Positions 1 through 64,000 of a DNA stretch of 64,000 bases are shown here, one piece after another. How positions within the stretch are numbered: position 1 is the first letter of the stretch; every line of letters starts with the position of its first letter. Position numbers and translations under genes: made by a program. The stretch comes from Nitrospirota bacterium (GTDB lineage: Bacteria; JACPQY01). The DNA lies in assembly GCA_016180645.1 (NCBI GenBank), contig JACPAV010000008.1:1-64000 (forward strand), in the 5' to 3' direction. Under the pieces are notes generated by a model. The model worked only from the letters and a program-made list of their open reading frames with translations, was not told where the DNA came from and did not search any database.

Positions 1-1
1 C

Positions 2-106
2 ACGGCGGCAATGCTGAACTGGCCTAAAGACGTCGCCGTGGACTCGAACGGGGATTTCTACATCGCGGATTCCGGCAACTTTCGCATCCGGAAGGTCGCG
101 CAATGA
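2..106 (+). CDS. NHL-repeat protein, C-terminal fragment (5' truncated by window edge)
   Basis: An open frame enters from the left edge and stops at TGA 104-106. Its last 34 residues contain PKDVAVDSNGDFYIADSGN followed by RIRKVAQ, a typical final blade of an NHL beta-propeller (family knowledge), which usually serves as an extracellular or periplasmic binding scaffold. The stop overlaps the ATG of the next gene as ATGA, so the two are probably translationally coupled. Only the tail is visible; the length and any other domains are unknown. Confidence 0.7.
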   Translation, partial: TAAMLNWPKDVAVDSNGDFYIADSGNFRIRKVAQ

Positions 107-3100
107 ACAAGAGCGTCATGCGCCATGGGTCATGCGTCATGAGCGATGGAGATGTCCGAAGTATTCGTAGGGGAGCATCTTCAGATGCTCCCTCTATTCG
201 GGAGGGTCTAAAGACCCTCCCCTACGTTCTGAAGGGTCTAAAGACCCTCCCCTACATCGCTCTCCTGCTGCTCCTTGCCCCCTCCTGCAACCGAGGACCC
301 CAAACGGCCGATGAACGAGGCTTGTCCATGCAGACCGCCCTGCCGGTCTCGCCGGAAGCGGCGGCGGCCCTCCTGACCATCTCCGAGGCGGACGGGCTGG
401 CGATGGACGTGCAGGTCAACGGCATCCAGGCCGCCTCGGGCGCCTCCATGGGAGTCCGGGCAGGCGTGCGCGGAGGTGTAAGAGGCGGAGTCAGAGGCGG
501 GGTACGAGGCATTCGAGTGCGGTCCGGCGTGATGCCGGCCGTACTCTCGACATTGTCGGTGGACAGTACGTCCGCGATGGGAATGAGAGTGCGGAGACAG
601 GCCCCCGGCGGCTCCGAAGATTGTAGGGGAGCATCTTCAGATGCTCCCTCCGAATCGGCCATACGCCGTAGGGGAGCATCTTCAGATGCTCCCTCCGAAT
701 CGGGCGGATCTAAAGATCCGCCCCTACGTTGCTCCGCACTTCGCACTTCCCCGGAGGAAGAAGCCGAAGTCACCTTCGCACTCGAATCCGACAAACCCGT
801 AACCATTCCGTCGGAGGTCCTGATCGCCGCCCAAGAACCGCCTCCGGTGCAGCCGGCGCCCGATCTCTTCACGGTGATGCGGAAACCTTTGGTGACACTC
901 CGCGTTCGGCCAAAGAGCAGCCCGGAAACGCCCCTGATCGAGGCCAAGGCATCGCTGGACCCCGCTACCACATCAGCGGGGGGCACGGCCTCCGTGCAGC
1001 CCAACGCGGAGGACGTCGAACTGGTAGACTCCGACGGCAACGGTACTTCGTCGCTTATGGAGGTGGCCGTACTCGTAACGAAGGGCCTCCCGCTGGATCA
1101 GGCGGTCCAGATCGCCAACGACCCCACTTCGGAACTGAAGCCCACGGCGGAGGAGGTGAAGACGGCCTTCACGGTCATGGCCGCGAAGCTGGAGCAGAAG
1201 GCGGCCGCCGATCTGAAGGGTCAGGGAATGGAGGTCGAGGCGCCGAAAATCGACGTGGAGACGCTCGATGTCACGCCGCCGGACACGGCGCTGAGCGCCG
1301 TGAGTGGCCAGTCGCCAGTGGTCAGTGGCCAGTCGGTCGCAAGCGGAGAAGAAATCACCTTCACGTTCACCTGTACCAAGCAAGACTGCACATACGTTTG
1401 CGACCTGAGCGGGCCGGCGGGGGCGTTCAAATCGAAGACCTGCGCGACTCCATTCGTCCTCACCACGCCCGGCGCGTCCGCCCTCGGCGCCGCCTCGGCC
1501 GAGTTCACCTTGCGCGTGACCGCCTCCGATTCCATGGGCAACCGCGACACCACCCCCGCGGAATTCAAATACACCATTCAGGCCCCAAAGGGGGACACGA
1601 CGCCGCCGGACACGGCGCTCAGCGCCGTGAGTGGTCAGTCGTCAGTGGCCAGTGGTCAGTTGCTGGACAAGACAGAAATCACGTTTGCTTTCTCCTGCTC
1701 CGATCCGGTAGCCGCACCCTTTACGGGTGCGTTTTCGGACGCAGGCGTGAAGCCTGCGGCTACCTGCACGTTCCTGTGCAAGCTGGACACCCCCGCCGCG
1801 ACGGGCACCTTTGCGTCCTGCGCCTCGCCTTACACCGCCAAGCCGGATAGGAATGGCGCGTACCACTTCGCCGTGGCGGCGGTGGACAAGGCCAACAACA
1901 AAGATTCGACACCGGCCGAGTTCACGTGGACGGCTGCCTTCACCGGGCCCTCCGTAACCATCAGCTCTCAGCCGTCGGCGGCCAGCGGTTCGACCAGCGC
2001 CACGTTTGCCTTCAGCTCCACAGACACCTCCGCCACGTTCGAGTGCGACCTCGACTCCGGCGGTTATGCCTCCTGTTCCTCTCCCCACTTGATCACTGGA
2101 CCACTTTCTTCCGGCTCGCACACTTTTTCGGTCCGCGCGAAAGACACCGTGGGGAACGCCGGTTCCGCGGCCACGGCCACGTGGACAATCGACCTGGCCG
2201 CGCCCACGGCAACGATCAGTTCCACACCGTCATCCGTCAGCGGGTCCACGTCCGCCACGTTTGTCTTCAGCTCCACCGACACATCCGCCACCTTCACGTG
2301 CGACATCGACAGCGGCGGATACTCCTCCTGCACGAGTCCGAAGACCTACACCGGCCTGTCCTCCGGTTCCCACACCGTAAGCGTCCGGGCCACCGATACC
2401 GCCGGCAATACAGGCACGGCCACCTCCACTTGGACGATCGACCTCACCGCCCCCACGTTCGGCGGCCTCACCTCGGCCACCGGCGCCTCAACAACCCAGA
2501 TCAACCTCTCCTGGTCGGCCGCGTCGGACGGCGTCAGCGCCGCGTCTGCGATCGTCTACACCATCTGCCAATCCACCACGACCGGCTCGTGCGGTTCGTC
2601 GTTCACGACAACCTACACGACGTCCGCGGGAGCCACGAGTTACAGCGTGACGGGCTTGGCGGCCGATACGAAATACTTCTTCGTAGCCCGCTCGGAGGAC
2701 GGCGTGGGCAACCGGGATTCCGGCACCACGGAGGTGAACGCGAGAACGAGAGGCTATGTTTCAAGGCTTGCGTCGGTCAACCCCGGCACCACCGGCCTCC
2801 ATATGTGCGCCGTCCTGAACGACAACACGGTGCGATGTTGGGGCAAGAATACCACGGGTCAGTTGGGCCAGGGCGGCACGAACGACCTGGGCGACGGCGC
2901 GAACGAAATGGGGAGCAACCTGGCGGCCGTCAGTCTGGGATCGGGGCGAACCGCCACCGCGGTCGCGCCGGGATCGCAGCACACCTGTGCGCTCCTGGAC
3001 AACGGCACGGTGAAGTGCTGGGGATCCAGCAGCCAAGGTCAGCTCGGTCAGGGCAACGTGAACAGCCTGGGCGATGGCGCGAACGAAATGGGCGACAACC

Positions 3101-4026
3101 TAACCGCCATCAGCCTGGGAACGGGACGGACGGCCACCGCCGTCGCCGCGGGCGACGAACACACCTGCGCCCTTCTGGACAACGCCACCGTCAAGTGCTG
3201 GGGGGATGGGGCGTGGGGACCGCTTGGGCAGGGCAACGTGAACGATCTGGGCGACGGCGCGGGCGAGATGGGCGACAGCCTCTCCGCCATCAGCCTCGGT
3301 ACGGGCCGCACGGCGCTGGCCATCACGGCGGGCGGCGCCCAAACCTGCGCGCGCCTCGACAACAGCACCGTCAAGTGCTGGGGGTTCGGCGGCCAGGGGC
3401 AGCTTGGAACGGGCGCTGCGAACAATCTGGGCGACGGCGCGGGCGAGATGGGAGACAACCTCTCCGCGATCAGCCTTGGCACGGGCAGGACGGCCACGGC
3501 CCTCGCCACCGGGCACGATCACTCCTGTGTCATCCTGGACAACAGCACCGTCAAGTGCTGGGGCTTCAACGACTCCGGCCAGCTCGGCCAGGGCCACGCG
3601 AACGACCTAGGCGACGGCGGGGGCGAGATGGGCGACAGCCTCTCGGCGGTCAGCCTGGGCACGGGCAGGACCGCCACCGCGCTCTCCCTGGGCTACCGGC
3701 ACACCTGCGCGCTCCTGGACAACGCCACCGTCAAGTGCTGGGGATACAACAATGTGGGCCAACTCGGCCTGGGCCACACCAACAACCTCGGCGACGGGGC
3801 GAACGAAATGGGGGACAACCTTTCCGCCGTGGACCTCGGCACGGGGCGCACGGCCTTGGGAATCGCCTGCGGGAACAACTTCTCCTGCGCCCTCTTGGAC
3901 AACTACACCGTGAAGTGCTGGGGGGGGAACGCCTCGGGGCAGCTCGGCCAGGGGAGCACAAACAACCTCGGCGACGGCGCAAGCGAGATGGGAGACAGCC
4001 TCCCCATCATCAGCCTGACGCCTTGA
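103..4026 (+). CDS. large secreted surface protein with Ig-like, fibronectin III and RCC1 repeats
   Basis: A 1307-residue protein. A hydrophobic segment ending LLLLLAPSC near residue 62 looks like a lipoprotein signal, although the residue at -3 is not ideal. Residues about 115-140 are a VRGG minisatellite. From about 389 to 780 there are four Ig-like modules with paired Cys and VRA.D..GN motifs, then a fibronectin III-like module (about 784-880). From about 885 to the end there are seven repeats of about 60 residues, each with C-x10-CWG and GQLG, i.e. one seven-bladed RCC1-type propeller. Such proteins are normally exported; the ligand is unknown. Three families of non-coding repeats lie in frame (bases 167-255, 623-726, 1301-1345 with 1627-1660, and 1707-1764), so much of the N-terminus is repeat-derived. 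The true start is uncertain because the first 50 residues are largely encoded by repeat DNA. Confidence 0.85.
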   Translation: MNKSVMRHGSCVMSDGDVRSIRRGASSDAPSIREGLKTLPYVLKGLKTLPYIALLLLLAPSCNRGPQTADERGLSMQTALPVSPEAAAALLTISEADGLAMDVQVNGIQAASGASMGVRAGVRGGVRGGVRGGVRGIRVRSGVMPAVLSTLSVDSTSAMGMRVRRQAPGGSEDCRGASSDAPSESAIRRRGASSDAPSESGGSKDPPLRCSALRTSPEEEAEVTFALESDKPVTIPSEVLIAAQEPPPVQPAPDLFTVMRKPLVTLRVRPKSSPETPLIEAKASLDPATTSAGGTASVQPNAEDVELVDSDGNGTSSLMEVAVLVTKGLPLDQAVQIANDPTSELKPTAEEVKTAFTVMAAKLEQKAAADLKGQGMEVEAPKIDVETLDVTPPDTALSAVSGQSPVVSGQSVASGEEITFTFTCTKQDCTYVCDLSGPAGAFKSKTCATPFVLTTPGASALGAASAEFTLRVTASDSMGNRDTTPAEFKYTIQAPKGDTTPPDTALSAVSGQSSVASGQLLDKTEITFAFSCSDPVAAPFTGAFSDAGVKPAATCTFLCKLDTPAATGTFASCASPYTAKPDRNGAYHFAVAAVDKANNKDSTPAEFTWTAAFTGPSVTISSQPSAASGSTSATFAFSSTDTSATFECDLDSGGYASCSSPHLITGPLSSGSHTFSVRAKDTVGNAGSAATATWTIDLAAPTATISSTPSSVSGSTSATFVFSSTDTSATFTCDIDSGGYSSCTSPKTYTGLSSGSHTVSVRATDTAGNTGTATSTWTIDLTAPTFGGLTSATGASTTQINLSWSAASDGVSAASAIVYTICQSTTTGSCGSSFTTTYTTSAGATSYSVTGLAADTKYFFVARSEDGVGNRDSGTTEVNARTRGYVSRLASVNPGTTGLHMCAVLNDNTVRCWGKNTTGQLGQGGTNDLGDGANEMGSNLAAVSLGSGRTATAVAPGSQHTCALLDNGTVKCWGSSSQGQLGQGNVNSLGDGANEMGDNLTAISLGTGRTATAVAAGDEHTCALLDNATVKCWGDGAWGPLGQGNVNDLGDGAGEMGDSLSAISLGTGRTALAITAGGAQTCARLDNSTVKCWGFGGQGQLGTGAANNLGDGAGEMGDNLSAISLGTGRTATALATGHDHSCVILDNSTVKCWGFNDSGQLGQGHANDLGDGGGEMGDSLSAVSLGTGRTATALSLGYRHTCALLDNATVKCWGYNNVGQLGLGHTNNLGDGANEMGDNLSAVDLGTGRTALGIACGNNFSCALLDNYTVKCWGGNASGQLGQGSTNNLGDGASEMGDSLPIISLTP
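167..255. repeat. dispersed palindromic repeat, family R1 (GTAGGGG...CCCCTAC), copy with extra hairpin
   Basis: GTAGGGGAGCATC-ttca-GATGCTCCC is followed by GGGAGGGTC-taaa-GACCCTCCCCTAC at 225, then another GGGTC-taaa-GACCC hairpin ending in CCCTAC at 255. The unit is two stem-loops bounded by GTAGGGG and its complement. It lies in frame inside the surface-protein gene and encodes GASSDAPS and KTLPY. Other copies: 623-726, 60955-61013, 63059-63116. Confidence 0.85.
623..726. repeat. dispersed palindromic repeat, family R1, one and a half copies
   Basis: A half unit (GTAGGGGAGCATC-ttca-GATGCTCCC from 623) is followed by a full unit from 668 whose second hairpin is GGCGGATC-taaa-GATCCGCC, ending in CCCCTAC at 726. 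In frame in the surface-protein gene it encodes RGASSDAPSES twice. The stem sequences differ from the other copies while pairing is kept. Confidence 0.85.
1707..1764. repeat. dispersed palindromic repeat, family R2 (GGTAGCCGC...GCGGCTACC), inside coding sequence
   Basis: GGTAGCCGCACCC-ttta-CGGGTGCG is followed by CGCAGGC-gtga-AGCCTGCGGCTACC. It has the same two-hairpin layout as R1 but with GGTAGCC edges. It is in frame in the surface protein, where it interrupts a region between Cys residues. Other copies: 10078-10133, 23195-23249, 26729-26783. Confidence 0.8.
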
Positions 4027-4043
4027 TCCATCGGCTCATCCAC

Positions 4044-4099
4044 ATAATCGGTGACAGTATACTCTAATTCAACAAATAAAGTATACTGTCACCGATTAT
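4044..4099. repeat. perfect 20-bp inverted repeat with 16-nt spacer
   Basis: ATAATCGGTGACAGTATACT at 4044-4063 is exactly complementary to 4080-4099; the spacer is AT-rich. It lies between two converging genes and could act as a bidirectional terminator, but it has no T-run and resembles the ends of small REP/MITE-type elements (inference). Its right arm contains the last three codons (Asp-Asn-Arg) and the TGA stop of the minus-strand (p)ppGpp synthetase gene. Confidence 0.8.
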
Positions 4100-6257
4100 C
4101 GGCGGCTTCGCGGACGCGCTCCACGGTGATGACGTCCGGCAGTTTCTCAATCGCCCGGATGACGGTGTGGAGCTGATCCGAATCGGACACCATCAATTCG
4201 AAAATCTGCACGGCCTTGCTGTCCTGCGTGGTGTAGATCCGGGCGGAGAGAATGTTCGTCTTGGTCTTGGAAATCACCTTGCTTACCTTGGCCAGGAGAC
4301 CGATGCGATCGGAAGAAAAGACTTTCACCTTCACGGGCATCGCGTTCCGCTCCTTGACATCCCACTTCACATCCACCCGGCGCTCCGGATCGTGCTTGAG
4401 GGCGTTCGCGCACGACGCGGAGTGGATGCTCACGCCCTTGCCGTAGACCATATATCCCACGATGGCCTCACCCGGCAGCGGGTCGCAGCACCGGCCGAAA
4501 TGAACGAGAACGTCCGACTTTCCTTCGACCTTCACCACGCCCGGTGAACGCCCCATCGCCCTCATGAAGATCGTTTGGATGGGGCTGATGATCTTCTGCG
4601 TGAGGTCCCGCTTCACCTCCACGTTGGGAACGACCCGGTCCGCCACCTCCCCTGCGCTGACCTTGCCGAATCCGATCTTCTGATAGAGCCTCTCGATCTG
4701 GCCCGTTTTGAGTTCCGCCAGGAGGCCCGTCAAGGCGCCGTTGTTCATGACTTGATCCAGAGTCAGCTCCCGCTTGAGCAGCTCTTTCTCCAGCAACTCC
4801 TTCCCCAAACCTTCGCTCTTGGTCCTTTCCTCCCGTTTGACCCACCGCCGGATATGGCTCCGAGCCCGCGCGGTGACCACGAAATCGAGCCACTCCTTCA
4901 ACGGCATCTGCTCGGCATTCGTGATGATCTCGACCGAATCGCCGTCGTTCAGCTCGTGCGAGAGCGACACGAGCCGGCCGTTCACCTTCGCGCCCACGCA
5001 GTGGCTTCCAAGATTGGAGTGGACGCTGTAGGCAAAATCGAGGGGCGTGGCGCCTTTGGGAAATTGCCGGATATCTCCCTTCGGAGTAAAGACAAAAATA
5101 TCGTCTGCATAAAGATCTACGCGCAACGTATCCAGGAACTCATTAGGATCTTGGATGGACTTCTGCCATTCGATCAGCCGCCGGAGCCACGAGAAAGCCT
5201 CGTCCTCTTTGCTCAGGTCGTACCGCCCCTCCCGGTACCGCCAGTGCGCTGCGATCCCCTCCTCGGCCACCCAGTGCATGTCCTTCGTCCGGATTTGAAC
5301 CTCCATCCGCACGCCGGCCGGACCGATCACGGAGGTGTGGAGCGATTGGTACAGATTCGCCTTCGGGAGCGCCAAATAGTCCTTGAATCGGCCGGGGATG
5401 GGTGTGTACAGCGAATGCACCAGTCCCAGCGCCTGATAGCATTGGTTCACATTCTGCGTGATGATCCTGAACCCCAGGATGTCGTACAGCTGCTCGAAAT
5501 CGAGCCCTTCCTCGTCCATCTTTCTCTGAATGCTGTAGACGTTCTTCATTCTGGACTGGAACTCATGTTCGATGCTCATCTCACGCAGCTTCACCGACAC
5601 CGTCTCGGCCACCTGGGAAAAGAGCGCTTCGTGCTGGTCCTTCAGCTTCTTCAGCTTCAGGCTGATGTTTTTGTACGGCTCGGGCTTGAGGGCCTTGAAG
5701 CAGAGGTCCTCCAACTCGCGCCGAATCCAGTCCACTCCCAGCCGATGCGCCAGCGGGGCGTAGATGTCCGTCGTCTCCACGGCGATCTTCTCTCGACGTT
5801 CGGTCGGGAGAGCGTCGAGCGTGCGCATGTTGTGGAGCCGGTCCGCCAGCTTGATGAGAAGAACGCGATAGTCCCGCGCGATGTGGAGGATCATTTTCCG
5901 GAAGTTTTCGGCCTGTTTCTCCTCCTTGCTCTTGAAGTCGATGCGGTTCAGTTTGGTGAGGCTCTCCACCATGTTGAAGATTCGCCGCCCGAACTGTTGC
6001 TCAATCTGTTCGGGCGTGGTGGGGGTGTCCTCCAGCGTATCGTGGAGGAGCGCCGCGGTGATGGACTCCGGGTCCATCTTCATCTGCGTCAGGATGTGCG
6101 CGGTTTCGACGAGATGATTCAAATACGGTTCGCCGGAAACGCGAACTTGCCCCTTGTGGGCGCGGGAGGCGAAGACAAACCCCTCCTTGACGGTATCCAG
6201 CTGGTCCGGGGTGTACCGCTGGTCGAGGCCTTGGAGGATGTCGCTAAATCGTGCCAC
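4089..6257 (-). CDS. relA: bifunctional (p)ppGpp synthetase/hydrolase (RelA/SpoT homologue)
   Basis: A cytosolic stringent-response enzyme of 722 residues, the usual full length. In order: an HD hydrolase domain with intact HDTLEDT (about residues 70-78), a synthetase domain with DILGFRII and [18 protein letters not shown] (about 260-310), a TGS domain ([20 protein letters not shown], about 385-450) and a C-terminal ACT domain (about 640-720). Both the hydrolase and the synthetase motifs look intact, so it should make and degrade (p)ppGpp. The start is GTG at 6257, overlapping the end of rpoZ by 14 nt, a common rpoZ-relA/spoT arrangement. The C-terminal codons and stop come from the inverted repeat at 4044-4099. 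Confidence 0.95.
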
Positions 6258-6468
6258 CTTCCCCGGGGGCCTCCGGCGACGGCACTCGCTTCTTGACCAC
6301 GCCTTCGGCGATCTCGCGCAGCGCCGTCACAATTTCCTTATTGTCGCACTCGACCTGCGGGCGCGCCTGCCCTTGGAGAAGCTGCTTGACCCGCTGGCTG
6401 GCCATGATGATCAGCTCGAAGCGGTTGTCGATTTTCTCGAGGCAATCCTCGACGGTAATACGAGCCAT
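6244..6468 (-). CDS. rpoZ: RNA polymerase omega subunit
   Basis: A small protein of 74 residues beginning [20 protein letters not shown] and containing ASQRVKQLL and the [14 protein letters not shown] motif typical of omega, which assists assembly of the beta-prime subunit of RNA polymerase. The ATG at 6468 is preceded by AGGAGG; a TTG one codon further upstream would place the AGGAGG too close. It sits between gmk and the RelA/SpoT gene, the classic gmk-rpoZ-spoT order, and overlaps the latter. Confidence 0.93.
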
Positions 6469-6517
6469 CAAACCTCCTGACGAAAGAATTGAATCATGGG
6501 TTCATTGTTTCAATTAA

Positions 6518-7123
6518 TCATTTCCCGGACCGGACGGACCCAACGCGTTGCCGCTCGGCTGCGACGATGCTCCGCAAGGCATCGACCGTTTCGTGGATGT
6601 CGTTGTTCGTCACGCGGTAATCATACCTCTTTGCGCGGAGAAGTTCATCTCGCGCCACCCTCAGTCGTTTTCGAACCTCCTTTTCCGGCAGGGCGCCCCG
6701 ATTCCGAAGCCGATGCTCAAGCTCCCTCATCGAGGGCGGGAACATGAAAATCAGAACCGTGGAGGGATCACGGCGCTTCAGCGCTCGCCCCCCCTTCACG
6801 TCGATCACACACACGACGTCCTTCCCTTTCTTCCAAATCCGCTTCACTTCACCCATGGGAGTGCCGTAGAAGAAGCCGAAGACTTTCTTCCACTCGATGA
6901 ATGCGCCGCGCCGCGCCTCGGACCGGAACCGGGCGGGTGTCACATACTCATAGTCCCGCCCGATCCTCTCGCCCGGACGCGGCCCCCGGGTGGTCCACGA
7001 GACACTCCGCGCCAACCGCGGGTCTTTCCGCAGAAGCCGGCTCACCACCGTGCTCTTCCCCGTTCCCGAGGGCGCCGAGACCACAAAGATCAGACCCCTT
7101 CCGCGAGGCATCGGCCTCCTCAT
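6518..7123 (-). CDS. gmk: guanylate kinase
   Basis: Phosphorylates GMP/dGMP to GDP/dGDP using ATP in the cytosol. The 201-residue protein has the P-loop SAPSGTGKST near residues 15-24, the GMP-binding TTRGPRPGE and the DYEYVTPARF region, followed by the lid and a C-terminal YRVTNNDIHE segment, all expected of Gmk. The ATG at 7123 overlaps the stop of the upstream helix-hairpin-helix gene as ATGA; a second Met four codons in is possible. It adjoins rpoZ and the (p)ppGpp gene, tying GTP supply to the stringent response. Confidence 0.95.
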   Translation of the reverse strand: MRRPMPRGRGLIFVVSAPSGTGKSTVVSRLLRKDPRLARSVSWTTRGPRPGERIGRDYEYVTPARFRSEARRGAFIEWKKVFGFFYGTPMGEVKRIWKKGKDVVCVIDVKGGRALKRRDPSTVLIFMFPPSMRELEHRLRNRGALPEKEVRKRLRVARDELLRAKRYDYRVTNNDIHETVDALRSIVAAERQRVGSVRSGK

Positions 7124-7533
7124 TTCAACTCACCGAAGTGACGCAGCACGTCCAAGGACTTCCCGCCGATGCCCGGGACGCGGTCGATATCGCCCCACGT
7201 GAGAGGCCGGCCCAACGCTTCGCGAAGGTCCACGATCCGCGATGCCGCGGGCCCGTCGATTCCAGGGAGGGCGGACAGATCGTCGCGCCCCGCCGATCGG
7301 AGATCCATTTTCATGAAGAAGAGAAGGCCCCGAACCGGCTGGATCGGGCTCACGTCGAGACGGGTGCCTACCGGGACGACCGCTGGTTTTCCCGTCGAGT
7401 TCATTTCGGCCCAATCGCCGCCCGCGGCTTCGGAAACAACCGCGACGGCTGCGTGGGATGCCAAGGCGCTGCTCGCGGCCTGGATGAGGATTCCCATCCC
7501 GGCCAAGGCCGCCAACACGCTGTTCCGATCCAC
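7120..7533 (-). CDS. ComEA-like helix-hairpin-helix protein
   Basis: A 137-residue protein with an N-terminal hydrophobic segment (about residues 6-27) and a C-terminal pair of helix-hairpin-helix motifs: LSALPGIDGPAASRIVDLR and IDRVPGIGGKSLDVLRHFG. This is the ComEA/HhH_3 architecture of membrane-tethered DNA-binding proteins used in DNA uptake; no other competence gene is in the window, so the role is inferred only from the domain. The GTG start at 7533 follows the cimA stop by one base, and its end overlaps gmk by 4 nt. Confidence 0.75.
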   Translation of the reverse strand: MDRNSVLAALAGMGILIQAASSALASHAAVAVVSEAAGGDWAEMNSTGKPAVVPVGTRLDVSPIQPVRGLLFFMKMDLRSAGRDDLSALPGIDGPAASRIVDLREALGRPLTWGDIDRVPGIGGKSLDVLRHFGELK

Positions 7534-7534
7534 G

Positions 7535-9112
7535 CTACGCGCGTTTCCGGTCTTTGTGGAGCTTGTAGGCGAGACTGTCGACGAGCGCCTGCCACGACGC
7601 CTCGATGATGTTGTGGGACACGCCCACCGTGCTCCACGTGTCCTTGTGGTCGCCGGATTCGATCAGCACGCGCACTTGGGCACCCGTCCCCTCGGCCCCG
7701 CTGATGACGCGCACTTTGTAGTCGCGCAGCTCCACTTCGCGGATGGATGGATAGAATCTTTCGAGCGCCTTCCGCAGCGCCTGGTCCAAGGCATTCACAG
7801 GACCATTCCCCACGGCCGCCGTGTGCTCCACTTCACCATCCACTTCGATCATGATCGTCGCCTCTGCATAGGGCGGCTCGTGCTCGCTCCGTTTCTCGTC
7901 GATCACGCGAAAACCCACCAGCTTGAACACCTTGGAACCCTTCCCCATCGCCCGGCGCATGAGCAGCTCGAACGAACCCTCGGCGCCCTCGTACTGGTAG
8001 CCGCGATTTTCGAGATGCTTCAGTTCGGTGAGGAGGCTCTTGACGGCTTTGTCCTTTGAATGGATGTCAATGCCGTACTCCTGCGCCTTCGAGACGATGT
8101 TTCCGCTCCCCGAGAGGTCCGATACCAAAATCCGCCTGCGGTTGCCGATGAGGGCCGGATCGATATGCTCATACGATTTCACGTTCCGCCGGACGCCGCT
8201 CACGTGCATGCCGCCCTTGTGCGCGAAGGCGGCGTCCCCCACGAACGGCTGGTGCTTCGGCGGCACCATGTTGGTCAGCTCGAAAACCGTTCGCGAGACC
8301 TCTCTCAATCGACGAAGATTCTCCCTGCCGATCGTCGCACGGCGCATTTTTAACTCCAGATTGGGAATCACCGAACACAGGTTGGCATTCCCGCACCGCT
8401 CGCCGATCCCGTTGATGGTCCCGTGCACCTGCGTGGCGCCCGCCCGAATGGCCGCCAACGCGTTCGCCACCGCCAGCTCCCCATCGTTGTGCGTATGGAT
8501 GCCCACGCCCTGTGTGAACCGGGCGCATACCTCCTTGGTCACTTCCTCCACCTCGATCGGCATGCTCCCCCCGTTCGTATCGCACAGAACGAGCCAGCGG
8601 GCGCCGCCCGATGCGGCGGCTTCCAGCGCCGCCATGACATACTCCGGATTCTCCTTATATCCATCGAAGAAATGTTCCGCATCAAAGATAAGTTCCGATG
8701 AATACTTTGAGAGATACTTCATGGTCTGATGGATGCAGTTCAGATTACGTTCCAGAGAGGTACGCAGCACGTCCCTCACGTGCAGGGTCGATGTCTTGCC
8801 CACGATGGCCAGGGCGGGCACGTGCGCGCCGATGAGGGCCTTGAGCATCGGATCACGATCGGGCTTGATACCGATTCGGTGCGTCATGCCAAAGGCGACC
8901 AGCTTGGAGTGGCGCAGACGTGATTTCCGGGCCTTCTTGAAAAACTCGATATCGCGCGGATTCGATCCGGGGTACCCCCCTTCGATGTAGTCGATGCCCA
9001 ATTCATCCAGCAGGTGCGTGATCTTGAGTTTGTCCGCCGCGGAGTAGGCCACATCCTCGCCCTGCGTGCCGTCGCGGAGCGTTGTGTCGTAGATGTACAC
9101 TTTCTCGCCCAT
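7535..9112 (-). CDS. cimA: (R)-citramalate synthase, CimA/LeuA family
   Basis: A 525-residue HMGL-like TIM barrel beginning MGEKVYIYDTTLRDGTQGED, the metal-binding signature of isopropylmalate/citramalate synthases, with IHTHNDGELAVANALAA, NGIGERCGNANL and a C-terminal LeuA-type regulatory dimer domain (about residues 390-520). The length and the DTTLRDGTQGED start match the CimA type that condenses acetyl-CoA with pyruvate to make citramalate for isoleucine. 2-Isopropylmalate synthase is the main alternative. First gene of the minus-strand cimA-comEA-gmk-rpoZ-rel operon. Confidence 0.88.
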   Translation of the reverse strand: MGEKVYIYDTTLRDGTQGEDVAYSAADKLKITHLLDELGIDYIEGGYPGSNPRDIEFFKKARKSRLRHSKLVAFGMTHRIGIKPDRDPMLKALIGAHVPALAIVGKTSTLHVRDVLRTSLERNLNCIHQTMKYLSKYSSELIFDAEHFFDGYKENPEYVMAALEAAASGGARWLVLCDTNGGSMPIEVEEVTKEVCARFTQGVGIHTHNDGELAVANALAAIRAGATQVHGTINGIGERCGNANLCSVIPNLELKMRRATIGRENLRRLREVSRTVFELTNMVPPKHQPFVGDAAFAHKGGMHVSGVRRNVKSYEHIDPALIGNRRRILVSDLSGSGNIVSKAQEYGIDIHSKDKAVKSLLTELKHLENRGYQYEGAEGSFELLMRRAMGKGSKVFKLVGFRVIDEKRSEHEPPYAEATIMIEVDGEVEHTAAVGNGPVNALDQALRKALERFYPSIREVELRDYKVRVISGAEGTGAQVRVLIESGDHKDTWSTVGVSHNIIEASWQALVDSLAYKLHKDRKRA

Positions 9113-9165
9113 AGGTGCGCGATCTTACTCGGCTTGACCGGCGACGTCAAAATCCGCTCATTGCC

Positions 9166-9349
9166 AAGCGTTCAGCTATCAGCAGTCAGCTTTCAGCTTC
9201 GGGACAGGAAGGAAGTGCTCGTGTCTTGTATTCCCCTCCTGATCCGAAGCTGTGTCACATGCCGCGTCGTCCTGAGCGCGGCGACATTGCACGGTCCCAT
9301 GCCTTCCGTAGCATGGGGCTGATGGCTGAGAGCTGACCGCTGAACGCTT
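9166..9349. repeat. MITE-like element with inverted arrays of TCAGC-containing heptamers
   Basis: The left end reads AAGCGTTCAGC followed by TCAGC at 7-nt spacing (ta-TCAGC, ag-TCAGC, tt-TCAGC); the right end is the inverted form GCTGA-spaced heptamers ending GCTGAACGCTT. The 184-bp unit fills most of the 280-bp gap between the divergent cimA and queC genes and has no coding potential I trust. An internal CCATG...CATGG palindrome is present. Confidence 0.7.
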
Positions 9350-9392
9350 ACCCTCATTGAAAGGCACATCGGATGGGGGTAACGTTTCCTCC

Positions 9393-10082
9393 ATGGCCAA
9401 GAAAGCCGTGGTGCTGTTAAGCGGCGGTGTGGATTCGGCCACGACGCTCGCCGTGGCCAAGGGGAAAAACTACCTTCCCTACGCGCTGACGTTCGACTAC
9501 GGACAGCGCCACGCCGTGGAGATTGAAGCGGCCAGGAAGGTGGCGGCGGCGATGGGCGCGGTGGAACATCTCGTGGTGAAGTTCGATCTCAGGGGCATCG
9601 GCGGCTCGGCGCTCACGGCGGATATCCCCGTTCCGAAGAATCGCGACGACAAGACGATCCGCTCCGGCATCCCGGTCACCTACGTCCCCGCCCGGAATAC
9701 GATTTTTCTCTCCGTGGCTCTGGGCTGGGCGGAAACGCTCGGTGCGCGCGACATCTTTATCGGAGTCAATGCTCTGGACTACAGCGGCTACCCCGATTGC
9801 CGCGCGGAATTCGTCCGCCAGTTCGAAAGCCTCGCCGCCGTGGCCACGAAGGCCGGCGTAGAGGGGGCCATCTTTCGCGTCCATGCGCCGCTCATCGAGC
9901 TTTCCAAGGCTGAGATCATCCGCCGCGGAAGCGGGCTCGGCGTCGATTTCTCGCTCACTCACAGTTGCTACGACCCTGCCCCGACCGGCGCCGCCTGTGG
10001 GGCCTGCGACTCCTGCATCCTCCGGCGAAAGGGCTTCGAGGAAGCGGGCCTGCCGGATCCGGCGTGGGGATCACTCCGGTAG
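9393..10082 (+). CDS. queC: 7-cyano-7-deazaguanine (preQ0) synthase
   Basis: Converts 7-carboxy-7-deazaguanine to preQ0 with ATP and ammonia, for queuosine tRNA modification or 7-deazaguanine DNA. Starts [18 protein letters not shown], the PP-loop ATPase motif, and ends with the Cys cluster C..C..C in [14 protein letters not shown] that binds zinc. About 229 residues, normal for QueC. The ATG at 9393 is preferred over one 36 nt upstream because it begins exactly before the PP-loop strand. The TAG stop is the TAG of the R2 repeat edge GGTAGCC. Followed by queE after 78 nt. Confidence 0.95.
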
Positions 10083-10133
10083 CCGCAGGCTTTAGCCTGC
10101 GCTTGAAGACGCAGCCTAAAGACTGCGCCTACC
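10078..10133. repeat. dispersed palindromic repeat, family R2, between queC and queE
   Basis: GGTAGCCGCAGGC-ttta-GCCTGCG is followed by CGCAG(C)-ctaaag-(A)CTGCG and CCTACC. Two hairpins with the conserved GGTAG edge. Its first TAG is the in-frame stop of queC. Confidence 0.85.
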
Positions 10134-10160
10134 GAGGCAAGCGATGCAGGGGGTAGCGGG

Positions 10161-10907
10161 GTGAAAATCAGCGAGATCTTCGCCTCCATCCAGGGCGAAG
10201 GAAAACTGGCCGGCAAGCCGTCCGTCTTCGTTCGAACCAGCTTCTGCAACCTCCGCTGCCGGTGGTGCGACACCCCCTACACAAGCTGGGAGCCCGAATT
10301 CGTGACCCGTGACACGTCTCTCGTGCTCCAAGAGGTCCTGGACCTGTGCCGAACGAAGGGCATTCGCCACGCGGTCATCACCGGTGGAGAGCCCTTCCTC
10401 CAAGCCCACGATCTCGCCTCGATCAGTTCCGATCTAAGGCATGAGGGAATCCATGTAACCATCGAGACTAACGGTACTATATTCTATCCAGCTCAAGCCG
10501 ACTTGTTCTCAGTCAGTCCGAAGCTCCGCGGCTCCGTGCCCCAGCCGCCATCATCATCGAACGGCGATTCCGCACCCATCCATTGGCATGATCGTCTCCG
10601 GCTCAACGCGGATGCGCTTAAGATGTTTATCGCTCACGCAGGCGCAAATGGAGCTTCGACGCTCGAATTGACCAACCGGATCCAATTCAAGTTCGTGGTG
10701 GAGGCCGACCGTGATCTGGATGAAATCGATTTTCTCTCCCGCACACTTCCCATTGATCCGCGGCTTATCCTCCTGATGCCGCAGGTCACAACCCAACCCG
10801 ACATCGAGATCGCCTATACCCATGTCCGGCGCATGTGCGAACGTTCGGGGTACGGCTTCTCGCCGCGCCTGCACATCGAGAGATTCGGGAACGTCCGCGC
10901 CCACTGA
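10161..10907 (+). CDS. queE: 7-carboxy-7-deazaguanine synthase (radical SAM)
   Basis: Makes CDG from carboxytetrahydropterin with a 4Fe-4S cluster and SAM. The 248-residue protein starts MKISEIFASIQGEGKLAGKP (the QueE GEG substrate loop) followed by the cluster motif CNLRCRWCDTPYT near residue 31 and VITGGEPFL. The start is GTG at 10161 with GGGGGTAGCGGG just upstream; the same kind of G-rich leader precedes GTG in cheW and tal-pgi here. A neighbour of queC; queD and queF are not in the window. Confidence 0.95.
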   Translation: MKISEIFASIQGEGKLAGKPSVFVRTSFCNLRCRWCDTPYTSWEPEFVTRDTSLVLQEVLDLCRTKGIRHAVITGGEPFLQAHDLASISSDLRHEGIHVTIETNGTIFYPAQADLFSVSPKLRGSVPQPPSSSNGDSAPIHWHDRLRLNADALKMFIAHAGANGASTLELTNRIQFKFVVEADRDLDEIDFLSRTLPIDPRLILLMPQVTTQPDIEIAYTHVRRMCERSGYGFSPRLHIERFGNVRAH

Positions 10908-10919
10908 GAGACTGCTTTG

Positions 10920-10948
10920 TTGACTCATGAGGTAATCTTAAATACACT
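10920..10948 (+). promoter_or_regulatory. predicted sigma-70 promoter for the HemQ-type gene; mRNA probably leaderless
   Basis: TTGACT at 10920-10925 and TACACT at 10943-10948 with a 17-nt spacer. The expected transcription start, 6-7 nt downstream, falls on or next to the ATG at 10955. There is no Shine-Dalgarno sequence. Prediction only. Confidence 0.5.
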
Positions 10949-10954
10949 CCCCGA

Positions 10955-11695
10955 ATGACCGGCCCCGAATCCACGAAAGCACCCGCATCGCCCGAGACCA
11001 GGAGGCAGTACGTCAACTTCAGGTTCCTTCGGTTGGACCCCGCTTTTCGAAGGCTTCCGCCCGCCCAGCGCAAGAAGGGAAAGCAGGAGTTCCTCGGCGT
11101 GTGCGGCCGCTGGGACAAACGCATGATGGTCTATTCGTATTCCACGGTTGGGATTAGGGCCGATTGCGATCTCATGCTCTGGCGCATCTCCTATCGTCTG
11201 GAAGATTTCCAGGAGATGTCCTCTGAAATCTTTTCGACGGGCCTGGGGAAGTATCTGACTCCTTCGTACTCCTATCTGGCCATGACCAGCCGTTCAACCT
11301 ACGTCAAGGAACATTCCCATGAAGACGGCCACGCCAGCCGACTGGAAATCATTCCGGCACAATACAAATATCTCTTTGTTTATCCCTTCACCAAGACACC
11401 CGACTGGTATCTCCTGCCCTTCGAGGAACGGCAGAAAATGATGGACGCCCATTTCGCGTACGGCCACAAATACCCCTCCGTCAAGGTCAACACGACATAT
11501 TCGTTCGGGCTGGACGACCAGGAGTTCGTCGTCGCCTTCGAGACCAACAAACCGGGAGATTTCCTGGATCTCGTGATGGAAATGCGGGCCACCGCCGTTC
11601 GCAAGTACACCCTCAAAGACACGCCCATCTTCACGTGCGTCAAGGAGGAGCTTCCGACCATCGCGGACCTTCTGGACTCCGGCGCCCGCTCCTAG
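10955..11695 (+). CDS. hemQ: chlorite dismutase-fold heme protein, HemQ-like coproheme decarboxylase
   Basis: A 246-residue protein. YLFVYPFTKTPDWYLLPFEE carries the Tyr and Lys that HemQ enzymes use for coproheme decarboxylation, and the segment MMDAHFAYGHKYPSVKV supplies the expected proximal His, followed by YSFGLDDQEFVVAFET, a hallmark of the family. HemQ converts coproheme III to protoheme in the coproporphyrin-dependent route. The distal Gln of Firmicutes HemQ is not evident (Val at that place by my alignment), as in non-Firmicutes members. No other heme gene is nearby. A chlorite dismutase-like detoxifying role cannot be excluded. Confidence 0.8.
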   Translation: MTGPESTKAPASPETRRQYVNFRFLRLDPAFRRLPPAQRKKGKQEFLGVCGRWDKRMMVYSYSTVGIRADCDLMLWRISYRLEDFQEMSSEIFSTGLGKYLTPSYSYLAMTSRSTYVKEHSHEDGHASRLEIIPAQYKYLFVYPFTKTPDWYLLPFEERQKMMDAHFAYGHKYPSVKVNTTYSFGLDDQEFVVAFETNKPGDFLDLVMEMRATAVRKYTLKDTPIFTCVKEELPTIADLLDSGARS

Positions 11696-11730
11696 TATTC
11701 TCACACCGGCCCCGCGTCCGGGGTCGGCCG

Positions 11731-12486
11731 ATGCAAGAAGACATCACGCTCCTGCAACGCGGAACGACGGCGTTCCATCTCCGTCGCGGATGGGAGGATA
11801 TCGCCCAAGTCATCCCCCTTCCCGCCTTATGGAACCAGCATCGCGGAGAAGCACTGGCGTTTCCCGCGCAAAACGGGACCGTACGAGCCAAGCGTAAATG
11901 CCGCGGCGGCCTTCTCGCGCCCTTGCTTCCGGACCTTTATCCCCCATGGAGGGTCGATGCGCTGCTCGCCCGCTACTCGGAAGCCTACCGAAGAGGCTTG
12001 CCCTCGGCGCGGCTTGTGGGAGTGGTTTCAGAGCCGGCGGGTCCGCTCATCGTCCGCCTGGCCGTCATCACGGAGGAAATCGCGCCGGCCGAAACGCTCT
12101 CCCAGAGGCTCGCGTCGGGCCGTGCCTCCGAAAAAGACATGATCGCCCTCGGAGGGGAGGTCCGCTCGTTGCACCGCGCCGGATTCCTCCACGGCGACTT
12201 GAATACGATGAATGTGATCATGCCTTCCCAGGACCGCCCGACCCGACTCCTCGATCTCGACGACGCCCGGTATACCGCCGGCCCGGCTCCCTCCTCCGCC
12301 TCCGAAAAAGAAATCATCCGGCTCGCGCGCTCCATCGTGAAAGGGATGCACGCGTCGGACATTTCTTCCCCTGACCCTCTTGCGCGGAGCCTCTTCCGAG
12401 GCTATGCGGATGGCGCCGACGACCGGGTCGAAGCCCTTGCGAAGAAATTGGCCGCGACCGTTCGGTTCAGGCGGATCTTCTGGTAG
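11731..12486 (+). CDS. Kdo/lipopolysaccharide kinase-like protein
   Basis: A 251-residue protein kinase-like fold: the N-terminal lobe keeps a Lys-rich strand (VRAKRKCRGGLLAPLL) and the C-terminal lobe has the catalytic loop HRAGFLHGDLNTMNVIM and the metal-binding LLDLDDARY, matching the KdkA/WaaP family, which phosphorylates Kdo or heptose in the lipid A core at the inner membrane. The ATG at 11731 is chosen because an earlier in-frame start would overlap the HemQ-type gene by 60 nt. It implies an LPS-bearing outer membrane. The exact sugar acceptor cannot be told. Confidence 0.78.
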   Translation: MQEDITLLQRGTTAFHLRRGWEDIAQVIPLPALWNQHRGEALAFPAQNGTVRAKRKCRGGLLAPLLPDLYPPWRVDALLARYSEAYRRGLPSARLVGVVSEPAGPLIVRLAVITEEIAPAETLSQRLASGRASEKDMIALGGEVRSLHRAGFLHGDLNTMNVIMPSQDRPTRLLDLDDARYTAGPAPSSASEKEIIRLARSIVKGMHASDISSPDPLARSLFRGYADGADDRVEALAKKLAATVRFRRIFW

Positions 12487-12490
12487 GACG

Positions 12491-12510
12491 CCGCCCCCCC
12501 CCTTCGGGGG
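12491..12510. terminator. possible hairpin with TTCG loop after the Kdo-kinase gene
   Basis: A run of nine C followed by TTCGGGGG can fold as a CCCC-TTCG-GGGG hairpin with an ultrastable UUCG loop, directly after the stop at 12484-12486. There is no T-run, so termination is uncertain. Confidence 0.3.
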
Positions 12511-12601
12511 AAGGCCGCTCCGGCCGGGATGCGGCGCCGACGGCTCCGGTTCATTGAAGCATTGAGCACGGAAGGCGTTTGTGGTACGGGTACAGACAGC
12601 C

Positions 12602-13369
12602 ATGTGGACACGCACGTTCCTCGTAATTCTGTGCCTGCTCACCCTCCCCCCGGCGTTCGCCGAAGAGCTTACCGTCGATCACATCGTCGAGCGAGCCAAG
12701 CAGAATGAATTTCCGGACAACATGAGCGCCACGATCAAGATGGTTCTCCGGGACAAGGAAGGCAACGAACGACTGCGCGAGTTCCAGATCAAGCGGCGGG
12801 GTCAAGGCGATGACGGCGATGCCGTGATCCGCTTTGTGGCCCCGCCCGAGGTCGAAGGCACCGCTTTTCTCATGAAGAAGGAGAAAGACAAGGACGCCGA
12901 GATCTACATGTTCATTCCCGAGTTGAAACGTACCCGGCGCATCGCCGGTGCCGAGAGCAATCGAAGTTTCGTGGGGAGCGACTTTTCCTATTCCGACATT
13001 CAACTCTCGCATTTTTCAAAGGGAACACATCGGAACCTCAGGTCGGAGGCCATCGATGGCGCCGACTGCCACGTGGTTGAATCTTCCATTCCGAAAACAG
13101 AGGACGAGCCCTACGACCGGATCGTCGCGTGGATCCGGAAGGACAATTTCCTCCCGGTCCAGGTTCTTTTCTACAGCGGTTCCGATCAGCCGAAGAAAAA
13201 GTTCACCATCCAGAAGTTTGAGAAGCAGGGGCAGACGCTGGTGGTCACCGATAGCACCATGCAAACGGTGCAGAAGGGACACACCACCCAGATGCAACTG
13301 CGCGATCTGAAGCTGGGCGCCCCTCTCAAGGATTCCGAGTTCACCCTGCGCGCGCTTGAGCGCGGGTAA
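12602..13369 (+). CDS. LolA-like outer membrane lipoprotein-sorting family protein
   Basis: A 255-residue periplasmic protein with signal peptide MWTRTFLVILCLLTLPPAFA cut before EELTVD. It contains the motifs of the LolA-like family found beside RND exporters and outer-membrane barrels: IVERAKQNEFPDNMSATIKM, IRFVAPPEVEGTAFLM, EIYMFIPELKRTRRIAG and the phrase SFVGSDFSYSDIQ. The ATG at 12602 is preferred to an upstream GTG because it gives a clean signal peptide. Its stop overlaps the next gene as TAATG, so the two probably work together in lipid or lipoprotein handling in the envelope; the usual RND permease is absent here. Confidence 0.8.
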   Translation: MWTRTFLVILCLLTLPPAFAEELTVDHIVERAKQNEFPDNMSATIKMVLRDKEGNERLREFQIKRRGQGDDGDAVIRFVAPPEVEGTAFLMKKEKDKDAEIYMFIPELKRTRRIAGAESNRSFVGSDFSYSDIQLSHFSKGTHRNLRSEAIDGADCHVVESSIPKTEDEPYDRIVAWIRKDNFLPVQVLFYSGSDQPKKKFTIQKFEKQGQTLVVTDSTMQTVQKGHTTQMQLRDLKLGAPLKDSEFTLRALERG

Positions 13370-14931
13370 TGATCTCCGCGGAGCCTAAAGGCTCCGCAAC
13401 GCAATTGGGAAACCGTCATCGACCCTTCCAGGCATCACACGCAGCCATCGGTTTCCGGCCGGCCGGCTTCCTGTTCATGGCCGTCCTCGGTTCGCTCGCG
13501 CTTCCCGTTACTGGAAGCGCCGTGGAGGCCCGGCTGAAAGGCTACGCGAAAACCGCACTATCGAGAGATCTTCGCGACGATTCCCCACGGGAGGACTACT
13601 CCCAGAACGCCGCAAAAGTCTTCGCCGAGGCGAAGCTCAATGCGGGCGAATCGTCCTCCCTCGTCCTTTCGGGGAAGCTGCGATACGACGTCTTTCTCTC
13701 GCGCCGGCTGGATCCCAAGACCGAAGGCGCGGTCGAGGCCGGCCTCCACGAGTTGTATGGCGACTTCTCCCGCGGCGACCTGGATGCGCGCATCGGCTAC
13801 CAGACGATGACCTGGGCCGAGAACCTTTTGCTCAGCCCCATCGACACGTTGAATCCGCCCGACATCCGCACCCTTCTCGATCCGGATTCCGACGAACTCA
13901 AGCTTCCGCTCCTAGCGGCGAAACTCCAATACTACCCTCTGCCGGACCTCAAGCTTGAAGGGGTCTGGATCCCTTTTTTCCGCGAGGCTGGATTCGATCT
14001 CTTTGCGCGCGATCAGGCGATGCTGAAACACGAAACCATCACCGTCGAGGCACCCGGGGAGCTGTTGATCCTGGGCGACGACCCCCAGTCGATCTTCCGC
14101 GACCCCCAGCTGCAGCACCGCGCCAACAGCGTCTTCAAGGCCACCGACTTTCCGGAGGACGATCTTTCCGCAAGCGAGCTGGGCGCACGGGCGACCTTCT
14201 CGCTCGATCCTCTGAGCGCCGCCGCGTCCTACTTCTACACGCACGACGATCTCCCCGCCGTGGATGCGAATCCGGCCCTGGTCCGGTTCATCAAGGACGC
14301 CTTCATCAGCCAGACCGAACTCCTTCAGATCACCCAGATGGAGGACCCCTTCCGGATGACTTTTCCCCGCCACCATGAAGCGGGGATCTCGCTCAATGCC
14401 ACCCTCCTCGACACCAACCTCGGGATGGACACGCTATACACCAGCCGGAGAGCCGTGTATGACCGGGACCTTGCACGATTCGATCGCGCGGATTTCACGT
14501 TCGGAGTGGGCGGCGATCGCGTGCTCTTCAGCAATCACGTGATGATCGGTCTGGAAGCCCTGGGCGTCTGGTTCCCCGACCTCCCGAAACAGAAACTGTC
14601 CGGCGCCGACCTGGTCCCCGTGGACCTTCTCCTGATCCGAAACCCCCTCTACACCGTGATCGGGTTGGCGCGCCTCATGCTTCTCGACGAGGACCTCACG
14701 ATCGAGGCGCGCGCTCTGGCGCTGCCCTCCTTCGGCGAGTCGCTTTGGACGCCGAGGTGCGAGTATACCTTCTCCGACCAGTGGAAGGCTTTTGCCGCTG
14801 CCACCTATTTCGTCGGAAAACCGGGAAAGCTCCTGGGGGTGGGCGAGAACGACCCCCTCCCCGATCTCCACCCCATCGGGTATCTGAAGGAAAATTCCAA
14901 TCTGATCCTCGGACTCAAGTACCTTTTCTGA
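13369..14931 (+). CDS. outer-membrane beta-barrel protein, DUF1302-like
   Basis: 520 residues with a late signal peptide (AGFLFMAVLGSLALPVTGSA, about residues 31-50), then alternating amphipathic strands, many aromatic girdle residues and a C-terminal ...LILGLKYLF ending in Phe, as in outer-membrane barrels. The segment LDARIGYQTMTWAENLLLSPIDTLN resembles the plug-proximal region of DUF1302-type proteins that pair with LolA-like proteins. The first 15 codons come from a hairpin (13378-13397), so the true start may be further in, e.g. the ATG at 13477. The substrate is unknown. Overlaps the LolA-like gene by one base. Confidence 0.7.
   Translation: MISAEPKGSATQLGNRHRPFQASHAAIGFRPAGFLFMAVLGSLALPVTGSAVEARLKGYAKTALSRDLRDDSPREDYSQNAAKVFAEAKLNAGESSSLVLSGKLRYDVFLSRRLDPKTEGAVEAGLHELYGDFSRGDLDARIGYQTMTWAENLLLSPIDTLNPPDIRTLLDPDSDELKLPLLAAKLQYYPLPDLKLEGVWIPFFREAGFDLFARDQAMLKHETITVEAPGELLILGDDPQSIFRDPQLQHRANSVFKATDFPEDDLSASELGARATFSLDPLSAAASYFYTHDDLPAVDANPALVRFIKDAFISQTELLQITQMEDPFRMTFPRHHEAGISLNATLLDTNLGMDTLYTSRRAVYDRDLARFDRADFTFGVGGDRVLFSNHVMIGLEALGVWFPDLPKQKLSGADLVPVDLLLIRNPLYTVIGLARLMLLDEDLTIEARALALPSFGESLWTPRCEYTFSDQWKAFAAATYFVGKPGKLLGVGENDPLPDLHPIGYLKENSNLILGLKYLF
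13378..13397. repeat. hairpin GCGGAGCC-taaa-GGCTCCGC, half of an R-type repeat
   Basis: Perfect 8-bp stem with the taaa loop seen in R1 and R2 copies, but without the GTAG edge. It lies at the 5' end of the barrel gene and is read in frame as part of its first residues. Confidence 0.5.
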
Positions 14932-14972
14932 ACCTGACACTTTGAGGCGGCCGCCTCTTGTCGTCAGGTTCA
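14929..14972. terminator. nested palindrome, probable bidirectional terminator
   Basis: The outer arms TGAACCTGAC (14929-14938) and GTCAGGTTCA (14963-14972) are exact complements and enclose the inner palindrome GAGGCGGCCGCCTC (14944-14957). It sits between the converging barrel gene and the signalling operon, and its first three bases are the TGA stop of the barrel gene. Confidence 0.6.
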
Positions 14973-15001
14973 CAGAAGATCGAGGCGTGAGTAGAGGTTT
15001 C

Positions 15002-15259
15002 CTACATCCGCAATTCTTCGAGACGCTCCGCGAAACGGTCGAGATTGCGTCGCAGGCGGGTTTCCACGTCGTGCCCGAGGTCGATCAGGTTGTCCGCGAG
15101 GCGGACTCCGCGGGAGAGAATATCGATGGCCACGTGGATGGGCTCTGGAAGCAGATCCGCGGCTGCGCGGTCCCAGGAGAAACCGACCTCGCGTCCGAGC
15201 GCCCGGTCCTTGACGCGGCGCGAACCGGCGGATGGTTTTCGCTTTACCCCTTTATTCAT
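15002..15259 (-). CDS. small hypothetical protein at the end of the signalling operon
   Basis: An 85-residue, Arg-rich, probably helical protein with no family I recognise. It lies 33 nt after the diguanylate cyclase gene on the same strand, and its ATG is preceded by GGGGGGAAGGGG, an adequate ribosome-binding site. The C-terminal half (ADNLIDLGHDVETRLRRN) looks amphipathic. It could be a product of the operon or a chance frame; no signal peptide or membrane segment. Confidence 0.45.
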   Translation of the reverse strand: MNKGVKRKPSAGSRRVKDRALGREVGFSWDRAAADLLPEPIHVAIDILSRGVRLADNLIDLGHDVETRLRRNLDRFAERLEELRM

Positions 15260-15292
15260 CCCCTTCCCCCCTTTCGAACGGTCTACTCCATC

Positions 15293-16168
15293 TTACGCCG
15301 CCTTCTTCACTCTGTACATGGCCGCATCGGCCGCCCGGCAGAGGGACTCCTGGTCGTACGCGTCCACCCAGAAGACCGCCGTGCCGATGGAGGCGGACAC
15401 GGGGATCCACTGGCCCTCCGGCGACCGAACGGAGCGGTCCCGCCCGATCATCCATCTGAATCGCTGCGCGTATTGGTCGGCTCCGGGCCTCCGCGTTTCC
15501 ACGAGAATGACGGCAAACTCGTCTCCTCCGATGCGCGAGGGAAAATCGGCTCTCCTGCACGTCGCCTTCACGGCCTTCGCCACGGCCTGGATGTATCGAT
15601 CCCCCGTGACGTGCCCAAACGTATCGTTGATCTGCTTCATGCCGTCCGCATCCACATAGGCGAGCGCCAGCGGCCGCCGGTACCGCCTGGAGCGTGCCAC
15701 CTCCAGGGTCAGCGTTCGCCCAAATGCCCCTCGATTCCACAATCCCGTGAGCGGATCCATTTCAGAGGCGCGCCGCACTTCGTCCAGTTCCGCTTTCTCC
15801 CGCGCCGCCGCCATCACCCTTGCCGCGAGCTCCCTCGGATCGAACGGCTTGCTGACGTAGTCCACCGCCCCGCTCCCCAGTCCCTTGAGCCGGTTCTCCG
15901 TGGACGACAAAGCGGAGAGAAAGATCACCCTCGGATGGTCGGGAGTCGCCAGGATCTGCCGAAGCACCGTGTACCCATCCACATCGGGCAGCATGACGTC
16001 CAGCACAATGACGTCGAACTTGCCGTTTCGAATTTGTTCAAGCGCCGATCGGCCGTCTCTTGCCTCCCCCACCATCCAGCCCGACCCCTTGAGGCGTGTC
16101 ACCACCGTCTGGAGGACGTCCGGATCATCGTCCACCACGAGGACCTTCCCGGACTGAACGTTTTTCAC
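15293..16168 (-). CDS. response regulator with GGDEF output (diguanylate cyclase)
   Basis: 291 residues. Receiver at about 8-120: acidic DDD, phospho-acceptor in VIVLDVMLPDVDGY, Lys in SKPFDP. GGDEF domain about 135-285 with DPLTGLWNRGAF, an intact active site RIGGDEFAV and an RxxD inhibition site (RRAD) five residues upstream, so it should make cyclic di-GMP under phosphorylation control and be product-inhibited. Its ATG overlaps the stop of the upstream kinase by 4 nt, making that kinase the likely phosphodonor. Confidence 0.93.
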   Translation of the reverse strand: MKNVQSGKVLVVDDDPDVLQTVVTRLKGSGWMVGEARDGRSALEQIRNGKFDVIVLDVMLPDVDGYTVLRQILATPDHPRVIFLSALSSTENRLKGLGSGAVDYVSKPFDPRELAARVMAAAREKAELDEVRRASEMDPLTGLWNRGAFGRTLTLEVARSRRYRRPLALAYVDADGMKQINDTFGHVTGDRYIQAVAKAVKATCRRADFPSRIGGDEFAVILVETRRPGADQYAQRFRWMIGRDRSVRSPEGQWIPVSASIGTAVFWVDAYDQESLCRAADAAMYRVKKAA

Positions 16169-18063
16169 GTTCGTGCCTCCCCTGCCGCAACCGCTTCGAC
16201 CCGGGGATCGGACCCCACGAGAGGCAGGACCAGCGCAAACCTCGCCCCTCCGATCTCATCCGACAAGTTCTCAGCCCACACCTTTCCCCCTTGGGCCTCC
16301 ACGATCGCCCGGACGATGGACAGCCCCAAACCCGTGTGGGCTTTTTCTCCCGCTCCCTTCACCACGCCGAAGCGGTCGAAAATGCGGTCCATCGCATCCA
16401 TCGGGATGCCCGGCCCATCGTCCTCCACGGCCAAGTGCGCCTCCTGCCCCACACTCTCCAGCCGTACCGTGACGCGACTTCGGGCGAATCGAATCGCGTT
16501 GTCCACGAGATTCGACACGACCTGCGCCATGCGGTCCGGATCGATTTCCGATACGACCGAGGCATCGGGCAGGCGCAAATCCAGCGCCATCCCCGACTTT
16601 CCGACGAGCGATTGCAGGTCTTCCACGGCCAGTCGCACGGAATCCCGCAGATCCGTCCTCCGCCGGCGGAATTCCATCCGGCCCGCATCCATCTTGGAAA
16701 GGTCCAGAAGATTGTCAATCAACCGGGCCAGCCGCTTGGAGTTCCGCAGGGCGACCTTGAGCGCGCTCTTCTGCTCCTCGCTCACCGGACCCAGGAACCC
16801 ATCGAGAAGGTTCTCCGTAGATCCCTTGATGGCCGTCATCGGCGTCCGGAGTTCGTGCGAAACGGTGGATACAAACTCATCCTTGAGCCGGTCCACTTCC
16901 TGGAGCCGATCGTTGGCCGACCTCAGGTTCGCTCGAGCCCCATCCAGGTCCTCGATCAGGGACAGGAGGACATGCCGCACATCCTCCGCATCTTTGAGCC
17001 GCATCGCCCAGGATTCGGCGCCGTTGCCCGGCGCCTGCGGCTTCGCCAACACCATGGCCTGAGACTCGCCCTCGAGAAACCCGACGCCGCTGATCGTGAT
17101 GTGCAGCGGCGGATGCAGCCCCGAGTTGCCCGGCCAATGGATTTCCATGTCTTCCGTTCCCCCGGCTTTCGCCACAAAGGCAATCCGCTCACGAATCCTC
17201 GGCATGGCCGGGAAATCCGATGGGAAAGCCGAGGGGAGATCCCCGATGGAGCTTCCGGAGTTCGGAACGGCAAAGAAGGATATCCACGCCCGATTGCACG
17301 TGATCCGCCCCTCTGATGCGGAGGCCAGGAGCATCGCCGAAGGCAATTCGTCGAAGACCTTCTCGTAGAAGTGGCGCAGGGGGCGTTCCAAGGCCAGATG
17401 GATCCGATCCATCAAACGTTTCAGATGAACCGGTTTCTCCAGCACGAAATCCGCGCCACCGGGGTTGACGCCGGGAGATCCCGTCAGGACCCCCACGGGA
17501 CATCCGAAATCCAGGCAGAGTTTCCCGACCCACCCCGGGTCCGTCCGTCCCTCAAACACCGTTTCCGTGAGAACCACATCGAAACGTTCCCCCTCCGGAT
17601 CCGGAAGCTCCTCCGGGCGCCTGATCTTCATGACTTCGAACCCGTTTGATTCGAGGAGGATTTCCACCAGGGACGCAAGATCCGCATCCGGCTCCACGTG
17701 GAGCGCCCGCCGCCGGGGCAGCGTGGCCAACGCCTCGTCCACCGAGGCGTGCGCCGGCAGGATGTGGTCCATCTGCATGGCCGCGATCAGCTTCCGCAGG
17801 TGGCCCGGTCCCGCCACGAGTTTGAAATGATGAACGTGCGTTCCCCATTGCGAACGGTGCGCCTTCTTCAGCTCCAGGAGCAGCCCGACCACGTCCCAGT
17901 CGATGCTCCTGAGGGCGGAGAGATCCAGGATGATGAATTTCGATTCCTTGACCGCCGCGTGGAGCTGGGCGCGCACTTCGGTTCCGGCCATGAGATCCGT
18001 ATCGGTCGCCGGCGTGACGACCATGGCGCGATCCCGCTTCTCCACCGCGATGCCCGCCGTCAT
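16165..18063 (-). CDS. hybrid sensor: STAS, degenerate receiver, PAS-like, histidine kinase
   Basis: 632 residues, no membrane segment. An N-terminal STAS-like domain (about 1-110, FIILDLSALRSIDWDVVGLL) is followed by a receiver fold (about 115-225) in which the phospho-acceptor Asp is replaced by Glu (FDVVLTETVFEG) while the Lys remains (VLEKPVHL); then a PAS-like domain, HisKA with FVSTVSHELRTPMTAIKGS, and HATPase with NLVDNAIRF, DDGPGIP and HTGLGLSIV. The kinase core looks active. The STAS plus pseudo-receiver input suggests regulation by partner proteins rather than by a ligand outside the cell. Coupled by ATGA overlaps to both neighbours. Confidence 0.9.
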   Translation of the reverse strand: MTAGIAVEKRDRAMVVTPATDTDLMAGTEVRAQLHAAVKESKFIILDLSALRSIDWDVVGLLLELKKAHRSQWGTHVHHFKLVAGPGHLRKLIAAMQMDHILPAHASVDEALATLPRRRALHVEPDADLASLVEILLESNGFEVMKIRRPEELPDPEGERFDVVLTETVFEGRTDPGWVGKLCLDFGCPVGVLTGSPGVNPGGADFVLEKPVHLKRLMDRIHLALERPLRHFYEKVFDELPSAMLLASASEGRITCNRAWISFFAVPNSGSSIGDLPSAFPSDFPAMPRIRERIAFVAKAGGTEDMEIHWPGNSGLHPPLHITISGVGFLEGESQAMVLAKPQAPGNGAESWAMRLKDAEDVRHVLLSLIEDLDGARANLRSANDRLQEVDRLKDEFVSTVSHELRTPMTAIKGSTENLLDGFLGPVSEEQKSALKVALRNSKRLARLIDNLLDLSKMDAGRMEFRRRRTDLRDSVRLAVEDLQSLVGKSGMALDLRLPDASVVSEIDPDRMAQVVSNLVDNAIRFARSRVTVRLESVGQEAHLAVEDDGPGIPMDAMDRIFDRFGVVKGAGEKAHTGLGLSIVRAIVEAQGGKVWAENLSDEIGGARFALVLPLVGSDPRVEAVAAGEART

Positions 18064-19064
18064 GTGCTCGGCCTCAACTTTGCCAATCGGCGTTCCAGCT
18101 CCCGCCGGGTTTCATCGGACAAACCGGGAGTCTGCACCCCGAGCCGACGCTCGTATTCGGCGATGCGCGATTTGAGCATGATGATCGCGTTCTCCCGTTC
18201 GAGGAAAAACTTTTGCAGGCGTTCCATTTCACCGAGGCGGAGTTGGAGGGCCATTCTCACCTCCACCAGCTCGCTGATATCCGTCACCACCAGCAGGCAC
18301 GCTTCGTACTTTCCCAGCTCGGTGTGGACGGCGCTGCCGGAGACCAGAACGGACCGCCCTCTCGCCCCGTTCCCCACGGGATTCCTAAGCCGTCCCTCGA
18401 AATTCACCGGCCCTGCCAACGGGGAATCCGCCACCTCCTGGCGGAAGGCCTGAACCCGCTTTCCCGTCGGCGCATCAAACAGATCGGCCACGTTCCGGCC
18501 CAGCAGATCGCCCGTGGAGACGCCCAGCATCCTCCCCGCGGCCTCGTTGGCGAAAGTGACGATCCCGAATACATCCACGAGCACGCACCCTTCGTTCATC
18601 GTGGCCAGAAGAGCGGCATGGACCCGTTGACTCGCCTCTCCGACATATCTCGCCTGGATCCCCTTTCGCCGGTCCGTCCGCGGCGCGTCCTGCCGCGCGC
18701 CCAACGTGTCCGTCACTACGGCCAGAAGTTCCTCCCTCATGCGGTCCTTCAGCAGATATCGTTCGGCCCCCTTCTTGAGCACGGACACTTCGAGGACCTC
18801 GTCTTCGCGCCCCGTCAGGATGATGACCGGCGTGGCGGGATGGTCCCTTCTCAGATCATCCAGGAGCCGAAGACTGTTCGAATCCGGCAGGCCGTGATCC
18901 AGCAGAATCAGGTCGAACCGTTCCGCCGCCAACCGTTCCCGCGCCGCTTGGGCATCTGGAGCCCACGCCACCGGATATTGGGCCACCGGGAGGAACTCCC
19001 GCGCGAGACGGACATCATCCTCGTTGTCTTCCACGTACAGAATCCAGGACCGCGCGGCAGGCAT
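18060..19064 (-). CDS. receiver-PAS protein with C-terminal coiled coil
   Basis: 334 residues from the ATG at 19064, which overlaps the stop of the upstream gene by one base (TGATG) and begins right before ILYVEDNEDDVRL. Receiver about 5-120 with DLILLDHGLPDSN and YLLKD; PAS about 150-265 (GCVLVDVFGIVTFANEAAGRMLGVSTG); then a coiled coil (LQLRLGEMERLQKFFLEREN). No kinase or DNA-binding domain. Probably relays phosphorylation to a partner in the same operon, for instance the STAS kinase encoded next to it. An upstream in-frame start exists but would overlap the previous gene by over 100 nt. Confidence 0.85.
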   Translation of the reverse strand: MPAARSWILYVEDNEDDVRLAREFLPVAQYPVAWAPDAQAARERLAAERFDLILLDHGLPDSNSLRLLDDLRRDHPATPVIILTGREDEVLEVSVLKKGAERYLLKDRMREELLAVVTDTLGARQDAPRTDRRKGIQARYVGEASQRVHAALLATMNEGCVLVDVFGIVTFANEAAGRMLGVSTGDLLGRNVADLFDAPTGKRVQAFRQEVADSPLAGPVNFEGRLRNPVGNGARGRSVLVSGSAVHTELGKYEACLLVVTDISELVEVRMALQLRLGEMERLQKFFLERENAIIMLKSRIAEYERRLGVQTPGLSDETRRELERRLAKLRPST

Positions 19065-19936
19065 CACGCTCCCCCCATCACCGTCTGGCCCGCCATGAAG
19101 GGAAGCCAGAACGAGAGCTTCCGGACGGTCGATTGGAACTCTTCGAAGCGCGCGGGTTTCGTCACGTACAGGCACGCCCCCCGCTCATACGATTGCCGGA
19201 TGTCCTCCTCCCGATCGCTGGTGCTGAAAATAACCACCGGGAGATCCCAGAGTCGCGGATTGGTCTTGATGCGATGCAGAACGTCCAGCCCATCCCGACG
19301 GGGTAGATGGAGGTCCAGCACGACCAACGACGGGCGCCTTGCCTGCGCGTAGACGCCTTCCTTCAAGAGATAACTCATCGCTTCATCCCCATCCTTGATG
19401 AACCGGCAGGACGCCTCCCATCGTGCCCCCGCGAGGGCTTCGCGAAACAGAAGGACATCGTCGTCGTTGTCCTCAACGATGAGAATCTCACCCCCGGTCT
19501 CCTCGCCCGTGCCGGCCGCCTTCAGGGCGGCGCCATCCCTCAGATGCAAACGCAGAGCCTCGCGGAGCACGGCCGGGCTGAGCGGTTTCATGAGATAAGC
19601 ATCGGCCCCCATCTCGATCCCCTGCTCCACCCAGCGAGAGTCCGACAAACCGGTCAGGACCAGCTTCGGCAAGCGGCTCAATTCCGGGTCTTTCCGCATG
19701 TACTGGAGCACCTCAAATCCCGTGACTTTCGGGAGTCCGAGATCGAGAAGCACGAGGTCGGGCGTCGGCGCTTCCTTGTACTTGCCATGCTTCATGAGAA
19801 ATCGCAGGGCCTCCAGACCGTCCCGCGCGATGTGCAGGGACACCGTCAGCCGGCTGTCCGCCAACATCTCTTTGAGGCAGACGACATCGTCTTCGTTGTC
19901 TTCCGCCAGCAACACGTGAAGCCCTTCATTCCGCAC
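19064..19936 (-). CDS. tandem double receiver protein
   Basis: 290 residues made of two receivers and little else: the first about 5-125 (LLAEDNEDD, LVLLDLGLPKVTGF, LMKPLS), the second about 148-270 (ILIVEDNDDD, LVVLDLHLPRRDGLDV, VTKPARF). The second resembles CheY-like regulators of the Rcp1 type found beside phytochrome-like kinases. Both phospho-acceptor Asp residues are present. The GTG at 19936 overlaps the TAG of the upstream kinase (TAGTG) and has GGAGGTGATT just upstream, which fixes the start. Confidence 0.9.
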   Translation of the reverse strand: MRNEGLHVLLAEDNEDDVVCLKEMLADSRLTVSLHIARDGLEALRFLMKHGKYKEAPTPDLVLLDLGLPKVTGFEVLQYMRKDPELSRLPKLVLTGLSDSRWVEQGIEMGADAYLMKPLSPAVLREALRLHLRDGAALKAAGTGEETGGEILIVEDNDDDVLLFREALAGARWEASCRFIKDGDEAMSYLLKEGVYAQARRPSLVVLDLHLPRRDGLDVLHRIKTNPRLWDLPVVIFSTSDREEDIRQSYERGACLYVTKPARFEEFQSTVRKLSFWLPFMAGQTVMGGA

Positions 19937-21879
19937 TAATCACCTCCATTTGATGCAAATGTGACCACGAACTCCGAACCGCCTCCAGCCCGGGGTTGCA
20001 CCCAGGCCGAACCTCCATGGCGCCGGGCGATCTCGCGCACGATGGCCAGACCCGCGCCGGTGCCGTCGATTTCCCGGCCCACGCCCCGTTGAAAGAGTTG
20101 AAAGATGCGGTCCATCTGCTCAGCCGGCACTCCGGGGCCGCGGTCGCGGACCACGACTCCTATGGACCCGGCGCCGCCGTTCGTGCCCGCGTAACCCGCC
20201 ACTTCGATGTCCGGAGACACCCCGCTGACCGTGAACTTCAGGGCGTTCTCGACCAGGTTGTAGAGCGCCTCGACGGCCCAGGCTTTTTCCACGCGCAGCC
20301 GCGGCAAATCGTCGGCAATACGGACGCGGGCCTTCGTCTGCCGGATCCGCATATCCAGCCGGCTGATGGCTTCCGAAACCACGAGCCGGGCGTCCACTTC
20401 CTCCATCGATGCTTCCATCCGGCGGACCCTCGACAGCACAAGGATATCGTTGAGCAGCTCGCTCATCCGGCCCGCGCCCCGGACCACCCGATTCAAGAAA
20501 TCCTTTCCTTTCTCATCCACCTCCGAACCGTACCGATCGCGGACGAGTCTCGAAAAGTTCTCGATCGCCCGGAGCGGTTCCTTGAGGTCGTGAGAAATCA
20601 CATACAGGAGCGTCTCGAGATCGCGGTTCACCTGCGAGAGTTCGTTTGTCCGCTCCTCCACCCGCTCCTCCAGTTCGTCATGAGCGGCCTTGAGTTTCAG
20701 ATGCGCCTTGGCCAGGGCCTGCTCGATCTGCATCCGCTCCGTGATGTCATGACAGATAACCACGGCGTGGCTCACGTTTCCCCGCCCATCGAAATAGGGG
20801 TGATAGGACACGTCGAAACTCCGGATGCCCAGCGCCGGGAACGGGAAAGACGCCTCATAGGTCACTTCATTCCCCGCAAAGCAGGTGTCGAACTTCGGCT
20901 TCAGCGTCGTTTCAAAAAGCTCCCTGCCCCACACGTCCTCCGCCGTCCGCCCCACAATCTCCTCGCGCCGCCTGCCGTGGGCAAAGCAATACGCGTCGTT
21001 CACCGCTTCATACGTGTAGCTTCGGTCCACCAGGGTCATGAAGGTCTCGCTGGTGTTGACGATGAATTCGTATTTCTGGCGGGCGTCCTCCAGATGCTTG
21101 CGCGCGGTGATGTCCCGAATGATCGCCGTGAATGCCTTGGGGTCGCCTCGTTCATCTCGAACGAGCGAAGCGTCCAATTCGGCGGAGTACCGGGATCCGT
21201 CCTGACGGAGCAGGGTGTATTCGCGATTGCGGACGACTCCCGTCTGGAGCGTCACCATCATGCCCTCGCGGGCCGACAGGTGGTCTTCGGGCGCGATCAG
21301 GTCGAAGGCGTTCTTCCCCAGTAATGCCTCGGGTCGGTCGAATCCGCCATTCACGGCGGCCTGACGGTTGGAGAGAATGATCTTCGGCTCAAGGTCGGTC
21401 ATGACGATGGCGTCCGGGCACGTCTCGATGATGCTGCGGAACCGTTGTTCGCTCTCGCGGAGCGCTTCCAAGGCAGACTGCCGTTCCGCCGCATAGCGGA
21501 CCGCCCTTTGGAGGAGTCCCGGAGTCAAATCGGTCTTGACGAGGTAGTCCTGCGCGCCTTCGTGGACGGCCTGCACCGCCAGTTGGTCGTCCTGCACTCC
21601 CGTCAGCACGATGATCGGGACATGCGGTACCACGGAACGCAGTTTCAGAAATGTCGGAAGGCCCTGGCTGTCGGGCAGCGTGAGGTCGAGCAGAATGACG
21701 TCGATTCCTCCCTCCGCGGCGCGCCGGATCCCCTTCATGAGCGATTCGGCCCAGGCCCACTCGAACGGAGGCGTGCCCGTGGAACGATCGGCATATTGGG
21801 AGGCGAACGTATCCCGGATCCAACGCGCATCCGCCTCGCTGTCTTCGATCAGGAGAATCCGGACGGTCTTCTGGTCCAC
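19936..21879 (-). CDS. receiver-PAS-PAS histidine kinase
   Basis: 647 residues from the GTG at 21879, chosen because GAGGAG lies 7 nt upstream and earlier starts would overlap the previous gene. Order: receiver (about 5-120, VILLDLTLPDSQG, YLVKTDL), PAS (about 128-250), PAS (about 260-375, SFDVSYHPYF), coiled coil, HisKA with LLYVISHDLKEPLRAIENFS (phytochrome-like kinase type) and HATPase (NLVENALKFT, DRGPGVP, GAGLAI). No transmembrane helix, so a cytosolic sensor. It likely feeds the receivers encoded on both sides. Confidence 0.92.
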   Translation of the reverse strand: MDQKTVRILLIEDSEADARWIRDTFASQYADRSTGTPPFEWAWAESLMKGIRRAAEGGIDVILLDLTLPDSQGLPTFLKLRSVVPHVPIIVLTGVQDDQLAVQAVHEGAQDYLVKTDLTPGLLQRAVRYAAERQSALEALRESEQRFRSIIETCPDAIVMTDLEPKIILSNRQAAVNGGFDRPEALLGKNAFDLIAPEDHLSAREGMMVTLQTGVVRNREYTLLRQDGSRYSAELDASLVRDERGDPKAFTAIIRDITARKHLEDARQKYEFIVNTSETFMTLVDRSYTYEAVNDAYCFAHGRRREEIVGRTAEDVWGRELFETTLKPKFDTCFAGNEVTYEASFPFPALGIRSFDVSYHPYFDGRGNVSHAVVICHDITERMQIEQALAKAHLKLKAAHDELEERVEERTNELSQVNRDLETLLYVISHDLKEPLRAIENFSRLVRDRYGSEVDEKGKDFLNRVVRGAGRMSELLNDILVLSRVRRMEASMEEVDARLVVSEAISRLDMRIRQTKARVRIADDLPRLRVEKAWAVEALYNLVENALKFTVSGVSPDIEVAGYAGTNGGAGSIGVVVRDRGPGVPAEQMDRIFQLFQRGVGREIDGTGAGLAIVREIARRHGGSAWVQPRAGGGSEFVVTFASNGGD

Positions 21880-21890
21880 GTTCGCGCTCC

Positions 21891-22343
21891 TCAATTTTGC
21901 TTCGCGTGGGCCTCGGCAGGCACCGCGGCCGCGAGTCCCCAATAGAGGGCCACCTGTTTCATGACCCGCACGAAGTTCTTGTATCGATACGGCTTGGTGA
22001 TAAACGTGCTCGCCCCTTCGGAGTAGGAGCGGACCACGTCCTCCTCGCGATCACTGGACGTCAGGATTAAAACGGGGATGGACCTGAGGTCCGGGTCGGC
22101 CTTGAGTTCCCGGAGAACTTCGAAGCCGTCCATTTTCGGCATGTTGATATCCAGCAGAAGGAGATTGGGACGAGGCGCTCCCCGGAACCGGCCATCGCGC
22201 CGGAGATAGGACATCGTTTCTTCTCCGTCGCGCACGACGTCGAGAAGGTGCGCCAGGCGAGTGGCCTGGAATGCCTCCCGGACTATGAGCGCGTCGTCCT
22301 CGTTGTCCTCCACGAGAAGAACTCGGACCGCGGGGCTATACAT
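21891..22343 (-). CDS. single-domain response regulator (Rcp1-like)
   Basis: 150 residues starting MYSPAVRVLLVEDNEDDALI with the phospho-acceptor in LLLLDINMPKMDGFEV and the Lys in FITKPYRYKNF. The insert around RRDGRFRGAPRPN is typical of Rcp1-type receivers that partner phytochrome-like kinases. The ATG at 22343 is preceded by GGAGGTCCGA. It overlaps the upstream regulator by 8 nt and lies 11 nt before the receiver-PAS-PAS kinase, a likely partner. Confidence 0.9.
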   Translation of the reverse strand: MYSPAVRVLLVEDNEDDALIVREAFQATRLAHLLDVVRDGEETMSYLRRDGRFRGAPRPNLLLLDINMPKMDGFEVLRELKADPDLRSIPVLILTSSDREEDVVRSYSEGASTFITKPYRYKNFVRVMKQVALYWGLAAAVPAEAHAKQN

Positions 22344-23040
22344 TCGGACCTCCTTTGCTCCGCCCTCCGAAACCTTCCTTCGACTCCGACAAATCCCCCG
22401 TGCCACCTGCCGCCGCCTCGATGGCATGGCGAGGGAGCACTCGATCGAGAAGCTCCCCCAGCGCCTCGGGTTCGAACGGCTTGAAAAAAACATCCATGGC
22501 GCCCGCCGATTTGAGCGCCTCCACGTCCCGCCGCTCGCGATAGGCCGTGAGGCCCACCACCCGCGAGGATGCGGTCGCCGGATCGGCCCGCAGCATCCTG
22601 CACACCTCGATGCCGTCCATTCCGGGCATCCGGATATCCAGGAGAATCAGCGCCGGTGCCGTCGAGCGGACAAGAACTCCGGCCTTGAAGCCGCTGTCGG
22701 CCGCAAGCACCTTCAGGTCCGGACGCATGCCCCGGATCCGAACGGCGAGCGTTTCAAGCACATCCGGCTCGTCGTCGATCACCAGCACCGTCCGACTGGA
22801 AACCGGGATCTCACCCAGCAGCGGCAATCCTTTCGCGTGGGCCATTTCAACCAAGTCCCGCATCTGGATTCGCCGATGCCCACCCAAGGTTCTGTGGGCG
22901 GGGATATCGCCGGAATCGATCCATCGCTGAACTGTAGACAATCCGACGCCAAGGAGTTGTGCCGCGTGGCGAGTTCCTATAAGGGATTCTTTTCCATCAC
23001 GTGTGGACAGACCCCCGTTGCCCATGTTTGAATCTCTCAT
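22336..23040 (-). CDS. MerR/excisionase-type helix-turn-helix fused to a receiver
   Basis: 234 residues: a BldC/MerR-like winged helix at about 18-72 (LIGTRHAAQLLGVGLSTVQR, WIDSGDIPAHRTLGGHRRI) then a receiver at about 83-200 (VLVIDDEPD, LILLDIRMPGMDGIEV, FFKPFEPE). The DNA-binding domain is at the N-terminus, the reverse of the usual response regulator. It is the first gene of the seven-gene signalling operon and probably its transcriptional regulator (inference from position). Confidence 0.88.
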   Translation of the reverse strand: MRDSNMGNGGLSTRDGKESLIGTRHAAQLLGVGLSTVQRWIDSGDIPAHRTLGGHRRIQMRDLVEMAHAKGLPLLGEIPVSSRTVLVIDDEPDVLETLAVRIRGMRPDLKVLAADSGFKAGVLVRSTAPALILLDIRMPGMDGIEVCRMLRADPATASSRVVGLTAYRERRDVEALKSAGAMDVFFKPFEPEALGELLDRVLPRHAIEAAAGGTGDLSESKEGFGGRSKGGPNV

Positions 23041-23194
23041 TTAGCCCCTTGCCTCATCTAACCCCCTTGGCCTGTTGGTTTGGCCAAGATGACTGTCTTG
23101 AACGATTCTAGGCTTGTGGACTGCGCGTGTCAAGGTAGGACAGATGCCCAGGCATGTATTGTAACATATTATTAATAGTACGTAATATTTACTC

Positions 23195-23249
23195 GGTAGG
23201 CGCGGGCTTCAGCCCGCGTCCGGAACGCAGCCTGAAGGCTGCGGCTACC
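23195..23249. repeat. dispersed palindromic repeat, family R2
   Basis: GGTAGGCGCGGGC-ttca-GCCCGCG is followed by CGCAGCC-tgaa-GGCTGCGGCTACC. Intact two-hairpin copy in the intergenic region. Confidence 0.85.
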
Positions 23250-23264
23250 AGGATTGGAGTTCCG

Positions 23265-23354
23265 TCATTCCGGCGAAGGCCGGAATCCAGAGTGGCCATG
23301 AGGCCTGGACCCCGGCCGGAGTTCACCCCGTAGCTTCATACGGGGCCGGGGTGA
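23265..23354. repeat. dRS3-like compound repeat (GTCATTCCGGCGAAGGCCGG...)
   Basis: GTCATTCCGGC-gaa-GGCCGGAATCCAG at 23265-23290 is followed by ACCCCGGCC (23309-23317) ... GGCCGGGGT (23344-23352) with an inner CCCCGT...ACGGGG. It resembles the ATTCCC...GGGAAT-type repeats that are scattered through many proteobacterial genomes (established knowledge of the repeat class, resemblance only). Confidence 0.65.
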
Positions 23355-23451
23355 CAAGCAAACAGAGATTTCTCTTTCGGACACACCTCCTTCGTCACAA
23401 TCTGATTCCGGTCAATGTTCCCCGCTGAATCTCTGGCACAGTGGCAATTCG

Positions 23452-24564
23452 ATGCCCGAACGGTCAGAAGACTCACCAAGACCGCCAAGTCGCAGCGCCG
23501 TCATGGCGGAGGCCCGAAATCGGAATCAGAAAATCGCCGCCGTGATGCCGTATCACTACCCGAGAGCTCTCCTGCGCGCCCACGGAATCCACCCGATCGA
23601 AGTGTGGGGGCCGCCCGGCGTCGATTCCTCAGCCGGCAATCAACATTTTCAGGCCTATACCTGCGCGCTCGTTCGCCAGGCGGCGTCCTTCCTCATCGGC
23701 CAGGGACCGGGCATGATCGATCTTGTCCTCATCCCCCACAACTGCGATGCCCTCCAGGGCATGGGATCGGTCCTTCGTGATTTCGCGGGACTGCCCTCTC
23801 CCGTCCTCACCGTCTACCTCCCGAAGGGACGGCGCGAGGCCGACCTTCAGTATCTTTCCAAGGAACTCCGTCGTCTCGCTACGGTCCTGGGGGAAATCTC
23901 CGGCCGTTCGCCCTCGGACACCGAACTCTGCGAGGCCATCGCCATCGAGTCGGCCGCTGACGAGGTTTTTTCCGACGCCTGTCTCCATCGTCGTCGCTAT
24001 CCGGTGAGCGATCGCACGTTTTACCAAGCCCTCCGATCGCGCGAGTACCTTCCACCCGGCCAGTTTGTGGAATTCTTCCGATCTCTGCCCGCGAACCCCC
24101 AGGATGGAGATCCCGTCCCCTCCAGAGTCAAACTCCTCCTCAGCGGCATTGTTCCGGAACCGATGGACCTCTTCGACAGGCTGAATGAAATGGGCGCCGA
24201 GGTGGTATCGGATGACCTCGCCTGTGGAAGCCGGCGCCTCTACCGCACTCCTCATAACGGACCCCAGGATCCGTACGACCTGATGGCCGCGACGCTCATG
24301 GGCGTCCCACCCGATCCCATTTCCGGAGCCCCGATCCCGGACCGCATCGAATACCTGCTCGCCCGCGTTCGCGAAAGCGGCGCCCGCGGCGTGCTGGTGT
24401 ACGACGTCAAATTCTGCGAACCGGAGCTGTTCGATCTCCCGCAGGTGCGCGACGCCCTCACGTCCGCCGGGTTTCCCTTCTTGTATGTGGAGCACGAGTT
24501 GGGCGCCACCCTTTCCGGCCAGGCCCTGACTCGAATGGAAGCCTTCGTGGAGATGCTCCGATGA
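23452..24564 (+). CDS. 2-hydroxyacyl-CoA dehydratase / benzoyl-CoA reductase-like subunit (smaller)
   Basis: 370 residues of the HgdB/BcrC-like fold: N-terminal AVMPYHYPRALLRAHGIHPI, Cys residues suited to a 4Fe-4S cluster (e.g. YTCALVRQ, PHNCDAL, DLACGSRR, DVKFCEPE) and a C-terminal FLYVEHELGATLSGQALTRM common to this family. It would form the dehydratase/reductase heterodimer with the next gene (ATGA overlap). Members remove water from 2-hydroxyacyl-CoA or reduce aryl-CoA under anoxic conditions. The start could also be the ATG at 23503; neither has a good ribosome-binding site. The substrate cannot be told. Confidence 0.85.
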   Translation: MPERSEDSPRPPSRSAVMAEARNRNQKIAAVMPYHYPRALLRAHGIHPIEVWGPPGVDSSAGNQHFQAYTCALVRQAASFLIGQGPGMIDLVLIPHNCDALQGMGSVLRDFAGLPSPVLTVYLPKGRREADLQYLSKELRRLATVLGEISGRSPSDTELCEAIAIESAADEVFSDACLHRRRYPVSDRTFYQALRSREYLPPGQFVEFFRSLPANPQDGDPVPSRVKLLLSGIVPEPMDLFDRLNEMGAEVVSDDLACGSRRLYRTPHNGPQDPYDLMAATLMGVPPDPISGAPIPDRIEYLLARVRESGARGVLVYDVKFCEPELFDLPQVRDALTSAGFPFLYVEHELGATLSGQALTRMEAFVEMLR

Positions 24565-25946
24565 ACCCACCACCCCCTCCCCCGTCTCAGATCTCAAATA
24601 TCGAACCTCGGAAAAGTGGCGGCCTGAGCCTGATCTCGGTCGCCTCCTACGTGTTCAACTATCAACTCGTGGGAAAACCATTCCTCGCGTATCAACGGCA
24701 TCAGGATGAGCGCAAACTCAAGGCCCTGAAACAGAAACCCCAACAGCTCCTGGCCCCGCCGCTCGTACGCACCGCACGCATGAAAGAGATGATGTCCAGA
24801 CACTACCTCCAGGCGCGATACGCAAACGGCGTTCGGAAAGTCGCCTGGGTCACTTCGGGAGCGCCCGTGGAAATTCTCCAGGCGCTCGGATTCGTCCTCA
24901 TCTATCCCGAAAACCACGCCGCGTTGTGCGGCGCCCGGAAGAAAGCGGAGGAGATTTGCACGGAGGCCGAAAACGCAGGGTACTCACGCGACCTCTGCTC
25001 CTATGCCCGGACCGATCTCGGCACCCTGCTTTCCGGCAAAACCATTGTCGGCCGGCTGCCGAGACCGGACCTCCTCCTCTGCTGCAACAACATCTGTCAG
25101 ACCGTGCATCTGTGGTACCGGGTACTGGCCTCTCGGATGAAGGTTCCCCTCGTCCTCATCGACACTCCTTTTCTCTACGAACCCGCCCAGCCCCACCAGA
25201 TCGAATTCGTGAAGCGCCAGATCGAGGAGATGATCCCCGTGGCCGAGCGCGTGGCGGGGAAATCCCTCTCGATGGCCCGCCTCAAAGAGGTGGCCCGGTA
25301 CAGCAAGGATGCCGCCGAGTTGTGGCTGGAGATTCTCAACCGGGGCCGCCAGAAGCCCTCTCCCATCACGGCGTTCGACGGATTCACGAACATGGGGCCC
25401 ATCGTCGATCTGCGCGGAGAGGCCGAGACGGTCGAATTTTATCGGAGCCTGCTTGAGGAAATCGACGAGCGGATCGCCGCCGGCATTCCCGCCGTCAAAG
25501 GCGAAAAATATCGGGTCCTTTGGGACAACCTCCCCATCTGGTATCGAATGGGATGGCTCTCCAAGACGCTCGGCAAGCAGGGCATCAACCTCGTGGCCTC
25601 CGACTACACCTATGCCTGGGGTGAACTCGCGCCCATGATGGACGTGGAAAAACCTCTGGACACGGCGGCCCGCGTCTATCTCCATCCGATTCTCAATCGG
25701 TCGACGGGGGACAAACTCCGCTCGATGAAACGGATGGTCAAGGATTTCGACCTCCACGGGGTGATCCTTCACTCCGACCGGTCCTGCAAACCCTATTCCC
25801 TGGGCCAGATCGACCAGCGCGACCGCCTCACCAAGGATCTCGGTCTTGCGGCCGTTCTCCTCGAAGCCGACCACAATGATCCCCGCGCTTTCTCCGAGGA
25901 ACAGGCGCTCGGCCGCATCGAAGCTTTCGCGGAGATGCTGCACTGA
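24561..25946 (+). CDS. 2-hydroxyacyl-CoA dehydratase / benzoyl-CoA reductase-like subunit (larger)
   Basis: 461 residues, the second subunit of the HgdAB/BcrBC-type complex. It carries cluster-type Cys in VTSGAPVEILQ...HAALCGARK, LLCCNNICQTVHLWY and HSDRSCKPYSLGQ, plus LLEADHNDPRAFSEEQALGR IEAF near the C-terminus, as expected. The N-terminal 50 residues (VASYVFNYQLVGKPFLAYQR) are more divergent. Starts in an ATGA overlap with the smaller subunit and ends in a CTGA overlap with the activase, so the three genes form one translationally coupled unit. Confidence 0.87.
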   Translation: MNPPPPPPSQISNIEPRKSGGLSLISVASYVFNYQLVGKPFLAYQRHQDERKLKALKQKPQQLLAPPLVRTARMKEMMSRHYLQARYANGVRKVAWVTSGAPVEILQALGFVLIYPENHAALCGARKKAEEICTEAENAGYSRDLCSYARTDLGTLLSGKTIVGRLPRPDLLLCCNNICQTVHLWYRVLASRMKVPLVLIDTPFLYEPAQPHQIEFVKRQIEEMIPVAERVAGKSLSMARLKEVARYSKDAAELWLEILNRGRQKPSPITAFDGFTNMGPIVDLRGEAETVEFYRSLLEEIDERIAAGIPAVKGEKYRVLWDNLPIWYRMGWLSKTLGKQGINLVASDYTYAWGELAPMMDVEKPLDTAARVYLHPILNRSTGDKLRSMKRMVKDFDLHGVILHSDRSCKPYSLGQIDQRDRLTKDLGLAAVLLEADHNDPRAFSEEQALGRIEAFAEMLH

Positions 25947-26758
25947 TCTCGGCCGGCATCGCCGCGGTCGGAATCGATTCCGGATCCACTACCTGCAAAC
26001 TCGTGGCGGTGGATTCCACGGGCGCCATCGTCGGGTCCCGGCTGGAAACGGCTCTCCCACGGATCGAGGATCAGACGTCCGATCTTCTCGATGCCATGGC
26101 GGCCTCCCTCCACTTCGAAGTCGCCTCCATTCCCGTCGTCGCCACCGGCTACGGCCGGAAACTCGTCCGCCGGGCGTCGCGCCAGGTCACTGAAATCACG
26201 TGCCACGCGCGCGGGGTCTTTGAATTGCTCAAGCACGAGGGCACCCTGGTGGACGTCGGTGGACAGGACAGCAAGGTCATCGTCATCGGTCCGCAGGGGC
26301 GCGTCATCGATTTTACGATGAACGACAAGTGCGCGGCCGGAACGGGGCGATTCTTGGAACACACGGCCGCAAGACTCGGCGTGAACCTCGAGGAAATCGG
26401 CCCACGTGCCTTGGGGGCGCCTCGCGAAGAAGCCATCACCAGCACGTGCACCGTGTTCGCGGAGTCGGAGATCATCTCTCTCCTGGCCCACAACGTGGAA
26501 ATTGGACCGATTCTCAAAGGGCTTCACCGTTCTCTCGTCAGCCGCGTGAGCGCCATGGTTCGCGCGGTCGGGATTCGGCCTCCACTCATGCTTTCAGGGG
26601 GAGTCGCCCGAAACGACGCCTTTCGTGTAATGCTCGGCGACACTCTCGAACAGCCGGTCCAGCTCCCGGATGAGCCGCAGCTCATGGGGGCCTTCGGCGC
26701 CGCCCTGCTCGGCTTGAGTTTTTCTGCCGTAGGCGCAGGCTTCAGCCTGCGAGAATGA
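25943..26758 (+). CDS. BadF/HgdC-type ATP-dependent activase of the dehydratase, probable CTG start
   Basis: An ASKHA-fold, ATP-driven electron donor that activates the dehydratase. The frame contains AVGIDSGSTTCKLVAVD (phosphate-1 loop), LVDVGGQDSKVI and FTMNDKCAAGTGRFLE with the cluster-binding Cys, and a second Cys in TSTCTVFAESE. The first canonical start (GTG 26003) would delete the first strand and the GIDSGST loop; the only plausible start is CTG at 25943, which overlaps the previous stop as CTGA and has GGAG 8 nt upstream. About 271 residues, normal for HgdC-type proteins. The last residues (AVGAGFSLRE) come from an R2 repeat. Confidence 0.85.
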   Translation: MISAGIAAVGIDSGSTTCKLVAVDSTGAIVGSRLETALPRIEDQTSDLLDAMAASLHFEVASIPVVATGYGRKLVRRASRQVTEITCHARGVFELLKHEGTLVDVGGQDSKVIVIGPQGRVIDFTMNDKCAAGTGRFLEHTAARLGVNLEEIGPRALGAPREEAITSTCTVFAESEIISLLAHNVEIGPILKGLHRSLVSRVSAMVRAVGIRPPLMLSGGVARNDAFRVMLGDTLEQPVQLPDEPQLMGAFGAALLGLSFSAVGAGFSLRE

Positions 26759-26783
26759 GCGCGGCCTGAAGGCCGCGGCTACC
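26729..26783. repeat. dispersed palindromic repeat, family R2, overlapping the activase 3' end
   Basis: CGTAGGCGCAGGC-ttca-GCCTGCG is followed by GCGGCC-tgaa-GGCCGCGGCTACC. The left half is translated as the activase C-terminus and contains its stop region. Confidence 0.85.
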
Positions 26784-26817
26784 CGTGACAAATGGGGACA
26801 TTCTGCTTTTCCGGGTA

Positions 26818-26823
26818 TATGAT
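26818..26823 (+). promoter_or_regulatory. predicted -10 element for the transglutaminase-like gene; mRNA probably leaderless
   Basis: TATGAT ends 6 nt before the ATG at 26830, so transcription would begin at or next to the start codon. No matching -35 at standard spacing and no Shine-Dalgarno sequence were seen. Confidence 0.35.
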
Positions 26824-26829
26824 CGCTCC

Positions 26830-27516
26830 ATGACCCCCGCTGTAAATCTCGACGCGTACCTCAGCGGTACGTTTTACATCGACACGGATCACCCGCAAGT
26901 CCGCGCATTCGCCATGGACACCGTCGCCGGAATCCAATCCGTTTCCGAGAGGGCGGTGAAACTTTTCTACGCCGTCCGCGATTCCATCCGCTACGACCCC
27001 TACTCGCTTCGGCCCAACCCCGAGTGTTTCAAAGCCAGCACCGTGCTCGAGGCCGGGGCGTCCTTCTGCGTCCCCAAGGCCGTCCTCCTCGCCGCCGCCG
27101 CCCGTGTCGTCGGCATTCCGGCCCGGCTCGGGTTCGCCGATGTGCGGAATCACCTGGCCACAAAGAAACTTCTGGACCGCCTCGGCTCGGACCTCTTCAT
27201 CTTTCACGGCTTCACCGAACTGTTTCTTGCCGACCGCTGGGTCAAGGCCACGCCCACGTTCAATCTCGCTCTTTGCGAGAAGTTCGGCGTGAAGGCACTC
27301 GACTTCGACGGCGCACATGACTCCCTCTTCCACGCCTTCGACAAGGAGGGCAAGAAGTTCATGGAATACGTGCGGTACCGCGGTTCGTACGCGGACGTGC
27401 CCTTGGACGAAATGTTCGCTGAATTCCAGCGGGCCTACCCCGGCTTTGCGGAACGCTTCCTTGCGCAGCAAGGCGCCGCTCGCGACTTCGATTTCGAGAA
27501 AGAAATCGACCGGTAG
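26830..27516 (+). CDS. transglutaminase-like cysteine protease-fold protein
   Basis: 228 residues with the transglutaminase-like triad in order: Cys in VLEAGASFCVPKAVLLAAAA, His in FHGFTELFLADRWVKATPTF and Asp/Asn in FNLALCEKFGVKALDFDG. Residues 10-70 match the usual N-terminal part (AVKLFYAVRDSIRYDPY). No signal peptide, so cytosolic. The ATG at 26830 starts the conserved part; an earlier ATG at 26785 lies in repeat DNA. Family members are proteases or amidases; the substrate is unknown. It is next to acyl-CoA genes but not obviously coupled. Confidence 0.85.
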   Translation: MTPAVNLDAYLSGTFYIDTDHPQVRAFAMDTVAGIQSVSERAVKLFYAVRDSIRYDPYSLRPNPECFKASTVLEAGASFCVPKAVLLAAAARVVGIPARLGFADVRNHLATKKLLDRLGSDLFIFHGFTELFLADRWVKATPTFNLALCEKFGVKALDFDGAHDSLFHAFDKEGKKFMEYVRYRGSYADVPLDEMFAEFQRAYPGFAERFLAQQGAARDFDFEKEIDR

Positions 27517-27524
27517 CCGGCCGG

Positions 27525-28316
27525 TCACTCCCCCGTAAAAACAGCCTTCCGCTTCTGGATGAAAGCCGAGACCCCTTCGACGACATCTTTCGACGCGTAA
27601 AGCCGTTCGACCTCCTCGCGCTCCATGGCCGTCGAATTTGCCAGTGGAAGCAGGACACCGTCCGACACGACTTTCAACACCGAGCGGACCGCCCGTGGAG
27701 GCAAAGACGCAAGATGCTCGGCGAATTCCATGGTCTTGGCCTTGAACTCAGCCGCCTCGAATATGGCCGTGGCAAGGCCCCACTCCAGCGCCTCCGCAGC
27801 CGCTATCGGCCTGGCCCTTACCAGCGCATCGAGGGCGCGGGGCCGCCCCACCAGTCGAGGCAGAATGGAAGTTCCACCCCACGCCGGAAACAATCCCAGG
27901 TCCATTTCCTTCCACCACAGCGAGGCCGTGGATGCCATGATTCGGAAGTGACAGGCCACGGCCAATTCGGCGGATCCCCCGATCGCGGTTCCGTTCAAGG
28001 CGGCCACGATCGGCTTGGGGAAATGGAACATCGATTCGATCAGGGCGTGGCGGTTCCGAATCATCTCCAAGGTGCGGCCTTCCGCGGCAATTTGCGGCCA
28101 TTCCTTGATGTTGGCCCCGACGCTGAAATACTCCATCCCCGAGCTGGCCAGCACGACACATCGGATCCCCTTGTCCTCCCGAGCCTTCCTGAGGGACGTG
28201 TCCAGCGCGTCCATCACGGCCTCGGACAGGGGATTGCGAGGCGGGTTGTTCAAGGTCAGCACGAGCGCCTTCCCGTCGCATTCCCGATGTTGGGCAATGA
28301 GAGGTCGATCCGTCAT
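27525..28316 (-). CDS. enoyl-CoA hydratase/isomerase family protein
   Basis: 263 residues of the crotonase fold: VLTLNNPPRNPLSEAVMDAL, oxyanion-hole residues in FSVGANIKEWP and LNGTAIGGSAELAVACHFR, and both candidate catalytic Glu residues (in GGSAELAVAC and in WKEMDLGLFPAWGGT). It may hydrate enoyl-CoA esters made by the neighbouring dehydrogenase or dehydratase. Substrate length unknown. Convergent with the transglutaminase-like gene and separated from the acyl-CoA dehydrogenase by the tRNA-Ser region. Confidence 0.87.
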   Translation of the reverse strand: MTDRPLIAQHRECDGKALVLTLNNPPRNPLSEAVMDALDTSLRKAREDKGIRCVVLASSGMEYFSVGANIKEWPQIAAEGRTLEMIRNRHALIESMFHFPKPIVAALNGTAIGGSAELAVACHFRIMASTASLWWKEMDLGLFPAWGGTSILPRLVGRPRALDALVRARPIAAAEALEWGLATAIFEAAEFKAKTMEFAEHLASLPPRAVRSVLKVVSDGVLLPLANSTAMEREEVERLYASKDVVEGVSAFIQKRKAVFTGE

Positions 28317-28384
28317 CGGTCTAACCTAGTGCGGTTTGGCATCTATCAGCACCATCGATCTCTCCCAGGGATCCGTCGGAGAAG

Positions 28385-28498
28385 CGGAGAGGGTGGGATC
28401 CTGAAACGGCAATCCTGCCGTTTCCCAGCATCCCTGTGGAGGTCGCACATCCAGTGCTCCCTGAAGATCTCTCCGCTTGACTTCGCGGACTTGTCAAT
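28385..28498 (-). repeat. downstream unit ending in a copy of the tRNA-Ser 3' end
   Basis: Read on the minus strand, this 114-nt unit directly follows tRNA-Ser(CGA) and ends ATCCCACCCTCTCCG, the 3' end of that tRNA (T-arm 3' strand, acceptor strand and discriminator). It contains a perfect 9-bp hairpin GAAACGGCA-ggat-TGCCGTTTC (28403-28424). It has no 5' acceptor strand of its own. The equivalent unit at the other locus is 42502-42622. Confidence 0.75.
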
Positions 28499-28584
<86 letters not shown>

Positions 28585-28665
28585 AAATGTGCGCCTGACG
28601 GCGCGAGGCCATCCTGGCCTCGATGGTGCGCGACCGCACCGTCCTGGCTGGTCACGCACCTCTCC
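28585..28665 (-). repeat. upstream structured unit beginning with a copy of the tRNA-Ser 5' end
   Basis: On the minus strand this 81-nt unit starts GGAGAGGTGCGTGA, identical to the first 14 nt of the adjoining tRNA, then CCAGCCAGGACGG and three perfect back-to-back hairpins: GGTGCG/CGCACC (28625-28640), GAGGCCA/TGGCCTC (28605-28621) and GCGCC/GGCGC (28591-28604), ending ATTT just before the tRNA. There is no anticodon arm or 3' acceptor strand. Related units: 42198-42305 and 42306-42412. Confidence 0.75.
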
Positions 28666-28718
28666 GACCGAACATGGATCGTGAATTGTGAATCGTGAAT
28701 CGTCAAGAGGCGGCCGCT

Positions 28719-29888
28719 TCACTCGAACGCCGGAATGCCGGTGAGCTCCTGACCGACGATCAACGTGTGGATGTTGTGCGTCCCCTCGTACGTTTTCACC
28801 GTTTCGAGGTTCATCAGATGCCTGATGGTTTGGTACTCGTCGAGGATACCGTTCGCTCCGAGGATGTCCCGCGCCATGCGGGCCACGTCCAGCGCGATAT
28901 TCACGTTGTTCATCTTGGCCAGCGACACATGCACGGGCCGGGAAACCCCATCCGCTCGCAATTGGGCCAGGCGTCTCAGGAGGAGCTCGGCCTTCGTGAT
29001 CTCGTTGGCCATCCAGACGAGTTTTTCCTGAATGAGCTGGTGCCCCGCGATTGGCTTCGAGAATTGAATACGGGTCTTGGCATAACCGAGGGCCTCCTCG
29101 AAACAGGCCTTGGCGGCCCCGATGGCGCCCCAGGCGATTCCATAGCGGGCCTGGTTCAAGCAACTCAGCGCCGACTTCAGTCCCTCGGACTTCGGCAAGA
29201 TCGCCTCCTCCGGCACGCGGACGTCATCCAGCGCCAATTCCGATGTCACGGACGCCCGCATCGAGAACTTCCCGTGCATGTCGCGCGCCGTGAAGCCCGG
29301 CGTCCCTCTGTCCACGAGAAATCCCCGGATGCTCTCTTGTGACTTGTCTATCTTGGCCCACACGACGGCCACGTCGGCCAGCGTGCCGTTCGTGATCCAC
29401 ATCTTCGCCCCATTCAGGAGAAAACCCCCGGAGGTCTTTCTTGCCGTCGTCCTCATCCCGGCGGGGTTCGACCCGAAATCCGGCTCGGTGAGGCCGAAGC
29501 ACGCGAATTTCTCCGCACGCGCCAGACGGGGAAGCCAGGCCGTCTTCTGTTCCTCGGAACCGAACTGGTGGATGGCCGTCATGCACAGTGAGCTCTGCAC
29601 CGAGACGAAGCTCCGCAGTCCCGAGTCACCCCGCTCCAGCTCCTGCATCATGAGACCGTAGGCCAGCGGACCGAAGCCCGGGCAGCCATATCCTTTCAAG
29701 TGCGCGCCGAAAATCCCCAACTCCGCCATCTGGGGTGCGACCGACATGGGAAAAGTGCCTGCACGATGATGGTCCCGAACGATCGGCATGAAATCCCGCT
29801 TCACGAATTCGCGAACGGCATCCCGAACCGATCGCTCTTCCGGCGTACCCAGATCATCCAGGCGATAGAGATCCAGCGGATTTTCCAT
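28719..29888 (-). CDS. acyl-CoA dehydrogenase, glutaryl-CoA dehydrogenase type
   Basis: 389 residues of the FAD-dependent acyl-CoA dehydrogenase fold: FGLTEPDFGSNPAGMRTTA (FAD and substrate contact), MWITNGTLADVAVVWAK, and the C-terminal catalytic Glu in TYEGTHNIHTLIVGQELTG, with GILDEYQ. The sequence around TYEGTH and RDILGANGI is most like glutaryl-CoA dehydrogenase, which oxidises and in many cases decarboxylates glutaryl-CoA to crotonyl-CoA; a glutamate/aromatic degradation role would suit the neighbouring dehydratase and crotonase. The ATG at 29888 has GGAGAGGG upstream. Confidence 0.88.
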   Translation of the reverse strand: MENPLDLYRLDDLGTPEERSVRDAVREFVKRDFMPIVRDHHRAGTFPMSVAPQMAELGIFGAHLKGYGCPGFGPLAYGLMMQELERGDSGLRSFVSVQSSLCMTAIHQFGSEEQKTAWLPRLARAEKFACFGLTEPDFGSNPAGMRTTARKTSGGFLLNGAKMWITNGTLADVAVVWAKIDKSQESIRGFLVDRGTPGFTARDMHGKFSMRASVTSELALDDVRVPEEAILPKSEGLKSALSCLNQARYGIAWGAIGAAKACFEEALGYAKTRIQFSKPIAGHQLIQEKLVWMANEITKAELLLRRLAQLRADGVSRPVHVSLAKMNNVNIALDVARMARDILGANGILDEYQTIRHLMNLETVKTYEGTHNIHTLIVGQELTGIPAFE

Positions 29889-29898
29889 TCGCCCTCTC

Positions 29899-31539
29899 CT
29901 ACTCCTTCGGCGTGTACCATTCAACCAGGCGTGAAGGGCTCAACTCGTCGACCTCACCCCCGATGAGAACCACCTCCCCGTTGGGAAGGATGTCTACGGT
30001 GTGACCGATTCTCCTGGCCTGGGAAAGGACATTGAACGAGAAAGAGACTTCGCGGGTTTCCGGCGTGAAATACATCCAATCCAACAGTCGGACCTCGCCC
30101 TTGAATCCCAGGTCGTATCCCGTGCCGCCGGCCAACAGGATCCGCCCATCCCTGAGCTCCACGACCTTCATCCCCCCTCGGGCCGCGGCCTTGACATCCC
30201 GATCTCCGATGCGCTGCGGAATGAGGATTCGTTCAAATCCCGAGATTCCCCTCGACGCAGGGTCAAACGCGACGAGATCGAGGTAGTTGACCGAGGCCAC
30301 CTTCCCGGTATCTTTCCCGGCTTCGTCCAGCTCCCGCCTGAAGCCGCCGATCAGGGCCAGACGTTCGATGGACGGCAGGTATACGGCCGCCATCCCGGAA
30401 CGCCCCACCCAAGTGCTCTGTCCGTCCGACGGAATCATGGCAGCCGCCTCAAAGCGGCGCCGATCGGGATAGTAGATCTCGACACAGTCGGCCGGTCCGC
30501 CATCACTCGTCACCCCGCCCGCCAGAACGACCACATCCATCCCAGGAATGTACGTGGCCGTGTGGCCGGCACGCGGGCAGACCATGGCTCCCTCGCGCAG
30601 AGCCGTATCGGACATCGCGTCCACATCGATCAGTTCGGCTCCGGCCGACATTTCACCCGTCTTCTCATTCGGGAACGGCATGACCTTGCCGGGCAATCGC
30701 GCCCTCCCCTCACCCCCGAATCCGCCGGCCACCAAGATCGTTCCGTCGCCCAGAAGCGTCGCGGTGTGTTGTCGACGCCCAAACGTCAGCTTGGGCCCCT
30801 GCCCCAGTCGCGCCAACGTCTGCCGGGGATCGAAAATCTCAACGTCGTCGCGCAACTCGCCGTCTTCGGCATTCGCCTGAGAAGGCTGTTTGTTCGCACC
30901 GCCGATGAGGACCACTCGACTGTCCTGATTCACGGTGGCCGTGTGTTGAGAGCGCGCGTTGGGCGAGAATCCAAACCGCGGCTGGAGCGCAACAAGTTCA
31001 AGCGAATGCGCATCCAGCAATTCATACAAACCCACCGAGCGCTTCGCCGTGCCACCCCCCAAGGACTCCGCGATCTCCCCCCCCGTCACGAGCAAGTCCC
31101 CGCTCGGAAGGACGGCCGTGGCATGATGGGCGCGCGCCGAGCTGATCTCGGCAAACGGCGAAAAGCCCTCCACATCCCCCAGAAACAGCGTCACCACCAT
31201 GGAGGTATCCCCCCTTGCAGCCCCGAGATCGATCGGCCCCGCCTTGCCTCTCCGGGTTTCGCCCGCCACCGTTTCCCCCTCCAGAACGATGTAGGCGTTG
31301 GAGATCGGGCCCACGTTGCCCAATTCGTACTCATCCAGTCTGCTGAAGGTCCGTTCCTTCACCACTCGGCCGTCCCGCTCCACTCGCACCGTAAGCTGCC
31401 GCACTCCGGCCAGCGGGCGGGCATACTGGGCCGGAGGCTGCGCGAGTTGGATGAATACCGTGCCGACGTTTTCCGGGCATCCGGCACCGACCGCCAAGAC
31501 CGGCAGCATCACCGACAAGAGGCGAATTCCGAGCTTCAT
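29899..31539 (-). CDS. exported Kelch-type beta-propeller protein
   Basis: 546 residues with an N-terminal signal (LLSVMLPVLAVGAGC), possibly a lipoprotein although the -3 residue is Gly. Several Kelch-like blades follow, each with HHTATVL..G.VLVTGG-type strands: RAHHATAVLPSGDLLVTGG, SQHTATVNQDSRVVLIGG, RQHTATLLGDGTILVAGG, AGHTATYIPGMDVVVLAGG, and a last IGHTVDILPNGEVVLIGGE. It is therefore a propeller of the cell surface or periplasm, ligand unknown. It ends 10 nt before the acyl-CoA dehydrogenase start, but functional linkage is unclear. Divergent from cheY. Confidence 0.8.
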   Translation of the reverse strand: MKLGIRLLSVMLPVLAVGAGCPENVGTVFIQLAQPPAQYARPLAGVRQLTVRVERDGRVVKERTFSRLDEYELGNVGPISNAYIVLEGETVAGETRRGKAGPIDLGAARGDTSMVVTLFLGDVEGFSPFAEISSARAHHATAVLPSGDLLVTGGEIAESLGGGTAKRSVGLYELLDAHSLELVALQPRFGFSPNARSQHTATVNQDSRVVLIGGANKQPSQANAEDGELRDDVEIFDPRQTLARLGQGPKLTFGRRQHTATLLGDGTILVAGGFGGEGRARLPGKVMPFPNEKTGEMSAGAELIDVDAMSDTALREGAMVCPRAGHTATYIPGMDVVVLAGGVTSDGGPADCVEIYYPDRRRFEAAAMIPSDGQSTWVGRSGMAAVYLPSIERLALIGGFRRELDEAGKDTGKVASVNYLDLVAFDPASRGISGFERILIPQRIGDRDVKAAARGGMKVVELRDGRILLAGGTGYDLGFKGEVRLLDWMYFTPETREVSFSFNVLSQARRIGHTVDILPNGEVVLIGGEVDELSPSRLVEWYTPKE

Positions 31540-31549
31540 CCGAAATCCC

Positions 31550-31577
31550 TTGAACTGTTGCGGGGGTATTGTACAAT
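31550..31577 (+). promoter_or_regulatory. predicted sigma-70 promoter of the chemosensory cluster
   Basis: TTGAAC (31550-31555) and TACAAT (31572-31577), spacer 16. The predicted start leaves only about 4 nt before the cheY ATG at 31588 and there is no Shine-Dalgarno sequence. Confidence 0.5.
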
Positions 31578-31587
31578 AACCTGCGCG

Positions 31588-32010
31588 ATGGCGTTACCCG
31601 ATATCACAATCCGCATCTTGGTTGTAGACGATTTCCAGCCCATGAGGAAGATCATCCGCAACCTTCTCAAACAGATCGGCTATGAGAACGTCTCCGAGGC
31701 CGTGGACGGCATCAATGCCTTGGAGACGCTGAAGGCACAGACCTTCGACCTTGTGGTTTCCGACTGGAACATGCCTCGCATGACGGGGTTGGAGATGCTG
31801 AAGGCCATCCGGGCCGACGATCAACTTCGAGCGCTTCCCGTTCTAATGGTGACGGCTGAAAACGAAATGGAAAAAGTGAAGGACGCTATCGAAGCCGGCG
31901 TGAACTACTACATCGTCAAGCCTTTCACGGCCAAAACTCTCTTGGAGAGACTCGGTCAAGTCTTCACCAAGCCCGCACCCGCCGGCGCCAAGCCCCCGGG
32001 CGCCTCGTAG
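31588..32010 (+). CDS. cheY: CheY-type single receiver
   Basis: 140 residues beginning MALPDITIRILVVDDFQPMR. It has the acidic pair DD, phospho-acceptor in LVVSDWNMPRMTGLEML, Thr in VLMVTAEN and Lys in IVKPFTAKTL, very close to canonical CheY of flagellar systems, with a short Ala/Pro tail. First gene of the cluster and the natural phosphate acceptor from CheA. The ATG at 31588 is chosen because the receiver begins there; a longer frame upstream is antisense to the Kelch gene. Confidence 0.93.
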   Translation: MALPDITIRILVVDDFQPMRKIIRNLLKQIGYENVSEAVDGINALETLKAQTFDLVVSDWNMPRMTGLEMLKAIRADDQLRALPVLMVTAENEMEKVKDAIEAGVNYYIVKPFTAKTLLERLGQVFTKPAPAGAKPPGAS

Positions 32011-32049
32011 GCGCTCCCTCCCCCGCGTGGGGATGACGATCCCGCATTC

Positions 32050-34115
32050 GTGGACGACGACCTAAAAGAAATTGCCGCGGACTTCATCCGCGAGTCCAAC
32101 GATCTCCTCGGAGCTCTCGATCAGGATTTTGTCGAACTCGAGAAAACCCCGGATGACTCCGAGCTGATCAACCGGATTTTCCGCGGCTTCCACACGGTCA
32201 AGGGAGGAGCCAGCTTCCTCGGCTTCCAGCGATTGGTAGATCTCTGCCAGCACGCGGAAAGCCTCATGAGCAAGGCCCGCAACAAAGACCTGCGCATGAC
32301 ACCGGGAATCATCGACGTCGTTTTCCAAGCCCTCGATCTGGCCAAGGCGTGCCTGAAGACCATTGAGGAAGGAAACCCCGACGCCGTGGAAGTGGAGGCC
32401 CTCATCCAACAATTGGACGCGGCGGCCCAGTCCAAGCCGGCCGCGGCGCCGGCGGCTCAACCTCCGACGCCTCCCCCCCCCCAACCACCGCCGTCCCCTC
32501 TGCGCCGGCCGCCGCGCCCTCCGTCACTGCCGCGCCGCCGAGCTCCCCGGCGGCGGCCGACGCCCCATCGACGCCCGCTCCGTCCACCCGGATCGAATCG
32601 GCGACGACCGCTCCACCCTCGGCCCCCCCCCCGTCGGCCGTCGCGGATCAGGCGGCCATGGCTCCCGCGCCCACCCCCCACCTCCCCGCCGATCGCGAGG
32701 CGAAGAAGAAGATGCTCGGCGAAATCCTCATCGATCTTGGAATCATTACGGACAAGGAACTTCATGACGTCCTGGAGGAACAGCGCGGACATCCGGAACC
32801 GCCCCGCCTGGGCGACCTCCTCGTCAAGAGAGGCCTCGCGACGCAGAACGATATTCATGAAGCCATCAAGGTCCAGCAAGCCGCGCACAAACCGGAGGTG
32901 GCCAAAGAGGTCGAAACGACCATTCGGATCGACGTCGAGCGACTCGATGAGATCATGAACCTCGTGGGCGAACTGGTGCTCAGCCGCAACCGGCTGATGA
33001 AACTTTCAAGCGATTTGGAATCCCGCCTGGCCGAGGACGAGCGCTACGAATCGCTCGTCGAGACCGTTTCCCATCTCAACATCATCACCACCAACCTCCA
33101 GATGGGCGTCATGAAGACGCGGATGCAGCCCGTCCGCCGCCTCCTGAACAAGTTCCCCCGGATGGTCCGAGATATCGCCAAGAAACGCGGCAAAGAAATC
33201 GAGTTCGTCGTCGAGGGCGAGGAGACCGAGCTGGACAAATCGGTGCTCGACGAGATCGGCGATCCCCTCATCCACCTGGTGCGCAACTCCATCGACCACG
33301 GCATCGAGGAGCCCGACGTTCGCGTCCGAAACTCCAAACCTCCGAAGGGCCGCGTGACGTTGAGAGCGTTCCACGAGGGGAACCGCATTGGAATCTCCAT
33401 CTCGGACGACGGGCGTGGGATGGACATCGCGCGCATCAAGCAAAAGGCCCTGGAGACCGGCAAAGTCACGACGGACGACCTGGAGAGGATGACCCGCGAC
33501 GAGATCTTGAATCTCATCTTCCTCCCCGGCTTCAGCACGGCCAAGCAGGTCGACGACGTGTCCGGCCGCGGCGTGGGCATGGATGTGGTGAGAAACAACG
33601 TATCCAAACTGAACGGCACGATCGAGATCAACACGGAGGAAGACAAAGGGTCCACCATCACCCTCCGGCTGCCCCTCACCATCGCGATCATCCAAACCCT
33701 TCTCGTGCGCGAGTGCGGGCAGGTGTTTGCGCTCCCCCTGACCTCCGTCTTGGAGATCGCCAAGCTTCGCGCCGAGGAAATCCGACTGGTCAACCGGCGC
33801 CGGGTGCTCAACCTGCGAAACCACATTCTTCCCCTCTCCAGCGTCGGAGAAAAATTTGGCTTGCATGGCGCGCGTTCTCTGGAAGAATGCGCCTACGTGA
33901 TTGTCCTCGGCATAGCGGAAAAACGGGTAGGTCTCGCCGTCGGCGAGCTCCTGGGCGGCGAGGAAATCACCATCAAATCGGTGGGCAAAGTCATGACGGA
34001 CGTGCGAGGAATCGCAGGGGCAAGCATTACGGGGGACGGACAGATCGTCCTGGTTGCGGATCTGCCCGAGCTCTTCTCCGACCTCGCCGTGGGCTTCCAC
34101 GAGAAAGCGGCGTAG
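32050..34115 (+). pseudogene. cheA: CheA histidine kinase, split by a frameshift at a C10 run
   Basis: Read across one frameshift this is a complete CheA of about 688 residues. The first frame (GTG 32050 onward) holds the HPt domain with FRGFHTVKGGASFLGFQ, then an Ala/Pro linker. At C10 (32473-32482) the frame must move by -1 (or +2); from 32484 the second frame continues the Ala/Pro linker, then a LGEILIDLGIITDKELHDVL module (MshEN-like, about residues 220-275) in place of the usual P2, the dimerisation helix (TTIRIDVERLDEIMNLVGE), HATPase (HLVRNSIDHGIE, DDGRGMD) and a CheW-like C-terminus. Every domain looks intact, so this may be a sequencing error, a phase-variable switch or transcript slippage rather than a dead gene. 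Confidence 0.8.
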
Positions 34116-34122
34116 CGATCCC

Positions 34123-34173
34123 ATGGTATCTCCAATCGCCGTCCTTGAAGCCTTGCGGAGAAGGGCGGCGTAG
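34123..34173 (+). CDS. 16-codon mini-ORF between cheA and cheB
   Basis: ATG at 34123 reads MVSPIAVLEALRRRAA then TAG, ending 7 nt before the cheB ATG. Its flanks arise from a short direct repeat: GGCGTAGcGATCCCATGG at 34108-34125 and GGCGTAGgGATCCCATGG at 34166-34183 carry one stop-plus-start junction each. It may be a duplication scar rather than a functional peptide. Confidence 0.25.
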   Translation: MVSPIAVLEALRRRAA

Positions 34174-34180
34174 GGATCCC

Positions 34181-35227
34181 ATGGACGTCATCGGACGGAA
34201 GCTTCGCGTGGTCGTCGTGGATGACTCCATCTTCATCCGCAAGGCCCTGAAGGACATGATCGAGTCCGACGGCACGATCTCCGTCGTCGCCGAAGCGGCC
34301 AACGGGGCCGACGGAGTGGACAAGATCAAGCAGATCAAGCCGGACGTGGCCACGATGGACATCGAAATGCCGGTCATGACCGGGCTTCAAGCCGTCAAGA
34401 AGCTCATGCAGGAATTTCCCGTGCCGATCATCATGGTCAGCTCGCTCACCATCGAAGGCGCGAAGGAGACCATGGAGGCGCTGGAGTCCGGCGCGGTGGA
34501 TTTCATTCCCAAGAATCTTGAAGGCAAAACGCTCAACATCCTCCGGCTCAAGCAGGACCTGATCGAGAAGATCAAGCGCGTGGCCGGGTCGCGGGTCCTC
34601 GGCGCCCGGAAAAAGGCCGAGACGCCGGGCATGGTCGTCCTTCCACCGAAAACCACCCATCGATTCAAGGTCATCACCATCGGCGCCTCCACGGGCGGGC
34701 CTCGAGCGGTGCAGGAAATCATTCCCAGGCTGCCCAAGGATTTTCCCGTGCCCATTCTGATCGTTCAACACATGCCGTCCCCCTTCACCCAGATGTTCGC
34801 CGAACGACTGGCTCAGATGAGCCAGATCCAAATCCTGGAAGCCCGCGCCGGCGAGAAGTTGATGGAGGGTCACGCCTACGTCGTCCCCGGAGACTATCAC
34901 CTCACCATCAAGAAACGAGGCCCCGACGGATTGATCCAATTGTCCAAGGAGCCGGCGGACGCGCCCTACAAGCCCTCGATCAACACCGCGATGCTGTCCA
35001 TGGCGGACGCTTACCCCTCCACCTGCATGGGCGTGTTGCTCACCGGAATGGGAAATGACGGCGTGGAAGGTCTCCGCGCCATTCGCCGCGTGCGGGGCTA
35101 TACCGTTGCGCAGGACGAAAGTTCCTGCGTGGTCTATGGAATGCCCCGCGCGGCCGTGGAGGCCGGCGTCGTGGACAAGGTCCTCCGGCTCGACCAGATC
35201 GCGCCGGAGATGGCGCAAAATGCCTGA
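34181..35227 (+). CDS. cheB: chemotaxis protein-glutamate methylesterase CheB
   Basis: 348 residues: receiver (about 8-125, VVVVDDSIFIRKAL, VATMDIEMPVMTGLQAV, IPKNLEG) and methylesterase domain (about 160-345) with the Ser in TIGASTGGPRAVQEI, His in LIVQHMPSPFT and Asp in LLTGMGNDGVEGL. It removes methyl groups from, or deamidates, chemoreceptors to adapt signalling. No cheR methyltransferase is present in the window, so adaptation in this cluster relies on a distant CheR or on deamidation alone. The ATG at 34181 follows a duplicated stop/start junction. Confidence 0.95.
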   Translation: MDVIGRKLRVVVVDDSIFIRKALKDMIESDGTISVVAEAANGADGVDKIKQIKPDVATMDIEMPVMTGLQAVKKLMQEFPVPIIMVSSLTIEGAKETMEALESGAVDFIPKNLEGKTLNILRLKQDLIEKIKRVAGSRVLGARKKAETPGMVVLPPKTTHRFKVITIGASTGGPRAVQEIIPRLPKDFPVPILIVQHMPSPFTQMFAERLAQMSQIQILEARAGEKLMEGHAYVVPGDYHLTIKKRGPDGLIQLSKEPADAPYKPSINTAMLSMADAYPSTCMGVLLTGMGNDGVEGLRAIRRVRGYTVAQDESSCVVYGMPRAAVEAGVVDKVLRLDQIAPEMAQNA

Positions 35228-35272
35228 GACCTCGGAGAGGGTTCCCACCGGAGGCCGCCCCCCCCGCCCCCA

Positions 35273-35680
35273 GTGAGTGACCACAGACAATTCCATCGCC
35301 TGCCCAGACAATTCGATGTCGAATTTGCGGAACTGAAATGGGGAGAAGAAGCGAATGTCGCAGGAACGACGCAAAACGTGAGCGCCACCGGAGTTCTGCT
35401 CCGCGCGCCCGCCCCCGTGGCCCTCGGCACCTTGATCAAGATGAAATTCAACGTGTCGGGAATCCACCGGTTTCGGCCGGGCTTTTTCAAGCCCGATTCG
35501 GCGCAGGCTCAGCAGGTGGTGGTCCTCGGACGCGTCGTCCGCGTGGACGAAATCGAGCCGGGCCGGCTCTACGACCTCGGTATCCTTTTCATCAACATCG
35601 ATCCGGACGATCAGGAGGCCCTGATGAGCTACATTGAAGCCAAGAAACAAACCCCCAGCACGAAGGAGGACACGGTATGA
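35273..35680 (+). CDS. PilZ-domain (cyclic di-GMP receptor) protein
   Basis: 135 residues with the two c-di-GMP-binding motifs: RQFHR at residues 5-9 (RxxxR) and [11 protein letters not shown] (NxSxxG) about 30 residues later, followed by the beta-barrel core. Likely couples cyclic di-GMP levels, made by the GGDEF proteins encoded at 15.3 and 47.4 kb, to this chemosensory system. The GTG start lacks a Shine-Dalgarno sequence; the end overlaps the chemoreceptor gene as ATGA. Confidence 0.88.
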
Positions 35681-36921
35681 GCCCAGAAAACCCCACCCCC
35701 ACACGGAGCCGCCATGGAGGACTGCTCCTCAAGCCCGGACGCAGCATTCTCGACCGGCTCATCCTCTTCCTGATCCTCTCAGGACTCGGCGGCGGCGTCC
35801 TGCTTGCCCTGTTCGCCTACCTGTTCATTCCCGCCATGACCCCCGTGAACATGACCTTCTTCGTGGCCGGCTCGATCTTCATGGGACTCTTGATGGCCCT
35901 CGTCAGTTTCCTGCTCATGAACCTCATCGTTCTCCGGCCGCTCGGCCACATGGTCGGCATGCTGCGCACCTTCGCGGAGGGCGAACCCAACCTGCGCGAA
36001 CGGCTCGCCCTCGAATCCGCCGATCTGATCGGCGACATCGTCCACTGGTTCAATGCCCATCTGGACCGCCTGGTCGTTCTGGTCCGGAAAATCCTCCAGT
36101 CCACGGAGCTCGTCTTCTCTTCCACCAAACAGGTTTCCTCCGTCACCGAGGATATCGCCAAGAAAGCGGATGAGTCCGCATCGAAGGTCGGCCAGGTGGC
36201 GACCAGCGCGGAAGAGATGTCCGCCACCGTCCTGGAAATCGCCCGGAACGCCCACGACGCGGCGCTGGCCGCCGATGAAGCCAAGAAAACGGCCGTTCAC
36301 GGAAGCGACGTGGTCTCGGAAACCGTCACGCGCATGCAGGAGATTTCCGCCGTCGTAAAGGAAAGCGCCCAGACCGTTCGACGGCTCGGCGAGAAATCCG
36401 AACAGATCGGCAAGGTGGTCCAGGTGATCGACGACATTGCGGACCAGACCAACCTCCTCGCCCTCAACGCGGCCATCGAGGCGGCCCGCGCCGGGGAACA
36501 GGGCCGCGGCTTCGCCGTCGTTGCCGATGAGGTGCGCAAACTCGCCGAACGCACAACACGGGCCACGAAGGAGATCGCCGAAACCATCCGCACGATTCAG
36601 ATGGAGACCTCCGGCGCCGTCGACGCCATGCGCCGCGGCGTGGAGAAGGTGGACGAGGGAAGCACGTTTGCGACGAAGGCCGGCGAGGCCCTCAGCAACA
36701 TCCTTCAGGGCGTCGAGAAGGTGGCCGACATGATCGGCCAGATCGCCGCCAGCGCCGAACAGCAGTCCGCCGCCACCGAGGAAATCTCTTCGAACATCAC
36801 GGACATCTCCAAACTCTCAAAGGAGACGGCCAGCGGGATCACGGAGGTTTCCCAGGCCGCGGAGGAGCTGAAGAAACTGACCGTCGAGCTGATGAATCTG
36901 GTGACGGCATTGAAGGTGTGA
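35677..36921 (+). CDS. methyl-accepting chemotaxis protein without a periplasmic domain
   Basis: 414 residues. Two membrane helices lie close together (about 26-52 and 58-86) with almost no periplasmic loop, then a HAMP-like linker and a signalling coiled coil with the conserved tip [20 protein letters not shown] followed by [18 protein letters not shown]. It therefore senses from the membrane or cytosol rather than a bulk external ligand. Overlaps the PilZ gene by 4 nt. Confidence 0.92.
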
Positions 36922-36931
36922 GGAAAGGGTG

Positions 36932-37010
36932 ACCCCACCACCTGCAACCGGCCCTTGGGGCCGAAGGAAACTGGCCGCACCGCAGGGTGCGGCGTTGCAG
37001 GGGGTGGGGT
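36932..37010 (+). promoter_or_regulatory. candidate cis-regulatory RNA: three-way junction over the cheW start
   Basis: A 17-bp stem with one mismatch pairs 36932-36948 with 36994-37010. Inside it lie hairpin CGGCCC-ttg-GGGCCG (36949-36963), linker AAGGAAACTGG and hairpin CCGCACC-gcag-GGTGCGG (36975-36992). The closing strand contains the G-rich ribosome-binding site and the first two bases of the cheW GTG, so folding would block translation. It could equally be a small mobile repeat. Confidence 0.55.
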
Positions 37011-37467
37011 GAAATTCGTCATCTTCCGGATCGCCGATTTGGAGTTCGGCATGGATATCGCCCAAATTCAGGAGATCATCCGCCCCATCGGCATCACCCC
37101 TCTCCCCCAATCCCCGGAGTATATCGAAGGGGTCATCAACCTCAGGGGCAACATCATCCCGGTCATGAACCTCTCCCGAAAACTGGGTCTTCCAGGGGAG
37201 AATCCGGACGAGGTCAGGGAGCGGTTCATCATCTCCCTCTTCGGCGGATCGTCGGTCCAGGGTCCTCGCGTCGCGTTTCGCGCGCACGCCGTTTCCCAGG
37301 TGGTCGACATCGATCCGGCCAACGTGGAGCCGCCTCCGCGAAATTTCACCCATCTTCCCGAGAAAGCCCTTCTCGGCGTGGGCAAGCTCGACGAACGCAT
37401 CGTATTTCTCCTCGTCGTTCACGAGCTGCTGACACCCGACGAACAGCTCTACCTCCAGCGCGTGTAA
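37009..37467 (+). CDS. cheW: CheW-type coupling protein
   Basis: 152 residues from the GTG at 37009: VKFVIFRIADLEFGMDIAQI, QEIIRPIGITPLPQSPEYIE and GVINLRGNIIPVMNLSRKLG are diagnostic of CheW, which bridges chemoreceptors and CheA. The usual C-terminal strand is present (LLGVGKLDERIVFLLVVHEL). The start is taken at GTG because the first CheW strand begins there, although an upstream ATG is open. The start is buried in the RNA structure at 36932-37010. Confidence 0.9.
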   Translation: MKFVIFRIADLEFGMDIAQIQEIIRPIGITPLPQSPEYIEGVINLRGNIIPVMNLSRKLGLPGENPDEVRERFIISLFGGSSVQGPRVAFRAHAVSQVVDIDPANVEPPPRNFTHLPEKALLGVGKLDERIVFLLVVHELLTPDEQLYLQRV

Positions 37468-37482
37468 GATCGAGGGTCTTCC

Positions 37483-38253
37483 ACGAGAACCATCGCGTTC
37501 ATGAATGAGAAAGGCGGCAGCGGCAAGACGACTCTCGCCGTGCATTGTGCCGCCTTCTTTGCGCTTCAGAAACGGCGGGTGCTGCTCGTCGACATGGATC
37601 CGCAGGGGCATGCGGGCAAGGCGCTGGGGAAAGACGTGAACGCACTATCGGCCACGCTGCTGGACGCTCTGGTGGGCGCCGGCATCGGTCTGGGCCCCGT
37701 GGTTCGGACCACGGCGATCGCGGGACTCGACCTGGCCCCCTGCAACAAGACGATGAGCGATTTCGCCCTCAATGCCTTCCGTCATCCCGACCGCCACCTC
37801 AAGCTCAGCCACACACTCCGCGAGGCGGCAGCCTACGACGCCGTTTTCATCGATTCGCCTCCCTCCCTGAGCCTGCTGACCATCAACATCCTCATGGCCG
37901 CGGAGGAAATCGTGATTCCCGTTTCGTGCACCTATCTCGCCTTGGACGGATGCGCGGAAATCCTGAAAACCATCCAGAAGCTCAAGTCGCATTTTCCGCA
38001 AAAGAAACTCGACATCGTCCTCGTGGTGCCAACCCTGTTCCGCGACACCCCCGTCGCTCGCGCCGTGGTCGATCGGCTCGGGCGCTATTTCGGCTCGCGG
38101 CTCTCGGCGGACGCGATTCCACACGACGACACGGTCGATCAGGCCCAGAGCTACGGACAAACGTTGTTCCAATTCGCACCCGAAAGCCTGACGACGCAGG
38201 CGTTCACCCGGATCGGAAGCCGTCTTCTGGCCGGAAGAATCGGCCATGCCTGA
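37483..38253 (+). CDS. ParA/MinD-type ATPase of the chemosensory cluster (non-canonical start)
   Basis: A deviant Walker ATPase with MNEKGGSGKTTLAVHCAAFF, VLLVDMDPQGHAGKAL, VFIDSPPSLSLLTIN and a C-terminal AIPHDDTVDQAQSYGQTLF, like ParC/PpfA-type proteins that position chemoreceptor arrays. The first canonical start is ATG 37501, but it would remove the beginning of strand 1; the upstream codons read TRTIAF without any ATG, GTG, TTG or CTG back to an in-frame stop at 37465. ACG at 37483 with GAGGG 6 nt upstream is my best start; ATC at 37492 or a base error are alternatives. About 256 residues. Confidence 0.8.
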   Translation, partial: TRTIAFMNEKGGSGKTTLAVHCAAFFALQKRRVLLVDMDPQGHAGKALGKDVNALSATLLDALVGAGIGLGPVVRTTAIAGLDLAPCNKTMSDFALNAFRHPDRHLKLSHTLREAAAYDAVFIDSPPSLSLLTINILMAAEEIVIPVSCTYLALDGCAEILKTIQKLKSHFPQKKLDIVLVVPTLFRDTPVARAVVDRLGRYFGSRLSADAIPHDDTVDQAQSYGQTLFQFAPESLTTQAFTRIGSRLLAGRIGHA

Positions 38254-38977
38254 ATCCAAAGAACCGCCCTCCCCGCTCGGCCGTGATCCTCTCGAGGCCC
38301 TGGATCGCGACAGCCTATGGGCTTTCGATCCCGCCCCGCCCAACCCTCCCGGCGGGGGACCGCACCAGTCGATCCTTCCGGCGCCTTCCGGCGCCATGCC
38401 TCTTCCCATGCCAACGCCCGTCCCCTCACCCCCTGCACAAGGGAACGTTCAAAAACCGCCTTCGCCGAAGCCCGCCCCATCGCCCCTCCACCACCTGGTC
38501 ACCTTCAGCCTCGGAGCCGAGTTGTTCGGGATTGACATCAAGCAGATCCAGGAAATCATCCGTCACCAGGAAGTTTGTCCCGTCCCCAATTCACCGCCCT
38601 ACATGGAGGGCCTGATCAACCTGCGCGGACGTATCCTGCCCGTCATCAGCCTGCGCCGAAAACTCGGCATGATGGACACCGAGCGCGGAGTCTCCGGTGG
38701 CGCAGCGCGCGAACCGTCCCCGACGGCGGATGCGGAGGGCGAGCGGCCCGAGGACACCCGCACCCGCCGCATCATCATCGTTTCCGCCAAGGGATCCCTA
38801 ATCGGCCTGCTCGTGGATTCGGTGAAGGAAGTCATGCACCTCCCCGTCAGTGTGGTGGACCCCCCCGGCACCGTAGCCGGCCCGGAGGCCATGGAATACA
38901 TCATCGGGGTGGGCAAGCTGGAGGATTCCCACCTTCTCTCCATTCTCGACCTCGAGAAGCTGCTTGCGGATCTCTAG
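38246..38977 (+). CDS. cheW: CheW-type coupling protein with proline-rich N-terminus
   Basis: 243 residues. The first 80 are Pro-rich and probably disordered ([20 protein letters not shown]), then a CheW domain: [37 protein letters not shown] and [11 protein letters not shown] charged insert (about 150-170) sits before [15 protein letters not shown]. The unusual tail may recruit a partner such as the ParA-like ATPase, whose gene it overlaps by 8 nt. Second of two CheW proteins here. Confidence 0.9.
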
Positions 38978-38993
38978 GAAACCAAGCATTCTG

Positions 38994-41195
38994 ATGCCCA
39001 TGGCCCCACCACCCGCCATGAAATCCCAAATCTCAAATCTCAAATCTCAGATGGATGGCGGGGCGGCCCACCCCTCCGGTCCCGAATCTCAAGGCGGCTT
39101 CCGATGGAGGATCGTGGGCCTTGCCGCCGCCGGCGTGGTCCTCACGGCCGCGGCAGCGTTTGTCCTGGTTCACATCGTCCTCCGCGATCCGTTGCGGGAG
39201 GCATGGCTGGCGCGAACCGAAACCCTGAATCGAACCGCTTCCGCCGTCGTCCGCTCCACGCGGGAAGACGTGCTGGGCGCAACCCTCGCGCCACTGACGG
39301 CGGACCCGGACCTCGCCTGGCTGGAAATCTATCGCTCGGACGGAACCCTCGCCTTTCAGCACCTTCAGTCCAAACCTCCGACGGCCGCCCTGGATCCGGT
39401 CCGTGCCCTCCCGACGGATCGGCTCCAGATCCGGGAAGAAGCCGAGGCATTCGATGTCTGGAGCAAGCTCGTCACCGTCACGATCCATGAGGACGGCAGC
39501 ACGGCCGAGTCCATCTACTTCATCCGTTCCGGCATCACCAAGAATTTTCTCTCCGTCTGGAGCCGTCGGATCGCGGCTCGCTCAGGGATCGCGCTGGGGG
39601 CCGTGGCGCTGCTCCTGATCGCCGTTTCCCTTCCCCTCGCCGCGCGGCTGGTTCGCCCGATCAACGAAATGGCCGAGATCGCCTCCGGAATCGGCCGAGG
39701 CGATTTTCGGCGGCTCGCGCGCGACGACCGAGGCGACGAGGTGGGCGCCCTCGCCCGAAACCTCAACCTGATGCTCGGCGGACTCGCGCAGGTCCTCGAC
39801 CACACCCACGCCGCGCTCCGCGCCATCCGCGACACCTCCGAGTATCTTCAATCGTCCGCGGCCGCCCTGAAAGACGGCTCCGCGGCCCAGCGAGAGGAGT
39901 TCGAGAGCACCCGCGCCGCAACCACCGGCCTGGCCCAGGTTCTCCACTCGATTGCAGGACAGACGGAAACGATCGAGCAATCGGCCTCCCACATCGGTTC
40001 CTCGGTCCACGAATTGACCACCTCCGTCCGCGAGATGAAGAAGTACTTCGCCACCCTTTCCGATCTCCTCGCGCAGACCGTCACCAGCATCCGGCAGATG
40101 GCGGCTTCCATCGCCGAAGTGGCGCAAAGCGCCAAGACGCTCAAACACGTAAGCGAGGAGTCCACTCTGGCCACGAAGTCCCTCGCAGCTAAAACGGACG
40201 AGATATCCCGCCGCTCCCTGGACACCGCTCGACTTTCGCGTGACGCGCAAGCGGCCGCGGAACGGGGCAGCGAAATCCTCAAGAACACCCTGTCCAGCTC
40301 CAACGAAATCTTCCAAACGTTCACCGTGATCAAGGATCACACCCAGATTCTCGACACGGAGCTCCGGAAGATCACGGAGGTCGTGCAGGTCATTGAAGAT
40401 CTGGCCGACAGGACCAATATTCTTTCGCTGAACGCCGCCATTATCGCGGCCCAGGCCCGGGAGCATGGAAAGGGCTTTATGGTGGTGGCGGACGAGATCA
40501 AGAAACTGGCCACGTCCACCACCCATTCCCTCCGCGTGATCGAGTCCACCGTTTCCTCGGTTCAGGACAAGGGCGTGCAGGTGCGCAAGGCCGTCGAAAT
40601 GGGCGAAGACCGCGTCAAACGCGGCATCGGTCTTTCCGAAGAACTTGAACGGTCTCTCCGGGAGATTCTGGAAGCCTTGGCCGTCGGGGCCGAGATGGCC
40701 CAAGAGATCAGCAAGCTCACCCAGGCTCAGAAGGAAAGCACGGACGGGGTGCGTATCACCATCGAACAGGTCGACCGCATGGCCCGGTCCATCTCCACCG
40801 CCACCGGCGAGCAGGCCCAGACCTCCGAGACCATCAACCGCTCCTGTGAAGAGCTTCGCGACATCGCCGATCGAGGCACACGCATGATTGCCGAACAGTC
40901 CGAGGCCGGCAATACCGTGGCCAAAGGAGTTGAAACGATCGTCGATCTCTCTCGCGCGCTCGGCGCCTCGAAGAGCCAGGGTCTGGAGCGCTACGGCCTG
41001 ATCGAACTGGCCGTTGAGAAATTGGAGGAGGTTGCCCTTCTTTCCCTGGAAAACATCGACACGATGCGCCAGAAAATCGATGAATTGGCTCGATTGGCCG
41101 AAACGCTTGAGGCCGAGATTTCGCGGTTCAACGTCCCCGGCCCGTCCGTCGCCTCTTCGCAGCCCCTCCCCGCCACCCCCTCGACTTTGCACTGA
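38994..41195 (+). CDS. methyl-accepting chemotaxis protein with periplasmic sensor
   Basis: About 733 residues from ATG 38994; ATG 39000, 39018 and 39051 are alternatives, none with a good ribosome-binding site. The codons at 39018-39050 are a CAAATCT heptamer repeat, so a start at 39051 is plausible. TM1 ([20 protein letters not shown]), a periplasmic region of about 140 residues, TM2 ([20 protein letters not shown]), HAMP, and a long signalling coiled coil whose tip reads [20 protein letters not shown], a less usual variant of the conserved hairpin. The ligand is unknown. Last gene of the cluster. Confidence 0.88.
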
Positions 41196-41220
41196 GCAGA
41201 GCGTCTGATAATCTGAGCCG

Positions 41221-42162
41221 GTGGAGCACCATCACCACCCCCGTCTGGAGAACCACGATCCCGATTCCGACGAGGCGGCATGCAAGCCTCGGGAGCAGGT
41301 TTCCACCCGCCTCCTTTGGATTGTAGGCATTTCGGCCGCCATGATGGTGGTTGAAATCGTCGGCGGCCTGCTCTCCAACAGCCTCGCCCTGCTCTCCGAC
41401 GGATTCCACATGTTCACCCACGTGGGTTCGATTCTCATCAGTTACATTGGAATCCTCGTGGCCACTCGTCGGGAATCCGAGAACCAAACCTTCGGCTACT
41501 GGCGCGCCGAAATTCTCTCCGCCTTGTTCAACGGCGTGACGCTCCTGCCGATTGTCGGATACATCGTTTATGAGTCGATTCAGCGCTTCAGGCATCCCGA
41601 TGTCGCTCACGTCAACGCCAAAGTGAGCCTGGCCATCGGGGCCGCGGGCCTCGCGGTCAATCTCGTCGGCGCCCTGCTCCTTCACCACAAGCACGAGGGC
41701 GACCTCAATGCGCGCTCGGCCTTTCTCCATCTTTTGGGCGACATGTTCTCCTCCGTCGGCGTGGTCGTCGCAGCCATCATGATCATGTTCACGGGATGGG
41801 ACCTCCTGGATCCCCTCATGAGCCTGGCCATCGGTTTCATGATCCTCCTCTGGTCGGGGCGCCTCATTCGCGAGTGCGTGGGGATTCTCCTTGAATCGGT
41901 CCCGAAAGGAATTCGTGTTCCGGACGTTCGGGAAGCCATTCTCAATGTCGGCGCCGTGCGAGAGGTCCACGATCTCCACATCTGGCAGATTACCAGTGGA
42001 ATGCCGATGCTCACCTGTCACGTGGTGGTCGATGACATGCCCCTGGCCCAAAGCGAGAGCGTCGTGAAGGATATCCATACGCTGCTCGATCGCCGCTACG
42101 CCATCTCCCACTCGAACATCCAGGTGGAGTCCGTTGCGGCGACGCCGCCCCCTACAGGTTGA
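41221..42162 (+). CDS. cation diffusion facilitator (Zn/Co/Cd-type exporter)
   Basis: 313 residues: a His-rich N-terminus (EHHHHPRLENHDPDSDE), six predicted membrane helices, metal-site residues in LLSDGFHMFTHVG (helix 2) and FLHLLGDMFSSVG (helix 5), and a cytosolic ferredoxin-like C-terminal domain (VREVHDLHIWQITSGMPMLT). This is the CDF exporter pattern, moving divalent metal out of the cytosol by proton antiport. The GTG start at 41221 lies 7 nt after GATAAT, so a leaderless mRNA is possible. Not obviously part of the chemosensory operon. Confidence 0.92.
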   Translation: MEHHHHPRLENHDPDSDEAACKPREQVSTRLLWIVGISAAMMVVEIVGGLLSNSLALLSDGFHMFTHVGSILISYIGILVATRRESENQTFGYWRAEILSALFNGVTLLPIVGYIVYESIQRFRHPDVAHVNAKVSLAIGAAGLAVNLVGALLLHHKHEGDLNARSAFLHLLGDMFSSVGVVVAAIMIMFTGWDLLDPLMSLAIGFMILLWSGRLIRECVGILLESVPKGIRVPDVREAILNVGAVREVHDLHIWQITSGMPMLTCHVVVDDMPLAQSESVVKDIHTLLDRRYAISHSNIQVESVAATPPPTG

Positions 42163-42197
42163 CTCTTCACTCATCACTCATCACTATTCACCTCCGT

Positions 42198-42305
42198 GGA
42201 GAGGTGGCCGACCAGCCATGGACGGCGCGGCACTTGCCGACTCAGGTCGAGCAGGATAGCGAGACAAGAGCAACGGCAAGTGGCGGAGCGAGGCCAAGTA
42301 ATTTG
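42198..42305 (+). repeat. first upstream structured unit with tRNA-Ser 5' end
   Basis: A 108-nt unit. It starts GGAGAGGTGGCCGA, the first 14 nt of the tRNA downstream, then CCAGCCATGGACGGCGCGG and a stem CACTTGCCG (42231-42239) with CGGCAAGTG (42274-42282), ending AAGTAATTT. It lacks the anticodon and T arms. Tandem with the unit at 42306. Confidence 0.75.
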
Positions 42306-42412
42306 GGAGAGGTGGCCGAGCGGCCAGCCACGGAAGGTGCGGCACCTGCCGCAAGAAAGCCGAGCGTGACGCGAGGCAGTGCCAACGGCAGGTCAGCGAG
42401 GCCGGGTAAATT
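42306..42412 (+). repeat. second upstream structured unit with tRNA-Ser 5' end
   Basis: A 107-nt diverged copy of the preceding unit. It starts GGAGAGGTGGCCGAGCGG, then CCAGCCACGGAAGGTGCGG and the stem ACCTGCCG (42344-42351) with CGGCAGGT (42386-42393). Relative to the first unit a T-A pair became C-G, i.e. pairing was kept. It ends GGGTAAATT just before the tRNA. Confidence 0.75.
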
Positions 42413-42501
42413 GGAGAGGTGGCCGAGCGGTCGAAGGCAGCCGCCTGCTAAGCGGCTGGGCTGAGAAATCGGTCCCGTGGGTTCAAATCCCACCCTCTCC
42501 G
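42413..42501 (+). tRNA. tRNA-Ser(GCU)
   Basis: Acceptor GGAGAGG/CCTCTCC, discriminator G; anticodon stem GCCGC/GCGGC with loop CTGCTAA giving anticodon GCU (reads AGC/AGU); long variable arm starting TGGGCTGAGAAATCGG; T-arm GTGGG-TTCAAAT-CCCAC. 89 nt, CCA not encoded. Flanked by two upstream and one downstream partial copies. Confidence 0.95.
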
Positions 42502-42622
42502 TACATGGATGTACGGCCCTTGAAGATGCCGGGAGGGTCAGGGCGACCCGGAAGGCTGCGGAAAGGGCCGCGGAAGTGAACCGAAATGCGGGAATGCAAT
42601 CCGTTGAATCCCTCCCTCTCCG
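42502..42622 (+). repeat. downstream unit ending in a copy of the tRNA-Ser 3' end
   Basis: A 121-nt unit that follows the tRNA directly. It begins with a small palindrome (GTACATGGATGTAC spanning the tRNA end), contains GGGTCAGGGCGACCC and GCGGAAAGGGCCGC hairpins, and ends AATCCCTCCCTCTCCG, close to the tRNA 3' end. Counterpart of 28385-28498. Confidence 0.7.
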
Positions 42623-42627
42623 ACTCC

Positions 42628-42657
42628 TTGACCCTTTCCCCTTGGGCAGGTTAGACT
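42628..42657 (+). promoter_or_regulatory. predicted sigma-70 promoter of the radical SAM gene
   Basis: TTGACC (42628-42633), 18-nt spacer, TAGACT (42652-42657). The predicted start leaves about 4 nt before the GTG at 42668; no Shine-Dalgarno sequence. Confidence 0.45.
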
Positions 42658-42667
42658 ACCCATACCC

Positions 42668-43798
42668 GTGAGGGAAACAGAGACCGTCAATCGAGAGAAC
42701 TCCGTTCTCGCCAAGGTGCGGCGGACCGTCTTCGAGAAGTGTATTCCGATCAACGCCACGCTCGAAATCACTCTCCGTTGCAACCTCCGCTGCCACCACT
42801 GCTACAACTTCGACCGCGCGGAACCGTATTCCGCCCATCGCGCGGGGTTTGAGCTTGCCACCGCGGAAATCTTCAGAATCATCGACGAATTGGCGGAAGC
42901 AGGCACACTCTATCTCAATCTCACGGGTGGTGAAGCCACGCTCCGCCCTGATCTCATGGACATCATTCGTCGGGCACGGCAGCGACACATGATGGTCAAG
43001 ATCAAGTCCAACGGACTCAGGCTCGACCCGTCGAGGGCTCGGGACATAGCCTCGGCTGGGGCGTACGGGGCAGACATCAGCCTGTATGGCTTCAGCGAGG
43101 CCACCTACGCATCCTTCACCCGGACTCCCGGCTCTTTCCGCCGCGCTCTGTTGGGGATTGGGGCAGCGCGAGAGGCGGGACTCCGCGTCCATCTTTCCAT
43201 ATGTATCCTCCGAACGAATCTGCACGAAATCGAAACGATGGCAGACTATGCCAAGTCCCAGGGACTTCCTTACAGCCTCGATCCCCAGATCACCGCGCGA
43301 TACGACGGCACCAAGAATTCCTCGGATCTCCGGGTGGACGCCGCCACCCTCGCATCGTTGTACCGCGGCATCCTCCGCGAAACCGTCACGATTCCCAATT
43401 CACCCCCACACCTGCCCCCCCAATGCTCCTGCGCCCGCTCCACGTGCGGCATTACGGCTTTCGGAGAGGTCTACCCGTGTATTGGAGCACCGCTGGCCGC
43501 GGGCAACCTCCGGGAAAGCAGCTTTGCCGACATCTGGGCTCACTCCCCGGTGCTGCAACGGATTCGTGGCCTGACCTTGGAAGATTTCCCGACCTGCAAG
43601 CCCTGCTCCTACCGCGCGCAGTGTCGCAGAAGCTCAGGCGCCGTCTACTCCATTACCGGCGATTACACCGGAGCAGAGGATTGGACGTGCATGGAGGCCG
43701 AGATCCTGCACACGATAGCGCGCGAAACCCCGGGGAACCCGGCTCCATCCGCATCGCCGCAAGGTTCGGTCCGCCGGTTTTCCGTGGAATTGAACTGA
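42668..43798 (+). CDS. radical SAM/SPASM peptide maturase
   Basis: 376 residues. The SAM cluster motif CNLRCHHCYN lies near residue 38, LNLTGGEATLRPDLM follows, and the C-terminal SPASM-like region (about 260-340) carries a Cys-rich pattern PPQCSCARSTCGITAFGEVY, PCIGAPLAAGN and CKPCSYRAQCRR for auxiliary clusters. Enzymes of this type cross-link or epimerise ribosomal peptides. A 54-residue Cys-containing peptide is encoded 14 nt downstream, so the pair looks like a RiPP biosynthesis unit. No transporter or protease accompanies it. The product chemistry cannot be inferred. Confidence 0.88.
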   Translation: MRETETVNRENSVLAKVRRTVFEKCIPINATLEITLRCNLRCHHCYNFDRAEPYSAHRAGFELATAEIFRIIDELAEAGTLYLNLTGGEATLRPDLMDIIRRARQRHMMVKIKSNGLRLDPSRARDIASAGAYGADISLYGFSEATYASFTRTPGSFRRALLGIGAAREAGLRVHLSICILRTNLHEIETMADYAKSQGLPYSLDPQITARYDGTKNSSDLRVDAATLASLYRGILRETVTIPNSPPHLPPQCSCARSTCGITAFGEVYPCIGAPLAAGNLRESSFADIWAHSPVLQRIRGLTLEDFPTCKPCSYRAQCRRSSGAVYSITGDYTGAEDWTCMEAEILHTIARETPGNPAPSASPQGSVRRFSVELN

Positions 43799-43812
43799 GG
43801 GAGGTACCGCTC

Positions 43813-43977
43813 ATGGCAAATGAAAAGCGTTCGGAAGACGGCCCACGGCCGCCCAAGATACCCTACGAGACGCCCCGCATCCAAAGCGAAACGATTTTCG
43901 AGACCCAATCGCTCGTCACCTGCGGAAAAGTCAGCAGCGATCCCGGGTGCGTGACGGACGGTTTCCTCGACAGCTGA
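43813..43977 (+). CDS. putative RiPP precursor peptide
   Basis: 54 residues with a strong ribosome-binding site (GGAGGT 6 nt before ATG). The charged leader ends in a KIPYETPRIQSETIFETQSL segment; the C-terminal core VTCGKVSSDPGCVTDGFLDS has exactly two Cys, both with flexible flanks, suitable for radical SAM modification such as thioether bonds. It is the second gene after the SPASM maturase. I do not recognise a named precursor family. Confidence 0.7.
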   Translation: MANEKRSEDGPRPPKIPYETPRIQSETIFETQSLVTCGKVSSDPGCVTDGFLDS

Positions 43978-44046
43978 TCCAAGGTGACTTCCCCCTTACC
44001 CCCTTGCCGGAGCGCGAGAACACGAGAGGCTCCAACACGCCCTAGT

Positions 44047-44469
44047 TCAGCCTTTTTTCCCGCCCCGGAGCCAGCTCAGAAAGACGAGGCACAGGAACGC
44101 AATGCTCCCGTCCGTCACACCGTTCACCAAATAGAGGAACGCCTTGGCGCTTCCGAAGTAGAACGCCAGACTCGTCCCCGCCGAAACCCCCTTCGCCACC
44201 GTCAGCGCCCAGAGCGATTTCTTGTTGCCTACCGGGTCGGCCTGTATGAAGAGCGCCAGAAGGGTCACCGTGGCCATGTAGGCCACCGAGAGTGAGAGCC
44301 ACAACAGGGCCCCCGTGTCGGGCACATCGGCGAACATCCCGATCCGGTCGCCGAGATCGTTGAAGAAATGGATGAGTCCATTCGGCGTCCACAGGAAGAT
44401 CAGACCGACAATCAGAAACGATGCCGCATAGATCCGCATGAACAATACGATAATGTCCTGTTTCTTCAT
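44047..44469 (-). CDS. small integral membrane protein of unknown function
   Basis: 140 residues with about four membrane helices (IIVLFMRIYAASFLIVGLIF, LWLSLSVAYMATVTLLALFI, ALTVAKGVSAGTSLAFYFG, GSIAFLCLVFLSWL). The architecture is like DoxX-type or DUF4345-like small membrane proteins, but I cannot name the family. It lies 27 nt after the GMC oxidoreductase on the same strand and has GAGAGG before its ATG, so the two are probably co-transcribed. Confidence 0.75.
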   Translation of the reverse strand: MKKQDIIVLFMRIYAASFLIVGLIFLWTPNGLIHFFNDLGDRIGMFADVPDTGALLWLSLSVAYMATVTLLALFIQADPVGNKKSLWALTVAKGVSAGTSLAFYFGSAKAFLYLVNGVTDGSIAFLCLVFLSWLRGGKKG

Positions 44470-44496
44470 GATGTCCTCTCTTTCGATTCCACTTCT

Positions 44497-46422
44497 CTAT
44501 GACTTCACGCCCTCACGCAACCCAAATGCCACTTTCGTGGCCAGCGCCATGATCGTGACTTGCGGGTTGACATGCGGCGTACCGGGCAGGAGGCTCGCAT
44601 CCGCCACGTACAGGTTATCGATTCCGAACACGCGGCCGTCCGCATCGGTGACCCCCTCATCATCGTTCGCCCCCATCCGACACGTTCCCATCGGGTGGTA
44701 GGCCGAGAGCTTGAGCGACGATCCTTTGGCGCGATTCGTTGAGATCTTCGGCACATCCTCAGCGCGACTCACGTCATCCAGTCCCGGAAGGATGGTGAAC
44801 ACGCGCTTCGCACCGGCCGCAAAGTAGATCTGCGCGCCCCACTCGATGGCCTGTTTCATCCGAAGCACATCCTCGGAGGTCATCGAATATCGCATCACCG
44901 GTCCAAAGGGGGTGAAGGAGACACGGCCCTCGCTCCGGTCGGACAGGATGACTCCCAGTGTAGAGACGTTGCGATAACGTGCCACCAATTCCTTGTGCTT
45001 CAACCCCACGAAGGGCAGCGTGCCCGCCGAGTAGCTCACGATCGGCGGCGGGAAGGTGGCCTCGAGGAGGATCCCCTTCTCGTGAAGATCGTGCACGTAG
45101 TAGCACTGCATCACGCCCTTCCATCCCAGGATTTCCTCGTCGAAAAGCGCCGCGATGCCGCATCCAGGATGAATGCGAAGATTGCGTCCGAGCAGCGCGT
45201 GGCGGTATCCGCTGCGGTGAAGGAGCCAAGGCGTATAAATCGCGCCGGCAGCCAGTACGATCCGACGCGCGCGTACCCGGATGCGCCCCGCGGGTCGCTT
45301 CGTTTGCGGATCGAGGAGCTCGGCCTCAAGGCCCACAGCGCGGTTGGCCTGGAACTCCACGCGGGAGACCCGGCACCGGGCCACGATGACGGCGCCCTTC
45401 TCAACGGCGAGGGGGAGGTAGGAGAGGTGCATCGCCTGTTTGGCGTCGGTCGGGCATCCGAAAGCGCACTCGCCTGAGCCGTGGCAGTCGCGAACGGGAC
45501 GCCGGATCGGTCCGTGATCGGAAATGCCAAGCGCCTCCGCCCCCCGTTTGAGCACTTCTCCGTTTCGGCTCATGATCTCGTCCCCTACCGGTTGGATGTT
45601 CAGAATCCGCTCCACCCGATCGAAAAGCGGGGACATGGCTTCCGGGTCCATGCCGGCAATTCCGCGCTCCCCAGCCCACTCCGCCAAAACAGGCTCGGGG
45701 GTCCGGAAGCACGTTCCAGAATTGACCACTGTGGTGCCCCCCACGGCGCAGCCCATGGGGAGCAGAATCGGCGGTGTCCCGAACGTCGTAGTGAACCCGT
45801 GACTGCGGTAGAACCGCCCAACCCGCTCGAGCAAATCGTGACGGTCGAAGTCGGTCCGGGTGGCCGGTCCGCCCTCCTCCAAGATGAGGACCTTGAACCC
45901 CGCCTCGGCCAGCTCCTTGGCTACGATGGCCCCACCTGCTCCCGACCCCACCACGCACACGTCGCATTCCCACTCCTCGTCACGGATGTCCGGATACATC
46001 CGGCAGTGGAGCGATGGGGAGTCGCCGAAATCGCGGGAGCGCGGTTTCTTGGACAGCCCGTCATACCCCACCGCCCTTTGGACCCGCTCGTCGCTCATGT
46101 AGAGGAGTTCGCAAAAGAGCTTGAAGATCATCGCAAGGTTCTTGCGGATGGGGTTCCTGCTCGTGTCAGACTCCCCAAAATAGGCCAAACGTGCCTCCGG
46201 AGTGAGTCGGAGGAAGGTGTGACCCGAGGTCAGGACTACCGACGCGTTGAAAACTCGCAGCAATGTGTCGAACCGCCGGGCCAATCCGCGCGGCATGCGA
46301 TCCAGAATGGATTTGAGTCGCTCCGACATCGGCATGTCCGCCGCGCCCAGCGAAAGATCGCCGCCCTGCGGGAAGAGCGTATCGGCTACAGCCGCCAAGA
46401 TGTCTTCGGGTGTGGTTCTCAA
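44497..46422 (-). CDS. GMC-family FAD oxidoreductase, TTG start
   Basis: 641 residues. An N-terminal helical extension (about 1-170, TPEDILAAVADTLFPQGG) precedes the FAD-binding VCVVGSGAGGAIVAKELAEA, GGTTVVNSGTCFRTP, the family motif CHGSGECAFGCPTDAKQA and the C-terminal active site AYHPMGTCRMG and PHVNPQVTIMALA. It resembles long-chain alcohol/sterol oxidase-like GMC enzymes; the substrate is unknown. The TTG at 46422 overlaps the PfkB stop (TTGA) and is followed directly by the conserved N-terminus; the longer open frame upstream is antisense-like and overlaps the kinase gene. Confidence 0.85.
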   Translation of the reverse strand: MRTTPEDILAAVADTLFPQGGDLSLGAADMPMSERLKSILDRMPRGLARRFDTLLRVFNASVVLTSGHTFLRLTPEARLAYFGESDTSRNPIRKNLAMIFKLFCELLYMSDERVQRAVGYDGLSKKPRSRDFGDSPSLHCRMYPDIRDEEWECDVCVVGSGAGGAIVAKELAEAGFKVLILEEGGPATRTDFDRHDLLERVGRFYRSHGFTTTFGTPPILLPMGCAVGGTTVVNSGTCFRTPEPVLAEWAGERGIAGMDPEAMSPLFDRVERILNIQPVGDEIMSRNGEVLKRGAEALGISDHGPIRRPVRDCHGSGECAFGCPTDAKQAMHLSYLPLAVEKGAVIVARCRVSRVEFQANRAVGLEAELLDPQTKRPAGRIRVRARRIVLAAGAIYTPWLLHRSGYRHALLGRNLRIHPGCGIAALFDEEILGWKGVMQCYYVHDLHEKGILLEATFPPPIVSYSAGTLPFVGLKHKELVARYRNVSTLGVILSDRSEGRVSFTPFGPVMRYSMTSEDVLRMKQAIEWGAQIYFAAGAKRVFTILPGLDDVSRAEDVPKISTNRAKGSSLKLSAYHPMGTCRMGANDDEGVTDADGRVFGIDNLYVADASLLPGTPHVNPQVTIMALATKVAFGLREGVKS

Positions 46423-47327
46423 ACCTTCGACAGCGCCAGCAGGTCCATGCGGCGCCGACTCACATCCGCGGCCTTCACATTGGAGAGCCGGTGGACTCCG
46501 AGATCCTCGACGGCGAAGGACGCCGCCGCGGAGCCCGTCACAACGGCCTCGCGAAGAATGCGGTTCGTCACCTTCCCCTTTGAGGCCAACCATCCCATGA
46601 AGGCACCGGCGAATGTGTCGCCCGCGCCCGTTGGATCCACGGCATGTTCCAGGAGAAACGCAGGGGCGAAGAAGGGCTGGTGTCCCTTGACGAACAGGAG
46701 CGAGCCCGCGTCGCCTCGCTTCACGACCAGAATTCTCGGTCCCCATTCGTGAACACGCCGCGCGGCCTGCGGGTAGCCTTCCTCTTCGGTCAGGAGCAGG
46801 GTCTCTTCATCGTTGATCATCAAGGCGTCGACCCGCCGCAACGTGGAGATCAGTTCTTCCCTCCGGGTCCTGATCCAGTGATCGATCGTATCCATTCCGA
46901 CAAACACGGTCCCCTTGGCCTGACGAAGAACGTTGTCCTGAAGTCCGGGTTCGATGTTCGCGAGAAACACGAAGGGTGATCGACCGTAGGCCGCCGGGAG
47001 TGTCGGCCGGAAATCGGAAAACACGTTCAGCGCGAGGTGGACGGTCTCCCGGCTCTTCAATGCCGCGGAATACCGGCCGTGCCACCGGAAAGTCAGCCCT
47101 TTCTCCTTCTTCACCCCTCGGGTATCAATGCCGCTCCGCTTGAACACATTCCAGTGGGAGGCAGGAAAATCATGGCCGATGACCGCCACCACCCGTGTCG
47201 GGACGAACAGTGAACAAGCCAGGGAAAAATAGGTCGCAGAGCCGCCGACGCATTCTTCGACCTTCTGAGAGGGCACCTCAATGGTGTCGAGAGCCACCGA
47301 GCCTACGACGAGAACGGGCTTGGGCAT
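46419..47327 (-). CDS. PfkB-family carbohydrate/nucleoside kinase
   Basis: 302 residues starting MPKPVLVVGSVALDTIEVPS with ECVGGSATYFSLACS (substrate-binding Gly-Gly), NDEETLLL and the ATP/anion-hole motif DPTGAGDTFAGAFMGW near residue 245, the PfkB signature with catalytic Asp. Members phosphorylate ribose, fructose, adenosine or other sugars; the specificity is unclear. A likely promoter (TACAGT 9 nt before ATG) suggests a near-leaderless mRNA. Coupled to the GMC oxidoreductase through TTGA. Confidence 0.88.
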   Translation of the reverse strand: MPKPVLVVGSVALDTIEVPSQKVEECVGGSATYFSLACSLFVPTRVVAVIGHDFPASHWNVFKRSGIDTRGVKKEKGLTFRWHGRYSAALKSRETVHLALNVFSDFRPTLPAAYGRSPFVFLANIEPGLQDNVLRQAKGTVFVGMDTIDHWIRTRREELISTLRRVDALMINDEETLLLTEEEGYPQAARRVHEWGPRILVVKRGDAGSLLFVKGHQPFFAPAFLLEHAVDPTGAGDTFAGAFMGWLASKGKVTNRILREAVVTGSAAASFAVEDLGVHRLSNVKAADVSRRRMDLLALSKV

Positions 47328-47415
47328 GAGGCGCAAACTGTAGCACGCGCCCCATCCGTCCCGCAAATATTCACGATCTTGCGAGGAATCTTGAAGACAG
47401 ACGCAGGAAACGAGT

Positions 47416-48306
47416 TCAGGAGCCGACGATACAGCGATCGCGGCCTTCGTGCTTGGCCTGGTAGAGGGCTTGGTCGGCCTTGCGCAGCGCTTCTTCGGAG
47501 GTCCATTCGCGCGAGGCGATCCCCGACCACACGCCGACGCTCGTCGTCACCGAAATGCGCTTTCCCGAGAAAGAGATTCTCATCTCCGCCACTCCACGCC
47601 GGAACTTTTCCGCGAGCTTCTTGGCGGCCTCCGCATCCGTTCGAGGGGCCAAAATGGAAAACTCCTCACCTCCGAACCTGGCGAAGATGTCCTCCTTCCG
47701 GAGGGCGGCACTGCCCACCTTCGCGATTTCTTGAAGGACCTGGTCACCGGCCACGTGGCCATGCTGGTCGTTGATCTTCTTGAAATGGTCGATATCCGCC
47801 AACAGAACGGCCAGATGCACCCCTGACCGCCGCGTCTCACTCAGTTTCTTATCGAGCTGTTCCAACAGGTACCTCTTGTTGTACAGGTCCGTGAGGCCGT
47901 CCCTCGTCGCCATGCGATACATTTCCTCCAAGTAGGCGGCCTCCACGTCATCGGCGAAGAGACACTTCATGGCGGTCGTCCCGATGTGGACTCGATCCCC
48001 GTTCCTGAGCGTCATGCTCGTCACACGCTCTCCGTTCACATAGGTACCGTTGGTGCTGTACAGATCACGTACGACCACGGTTCCCTCTTTCAGCACGAAG
48101 TTGGCGTGAAGCCGCGAGACATACTCGTCGGTGGCCAGCCGGATGTCCGCCTCGGCGCCCCGCCCTACTCGGTTCACACCGTCGTGGATCTCGAAACGCG
48201 TCCCACGCACATCTCCCGTCAAGGCGACAAAGCACATCCTGGCGCCCCCCTTTGGAGCGGCGGCAGGGGCCGGTTGAATGCGTGTCCGGTCTTTCTTTCG
48301 GCTCAT
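47416..48306 (-). CDS. FHA-GGDEF diguanylate cyclase
   Basis: 296 residues: an FHA domain (about 45-115, NRVGRGAEADIRLATDEYVS, STNGTYVNGERV) for binding phosphothreonine peptides, then GGDEF (about 130-290) with DGLTDLYNKRYLLEQLD, FARFGGEEFSIL (active GGEEF) and an RxxD site (RKED). It should produce cyclic di-GMP in response to Ser/Thr phosphorylation signalling. The ATG at 48306 has GGAGGAACGTC upstream. Follows the lipoprotein gene of the sugar operon by 21 nt. Confidence 0.93.
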   Translation of the reverse strand: MSRKKDRTRIQPAPAAAPKGGARMCFVALTGDVRGTRFEIHDGVNRVGRGAEADIRLATDEYVSRLHANFVLKEGTVVVRDLYSTNGTYVNGERVTSMTLRNGDRVHIGTTAMKCLFADDVEAAYLEEMYRMATRDGLTDLYNKRYLLEQLDKKLSETRRSGVHLAVLLADIDHFKKINDQHGHVAGDQVLQEIAKVGSAALRKEDIFARFGGEEFSILAPRTDAEAAKKLAEKFRRGVAEMRISFSGKRISVTTSVGVWSGIASREWTSEEALRKADQALYQAKHEGRDRCIVGS

Positions 48307-48327
48307 GACGTTCCTCCGCGCTCCGGT

Positions 48328-48945
48328 TCAGTCCTTTACGGGTTCGTTGAAACGCCCGTGGCACTTCCAACTCCCCGCGATGGTCTCGCGGACGATGCCC
48401 GGCTCCACAAAATTGCACGAATAGGTTCCCGTTTGAGCCTGGATACTGATCGTGCAGTCCTGCTTGGCATTGAAGAAGCTCATCGCGCCCTTCCCCACCA
48501 AGTATTCGATCCCCTTCTGATCGATGTAGGCATCCACCTGCACGGGCTGCCCATTCTTCACGGCGTAGCCGGACGATCCGAATGTCCGGTAGTCGCCCGT
48601 GACCCCGGGTCCTTCGCCATCAACTCCCGCAAGGACCAGGAGCGGGATGTTCGGCCTGGCCTTGCCCAGATCAGCGATGGCCACGCTTACTTCTTTCTTC
48701 TCCGAACGGCAGATGACATACGGGTCCGTACTTCCGGCGAACACATCATCGAGGTTGGCTTCGACCCTCCCGGAAAACCCCGCTTCACCGGTCCCTCGAA
48801 CCTCCAGAAAGATCTGTTTGGCGCGGGCCTCCTCGACCGCCACGCCGTTGGACGACCCCAGTTCCTCATCGCAGGCCAGTCCCGTCATCGCGGCCAGCGC
48901 CGCGAAGCCGGTGCCAAGACTTCTACAAAAGTGTGGCCGCCGCAC
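48328..48945 (-). CDS. putative lipoprotein of unknown function
   Basis: 205 residues. N-terminal signal segment (TGFAALAAMTGLAC) with a Cys that could be lipidated, though the -3 residue is Gly. The mature part is unrecognised; it contains two Cys pairs likely to form disulphides (CRSEKK, QDCTIS, YSCNFV, WKCHGRF). The GTG start at 48945 overlaps the pgl stop by 23 nt. Periplasmic or outer-membrane location expected. Confidence 0.6.
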   Translation of the reverse strand: MRRPHFCRSLGTGFAALAAMTGLACDEELGSSNGVAVEEARAKQIFLEVRGTGEAGFSGRVEANLDDVFAGSTDPYVICRSEKKEVSVAIADLGKARPNIPLLVLAGVDGEGPGVTGDYRTFGSSGYAVKNGQPVQVDAYIDQKGIEYLVGKGAMSFFNAKQDCTISIQAQTGTYSCNFVEPGIVRETIAGSWKCHGRFNEPVKD

Positions 48946-49651
48946 GATCCACCATCCAAACGAGTTTACCCGATTCCGGTTTCACCCTGCCGCTCGGCAG
49001 GGGCTCAAGATCCCGGATGACCCTCTTCAGCGTGTCTGCCTTGTCCGCTCCCGAGACCAGAAACATCACGCATGAGGCGTGATTGATCGCGGGGAATGTC
49101 AGCGTGATGCGAAAGGCCTGGAACTTTTCCACCCACGCCGAGGTCACCCACCTCTCGCGATCCTCAAGGGCGGTCGTTCCTGGAAACAGCGACGCCGTGT
49201 GCCCATCCGGTCCCATGCCCAGGAGAATGAGATCGAACCGTGGCCAACCCCCTCCATCCGAGCTAAAGAACGTTTTCAAATCGGCCTCATAGGAGCGCGC
49301 GGCGTTTGAGGCGTCCGGTTCCTCTGCGGGTACGCGATGAACATTCGATTCCGGCGGACGAACTACGGACAGCAGTGTCTCCCGGGCGACGCGGAAATTG
49401 CTATCCGCGTGGTCCGGCGGGACGTGCCGCTCATCGCCCCAAAAGAAATGGATCTTTTCCCAATCGATTCCATGGTTCGTCGCGAGCAGCGAGTAGAGTT
49501 TTCCCGGCGTGGAGCCGCCGGAGAGGGCCACGGAAAAACGACCTGAGCCGGCGATGGCTTCGCGTGAACGCCGCGAGAATTCCTCAGCCGCCGCCGCCGC
49601 GAGCGCATCGGCGTTTTCGAAGACGCGGATTTCGGCCCCGTGCGGATTCAG
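48923..49651 (-). CDS. pgl: 6-phosphogluconolactonase, probable CTG start
   Basis: Hydrolyses 6-phosphogluconolactone in the oxidative pentose phosphate pathway. Motifs VALSGGSTPGKLYSLL, FFWGDERHVPPDHADSN and LLGMGPDGHTASLFPGT are those of the NagB-fold lactonase. The first canonical start (GTG 49531) would delete the conserved N-terminus GAEIRVFENADALA...FSRRSREAIAGSGRFS; the upstream frame reaches CTG at 49651, which overlaps the fba stop as CTGA, giving 242 residues, the normal length. No ATG, GTG or TTG exists between. Last sugar enzyme of the operon. Confidence 0.9.
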   Translation of the reverse strand: MNPHGAEIRVFENADALAAAAAEEFSRRSREAIAGSGRFSVALSGGSTPGKLYSLLATNHGIDWEKIHFFWGDERHVPPDHADSNFRVARETLLSVVRPPESNVHRVPAEEPDASNAARSYEADLKTFFSSDGGGWPRFDLILLGMGPDGHTASLFPGTTALEDRERWVTSAWVEKFQAFRITLTFPAINHASCVMFLVSGADKADTLKRVIRDLEPLPSGRVKPESGKLVWMVDRAAATLL

Positions 49652-50571
49652 GCGGACTCGCCCTTGTAGATGCGCATGACCGTGTCGAGCAGCTTGATCG
49701 CGTCGGCCTTCTTTCGCTGGAAGGAATTGCGACCAATGATCGAACCGAAACCACCGCCCGCATGGATGGCCCGCACCTCATTGAACACGTGCTCATCCGT
49801 TTCCGCGGGGCCTCCCGAGAAGATGACGATCCGCCGGCCGCCGAACGCGCATTGCACGACGTGCCGGATGCGGTCCACCGGCTGCTCGACAGGGATCTTC
49901 TCTTTTTCGTAGACCTTCTTCGCCGCCGCCTGCTCAATGTGGCTCGCGGGAAACTTCACTTTGACAATGTGTGCCCCAAGCTGGCAGGCGATCTGAGCCG
50001 CGTAGCCGCACACATCGATGGCCGTCTCTCCTTCCTTCGTCAGGCCCGTCCCCCGGGGATAGGACCAGACCACCACGGCGAGACCGTTGCGCTTCGCTTC
50101 TTCGGCAATGGCCTGAACGTGCTCATACATGCTGAGACTCTTGTTCGAAGCCGGGTAGATTGTCAGTCCCACCGCGGCGCACCCCAGCCGGAGGGCGGCC
50201 TCCACGCAACCGGTCATCGCCTGATCCGGGTCTTTGTCCTCATGGAGAGAATCCTTGTTGTTGGCCTTGAGGATCAACGGGAGATCGCCCGCAAATTCCC
50301 GAGCGCCCGCCTCCATGAAGCCGAGCGGAGCGGCATAGGCATTACAGCCCGCATCGAGAGCGAGTTGAAAGTGATACCTCGGATCGTATCCGGGAGCATT
50401 GGGGGCGAAACTGCGCGCCGGTCCGTGTTCGAATCCCTGGTCCACCGGGAGGATGACCAGCTTGCCCGTGCCCCCGAGCTTCCCGTGATTCAAAAGCCGG
50501 GCCAGATTGGTCAGCGTCCCCGGATTGTCGCTGCCATACCAACTCAATATTTCGCGTACGCGATCCTTCAT
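49648..50571 (-). CDS. class I fructose-bisphosphate aldolase (DhnA/archaeal-type)
   Basis: 307 residues beginning MKDRVREILSWYGSDNPG. Features: VILPVDQGFEHGPARSF, the Schiff-base Lys in AHIVKVKFPAS, and IVIFSGGPAETDEHVFNEVR with GGGFGSIIGRNSFQR. It reversibly splits fructose 1,6-bisphosphate into DHAP and GAP. The ATG at 50571 has AAAGGAGG upstream; an earlier in-frame start would overlap fbp further. Paired with the phosphatase encoded upstream it can work in the gluconeogenic direction. Confidence 0.9.
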   Translation of the reverse strand: MKDRVREILSWYGSDNPGTLTNLARLLNHGKLGGTGKLVILPVDQGFEHGPARSFAPNAPGYDPRYHFQLALDAGCNAYAAPLGFMEAGAREFAGDLPLILKANNKDSLHEDKDPDQAMTGCVEAALRLGCAAVGLTIYPASNKSLSMYEHVQAIAEEAKRNGLAVVVWSYPRGTGLTKEGETAIDVCGYAAQIACQLGAHIVKVKFPASHIEQAAAKKVYEKEKIPVEQPVDRIRHVVQCAFGGRRIVIFSGGPAETDEHVFNEVRAIHAGGGFGSIIGRNSFQRKKADAIKLLDTVMRIYKGESA

Positions 50572-50584
50572 GGTCTCGCCTCCT

Positions 50585-51589
50585 TTATTGCGCCTTTCCG
50601 TTTTGTGAAAACTTGCCAAACAAAGCCACGTCCTCCGCGCTCCCGATCACCAGGGGCACGCGCTGATGGGCCGACTCCGCGCGCAGGTCGAGGATTCGTT
50701 GGTCCCCCGTCGTGGCCTTTCCGCCGGCCTGCTCCGCCACCATCGCCAGCGGCGCACATTCATAGAGAAGCCGCAGTTTTCCACTCTTGTTCTTCGCGTC
50801 CGCGGGGTAGAAGTAGATGCCCCCTTCGAGGAGAATGCGGTGGAGATCTCCTACCAGCGCCCCGGAATACCGGAGCGAGTACGGCCTCTTCGTAGCCGGA
50901 TCCTTTTCCGTGATGTAGTCCACAAACTGCCTGGTGCTGCCGTCCCACGCCCTGTGATTTCCCACATTCGCACTGTAGTACTTTCCTTTCGCCGGGCATC
51001 GAATGTCCGGATGTGTCAAAACAAATTCGCCCACATCGCCATCCAGGGTGAAGCCGTGCACTCCATGCCCAAGGGTCAATACCAGAAGGGTGCTCGTGCC
51101 GTACATGACATACCCCGCCGCTACTTGCTCCGAACCCTTCCGCAAAATGTCCTGCGAGGGATCGAGTGGACCCGCCGACTTCGTGCCATAGATCCCGAAG
51201 ATCGTGCCGACGGACCCGTTGATGTCGGTGTTGGATGAACCGTCGAAGGGATCCGCGCATACAATGAATTGCGCCTCAGCCGCATCGGACAAGACCTGGA
51301 TTTCATCCATTTCTTCGGAAACGAATGCGGCCACTCCGGGAGCGCCTCGGAGGGCTTTGAGTACGATATCGTTGCTGTACACATCCATCTTCTTCTGCTC
51401 GTCCCCGGTGATGTTCGCCTCGCCGGCCGACCCGGTACGATTGTGCAACGCGATTCGGGCCGTCTCCCGCGCGATCACCTTCGAGGCGAGGGCCAATTGG
51501 GACACGATTCCGGCCAGCGCCCCCGGAACCGCGGGATGCGCACGGACCTCCTCCGCAAAGAAGTGCGCGAGTGTTTTCCGAGTCATCAT
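50585..51589 (-). CDS. fbp: fructose-1,6-bisphosphatase class I
   Basis: 334 residues: metal-binding and substrate motifs CADPFDGSSNTDINGSVGTI, FGIYGTKS, MYGTSTLLVLTLGHGVHGF and KLRLLYECAPLAMVAEQAGGKAT are diagnostic of the FBPase class I family. Converts fructose 1,6-bisphosphate to fructose 6-phosphate. ATG at 51589; a longer in-frame start overlaps glk. Neighbours are aldolase and glucokinase. Confidence 0.95.
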   Translation of the reverse strand: MMTRKTLAHFFAEEVRAHPAVPGALAGIVSQLALASKVIARETARIALHNRTGSAGEANITGDEQKKMDVYSNDIVLKALRGAPGVAAFVSEEMDEIQVLSDAAEAQFIVCADPFDGSSNTDINGSVGTIFGIYGTKSAGPLDPSQDILRKGSEQVAAGYVMYGTSTLLVLTLGHGVHGFTLDGDVGEFVLTHPDIRCPAKGKYYSANVGNHRAWDGSTRQFVDYITEKDPATKRPYSLRYSGALVGDLHRILLEGGIYFYPADAKNKSGKLRLLYECAPLAMVAEQAGGKATTGDQRILDLRAESAHQRVPLVIGSAEDVALFGKFSQNGKAQ

Positions 51590-51603
51590 TGTCTTGTCCT
51601 TCG

Positions 51604-52632
51604 TCAGACGCCCAGCCAGGCGCATCGAGCGGCGCCCAGCAGGGCTGCTCGGTCGTTCAAGATGACACGGACCGGCATGTCCTGCAAGAGTGTCCGCATG
51701 CGCCCCTTGGCGGTGAACGCGGCCATGAAAGCAGAACTTTTCATTTTTTCAATGATTTTCGGCGCGATTCCGCCGCCCACACATACGCCTCCTACGGCCA
51801 TCACCTTGAGCGCGAGATTTCCCGCTTCGGCGCCGTAAAGCTCGACAAACAGATCGAGCGCGCGGACACACAGATCCGACCGGGCGGCGAGTGCCGCCTT
51901 CGAGATCGCGACCGAGGGATCTCCCTTGGCCAGATCCTCCTTGAGCCACGAAGGTTCGTCCCCCCGCCCCGCGTCCCGCAAATAGCGATAGATGTTGTGG
52001 AGGCCGGGGCCGGATAGCACTCGCTCCCAGCTCACGTGACCCTGCCCCTTCGACAGAAACGTCCAAAGACCGACCTGAAGTTCGTTGGCGGGCGCAAAAT
52101 CGGAATGGCCGCCTTCACATGCGAAGGGACGATGCAGCGTGCCGTCCCAAAAGAGGCCCGCCTCGCCGAGTCCCGTTCCCGCCGATATGACCGCCATATT
52201 GCCCGTGGCGCCTGCCTTTCCGATATTGAGAATTTCGAAATCAGCCGGTTCCAGCGCCCCGGTCCCATAGGCGTTGGCCTCCAAATCGTTGATCAGCCGA
52301 ACGTGCGGAAGACGGAGCTCCGATGCGAGCCGTTTGGCATCCACCACCCATGGCAGATTGGTGGCCTCGCACCGACCATCCCGAATGGGACCCGCGATCC
52401 CGATGCATGCGCGGTCGAAGCGCAGGCGACGTGAGGACTTAAATGCGGTGACGATCGCATCCAGTCCCGGATGATCACGGCTGGGAACAACTTGCTCGGC
52501 CACGGCCGACCAGCGGCGACCATCCGTATCGTAGCAGGCTAGGCGGGTGTTTGTACCCCCGACATCACCGGCGAGGATGCGGAGGGCTTTCGCGGTGGGC
52601 TTTGATCCGCGGCGCTTGGTGCGGACCCTCAC
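51604..52632 (-). CDS. glk: glucokinase (Glk family)
   Basis: 342 residues: ATP-binding ILAGDVGGTNTRLACYDTDG, GIAGPIRDGRCEATNLPWVV, LINDLEANAYG, and sugar-binding ISAGTGLGEAGLFWDG, CEGGHSDFAP, as in the E. coli Glk type rather than ROK (the ROK Cys/zinc motif is absent). Phosphorylates glucose, which the glycan hydrolases upstream would release. The GTG at 52632 is the only start before the first strand, and it lies inside the repeat at 52626-52701, so the first 20 residues are atypical. Confidence 0.92.
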   Translation of the reverse strand: MRVRTKRRGSKPTAKALRILAGDVGGTNTRLACYDTDGRRWSAVAEQVVPSRDHPGLDAIVTAFKSSRRLRFDRACIGIAGPIRDGRCEATNLPWVVDAKRLASELRLPHVRLINDLEANAYGTGALEPADFEILNIGKAGATGNMAVISAGTGLGEAGLFWDGTLHRPFACEGGHSDFAPANELQVGLWTFLSKGQGHVSWERVLSGPGLHNIYRYLRDAGRGDEPSWLKEDLAKGDPSVAISKAALAARSDLCVRALDLFVELYGAEAGNLALKVMAVGGVCVGGGIAPKIIEKMKSSAFMAAFTAKGRMRTLLQDMPVRVILNDRAALLGAARCAWLGV

Positions 52633-52701
52633 CCCCTCCCTCTCCCCTTTCCAGCCTTCGCAGCCGAAGCTGCTTCGGCGGAGTAGGCCAGGGCGAGGGG
52701 G
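52626..52701. repeat. inverted C-rich repeat overlapping the glk start
   Basis: CCCTCACCCCCTCCCTCTCC at the left and GGGCGAGGGGG at the right flank a hairpin GCCGAAG-ctg-CTTCGGC (52663-52679). It lies in the gap between zwf and glk. Such CCCTCACCC...GGGCGAGGG elements are scattered in many GC-rich genomes (class knowledge; resemblance only). Confidence 0.6.
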
Positions 52702-52729
52702 AATGATTTCCGTTCGCCCGATTGGAACC

Positions 52730-54274
52730 TCACTTGCCGCCGCTGTCCTCGATCATCCGCCACTGCCGGCCATCCCGTCTCAGCAATTCATCCGCTTCCT
52801 TCGGCCCCCACGTCCCGCAGGGATAGTTCGGGAACTGCCGCGCCGGCAGCGCCTTCCAGACATCGAGGACGGGCGAGACGACCGTCCAGCCCGCATCCAC
52901 CATGTCTCCGCGCTGGAAGAGCGTGGCATCGCCGATCATGCAATCATAGAGAAGAGTCTCGTAGCCCGTCGTGGGCGCCGCTCCGAAGTAGTCGGCGTAC
53001 CGGAAGTCCATGTTGACCGGACCCATGCGCATCTGTGGCCCCGGGATTTTGGCTTCGAACCGCAGGGAGATGCCTTCGTCCGGCTGGATATGGACCACGA
53101 GCAGGTTGGGCTCGACGAGTTCGACGGGCGTGTCCCGAAACAAGACGTACGGGACCCGTTTGAAGTGAATGGCAATCTCGCTGATGCGTTTGGGCAGACG
53201 CTTCCCTGTTCGCAGGTAGAAGGGAACGCCCGCCCACCGCCAATTCTCGACGAAGAGTTTCAGGGCCACAAACGTCTCGGTGTGCGATTGGGGCGAGACG
53301 TGAGGCTCCGAGCGATAGCCGGGGAGTTTCCTGTCGCCGATCATGCCGTCTCCGTATTGCCCCCTTACGCTGCTTGTCAGGATGTCTTCGGGGGCAAGTG
53401 GATGGATCGACCGAAGAATTTTCACTTTCTCATCCCGCACGGCATCAGCCTCGAAGGAGATCGGCGCCTCCATGGCGGTGAGGGCCAGAAGCTGAAAGAG
53501 GTGGTTGGGAACCATGTCCCGCAATGCGCCCGCTTCCTCGTAATATCCGCCGCGTTGCTCGACGCCCACGGTCTCCGCGACGGTGATTTGGACGTGATCG
53601 ACGAAGTTCCGATTCCACACGGGCTCGTGAATTCCGTTGGCAAACCGGAAGAGAAGCATATTTTGGACCGTTTCCTTTCCCAGGTAGTGGTCGATCCGGT
53701 AGATCTGCTGTTCGTCGAGGACTTTTGTGAGTTCGCGGTTCAGCGCCCGCGCGGAATCGAGATCCCGGCCGAACGGTTTTTCGAAGACCACCCTTCGCCA
53801 CCGGCTGTTGTCTTCGCGCACCAGGCCCGCGTCGCCCAGTTGGCGGACGATTTCTCCGAAGAAGACCGGAGGCGTGGCCATGTAAAACAGTTGATGACCG
53901 TGCGTGCCGTGTTCCTTCTCGGCCTGAGTCAGAACCTCGCCAAGCTTCTTGTACAGCGCCGGATCCTTGAACTCCCCAGGGACGTAATAGATCCGGCGAT
54001 CAAACCATTCCCACATGGCGCCGTCCACGGCGGAGGTGGCGTACTCCCGGATATCCCGATCCATTCGTTTCCGGAATTCTTCCGTTGTCATCGGTTCGCG
54101 GGCGACGGCGATCATCGCGAAATCCCGGGACAGGAGATCGCTCTTTACGAGATTGACGAGGGCCGGCACGAGCTTCCTCTTGGTCAGATCTCCCGCGCCG
54201 CCGAAGATCACAACCGTGCAAGGGTCTCCCGGCCTCTGCGTCCCTTGCGTTGGGGTCAGGTCTTTCGTTACCAT
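52730..54274 (-). CDS. zwf: glucose-6-phosphate 1-dehydrogenase
   Basis: 514 residues: NADP-binding [20 protein letters not shown] near the N-terminus, the catalytic site [14 protein letters not shown], and the substrate Lys in [15 protein letters not shown]. Oxidises glucose 6-phosphate to 6-phosphogluconolactone, the entry of the oxidative pentose phosphate pathway. The ATG at 54274 has GGAGAGGG upstream. Followed after 97 nt by glk and preceded by gnd. Confidence 0.96.
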
Positions 54275-54296
54275 ATTTCCCTCTCCCTCTCCGCCT

Positions 54297-55280
54297 TCAT
54301 CCTCCCGTAGGCCGTTCCACATGCCCCCCGAACTTCTGCCGCATGGCGGAGAGGATCTTCTCCGCAAACGTGTGCTCCTGCCTTGAACGGAACCGGGCGT
54401 AAAGCGAGGCCGAAAGAACATCGGCCGGCACCGCCTCCTCGATGGCCGCCTGGATCGTCCACCGGCCCTCCCCGGAGTCTTGAACGAATCCCGTGTAGTT
54501 GGAGAGGCTCTGGTTTTCCACGAGGGCCATCGCCGCCAGGTCGAGAAGCCACGAGCCGACCACGCTTCCCCGCCGCCACAGCTCCGCTATGTCCGCGATG
54601 TCCAGATCGTATCGGCAATCTTCCGCCACCTCTTTGGCGTTGGCATTCCGCAGAATATCGAATCCCTCGGCGTAGGCCTGCATCAGACCGTACTCAATCC
54701 CGTTGTGAATCATCTTCACAAAATGGCCCGCCCCCGCAGGCCCGCAGTGGAGGTAGCCATCCTCCGCGGTTCCCGACTTCTTCTCGCGACCCGGCGTTCG
54801 CGGCGTATCGCCTTTTCCAGGGGCCAGCGTCTTCAGGATTGGCGTGATCGTATCGACCGCATTCTTCGGACCGCCGATCATCATGCAGTAGCCCCTCTCC
54901 AAACCCCAGACGCCTCCACTGGTTCCCACGTCCACGTAGGAAATCCCCTTGGGCTCAAGCGTTTTCGACCGGCGAACGTCGTCTTTGAAATACGAATTGC
55001 CGCCGTCAATGATGACGTCCCCCTTTCCCATGCCTTTGGCGAGCGCCGATACGGTTTCTTCGGTCGGCTTCCCCGCCGGCACCATGACCCAGGCGACCTT
55101 TGGCTTGCCAAGTTTGGAAGTGAAATCGTCGAGGGACGCCGCCCCAGTCGCTCCCTCTTTGGCCATCGCCTTCACATTGTCCGCGCTCAGGTCAAAGACA
55201 ACGCATTCATGCTTGCCTCGAAGGAGGCGCCGAACCATGTTGGCCCCCATCCGGCCGAGGCCGACCATTCCCATCTTCAT
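54297..55280 (-). CDS. gnd: 6-phosphogluconate dehydrogenase, short (YqeC/GndA-like) type
   Basis: 327 residues beginning [20 protein letters not shown], with [35 protein letters not shown] and the catalytic Lys in [20 protein letters not shown]. The length (about 330, not 470) is that of the short Gnd type. Oxidatively decarboxylates 6-phosphogluconate to ribulose 5-phosphate. ATG at 55280 with GGGAGG upstream; 19 nt after tal-pgi. Confidence 0.93.
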
Positions 55281-55299
55281 ACGTTCCTCCCTTTCGATA

Positions 55300-58155
55300 C
55301 TACCGCAGAGCCTCGCGAATGACTTTCCCCAACAAAGCCAAGCCCGACTCCACATCTTTTCCCAAGTGGACCCGAAGCGCCCGCCGCTCGCGCTCCGCCA
55401 GGACCTCGAAATCGCCCCGGGCCTGGGCGGCTTTCACGACGCCGAACGTGTAGTTCTGCCCCGGTACGGGCAGATCTGCCGCATCGTCGCATGTAACTTG
55501 TAGGAACACCCCGCTGTTGGGTCCACCCTTATAGGCCTGACCCGTTGAATGCAGAAAGCGAGGACCGAAGCCCAGACAGGTGGCCACCCGTTTCGAATCC
55601 CGCACTGCGTGGCGGATCGAATGCAAAGTGCGTTCGTGCGCCTCCGTCATTTCGACGTAGGCCAGGAGCGCGAAGTAGTCCCCCGCACCCAGTCGGTCAA
55701 GATGCGACTTCAAATACACGGAAAGCGTACGCGATTTTCCCACCCCACGATTGAGTGCCGCGGCATTCATTGCGTCCGCGTACAGTGCCAGCCCATCCGA
55801 TCTAAACAGGGGTGTTTCCCCGGGCAGGGTGCCTGACTTCTCATATTCTGACGTCAAGCGACGCGTGGCGATCTTGCTCGCCTCCACATCCGGTTGGTTG
55901 AACGGATGGATTCCCAGGATCGAGCCGGCTACGGCGGTGGCGATTTCCCATCGAAAGAATTCCTGCCCGATTTCGTACGGATCGGCCATGTGGATCCGCA
56001 CGACCGGGTGGCCCGCTTTTTCCAAAGCGTCCACGGCCACATCCTGTTTCGGGTCGGGTGCCGAATCGAGCCGCATATGGACGAACACGCGATCCTGGCC
56101 GTAGGCCGAGGGCGGTCCCGGCTCCTCGATGTCGATCGGGATGAGTCCTTTGCCGGATTTCCCGGTCGATTCCGCCAGCAGTTGTTCCAACCAAGCGCCC
56201 AAGGCCGCCACGGCCGGCGACGCGATGAGTGTCACCTTGTCTTTCCCCTGGCGCACCGCTTCACCGAGAACGATTCCCAGCGCCACGCCGGGATTGCTTT
56301 CAGGCGGCACGCACGAAGCGCACGAATGAACCATCTCCTCGGCCCGATCGAGAACTTTCGATACATCCAGACCCATGATCGCCGCCGGGACCATGCCGAA
56401 ATCGGACAACACGGAATAGCGCCCACCGATGCTCGCCCTTCCGAAAAAGACATGGCCGAATCCATCGCCTTCCGCCACCGCCTGCATCTTGGATCCCGGG
56501 TCCGTAATGGCGATGAATCGACGACCTGCATCCTTCTCGCCCAACGCTTTCCTGGCCTTTTCGAAGAAGTATTGCTTGAAGATATTTGGTTCCAGCGTGC
56601 TGCCGGACTTGCTGGAGACGATGAAGAGGGTCTTGGATAGATCGATCCGCCCCTCGAAGGAGGCGATTTGCGCAGGGTCCGTCGAATCGAGAACGAGCAA
56701 CTCCGGAAATCCTGCGATCCGTCCAAACGTCTTTTTCAGCACCTCTGGACCGAGACTCGACCCCCCCATCCCCAGGAGGAGCGCGTGCAAATAGCCTGCT
56801 GTTCGGACCTCGTCGGACAACCGCTTCAGAGGGTCCAAATGTGCGAGCTGGTCGTCGGTGATGCCGAGCCATCCCATCCAGTTCGATTCATCGGATCTTG
56901 TCCAGAGGCCCGTATCGCGCGCCCAAAGACGGCGGATCTTCCCTCCCTTGCGCCAATCCTCCACGGTCGTTTTCACGGCCTTGTCCAAATCGGGGGGCAG
57001 CGTAAAGGTCTGACGATCCAGGCGCGGTCCCAACACGATCTCGCGTTTTTTCTCAACCGCCGCCAGCAGCTTGTCGAAGGCGTCCGAAAACAGCGTGACG
57101 GCTTCATCCAAAAGCTTGTCGGTCACGCGGTCCATCGAGATGCCGACCTGCTCAAGGATTTCCATCGAGTCGTGGGCCTCTTCCAGATGCTCCTCCAAAC
57201 TCGCCCTCGGCCGGCCGTGCTCGCGATAGGCATCCAGCGTGGCGCCGGGAACCGTGTTCACCGTGTCCGGCCCGATCAGTTCCTCGATGTAGAGTACATC
57301 CCGATACGTGGGGTTCTTCGTTCCCGTGCTGGCCCAGAGGAGGCGCTGCGTCTTGGCGTCCTTGGCCGCGAGCGCCTGCCACCGCTTTGACCGAACGAAC
57401 TCCTTGTAGCGCTGATAGGTCAGCTTGGCATTCGCGATGGCCGTTTTGCCGAGGAGGCTTTTCAGAAGCGACCGGTCGACTGCCCGGATCTCCCCCTTGA
57501 GCCGCGCCTCGATCTGACCATCCACCGCGGAGTCGATCCGGCTGATGAAGAAACTGGCAACGCTGCACACCGAGCCGATTTCGCCGCCCGCGGCCAGTCG
57601 TTTCTCCAGACCTTCCATGAAGGCTTCCGAAACTCGCTCATACATCGCCCGGGCGAAGAGGAGCGTGACGTTGACGTTGATGCCTTCGCTGATGATCTGA
57701 ACGATGGCGGGAATCCCCTCCGGGGTCGCCGGGACTTTGATCATGACATTGTCACGCCCCACGGCATTCCAGAGCCGGCGCGCTTCCTCGACCGTGGCCT
57801 GGGAATCGCGGGCCAGGTACGGAGAGACTTCAAGGCTGACATACCCGTCTCGCTTGGCCGTTTTCTCATAGACGGGCCACAGCACATCGGCGGCATCCTG
57901 GATATCCTTCACGGCCAGTTCCTCGAAGAGGGATTTGGCGTCCAAGTCTTTTCGGCGTTCGACCGCCTTGAGCGCGTTGTTGTAGTCCGGGCTTCCCGAG
58001 ATCGCTTTTTCAAAAATGGCAGGATTGGACGTCACACCTCGGAGTCCATCCTTCTCGACCAGTTGATGGAGTTCGCCGCTGGTGATCAAGCCGCGCCGGA
58101 TGGAGTCGAGCCAGATGGACTGTCCGAGTTCCTGCGTGGCCAGAAGGGGATTCAC
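55300..58155 (-). CDS. transaldolase-glucose-6-phosphate isomerase fusion protein
   Basis: 951 residues joining two enzymes. Residues about 1-360 are transaldolase ([31 protein letters not shown] with the Schiff-base Lys, [15 protein letters not shown]); residues about 400-950 are phosphoglucose isomerase ([46 protein letters not shown]). Fused TAL-PGI is known in some cyanobacteria, actinobacteria and deltaproteobacteria. It recycles pentose phosphates to hexose 6-phosphates for zwf. The GTG at 58155 has GGAGGT 6 nt upstream and gives the standard N-terminus; an ATG further out is possible. Confidence 0.94.
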
Positions 58156-58211
58156 CCCGCCACCTCCATCCATCGAAGAACACCGTGGCGGGCGCAACCC
58201 GGGTACATGCT

Positions 58212-58742
58212 TCAGCGGTGGGATCGGACTCGGCGTGCGGGGGGCGTCCGTTTGGCGGGGGAAGCGGCCGGAGGCCGGACGGGTTCTCCTTGTCTCGAAT
58301 ATTTCTTTTCGAGAGTGTTTACCTTGTTCAGGCGACGCACATGCCGCTCCACGGTACTGAACTCCGTGCTCAAGAACGCGGTGACGAGTTCGCGCGCAAC
58401 CTCACGGCCGATGACCCGTGCTCCCAGGACGAGTACATTCATCGCGTCGTGCGACACGCCCTGCTTGGCCGAATAGGTATCGTGACACAATCCGGCCCGG
58501 ATCCCCGGGAGTTTGTTCGCCGCCACGGAGGCGCCGACCCCGCTCCCGCAGATCACGATCCCTCGATCGGCCTTTCCTTCCCGGATGGCCACTCCGACTT
58601 TCTCCGCGTAGTCGGGATAGTCGGCCGGCTCCGCGCTGTAGGTGCCGACGTCGGCCACCGGATGCTGAAGCTCGCGCAGGACGGCTACGACGAACTGCTT
58701 CAGTTCGAATCCCGCATGATCCGATCCGATGACCACGCGCAT
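58212..58742 (-). CDS. rpiB: ribose-5-phosphate isomerase B with extended tail
   Basis: 176 residues: [40 protein letters not shown] with the catalytic Cys, and [20 protein letters not shown] match RpiB, which interconverts ribose and ribulose 5-phosphates. A basic Pro/Arg tail of about 35 residues ([20 protein letters not shown]) follows the fold and is unusual for the family. ATG at 58742 after GGAGGAATTG. Lies between tkt and tal-pgi. Confidence 0.94.
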
Positions 58743-58855
58743 CAATTCCTCCGTTGGTTACTCATGGGACGCATCAAGGAGCGGGGATCTTACTTCTTTG
58801 CCGCGGCGAATTCGAGTACTCGTTTGTTCCGAAGTTTCATCACACCCCAAGCGTC

Positions 58856-60916
58856 CTATCCCTTGAGGGACAGCTGTGCCCTCGCTCCGTCCACGACCCT
58901 ATCCACGGTGAAGCCGAACTTGGATTGAAGCTCCTTGAGGGGCGCCGAGGCGCCGAAGGAGCGCATGCCGATGACGGCGCCGGTCAAGCCCACGTACCGC
59001 TCCCAACCGAAGGTCGCGGCCTGCTCCACCGCCACCCGCGCTTTCACGTCAGGCGGAAGGACGCCGTCCCGATAGGACACGGTTTGTTGTTCAAACAGTT
59101 CCCAGCAGGGCATGCTGACCACGCGGGATCGCACTCCCGTCTTCGCGAGCTTTTCATGCGCCTCTATGCAGAGGTTGACTTCGCTTCCGCTGCCCATGAG
59201 GATCACGTCCGGCTTGCCGTTCGGCGCGTCGGCGAGCACATAGGCGCCCTTCGTAAGTCCGGAGGCCGACGCGAATTTCGAGCGATCCAGCGTGGGGATT
59301 GCCTGGCGGCTGAGGACGAGCGCCGCCGGCTCATGTTGAAGTTGCATGATCACTTTCCAGGCTTCGACCGTTTCATTGGCGTCCGCCGGGCGGAACGTGA
59401 GTAGGCCCGGTATCGCGCGAAGAGAAGCCAACTGTTCAATCGGCTGATGGGTGGGACCGTCCTCACCAACCCCAATCGAATCGTGTGTGAAAATGTATAT
59501 CACGGGAATTTCCATGATCGCCGCGAGGCGGATCGCGGGACGAGAGTAATCGCTGAAGATGAGAAAGCCCGACCCAAAGGGTCGCACTTTGGAGAGCGAA
59601 AGCCCGTTCAGCACGGCCCCCATCGCGTGCTCACGCACGCCGAAATGGAAATTCCTCCCGCCGGGCGTCGAGGCGGTCGAATCCCCCGCCCCGTCGAACG
59701 TCAGTCGCGTTTTGGTGGAAGGAGCGAGGTCGGCCGAGCCCCCGATCAGCCATGGAATCTCCTTCGCGAGAGCATTCAGGATTTTGGCTGAAGCTTCGCG
59801 TCCCGCAACGCCCTTCACGTCGGGGGCAAACGTCGGAAGATCTTTGTCCCATCCGGCCGGGAGCGCACGTTTCTGCATGTTCAACAAGCTCTCGGCGAAG
59901 TCCGGAAACTTCAACCGGTAGGACTCGAAACGCTCCATCCATTCTTTGCGAAGACGCGAGCCCCGTTCCCCGATCCCCTTGCCGAAGTGTCCGCGTACCC
60001 CGTCCGGCACCAGGAATTTCGCATCCTCCGGCCAGCCGTAGTTCTTCTTCGCCGCCCGGATTTCGTCTTCCCCCAGCGGTTCCCCGTGCGCCGCGCTGGT
60101 GTCCTGTTTGTGGGGCGCGCCATACGCAATGTGACTATCGACGATCACCAGTGTGGGCCGGTCGTTTGTGGCTTTGAACGTACGAAAAGCCCTCTCCAGC
60201 ATGTCCAGATCGTTCGCGTCCCCAACCCGCGTCACGTTCCATCCATAGCCGATGAATCGCGTGGCCACGTCCTCGCTGAAGGCCCAGTCCGTGTGCCCTT
60301 CGATGGTGATCCGGTTGTTGTCGTAGATCCAGCAGAGATTCGACAAACGTAGGTGACCGGCCAACGAGGCCGCTTCGGAGGAGACGCCCTCCATCATGCA
60401 ACCGTCCCCGCAGAGCGCATAGACGCTGTAGTTGAACATTTCGAGATCGGGACGATTGAAGGTCGTCCCCAACCATCGTCCCGCGATCGCCATGCCGACG
60501 CTCGTGGCGACGCCCTGTCCCAATGGGCCGGTGGTGGTCTCCACACCGGAGGTCCAGTGATACTCGGGATGGCCGGGACACCTGCTGTCAAGTTGTCTGA
60601 ACCGCTTGATGTCGTCCAGTCCCACCGACGGCTCGCCCAGACGCTCATATTTCGCATTGACGGCTTTCACACCCGCGAGGTGCAACAGCGAGTAAAGCAG
60701 CATCGAGGCGTGCCCCATCGAGAGGACGAATCGATCCCGGTTCGGCCAGATCGGATCTTCCGGATCGAAGCGAAGAAACCGCTGCCAAAGGCAATACGCC
60801 ACCGGCGCCATGGCCATCGGCGTTCCGGGGTGGCCGGAGTTGGCCTGCTGAACGGCGTCCATGGCCAGCGTTCGAATGGTATTGATGCAGAGTGAGTCCA
60901 GTGACTTATCGTCCAC
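58856..60916 (-). CDS. tkt: transketolase
   Basis: 686 residues: thiamine diphosphate motif CGDGCMMEGVSSEAASLAGH and NLCWIYDNNRITIEG, phosphate-site His in GHPGTPMAMAP, ETTTGPLGQGVATSVGMAIA, and the pyrimidine domain NFHFGVREHAMGAVLNGLSL with THDSIGVGEDGPTHQPIEQL. Transfers two-carbon units between sugar phosphates. The GTG at 60916 has GGGAGG 4 nt upstream. Preceded by an R1 repeat and the debranching enzyme gene. Confidence 0.96.
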   Translation of the reverse strand: MDDKSLDSLCINTIRTLAMDAVQQANSGHPGTPMAMAPVAYCLWQRFLRFDPEDPIWPNRDRFVLSMGHASMLLYSLLHLAGVKAVNAKYERLGEPSVGLDDIKRFRQLDSRCPGHPEYHWTSGVETTTGPLGQGVATSVGMAIAGRWLGTTFNRPDLEMFNYSVYALCGDGCMMEGVSSEAASLAGHLRLSNLCWIYDNNRITIEGHTDWAFSEDVATRFIGYGWNVTRVGDANDLDMLERAFRTFKATNDRPTLVIVDSHIAYGAPHKQDTSAAHGEPLGEDEIRAAKKNYGWPEDAKFLVPDGVRGHFGKGIGERGSRLRKEWMERFESYRLKFPDFAESLLNMQKRALPAGWDKDLPTFAPDVKGVAGREASAKILNALAKEIPWLIGGSADLAPSTKTRLTFDGAGDSTASTPGGRNFHFGVREHAMGAVLNGLSLSKVRPFGSGFLIFSDYSRPAIRLAAIMEIPVIYIFTHDSIGVGEDGPTHQPIEQLASLRAIPGLLTFRPADANETVEAWKVIMQLQHEPAALVLSRQAIPTLDRSKFASASGLTKGAYVLADAPNGKPDVILMGSGSEVNLCIEAHEKLAKTGVRSRVVSMPCWELFEQQTVSYRDGVLPPDVKARVAVEQAATFGWERYVGLTGAVIGMRSFGASAPLKELQSKFGFTVDRVVDGARAQLSLKG

Positions 60917-60954
60917 GAGTCCTCCCTTGAAGCATTGAGCGGCTAGCAGAACGA

Positions 60955-61013
60955 GTAGGGGAGGGTCTTCAGACCCTCCCGACAGGACGGAGCATCTAAA
61001 GATGCGCCCCTAC
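60955..61013. repeat. dispersed palindromic repeat, family R1, at the 3' end of the debranching enzyme gene
   Basis: GTAGGGGAGGGTC-ttca-GACCCTCCC is followed by GGAGCATC-taaa-GATGCGCCCCTAC. On the minus strand its GTAG edge supplies the TAG stop (61010-61012) of the debranching enzyme. Confidence 0.85.
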
Positions 61014-63043
61014 AAATCTGCATTCTGTTGGAGCCTCTTTGTTTTTCGCGAGGTGGGTGCAAAAACGCCCATTTCCAATCGGAGGTACTCCCCGAGGGAC
61101 CACGCCTGGAACGGGCAGCCGCGAGAGATATGTGGCGGCTCGGCATCTGCAATTTCTGAGATGTGCCCCAGTCCCGCTTCGTCCAGGTGCGCCCGGAGTC
61201 CCGGCAGGAAGCGTGACCTCGCCTCCCGTTTCGCGTTCTCCGAACTTCCACGCACCCGAATCCATGCTTCCACGAACGGTCCCATCAGCCACGGCCAGAC
61301 CGTCCCCTGATGATAGGCGCCATCGCGTTGGTGCACCCCGCCTTCGTATCGCGCCGCGTACCCGGATTCGCCGGGGGCCAGAGTTCGCAGTCCCATGGGA
61401 GTGAGGAGCCGGTTTTCTACGACTTCCACAACTTGTGTGGCGGCATTGCGGTCAAGCAATGAGAATGGCAGACCGCCTACCGCAAAGATCTGGTTTGGGC
61501 GAAGGCCTGCGTCATTCCGTCCCGGCTCGTGATCCACGTCGACCACGTCGAAGAGACAGCCGCGACCGGAATTCCAGAATCGTGCTCGAAATGTTTTCTG
61601 TAGGCTCTCGAAGGGGCCGAGGGAGCCTCCCTCCAGTTCGCCCAGGATCCGGACCGCGTTCAACCACAGCGCCTGGATCTCGACCGGTTTTCCGATGCGA
61701 GGCGTGACAGGCCGTCCGTCCACTCTCGCATCCATCCAGGTGAGCTGTGTTCCGGTCTCACCGCATGCGAGAAGTCCGTCGTGGTCCTGATGAATCCCGT
61801 AGCGAGTGCCCCTGGCGTAGCCGTCCAGAATGGCCCGAACCGCCGAAACCAACCGGACGCGCAACTCCTCGGTCACCTTGAATCGCCTTGACGCGGCCAG
61901 GCGCAGAAACTCATAGACCGCCACCACGAACCAGAGCGAGGCGTCCACCGAATTGAATTCCGGCTCTCCGCCCGAATCGGGAAACCGATTCGGAAGCATG
62001 CCCTCCGATACCATGTCTGACCAATTCGAGAGAATGTCGTGAGCCTCCCCGAATCGGCCTGTAGCCAGACACAGTCCTCGGAGCGAGATGAACGTATCCC
62101 GCCCCCAATCGGTGAACCACGGATAGCCGGCCACAAGAGTCTTGCCTTCTCCCCGCTTGGTGGCATCCAGCCAGTCGCGGGACGGCCATGCCGTCCTGGC
62201 GCCGCCTCGTCGCACCAGGTAAGAATCAGCAGACTGGTGGAGCGGCGAGGAGAAACGCTTGCGTCGGTTCAACTCCGCCTTTCGATGAGCCTCAAAGCGC
62301 GACCTCGCGTCAATGGTGGCGTCCACGGATGAACCGGCCTGCTCAGCCGATAGAATCCAGATCGCCGGGCCTGCCGACAGATCCCACTTCATCACACCGG
62401 GCGATCCGAGATCCTCACTGGAATCCAAGCCCCGGTCCCGCTCTTGGGCGTACAGGAAGTTGCCGTACCAGGTCGGCTCATGGCGGTACGTACCGTTCAT
62501 CCGACTGACCACTCGTGGATGGACGGCATAGGGTCTCCAAGACACGTAACCTTCACCCGCCCCTGACTCAAAGTTGAACGATGGGTTGTTGTGGTGCAAC
62601 GAGTGGTAGTCACGACCTGACAGGAAGGGACGGACACGAAGCCGGCCTGGCTGCTTCTTGCCAAGCACTTTCCAGGAGATGCACACGGATTGTGTCTCGT
62701 GCGGCACGAACAGCTCGTGCAGGAGGCGCGTCCCGTTCTCAAACTGGAACGTCCATGTGGGCCACGGGTCGGGCTTGAAGGAATCGATTCGGGTCATTCC
62801 ATCCGGATGCACCACCTCCGGCAGGTATCGCTGGGAGGTGATCGCATAGCTGCCCTCCGGGGTGTCGACCCAGGCGTCAAACCCGTTGACGAGCACCACA
62901 CGGCCGGCGGGGGGATCCGTGGCGACGAGAAGGAGGGCGTGGTAGCGGCGGCTGCGGATTCCGGAAACTGTTCCTGACGCGAACCCACCGAGGCCGTCCG
63001 CCTCCAGCCATTCCGCGTTGGGATCGAAACCAAGACCCTCCAA
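61010..63043 (-). CDS. glycogen debranching enzyme-like glucosidase (amylo-alpha-1,6-glucosidase type)
   Basis: 677 residues. An N-terminal GDE-N domain (about 5-230: EWLEADGLGGFASGTVSGIR, the signature of bacterial/archaeal debranching enzymes) is followed by an (alpha/alpha)6 barrel with GYPWFTDWGRDTFISLRGL (acid residues), NRFPDSGGEPEFNSVDASLW and GAYHQGTVWPWLMGPFVEAW. It trims alpha-1,6 branches of glycogen-like glucan to glucose. The start is TTG at 63043 (AGGT 7 nt upstream). The gene is framed exactly by two R1 repeats, which also give it its stop codon. Confidence 0.88.
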   Translation of the reverse strand: MEGLGFDPNAEWLEADGLGGFASGTVSGIRSRRYHALLLVATDPPAGRVVLVNGFDAWVDTPEGSYAITSQRYLPEVVHPDGMTRIDSFKPDPWPTWTFQFENGTRLLHELFVPHETQSVCISWKVLGKKQPGRLRVRPFLSGRDYHSLHHNNPSFNFESGAGEGYVSWRPYAVHPRVVSRMNGTYRHEPTWYGNFLYAQERDRGLDSSEDLGSPGVMKWDLSAGPAIWILSAEQAGSSVDATIDARSRFEAHRKAELNRRKRFSSPLHQSADSYLVRRGGARTAWPSRDWLDATKRGEGKTLVAGYPWFTDWGRDTFISLRGLCLATGRFGEAHDILSNWSDMVSEGMLPNRFPDSGGEPEFNSVDASLWFVVAVYEFLRLAASRRFKVTEELRVRLVSAVRAILDGYARGTRYGIHQDHDGLLACGETGTQLTWMDARVDGRPVTPRIGKPVEIQALWLNAVRILGELEGGSLGPFESLQKTFRARFWNSGRGCLFDVVDVDHEPGRNDAGLRPNQIFAVGGLPFSLLDRNAATQVVEVVENRLLTPMGLRTLAPGESGYAARYEGGVHQRDGAYHQGTVWPWLMGPFVEAWIRVRGSSENAKREARSRFLPGLRAHLDEAGLGHISEIADAEPPHISRGCPFQAWSLGEYLRLEMGVFAPTSRKTKRLQQNADL

Positions 63044-63058
63044 CAGAATGACCTATTC

Positions 63059-63116
63059 GTAGGGGGGCATCTTTAGATGCTCCTCTTATCGGGAGGGTCT
63101 AAAGACCCCCCCCTAC
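63059..63116. repeat. dispersed palindromic repeat, family R1, upstream of the debranching enzyme gene
   Basis: GTAGGGGGGCATC-ttta-GATGCTCC is followed by GGGAGGGTC-taaa-GACCCCCCCCTAC. It sits in the 91-nt gap between the two glycoside hydrolase genes. Confidence 0.85.
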
Positions 63117-63133
63117 CCATTCTGCCAGGGACT

Positions 63134-64000
63134 CTAGATGGCATGTCGGGCCAAGTCTTGAAACAGTTTTGCAACGAGCGCGGTCCAGCCCGTCTGGTGG
63201 CTGGCTCCCAAGCCCTTGCCGGAGTCTCCGTGGAAATACTCGTAAAAGAGAACCAGGTTCTTCCAATCGGGGTCCCGGGCATATCGCGCGTCGTCACCGT
63301 GGCAGGGCCGTCGTCCTTCCGCGTCCGGCAGGAACAGACGGGACAGCCGCGTGGCCAGTTCGTGGGCCACTTCCGACAGATTCATCCTCCGCCCGGACCC
63401 CGTGGGACATTCCACTCGAAACTTGTCGCCGTAGAAATGGTGATACCGTTCCAGAGCCTCGATGAGCAGGTAGTTCAGCGGGAACCAGATCGGCCCGCGC
63501 CAATTGGAATTTCCCCCGAACAACGCCGTGGTCGATTCTCCGGGAACGTACTCCACGCGATATTCGTCGCCGTTCAAGCCGAAGACGTAGGGATCTTCGC
63601 CGTGCGCCTTCGAGAGCGATCGGATGCCGTAGGGCGACAGGAACTCCTTTTCATCCAGCAGGTAGCGCATGACTCGCTCAAGGCGCCGGCGACTCGGGAT
63701 GGCGAGCAGCCGATGGCTGTGATTTCCCTCCTCCACGGACTCCATGTACGAAATGGTCTCCGCAAGATCCTTCCTGTTTTCCAGAAACCACTTCATTCTT
63801 TTCGAGAAACCCTTCAATCGGCCGATGGTTTCCCAATCCAGAACCTCCACGGCAAGAAGCGGGATGATCCCCACCATCGACCGTACCCGCAGCGGGATGG
63901 TTCGTCCGCCAAGCAGGAGCTGGTCGTAGTAGAACCCATCCTCTTCGTTCCAGAGTCCGGTGCCCCCAAGAGTGTTCATGGCGTCGGTTATCGCTACAAA
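63134..64000 (-). CDS. MGH1/GH63-like glycoside hydrolase, C-terminal part (5' end beyond window)
   Basis: At least 288 residues, open to the window edge (upstream codons read FVAITDA before the first Met at 63979, which is internal). GGTGLWNEEDGFYYDQLLLG, NSNWRGPIWFPLNYLLIEAL and the C-terminal FYEYFHGDSGKGLGASHQTG are typical of the C-terminal catalytic half of mannosylglycerate hydrolase/GH63-type (alpha/alpha)6 barrel proteins. It probably acts on an alpha-linked glucose or mannose compatible solute or glucan and starts the carbohydrate operon. Confidence 0.85.
   Translation of the reverse strand, partial: FVAITDAMNTLGGTGLWNEEDGFYYDQLLLGGRTIPLRVRSMVGIIPLLAVEVLDWETIGRLKGFSKRMKWFLENRKDLAETISYMESVEEGNHSHRLLAIPSRRRLERVMRYLLDEKEFLSPYGIRSLSKAHGEDPYVFGLNGDEYRVEYVPGESTTALFGGNSNWRGPIWFPLNYLLIEALERYHHFYGDKFRVECPTGSGRRMNLSEVAHELATRLSRLFLPDAEGRRPCHGDDARYARDPDWKNLVLFYEYFHGDSGKGLGASHQTGWTALVAKLFQDLARHAI

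Follow-up and report, generated by a model that had tools for sequence, protein, structure and literature searches.

Units carrying copies of tRNA ends flank tRNA-Ser(GCU) in a Nitrospirota bacterium and resemble traces of tRNA-targeted insertion

The Islander survey has described the tDNA-fragment signature of tRNA-targeted genomic islands, with fragments of both the 5' and the 3' type and integration sites that include the anticodon loop and the T-loop/junction (PMC4383910). Fragments of the 5' type are rare in this set (159 of 3919), and candidates of less than 2 kb are rejected (PMC4383910). A second system with copies of tRNA ends is that of the rtT repeats of the E. coli tyrT/tyrV operon (RF00391, rttR), which lie downstream of the tRNA, with a period of 178 nt in strain MG1655; each unit closes with 16 nt copied from the tRNA 3' end and also encloses 10 nt of this end in inverted orientation. 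In MG1655, we found three copies of the 3' end downstream of tyrV, at +175, +353 and +531, all within rtT repeats; in each unit the 10-nt inverted stretch is GGGGAAGGAT. The E. coli tRNA-Tyr locus showed no mini 5' unit, its sole upstream 5' match being the second tRNA-Tyr gene. A third point of comparison is provided by the REP/REPIN repeats, which are nested palindromes of small size, dispersed and in some cases arranged in tandem.

The window, i.e. the whole 64,000-nt stretch of DNA that was analysed, belongs to the genome of a Nitrospirota bacterium (G000; 4.7 Mb, 65 contigs), and coordinates are window positions unless a contig is named. Comparison within the phylum was made with one other genome, that of Nitrospirae bacterium NC_groundwater_665 (G001), which belongs to a different genus. 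Three units fill the spacer around tRNA-Ser(GCU), between a cation-efflux-type gene (end at 42162) and a radical-SAM-type gene (start at about 42668), both labels being a reading of the translations. The tRNA is intact (42413-42501, forward strand, like the three units; found by ARAGORN and matching Rfam RF00005 with 59.4 bits). Unit 1 (42198-42305, 108 nt) lies upstream, unit 2 (42306-42412, 107 nt) between unit 1 and the tRNA, and the 3' unit (42502-42622, 121 nt) downstream. As stated in the original prediction, both upstream units open with the 5' end of the tRNA, unit 1 with nucleotides 1-14 (42198-42211, 14/14 identical, beginning at the mature +1) and unit 2 with nucleotides 1-18 (42306-42323, 18/18 identical). 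The prediction needs correction in that these copies are of unequal length; both end where the head of a palindromic repeat, CCAGCC, starts. The repeat occupies 42212-42282 in unit 1 (head at 42212-42230; arms CACTTGCCG at 42231-42239 and CGGCAAGTG at 42274-42282) and 42324-42393 in unit 2 (head at 42324-42342; arms CACCTGCCG at 42343-42351 and CGGCAGGT at 42386-42393). Both heads are exact matches to a motif that is dispersed in the genome, CCAGCCANGGANGGNGCGG, and the arms, which are complementary in each unit, are accompanied by an inner hairpin. Similar tails follow, each placed before the next GGAGAGG: 42283-42305 in unit 1 (GCGGAGCGAGGCCAAGTAATTTG, of which the stretch from AGCGAGGCC on is also the tail of unit 2) and 42394-42412 in unit 2. 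The two units share 83 identities over 114 columns.

The 3' unit consists of an interior (42502-42606), which resembles the unit found after tRNA-Ser(UGA) of G001, and of the predicted copy of the tRNA 3' end, which terminates at the discriminator base (42607-42622). This copy, AATCCCTCCCTCTCCG, matches the last 16 nt of tRNA-Ser(GCU), AATCCCACCCTCTCCG, at 15/16 positions. The interior also contains an inverted stretch, GGGAGGG (42531-42537), which taken alone was no better than chance. The folding z-score was unusual for unit 1 (-3.7) and weak for unit 2 (-1.6), and the 3' unit showed no excess folding (+0.4). In an Rfam search of the region, only the tRNA passed the gathering score.

A stem pair that is T-A in unit 1 is indeed C-G in unit 2, and this compensatory change had been taken as a sign that the fold is selected. 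The paired stem of the two units is part of a nested palindromic repeat (CCAGCCATGGATGGTGCGG...) dispersed in the genome. Its head had 35 exact matches in G000 and, when up to two mismatches were allowed, 64 matches versus 24 for the reversed pattern. Among 30 exact copies of the repeat (tandem copies being counted as if unrelated), the arms matched their own partner at 7.43 of 9 positions, versus 6.32 of 9 when arms were swapped, with a maximum of 6.73 in 1000 shuffles. The part of the claim that concerns covarying stems is thus borne out, but not the part that concerns selection for an RNA linked to the tRNA: the covarying repeat is present at no fewer than 30 places, mostly distant from tRNA genes, and the 3' unit does not fold more than expected. 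Because the stem belongs to a dispersed repeat with covarying arms, the compensatory pair is uninformative on tRNA biology in particular, and we rejected selection for a tRNA-specific RNA fold as its cause.

The CCAGCC repeat shares with REP/REPIN elements its dispersed palindromic structure, and Y1 transposase genes exist in both genomes (7 in G000, 8 in G001). It differs from them in that its arms are variable in sequence yet complementary, and in that the CCAGCC head was not seen when the flanks of the 15 Y1 transposase genes were read by eye; on this ground we rejected RAYT genes as the source of the repeat. We also considered whether the right arm invariably repeats the tRNA flank in inverted form, and discarded this idea, which is true for Lys in both genera and false for the Ser(GCU) units. 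Elsewhere in the window, short palindromic repeats at 188-259 are of a kind also present around a small Y1-transposase gene (C5:35110-35430, L139), and a tandem repeat of 180/360 bp with 73-74% matches (2855-4017) probably corresponds to a repeat protein.

We then took a census of end-fragments (at least 14 matches, on the same contig) for the 44 tRNAs of G000 that lie outside two large tRNA arrays, scanning 1.15 Mb around tRNAs out of the 4.7-Mb genome and using reversed tRNA sequences as a control. Real tRNAs yielded 20 end-fragments and reversed tRNAs none. Nineteen of the 20 were in the integration configuration, i.e. with 5' fragments upstream and 3' fragments downstream, in the tRNA's own orientation; the remaining one was a cross-match to the copy of another serine tRNA. 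The arrangement set out in the original prediction is real and recurrent, and is seen at about one quarter of the tRNA genes of this bacterium. In the material analysed here, units lie at Ser, Lys, Gly, Pro and Cys tRNAs, on both sides. A companion in the window is tRNA-Ser(CGA) (28499-28584, reverse strand), with a copy of nucleotides 1-14 upstream (28652-28665), followed by the repeat head, and a 3' copy (28385-28399) in a downstream unit (28385-28498). Two degenerate copies, the one upstream of Ser(GGA) and the 3' copy of Ser(GCU) itself, fall under the census cut-off and were found by eye or by repeat search. The two arrays (C25:62346-67783 and C59:21594-25649; L049, L050) hold about half of the 99 predicted tRNA genes, many of them low-scoring or unusual, and are possibly carried by a mobile element.

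The distances of the end-fragments were bimodal, 13 lying at 68-202 nt and 6 at 1.5-16.8 kb. The distant group comprises a displaced 5' half (nucleotide 1 to 37-39) at Met, Gln, Arg and Leu(UAA) and a 3' part at Thr and Pro(GGG). At least three of these fragments delimit islands with an intact tyrosine integrase (PF00589): Met (nucleotides 1-37, 16.8 kb), Gln (nucleotides 1-39, 7.9 kb) and Thr (nucleotides 27-72, 5.8 kb). At Arg (nucleotides 1-39, 3.0 kb) there is a short integrase-like remnant that Pfam did not recognise. The near and the far groups are linked by the mini-unit of Ser(UGA) in G000, which contains a perfect 37-nt 5' half with the same end point as the islands. It may be added that four of the six distant fragments are 5' halves (contigs C6, C8, C21 and C24; L213, L214, L215 and L218), that in the corresponding islands the integrase or its remnant, where present, lies directly upstream of the tRNA 5' end, and that the 3' half of tRNA-Pro(GGG) (G000:C11:10530-10615, L039), located 4.1 kb from the intact gene, has its T loop split by a palindromic insert of 40-odd nt.

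As in Islander islands, an intact tRNA is thus accompanied by displaced end-fragments on the correct side and in the correct orientation (19 versus 1, control 0), and the tandem arrangement, the anticodon-loop and T-loop/junction sites and the occurrence of both 5' and 3' fragments are found here as well. The difference lies in the size of the units (70-210 nt) and in their lack of an integrase gene, this being present only in the full-size Met, Gln and Thr islands. Units of 70-210 nt would never be listed by Islander since the survey drops candidates below 2 kb.

Eight 3' units could be aligned, with a mean column identity of 67%; they have a paired element, GGGAT..ATCCC, in which both arms show changes. 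Their interior is common to Ser, Gly and Pro tRNAs, while each unit bears the end of its own tRNA. A covariance model built from these units retrieved seven sites at tRNA 3' ends in G000 (six tRNAs) and one in G001, all eight being the sequences from which the model was made. It also disclosed a new non-tRNA site (C31:29358, E = 3.7e-12), bordered at either end by AAATC, which is a T-loop-like core, and a weak match after a tRNA-Met (E = 0.008). The Ser(GCU) 3' unit, which is outside the alignment of the model, was not among its matches. The interiors held stretches complementary to the cognate tRNA end, more so than to tRNA ends taken at random (p of about 1.5e-4 over the eight units), though in single units, including that of Ser(GCU), the inverted copy was mostly not significant.

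This is the part of the system for which rtT is the nearest described counterpart, alike in layout and unrelated in sequence. The direct copy of the 3' end is present in both cases, and the inverted copy has support when the 3' family is taken together, not for Ser(GCU) alone. The RF00391 model, which does match E. coli, gave no match in G000 and only a sub-threshold one in G001 (E = 0.86); with nothing besides the tRNA above threshold in Rfam, we discarded the idea that the units belong to a known RNA family. Furthermore, a single E. coli tRNA (Tyr) was examined, whereas here Ser, Lys, Gly, Pro and Cys tRNAs and both sides are concerned. As judged from sequence, the 3' units have the rtT layout, and may have a similar origin, but do not belong to the rtT family.

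In G001, units were found at Ser(CGA), Ser(UGA), Lys(UUU), Pro(GGG) and Cys, with inserts differing from those of G000. The check in sister genomes proposed with the prediction thus gave a mixed answer: Ser(CGA) and Ser(UGA) have units, and tRNA-Ser(GCU) itself was not found in this assembly, which is 84% complete. Ser(CGA) and Lys have kept units in the two genera alike, and the set of unit-bearing tRNAs differs between them. At Ser(CGA) of G001, a clean CCAGCC repeat splits the D loop of a 37-nt 5' half, and at Pro(GGG) the tRNA half is interrupted at the D-loop position by another palindrome (L173). A 5' part with a palindrome at the D-loop position was also observed at Leu(GAG) of G001 (L212), in this case downstream of the tRNA, which breaks the usual configuration. 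In public genomes, a search for the motif CCAGCCANGGANGGTGCGGTAC gave a single locus, that of the sister genome. In other phyla, 2 of 58 tRNAs at tRNA-Ser loci had a copy of their 3' end no more than 300 nt away, in each case next to Ser(GCU) (L061 at +237, L082 at +110); the L082 unit has a near-identical second piece in its genome, at a contig end.

Taken together, we consider it rather probable that the units are tRNA-targeting insertions in miniature or decayed form, and that their palindromic repeats occupy tRNA-loop positions. They show the tDNA-fragment signature, with 5' fragments starting exactly at +1 upstream, 3' fragments reaching exactly the discriminator base downstream, and an intact tRNA. 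Mobile DNA would insert into the tRNA gene and restore the end that it breaks, leaving the displaced fragment behind; recombination would take place in loops, the D or anticodon loop for 5' fragments and the T loop for 3' fragments. The full-size islands of G000 share this signature, and three of them have an intact tyrosine integrase. The small units, of about 0.1 kb, would be miniature non-autonomous relatives of such elements, moved in trans, or their deletion remnants. The presence of two upstream units at Ser(GCU) would imply two or more events in succession. CCAGCC-type palindromic repeats would settle later, at loop positions of non-functional copies, and copies ending at nucleotides 14-21 would be longer ones cut by such an insertion, sometimes with loss of the rest, since a repeat is seen to split the copy in the D loop of Ser(CGA) in G001. 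The interior that the 3' units have in common, together with their single non-tRNA copy, would favour mobile miniatures. Three observations speak against insertion. The mini-units, too short for a gene, contain no recombinase, and circles of about 100 bp would be hard to recombine. A shared interior joined to a cognate tRNA end is not expected from a fixed attP moved between tRNAs. Finally, no full-size T-loop island with ends matching the 3' units was found.

An alternative that seems improbable is that the units are co-transcribed with the tRNA and give rise to small RNAs, or guide processing of the precursor, as for rtT RNA, the end copies acting as decoys or as alternative partners of the acceptor strand. 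The E. coli rtT units, with their 16-nt direct and 10-nt inverted copies of the tRNA 3' end, match the 3' unit in layout, and a predicted fold of the whole region pairs GGAGAGG of unit 1 with CCTCTCC of the 3' unit; the retention of a paired GGGAT..ATCCC despite changes on both sides, and of units at Ser(CGA) and Lys in two genera, would also fit. On the other hand, the unit-bearing tRNAs differ between these genera, copy ends and inserts are variable, the 3' unit of Ser(GCU) lacks excess folding and no Rfam family other than tRNA reached the gathering score in the region.

Casposon-like transposition, in which a transposase makes staggered cuts, one in the T loop and the other at the 3' end of the tRNA, would make the copied end a target-site duplication and would account for the use of any tRNA by the same interior. 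There are reportedly papers on tRNA targets in the casposase literature, and the 3' duplications are 15-17 nt long and tRNA-specific, with a shared interior. Yet 5' duplications vary from 14 to 39 nt, the non-tRNA copy on C31 shares just AAATC at its ends, and tyrosine-integrase islands with the same signature are already in the genome, and we hold this explanation to be quite unlikely. Slippage or unequal crossing-over that duplicated parts of the tRNA gene, later invaded by palindromic repeats, would suit the common head and tail and the near-equal length of the upstream units, but is very improbable, as it fails to predict the exact mature ends, the 3' interior common to different tRNAs and the restriction of 5' copies to the upstream and 3' copies to the downstream side, and is disfavoured by the census.

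Returning to tRNA-targeted insertion, we tentatively put forward, as a possibility that we rate clearly below even, that the units belong to an overlooked and widespread class of mobile elements of about 0.1-0.2 kb. Such elements would insert at loops of tRNA genes, make good the lost 5' or 3' end by a copy and hold the same end, inverted, in a hairpin; the E. coli rtT repeats and the L061 and L082 units would be of the 3' kind. Should the units be tRNA-targeting elements in miniature, surveys of islands have overlooked them by dropping short candidates, and a natural origin is at hand for the rtT repeats of E. coli. Should they be retained as RNAs instead, the tRNA precursors of this phylum would bear an unrecognised processing signal.
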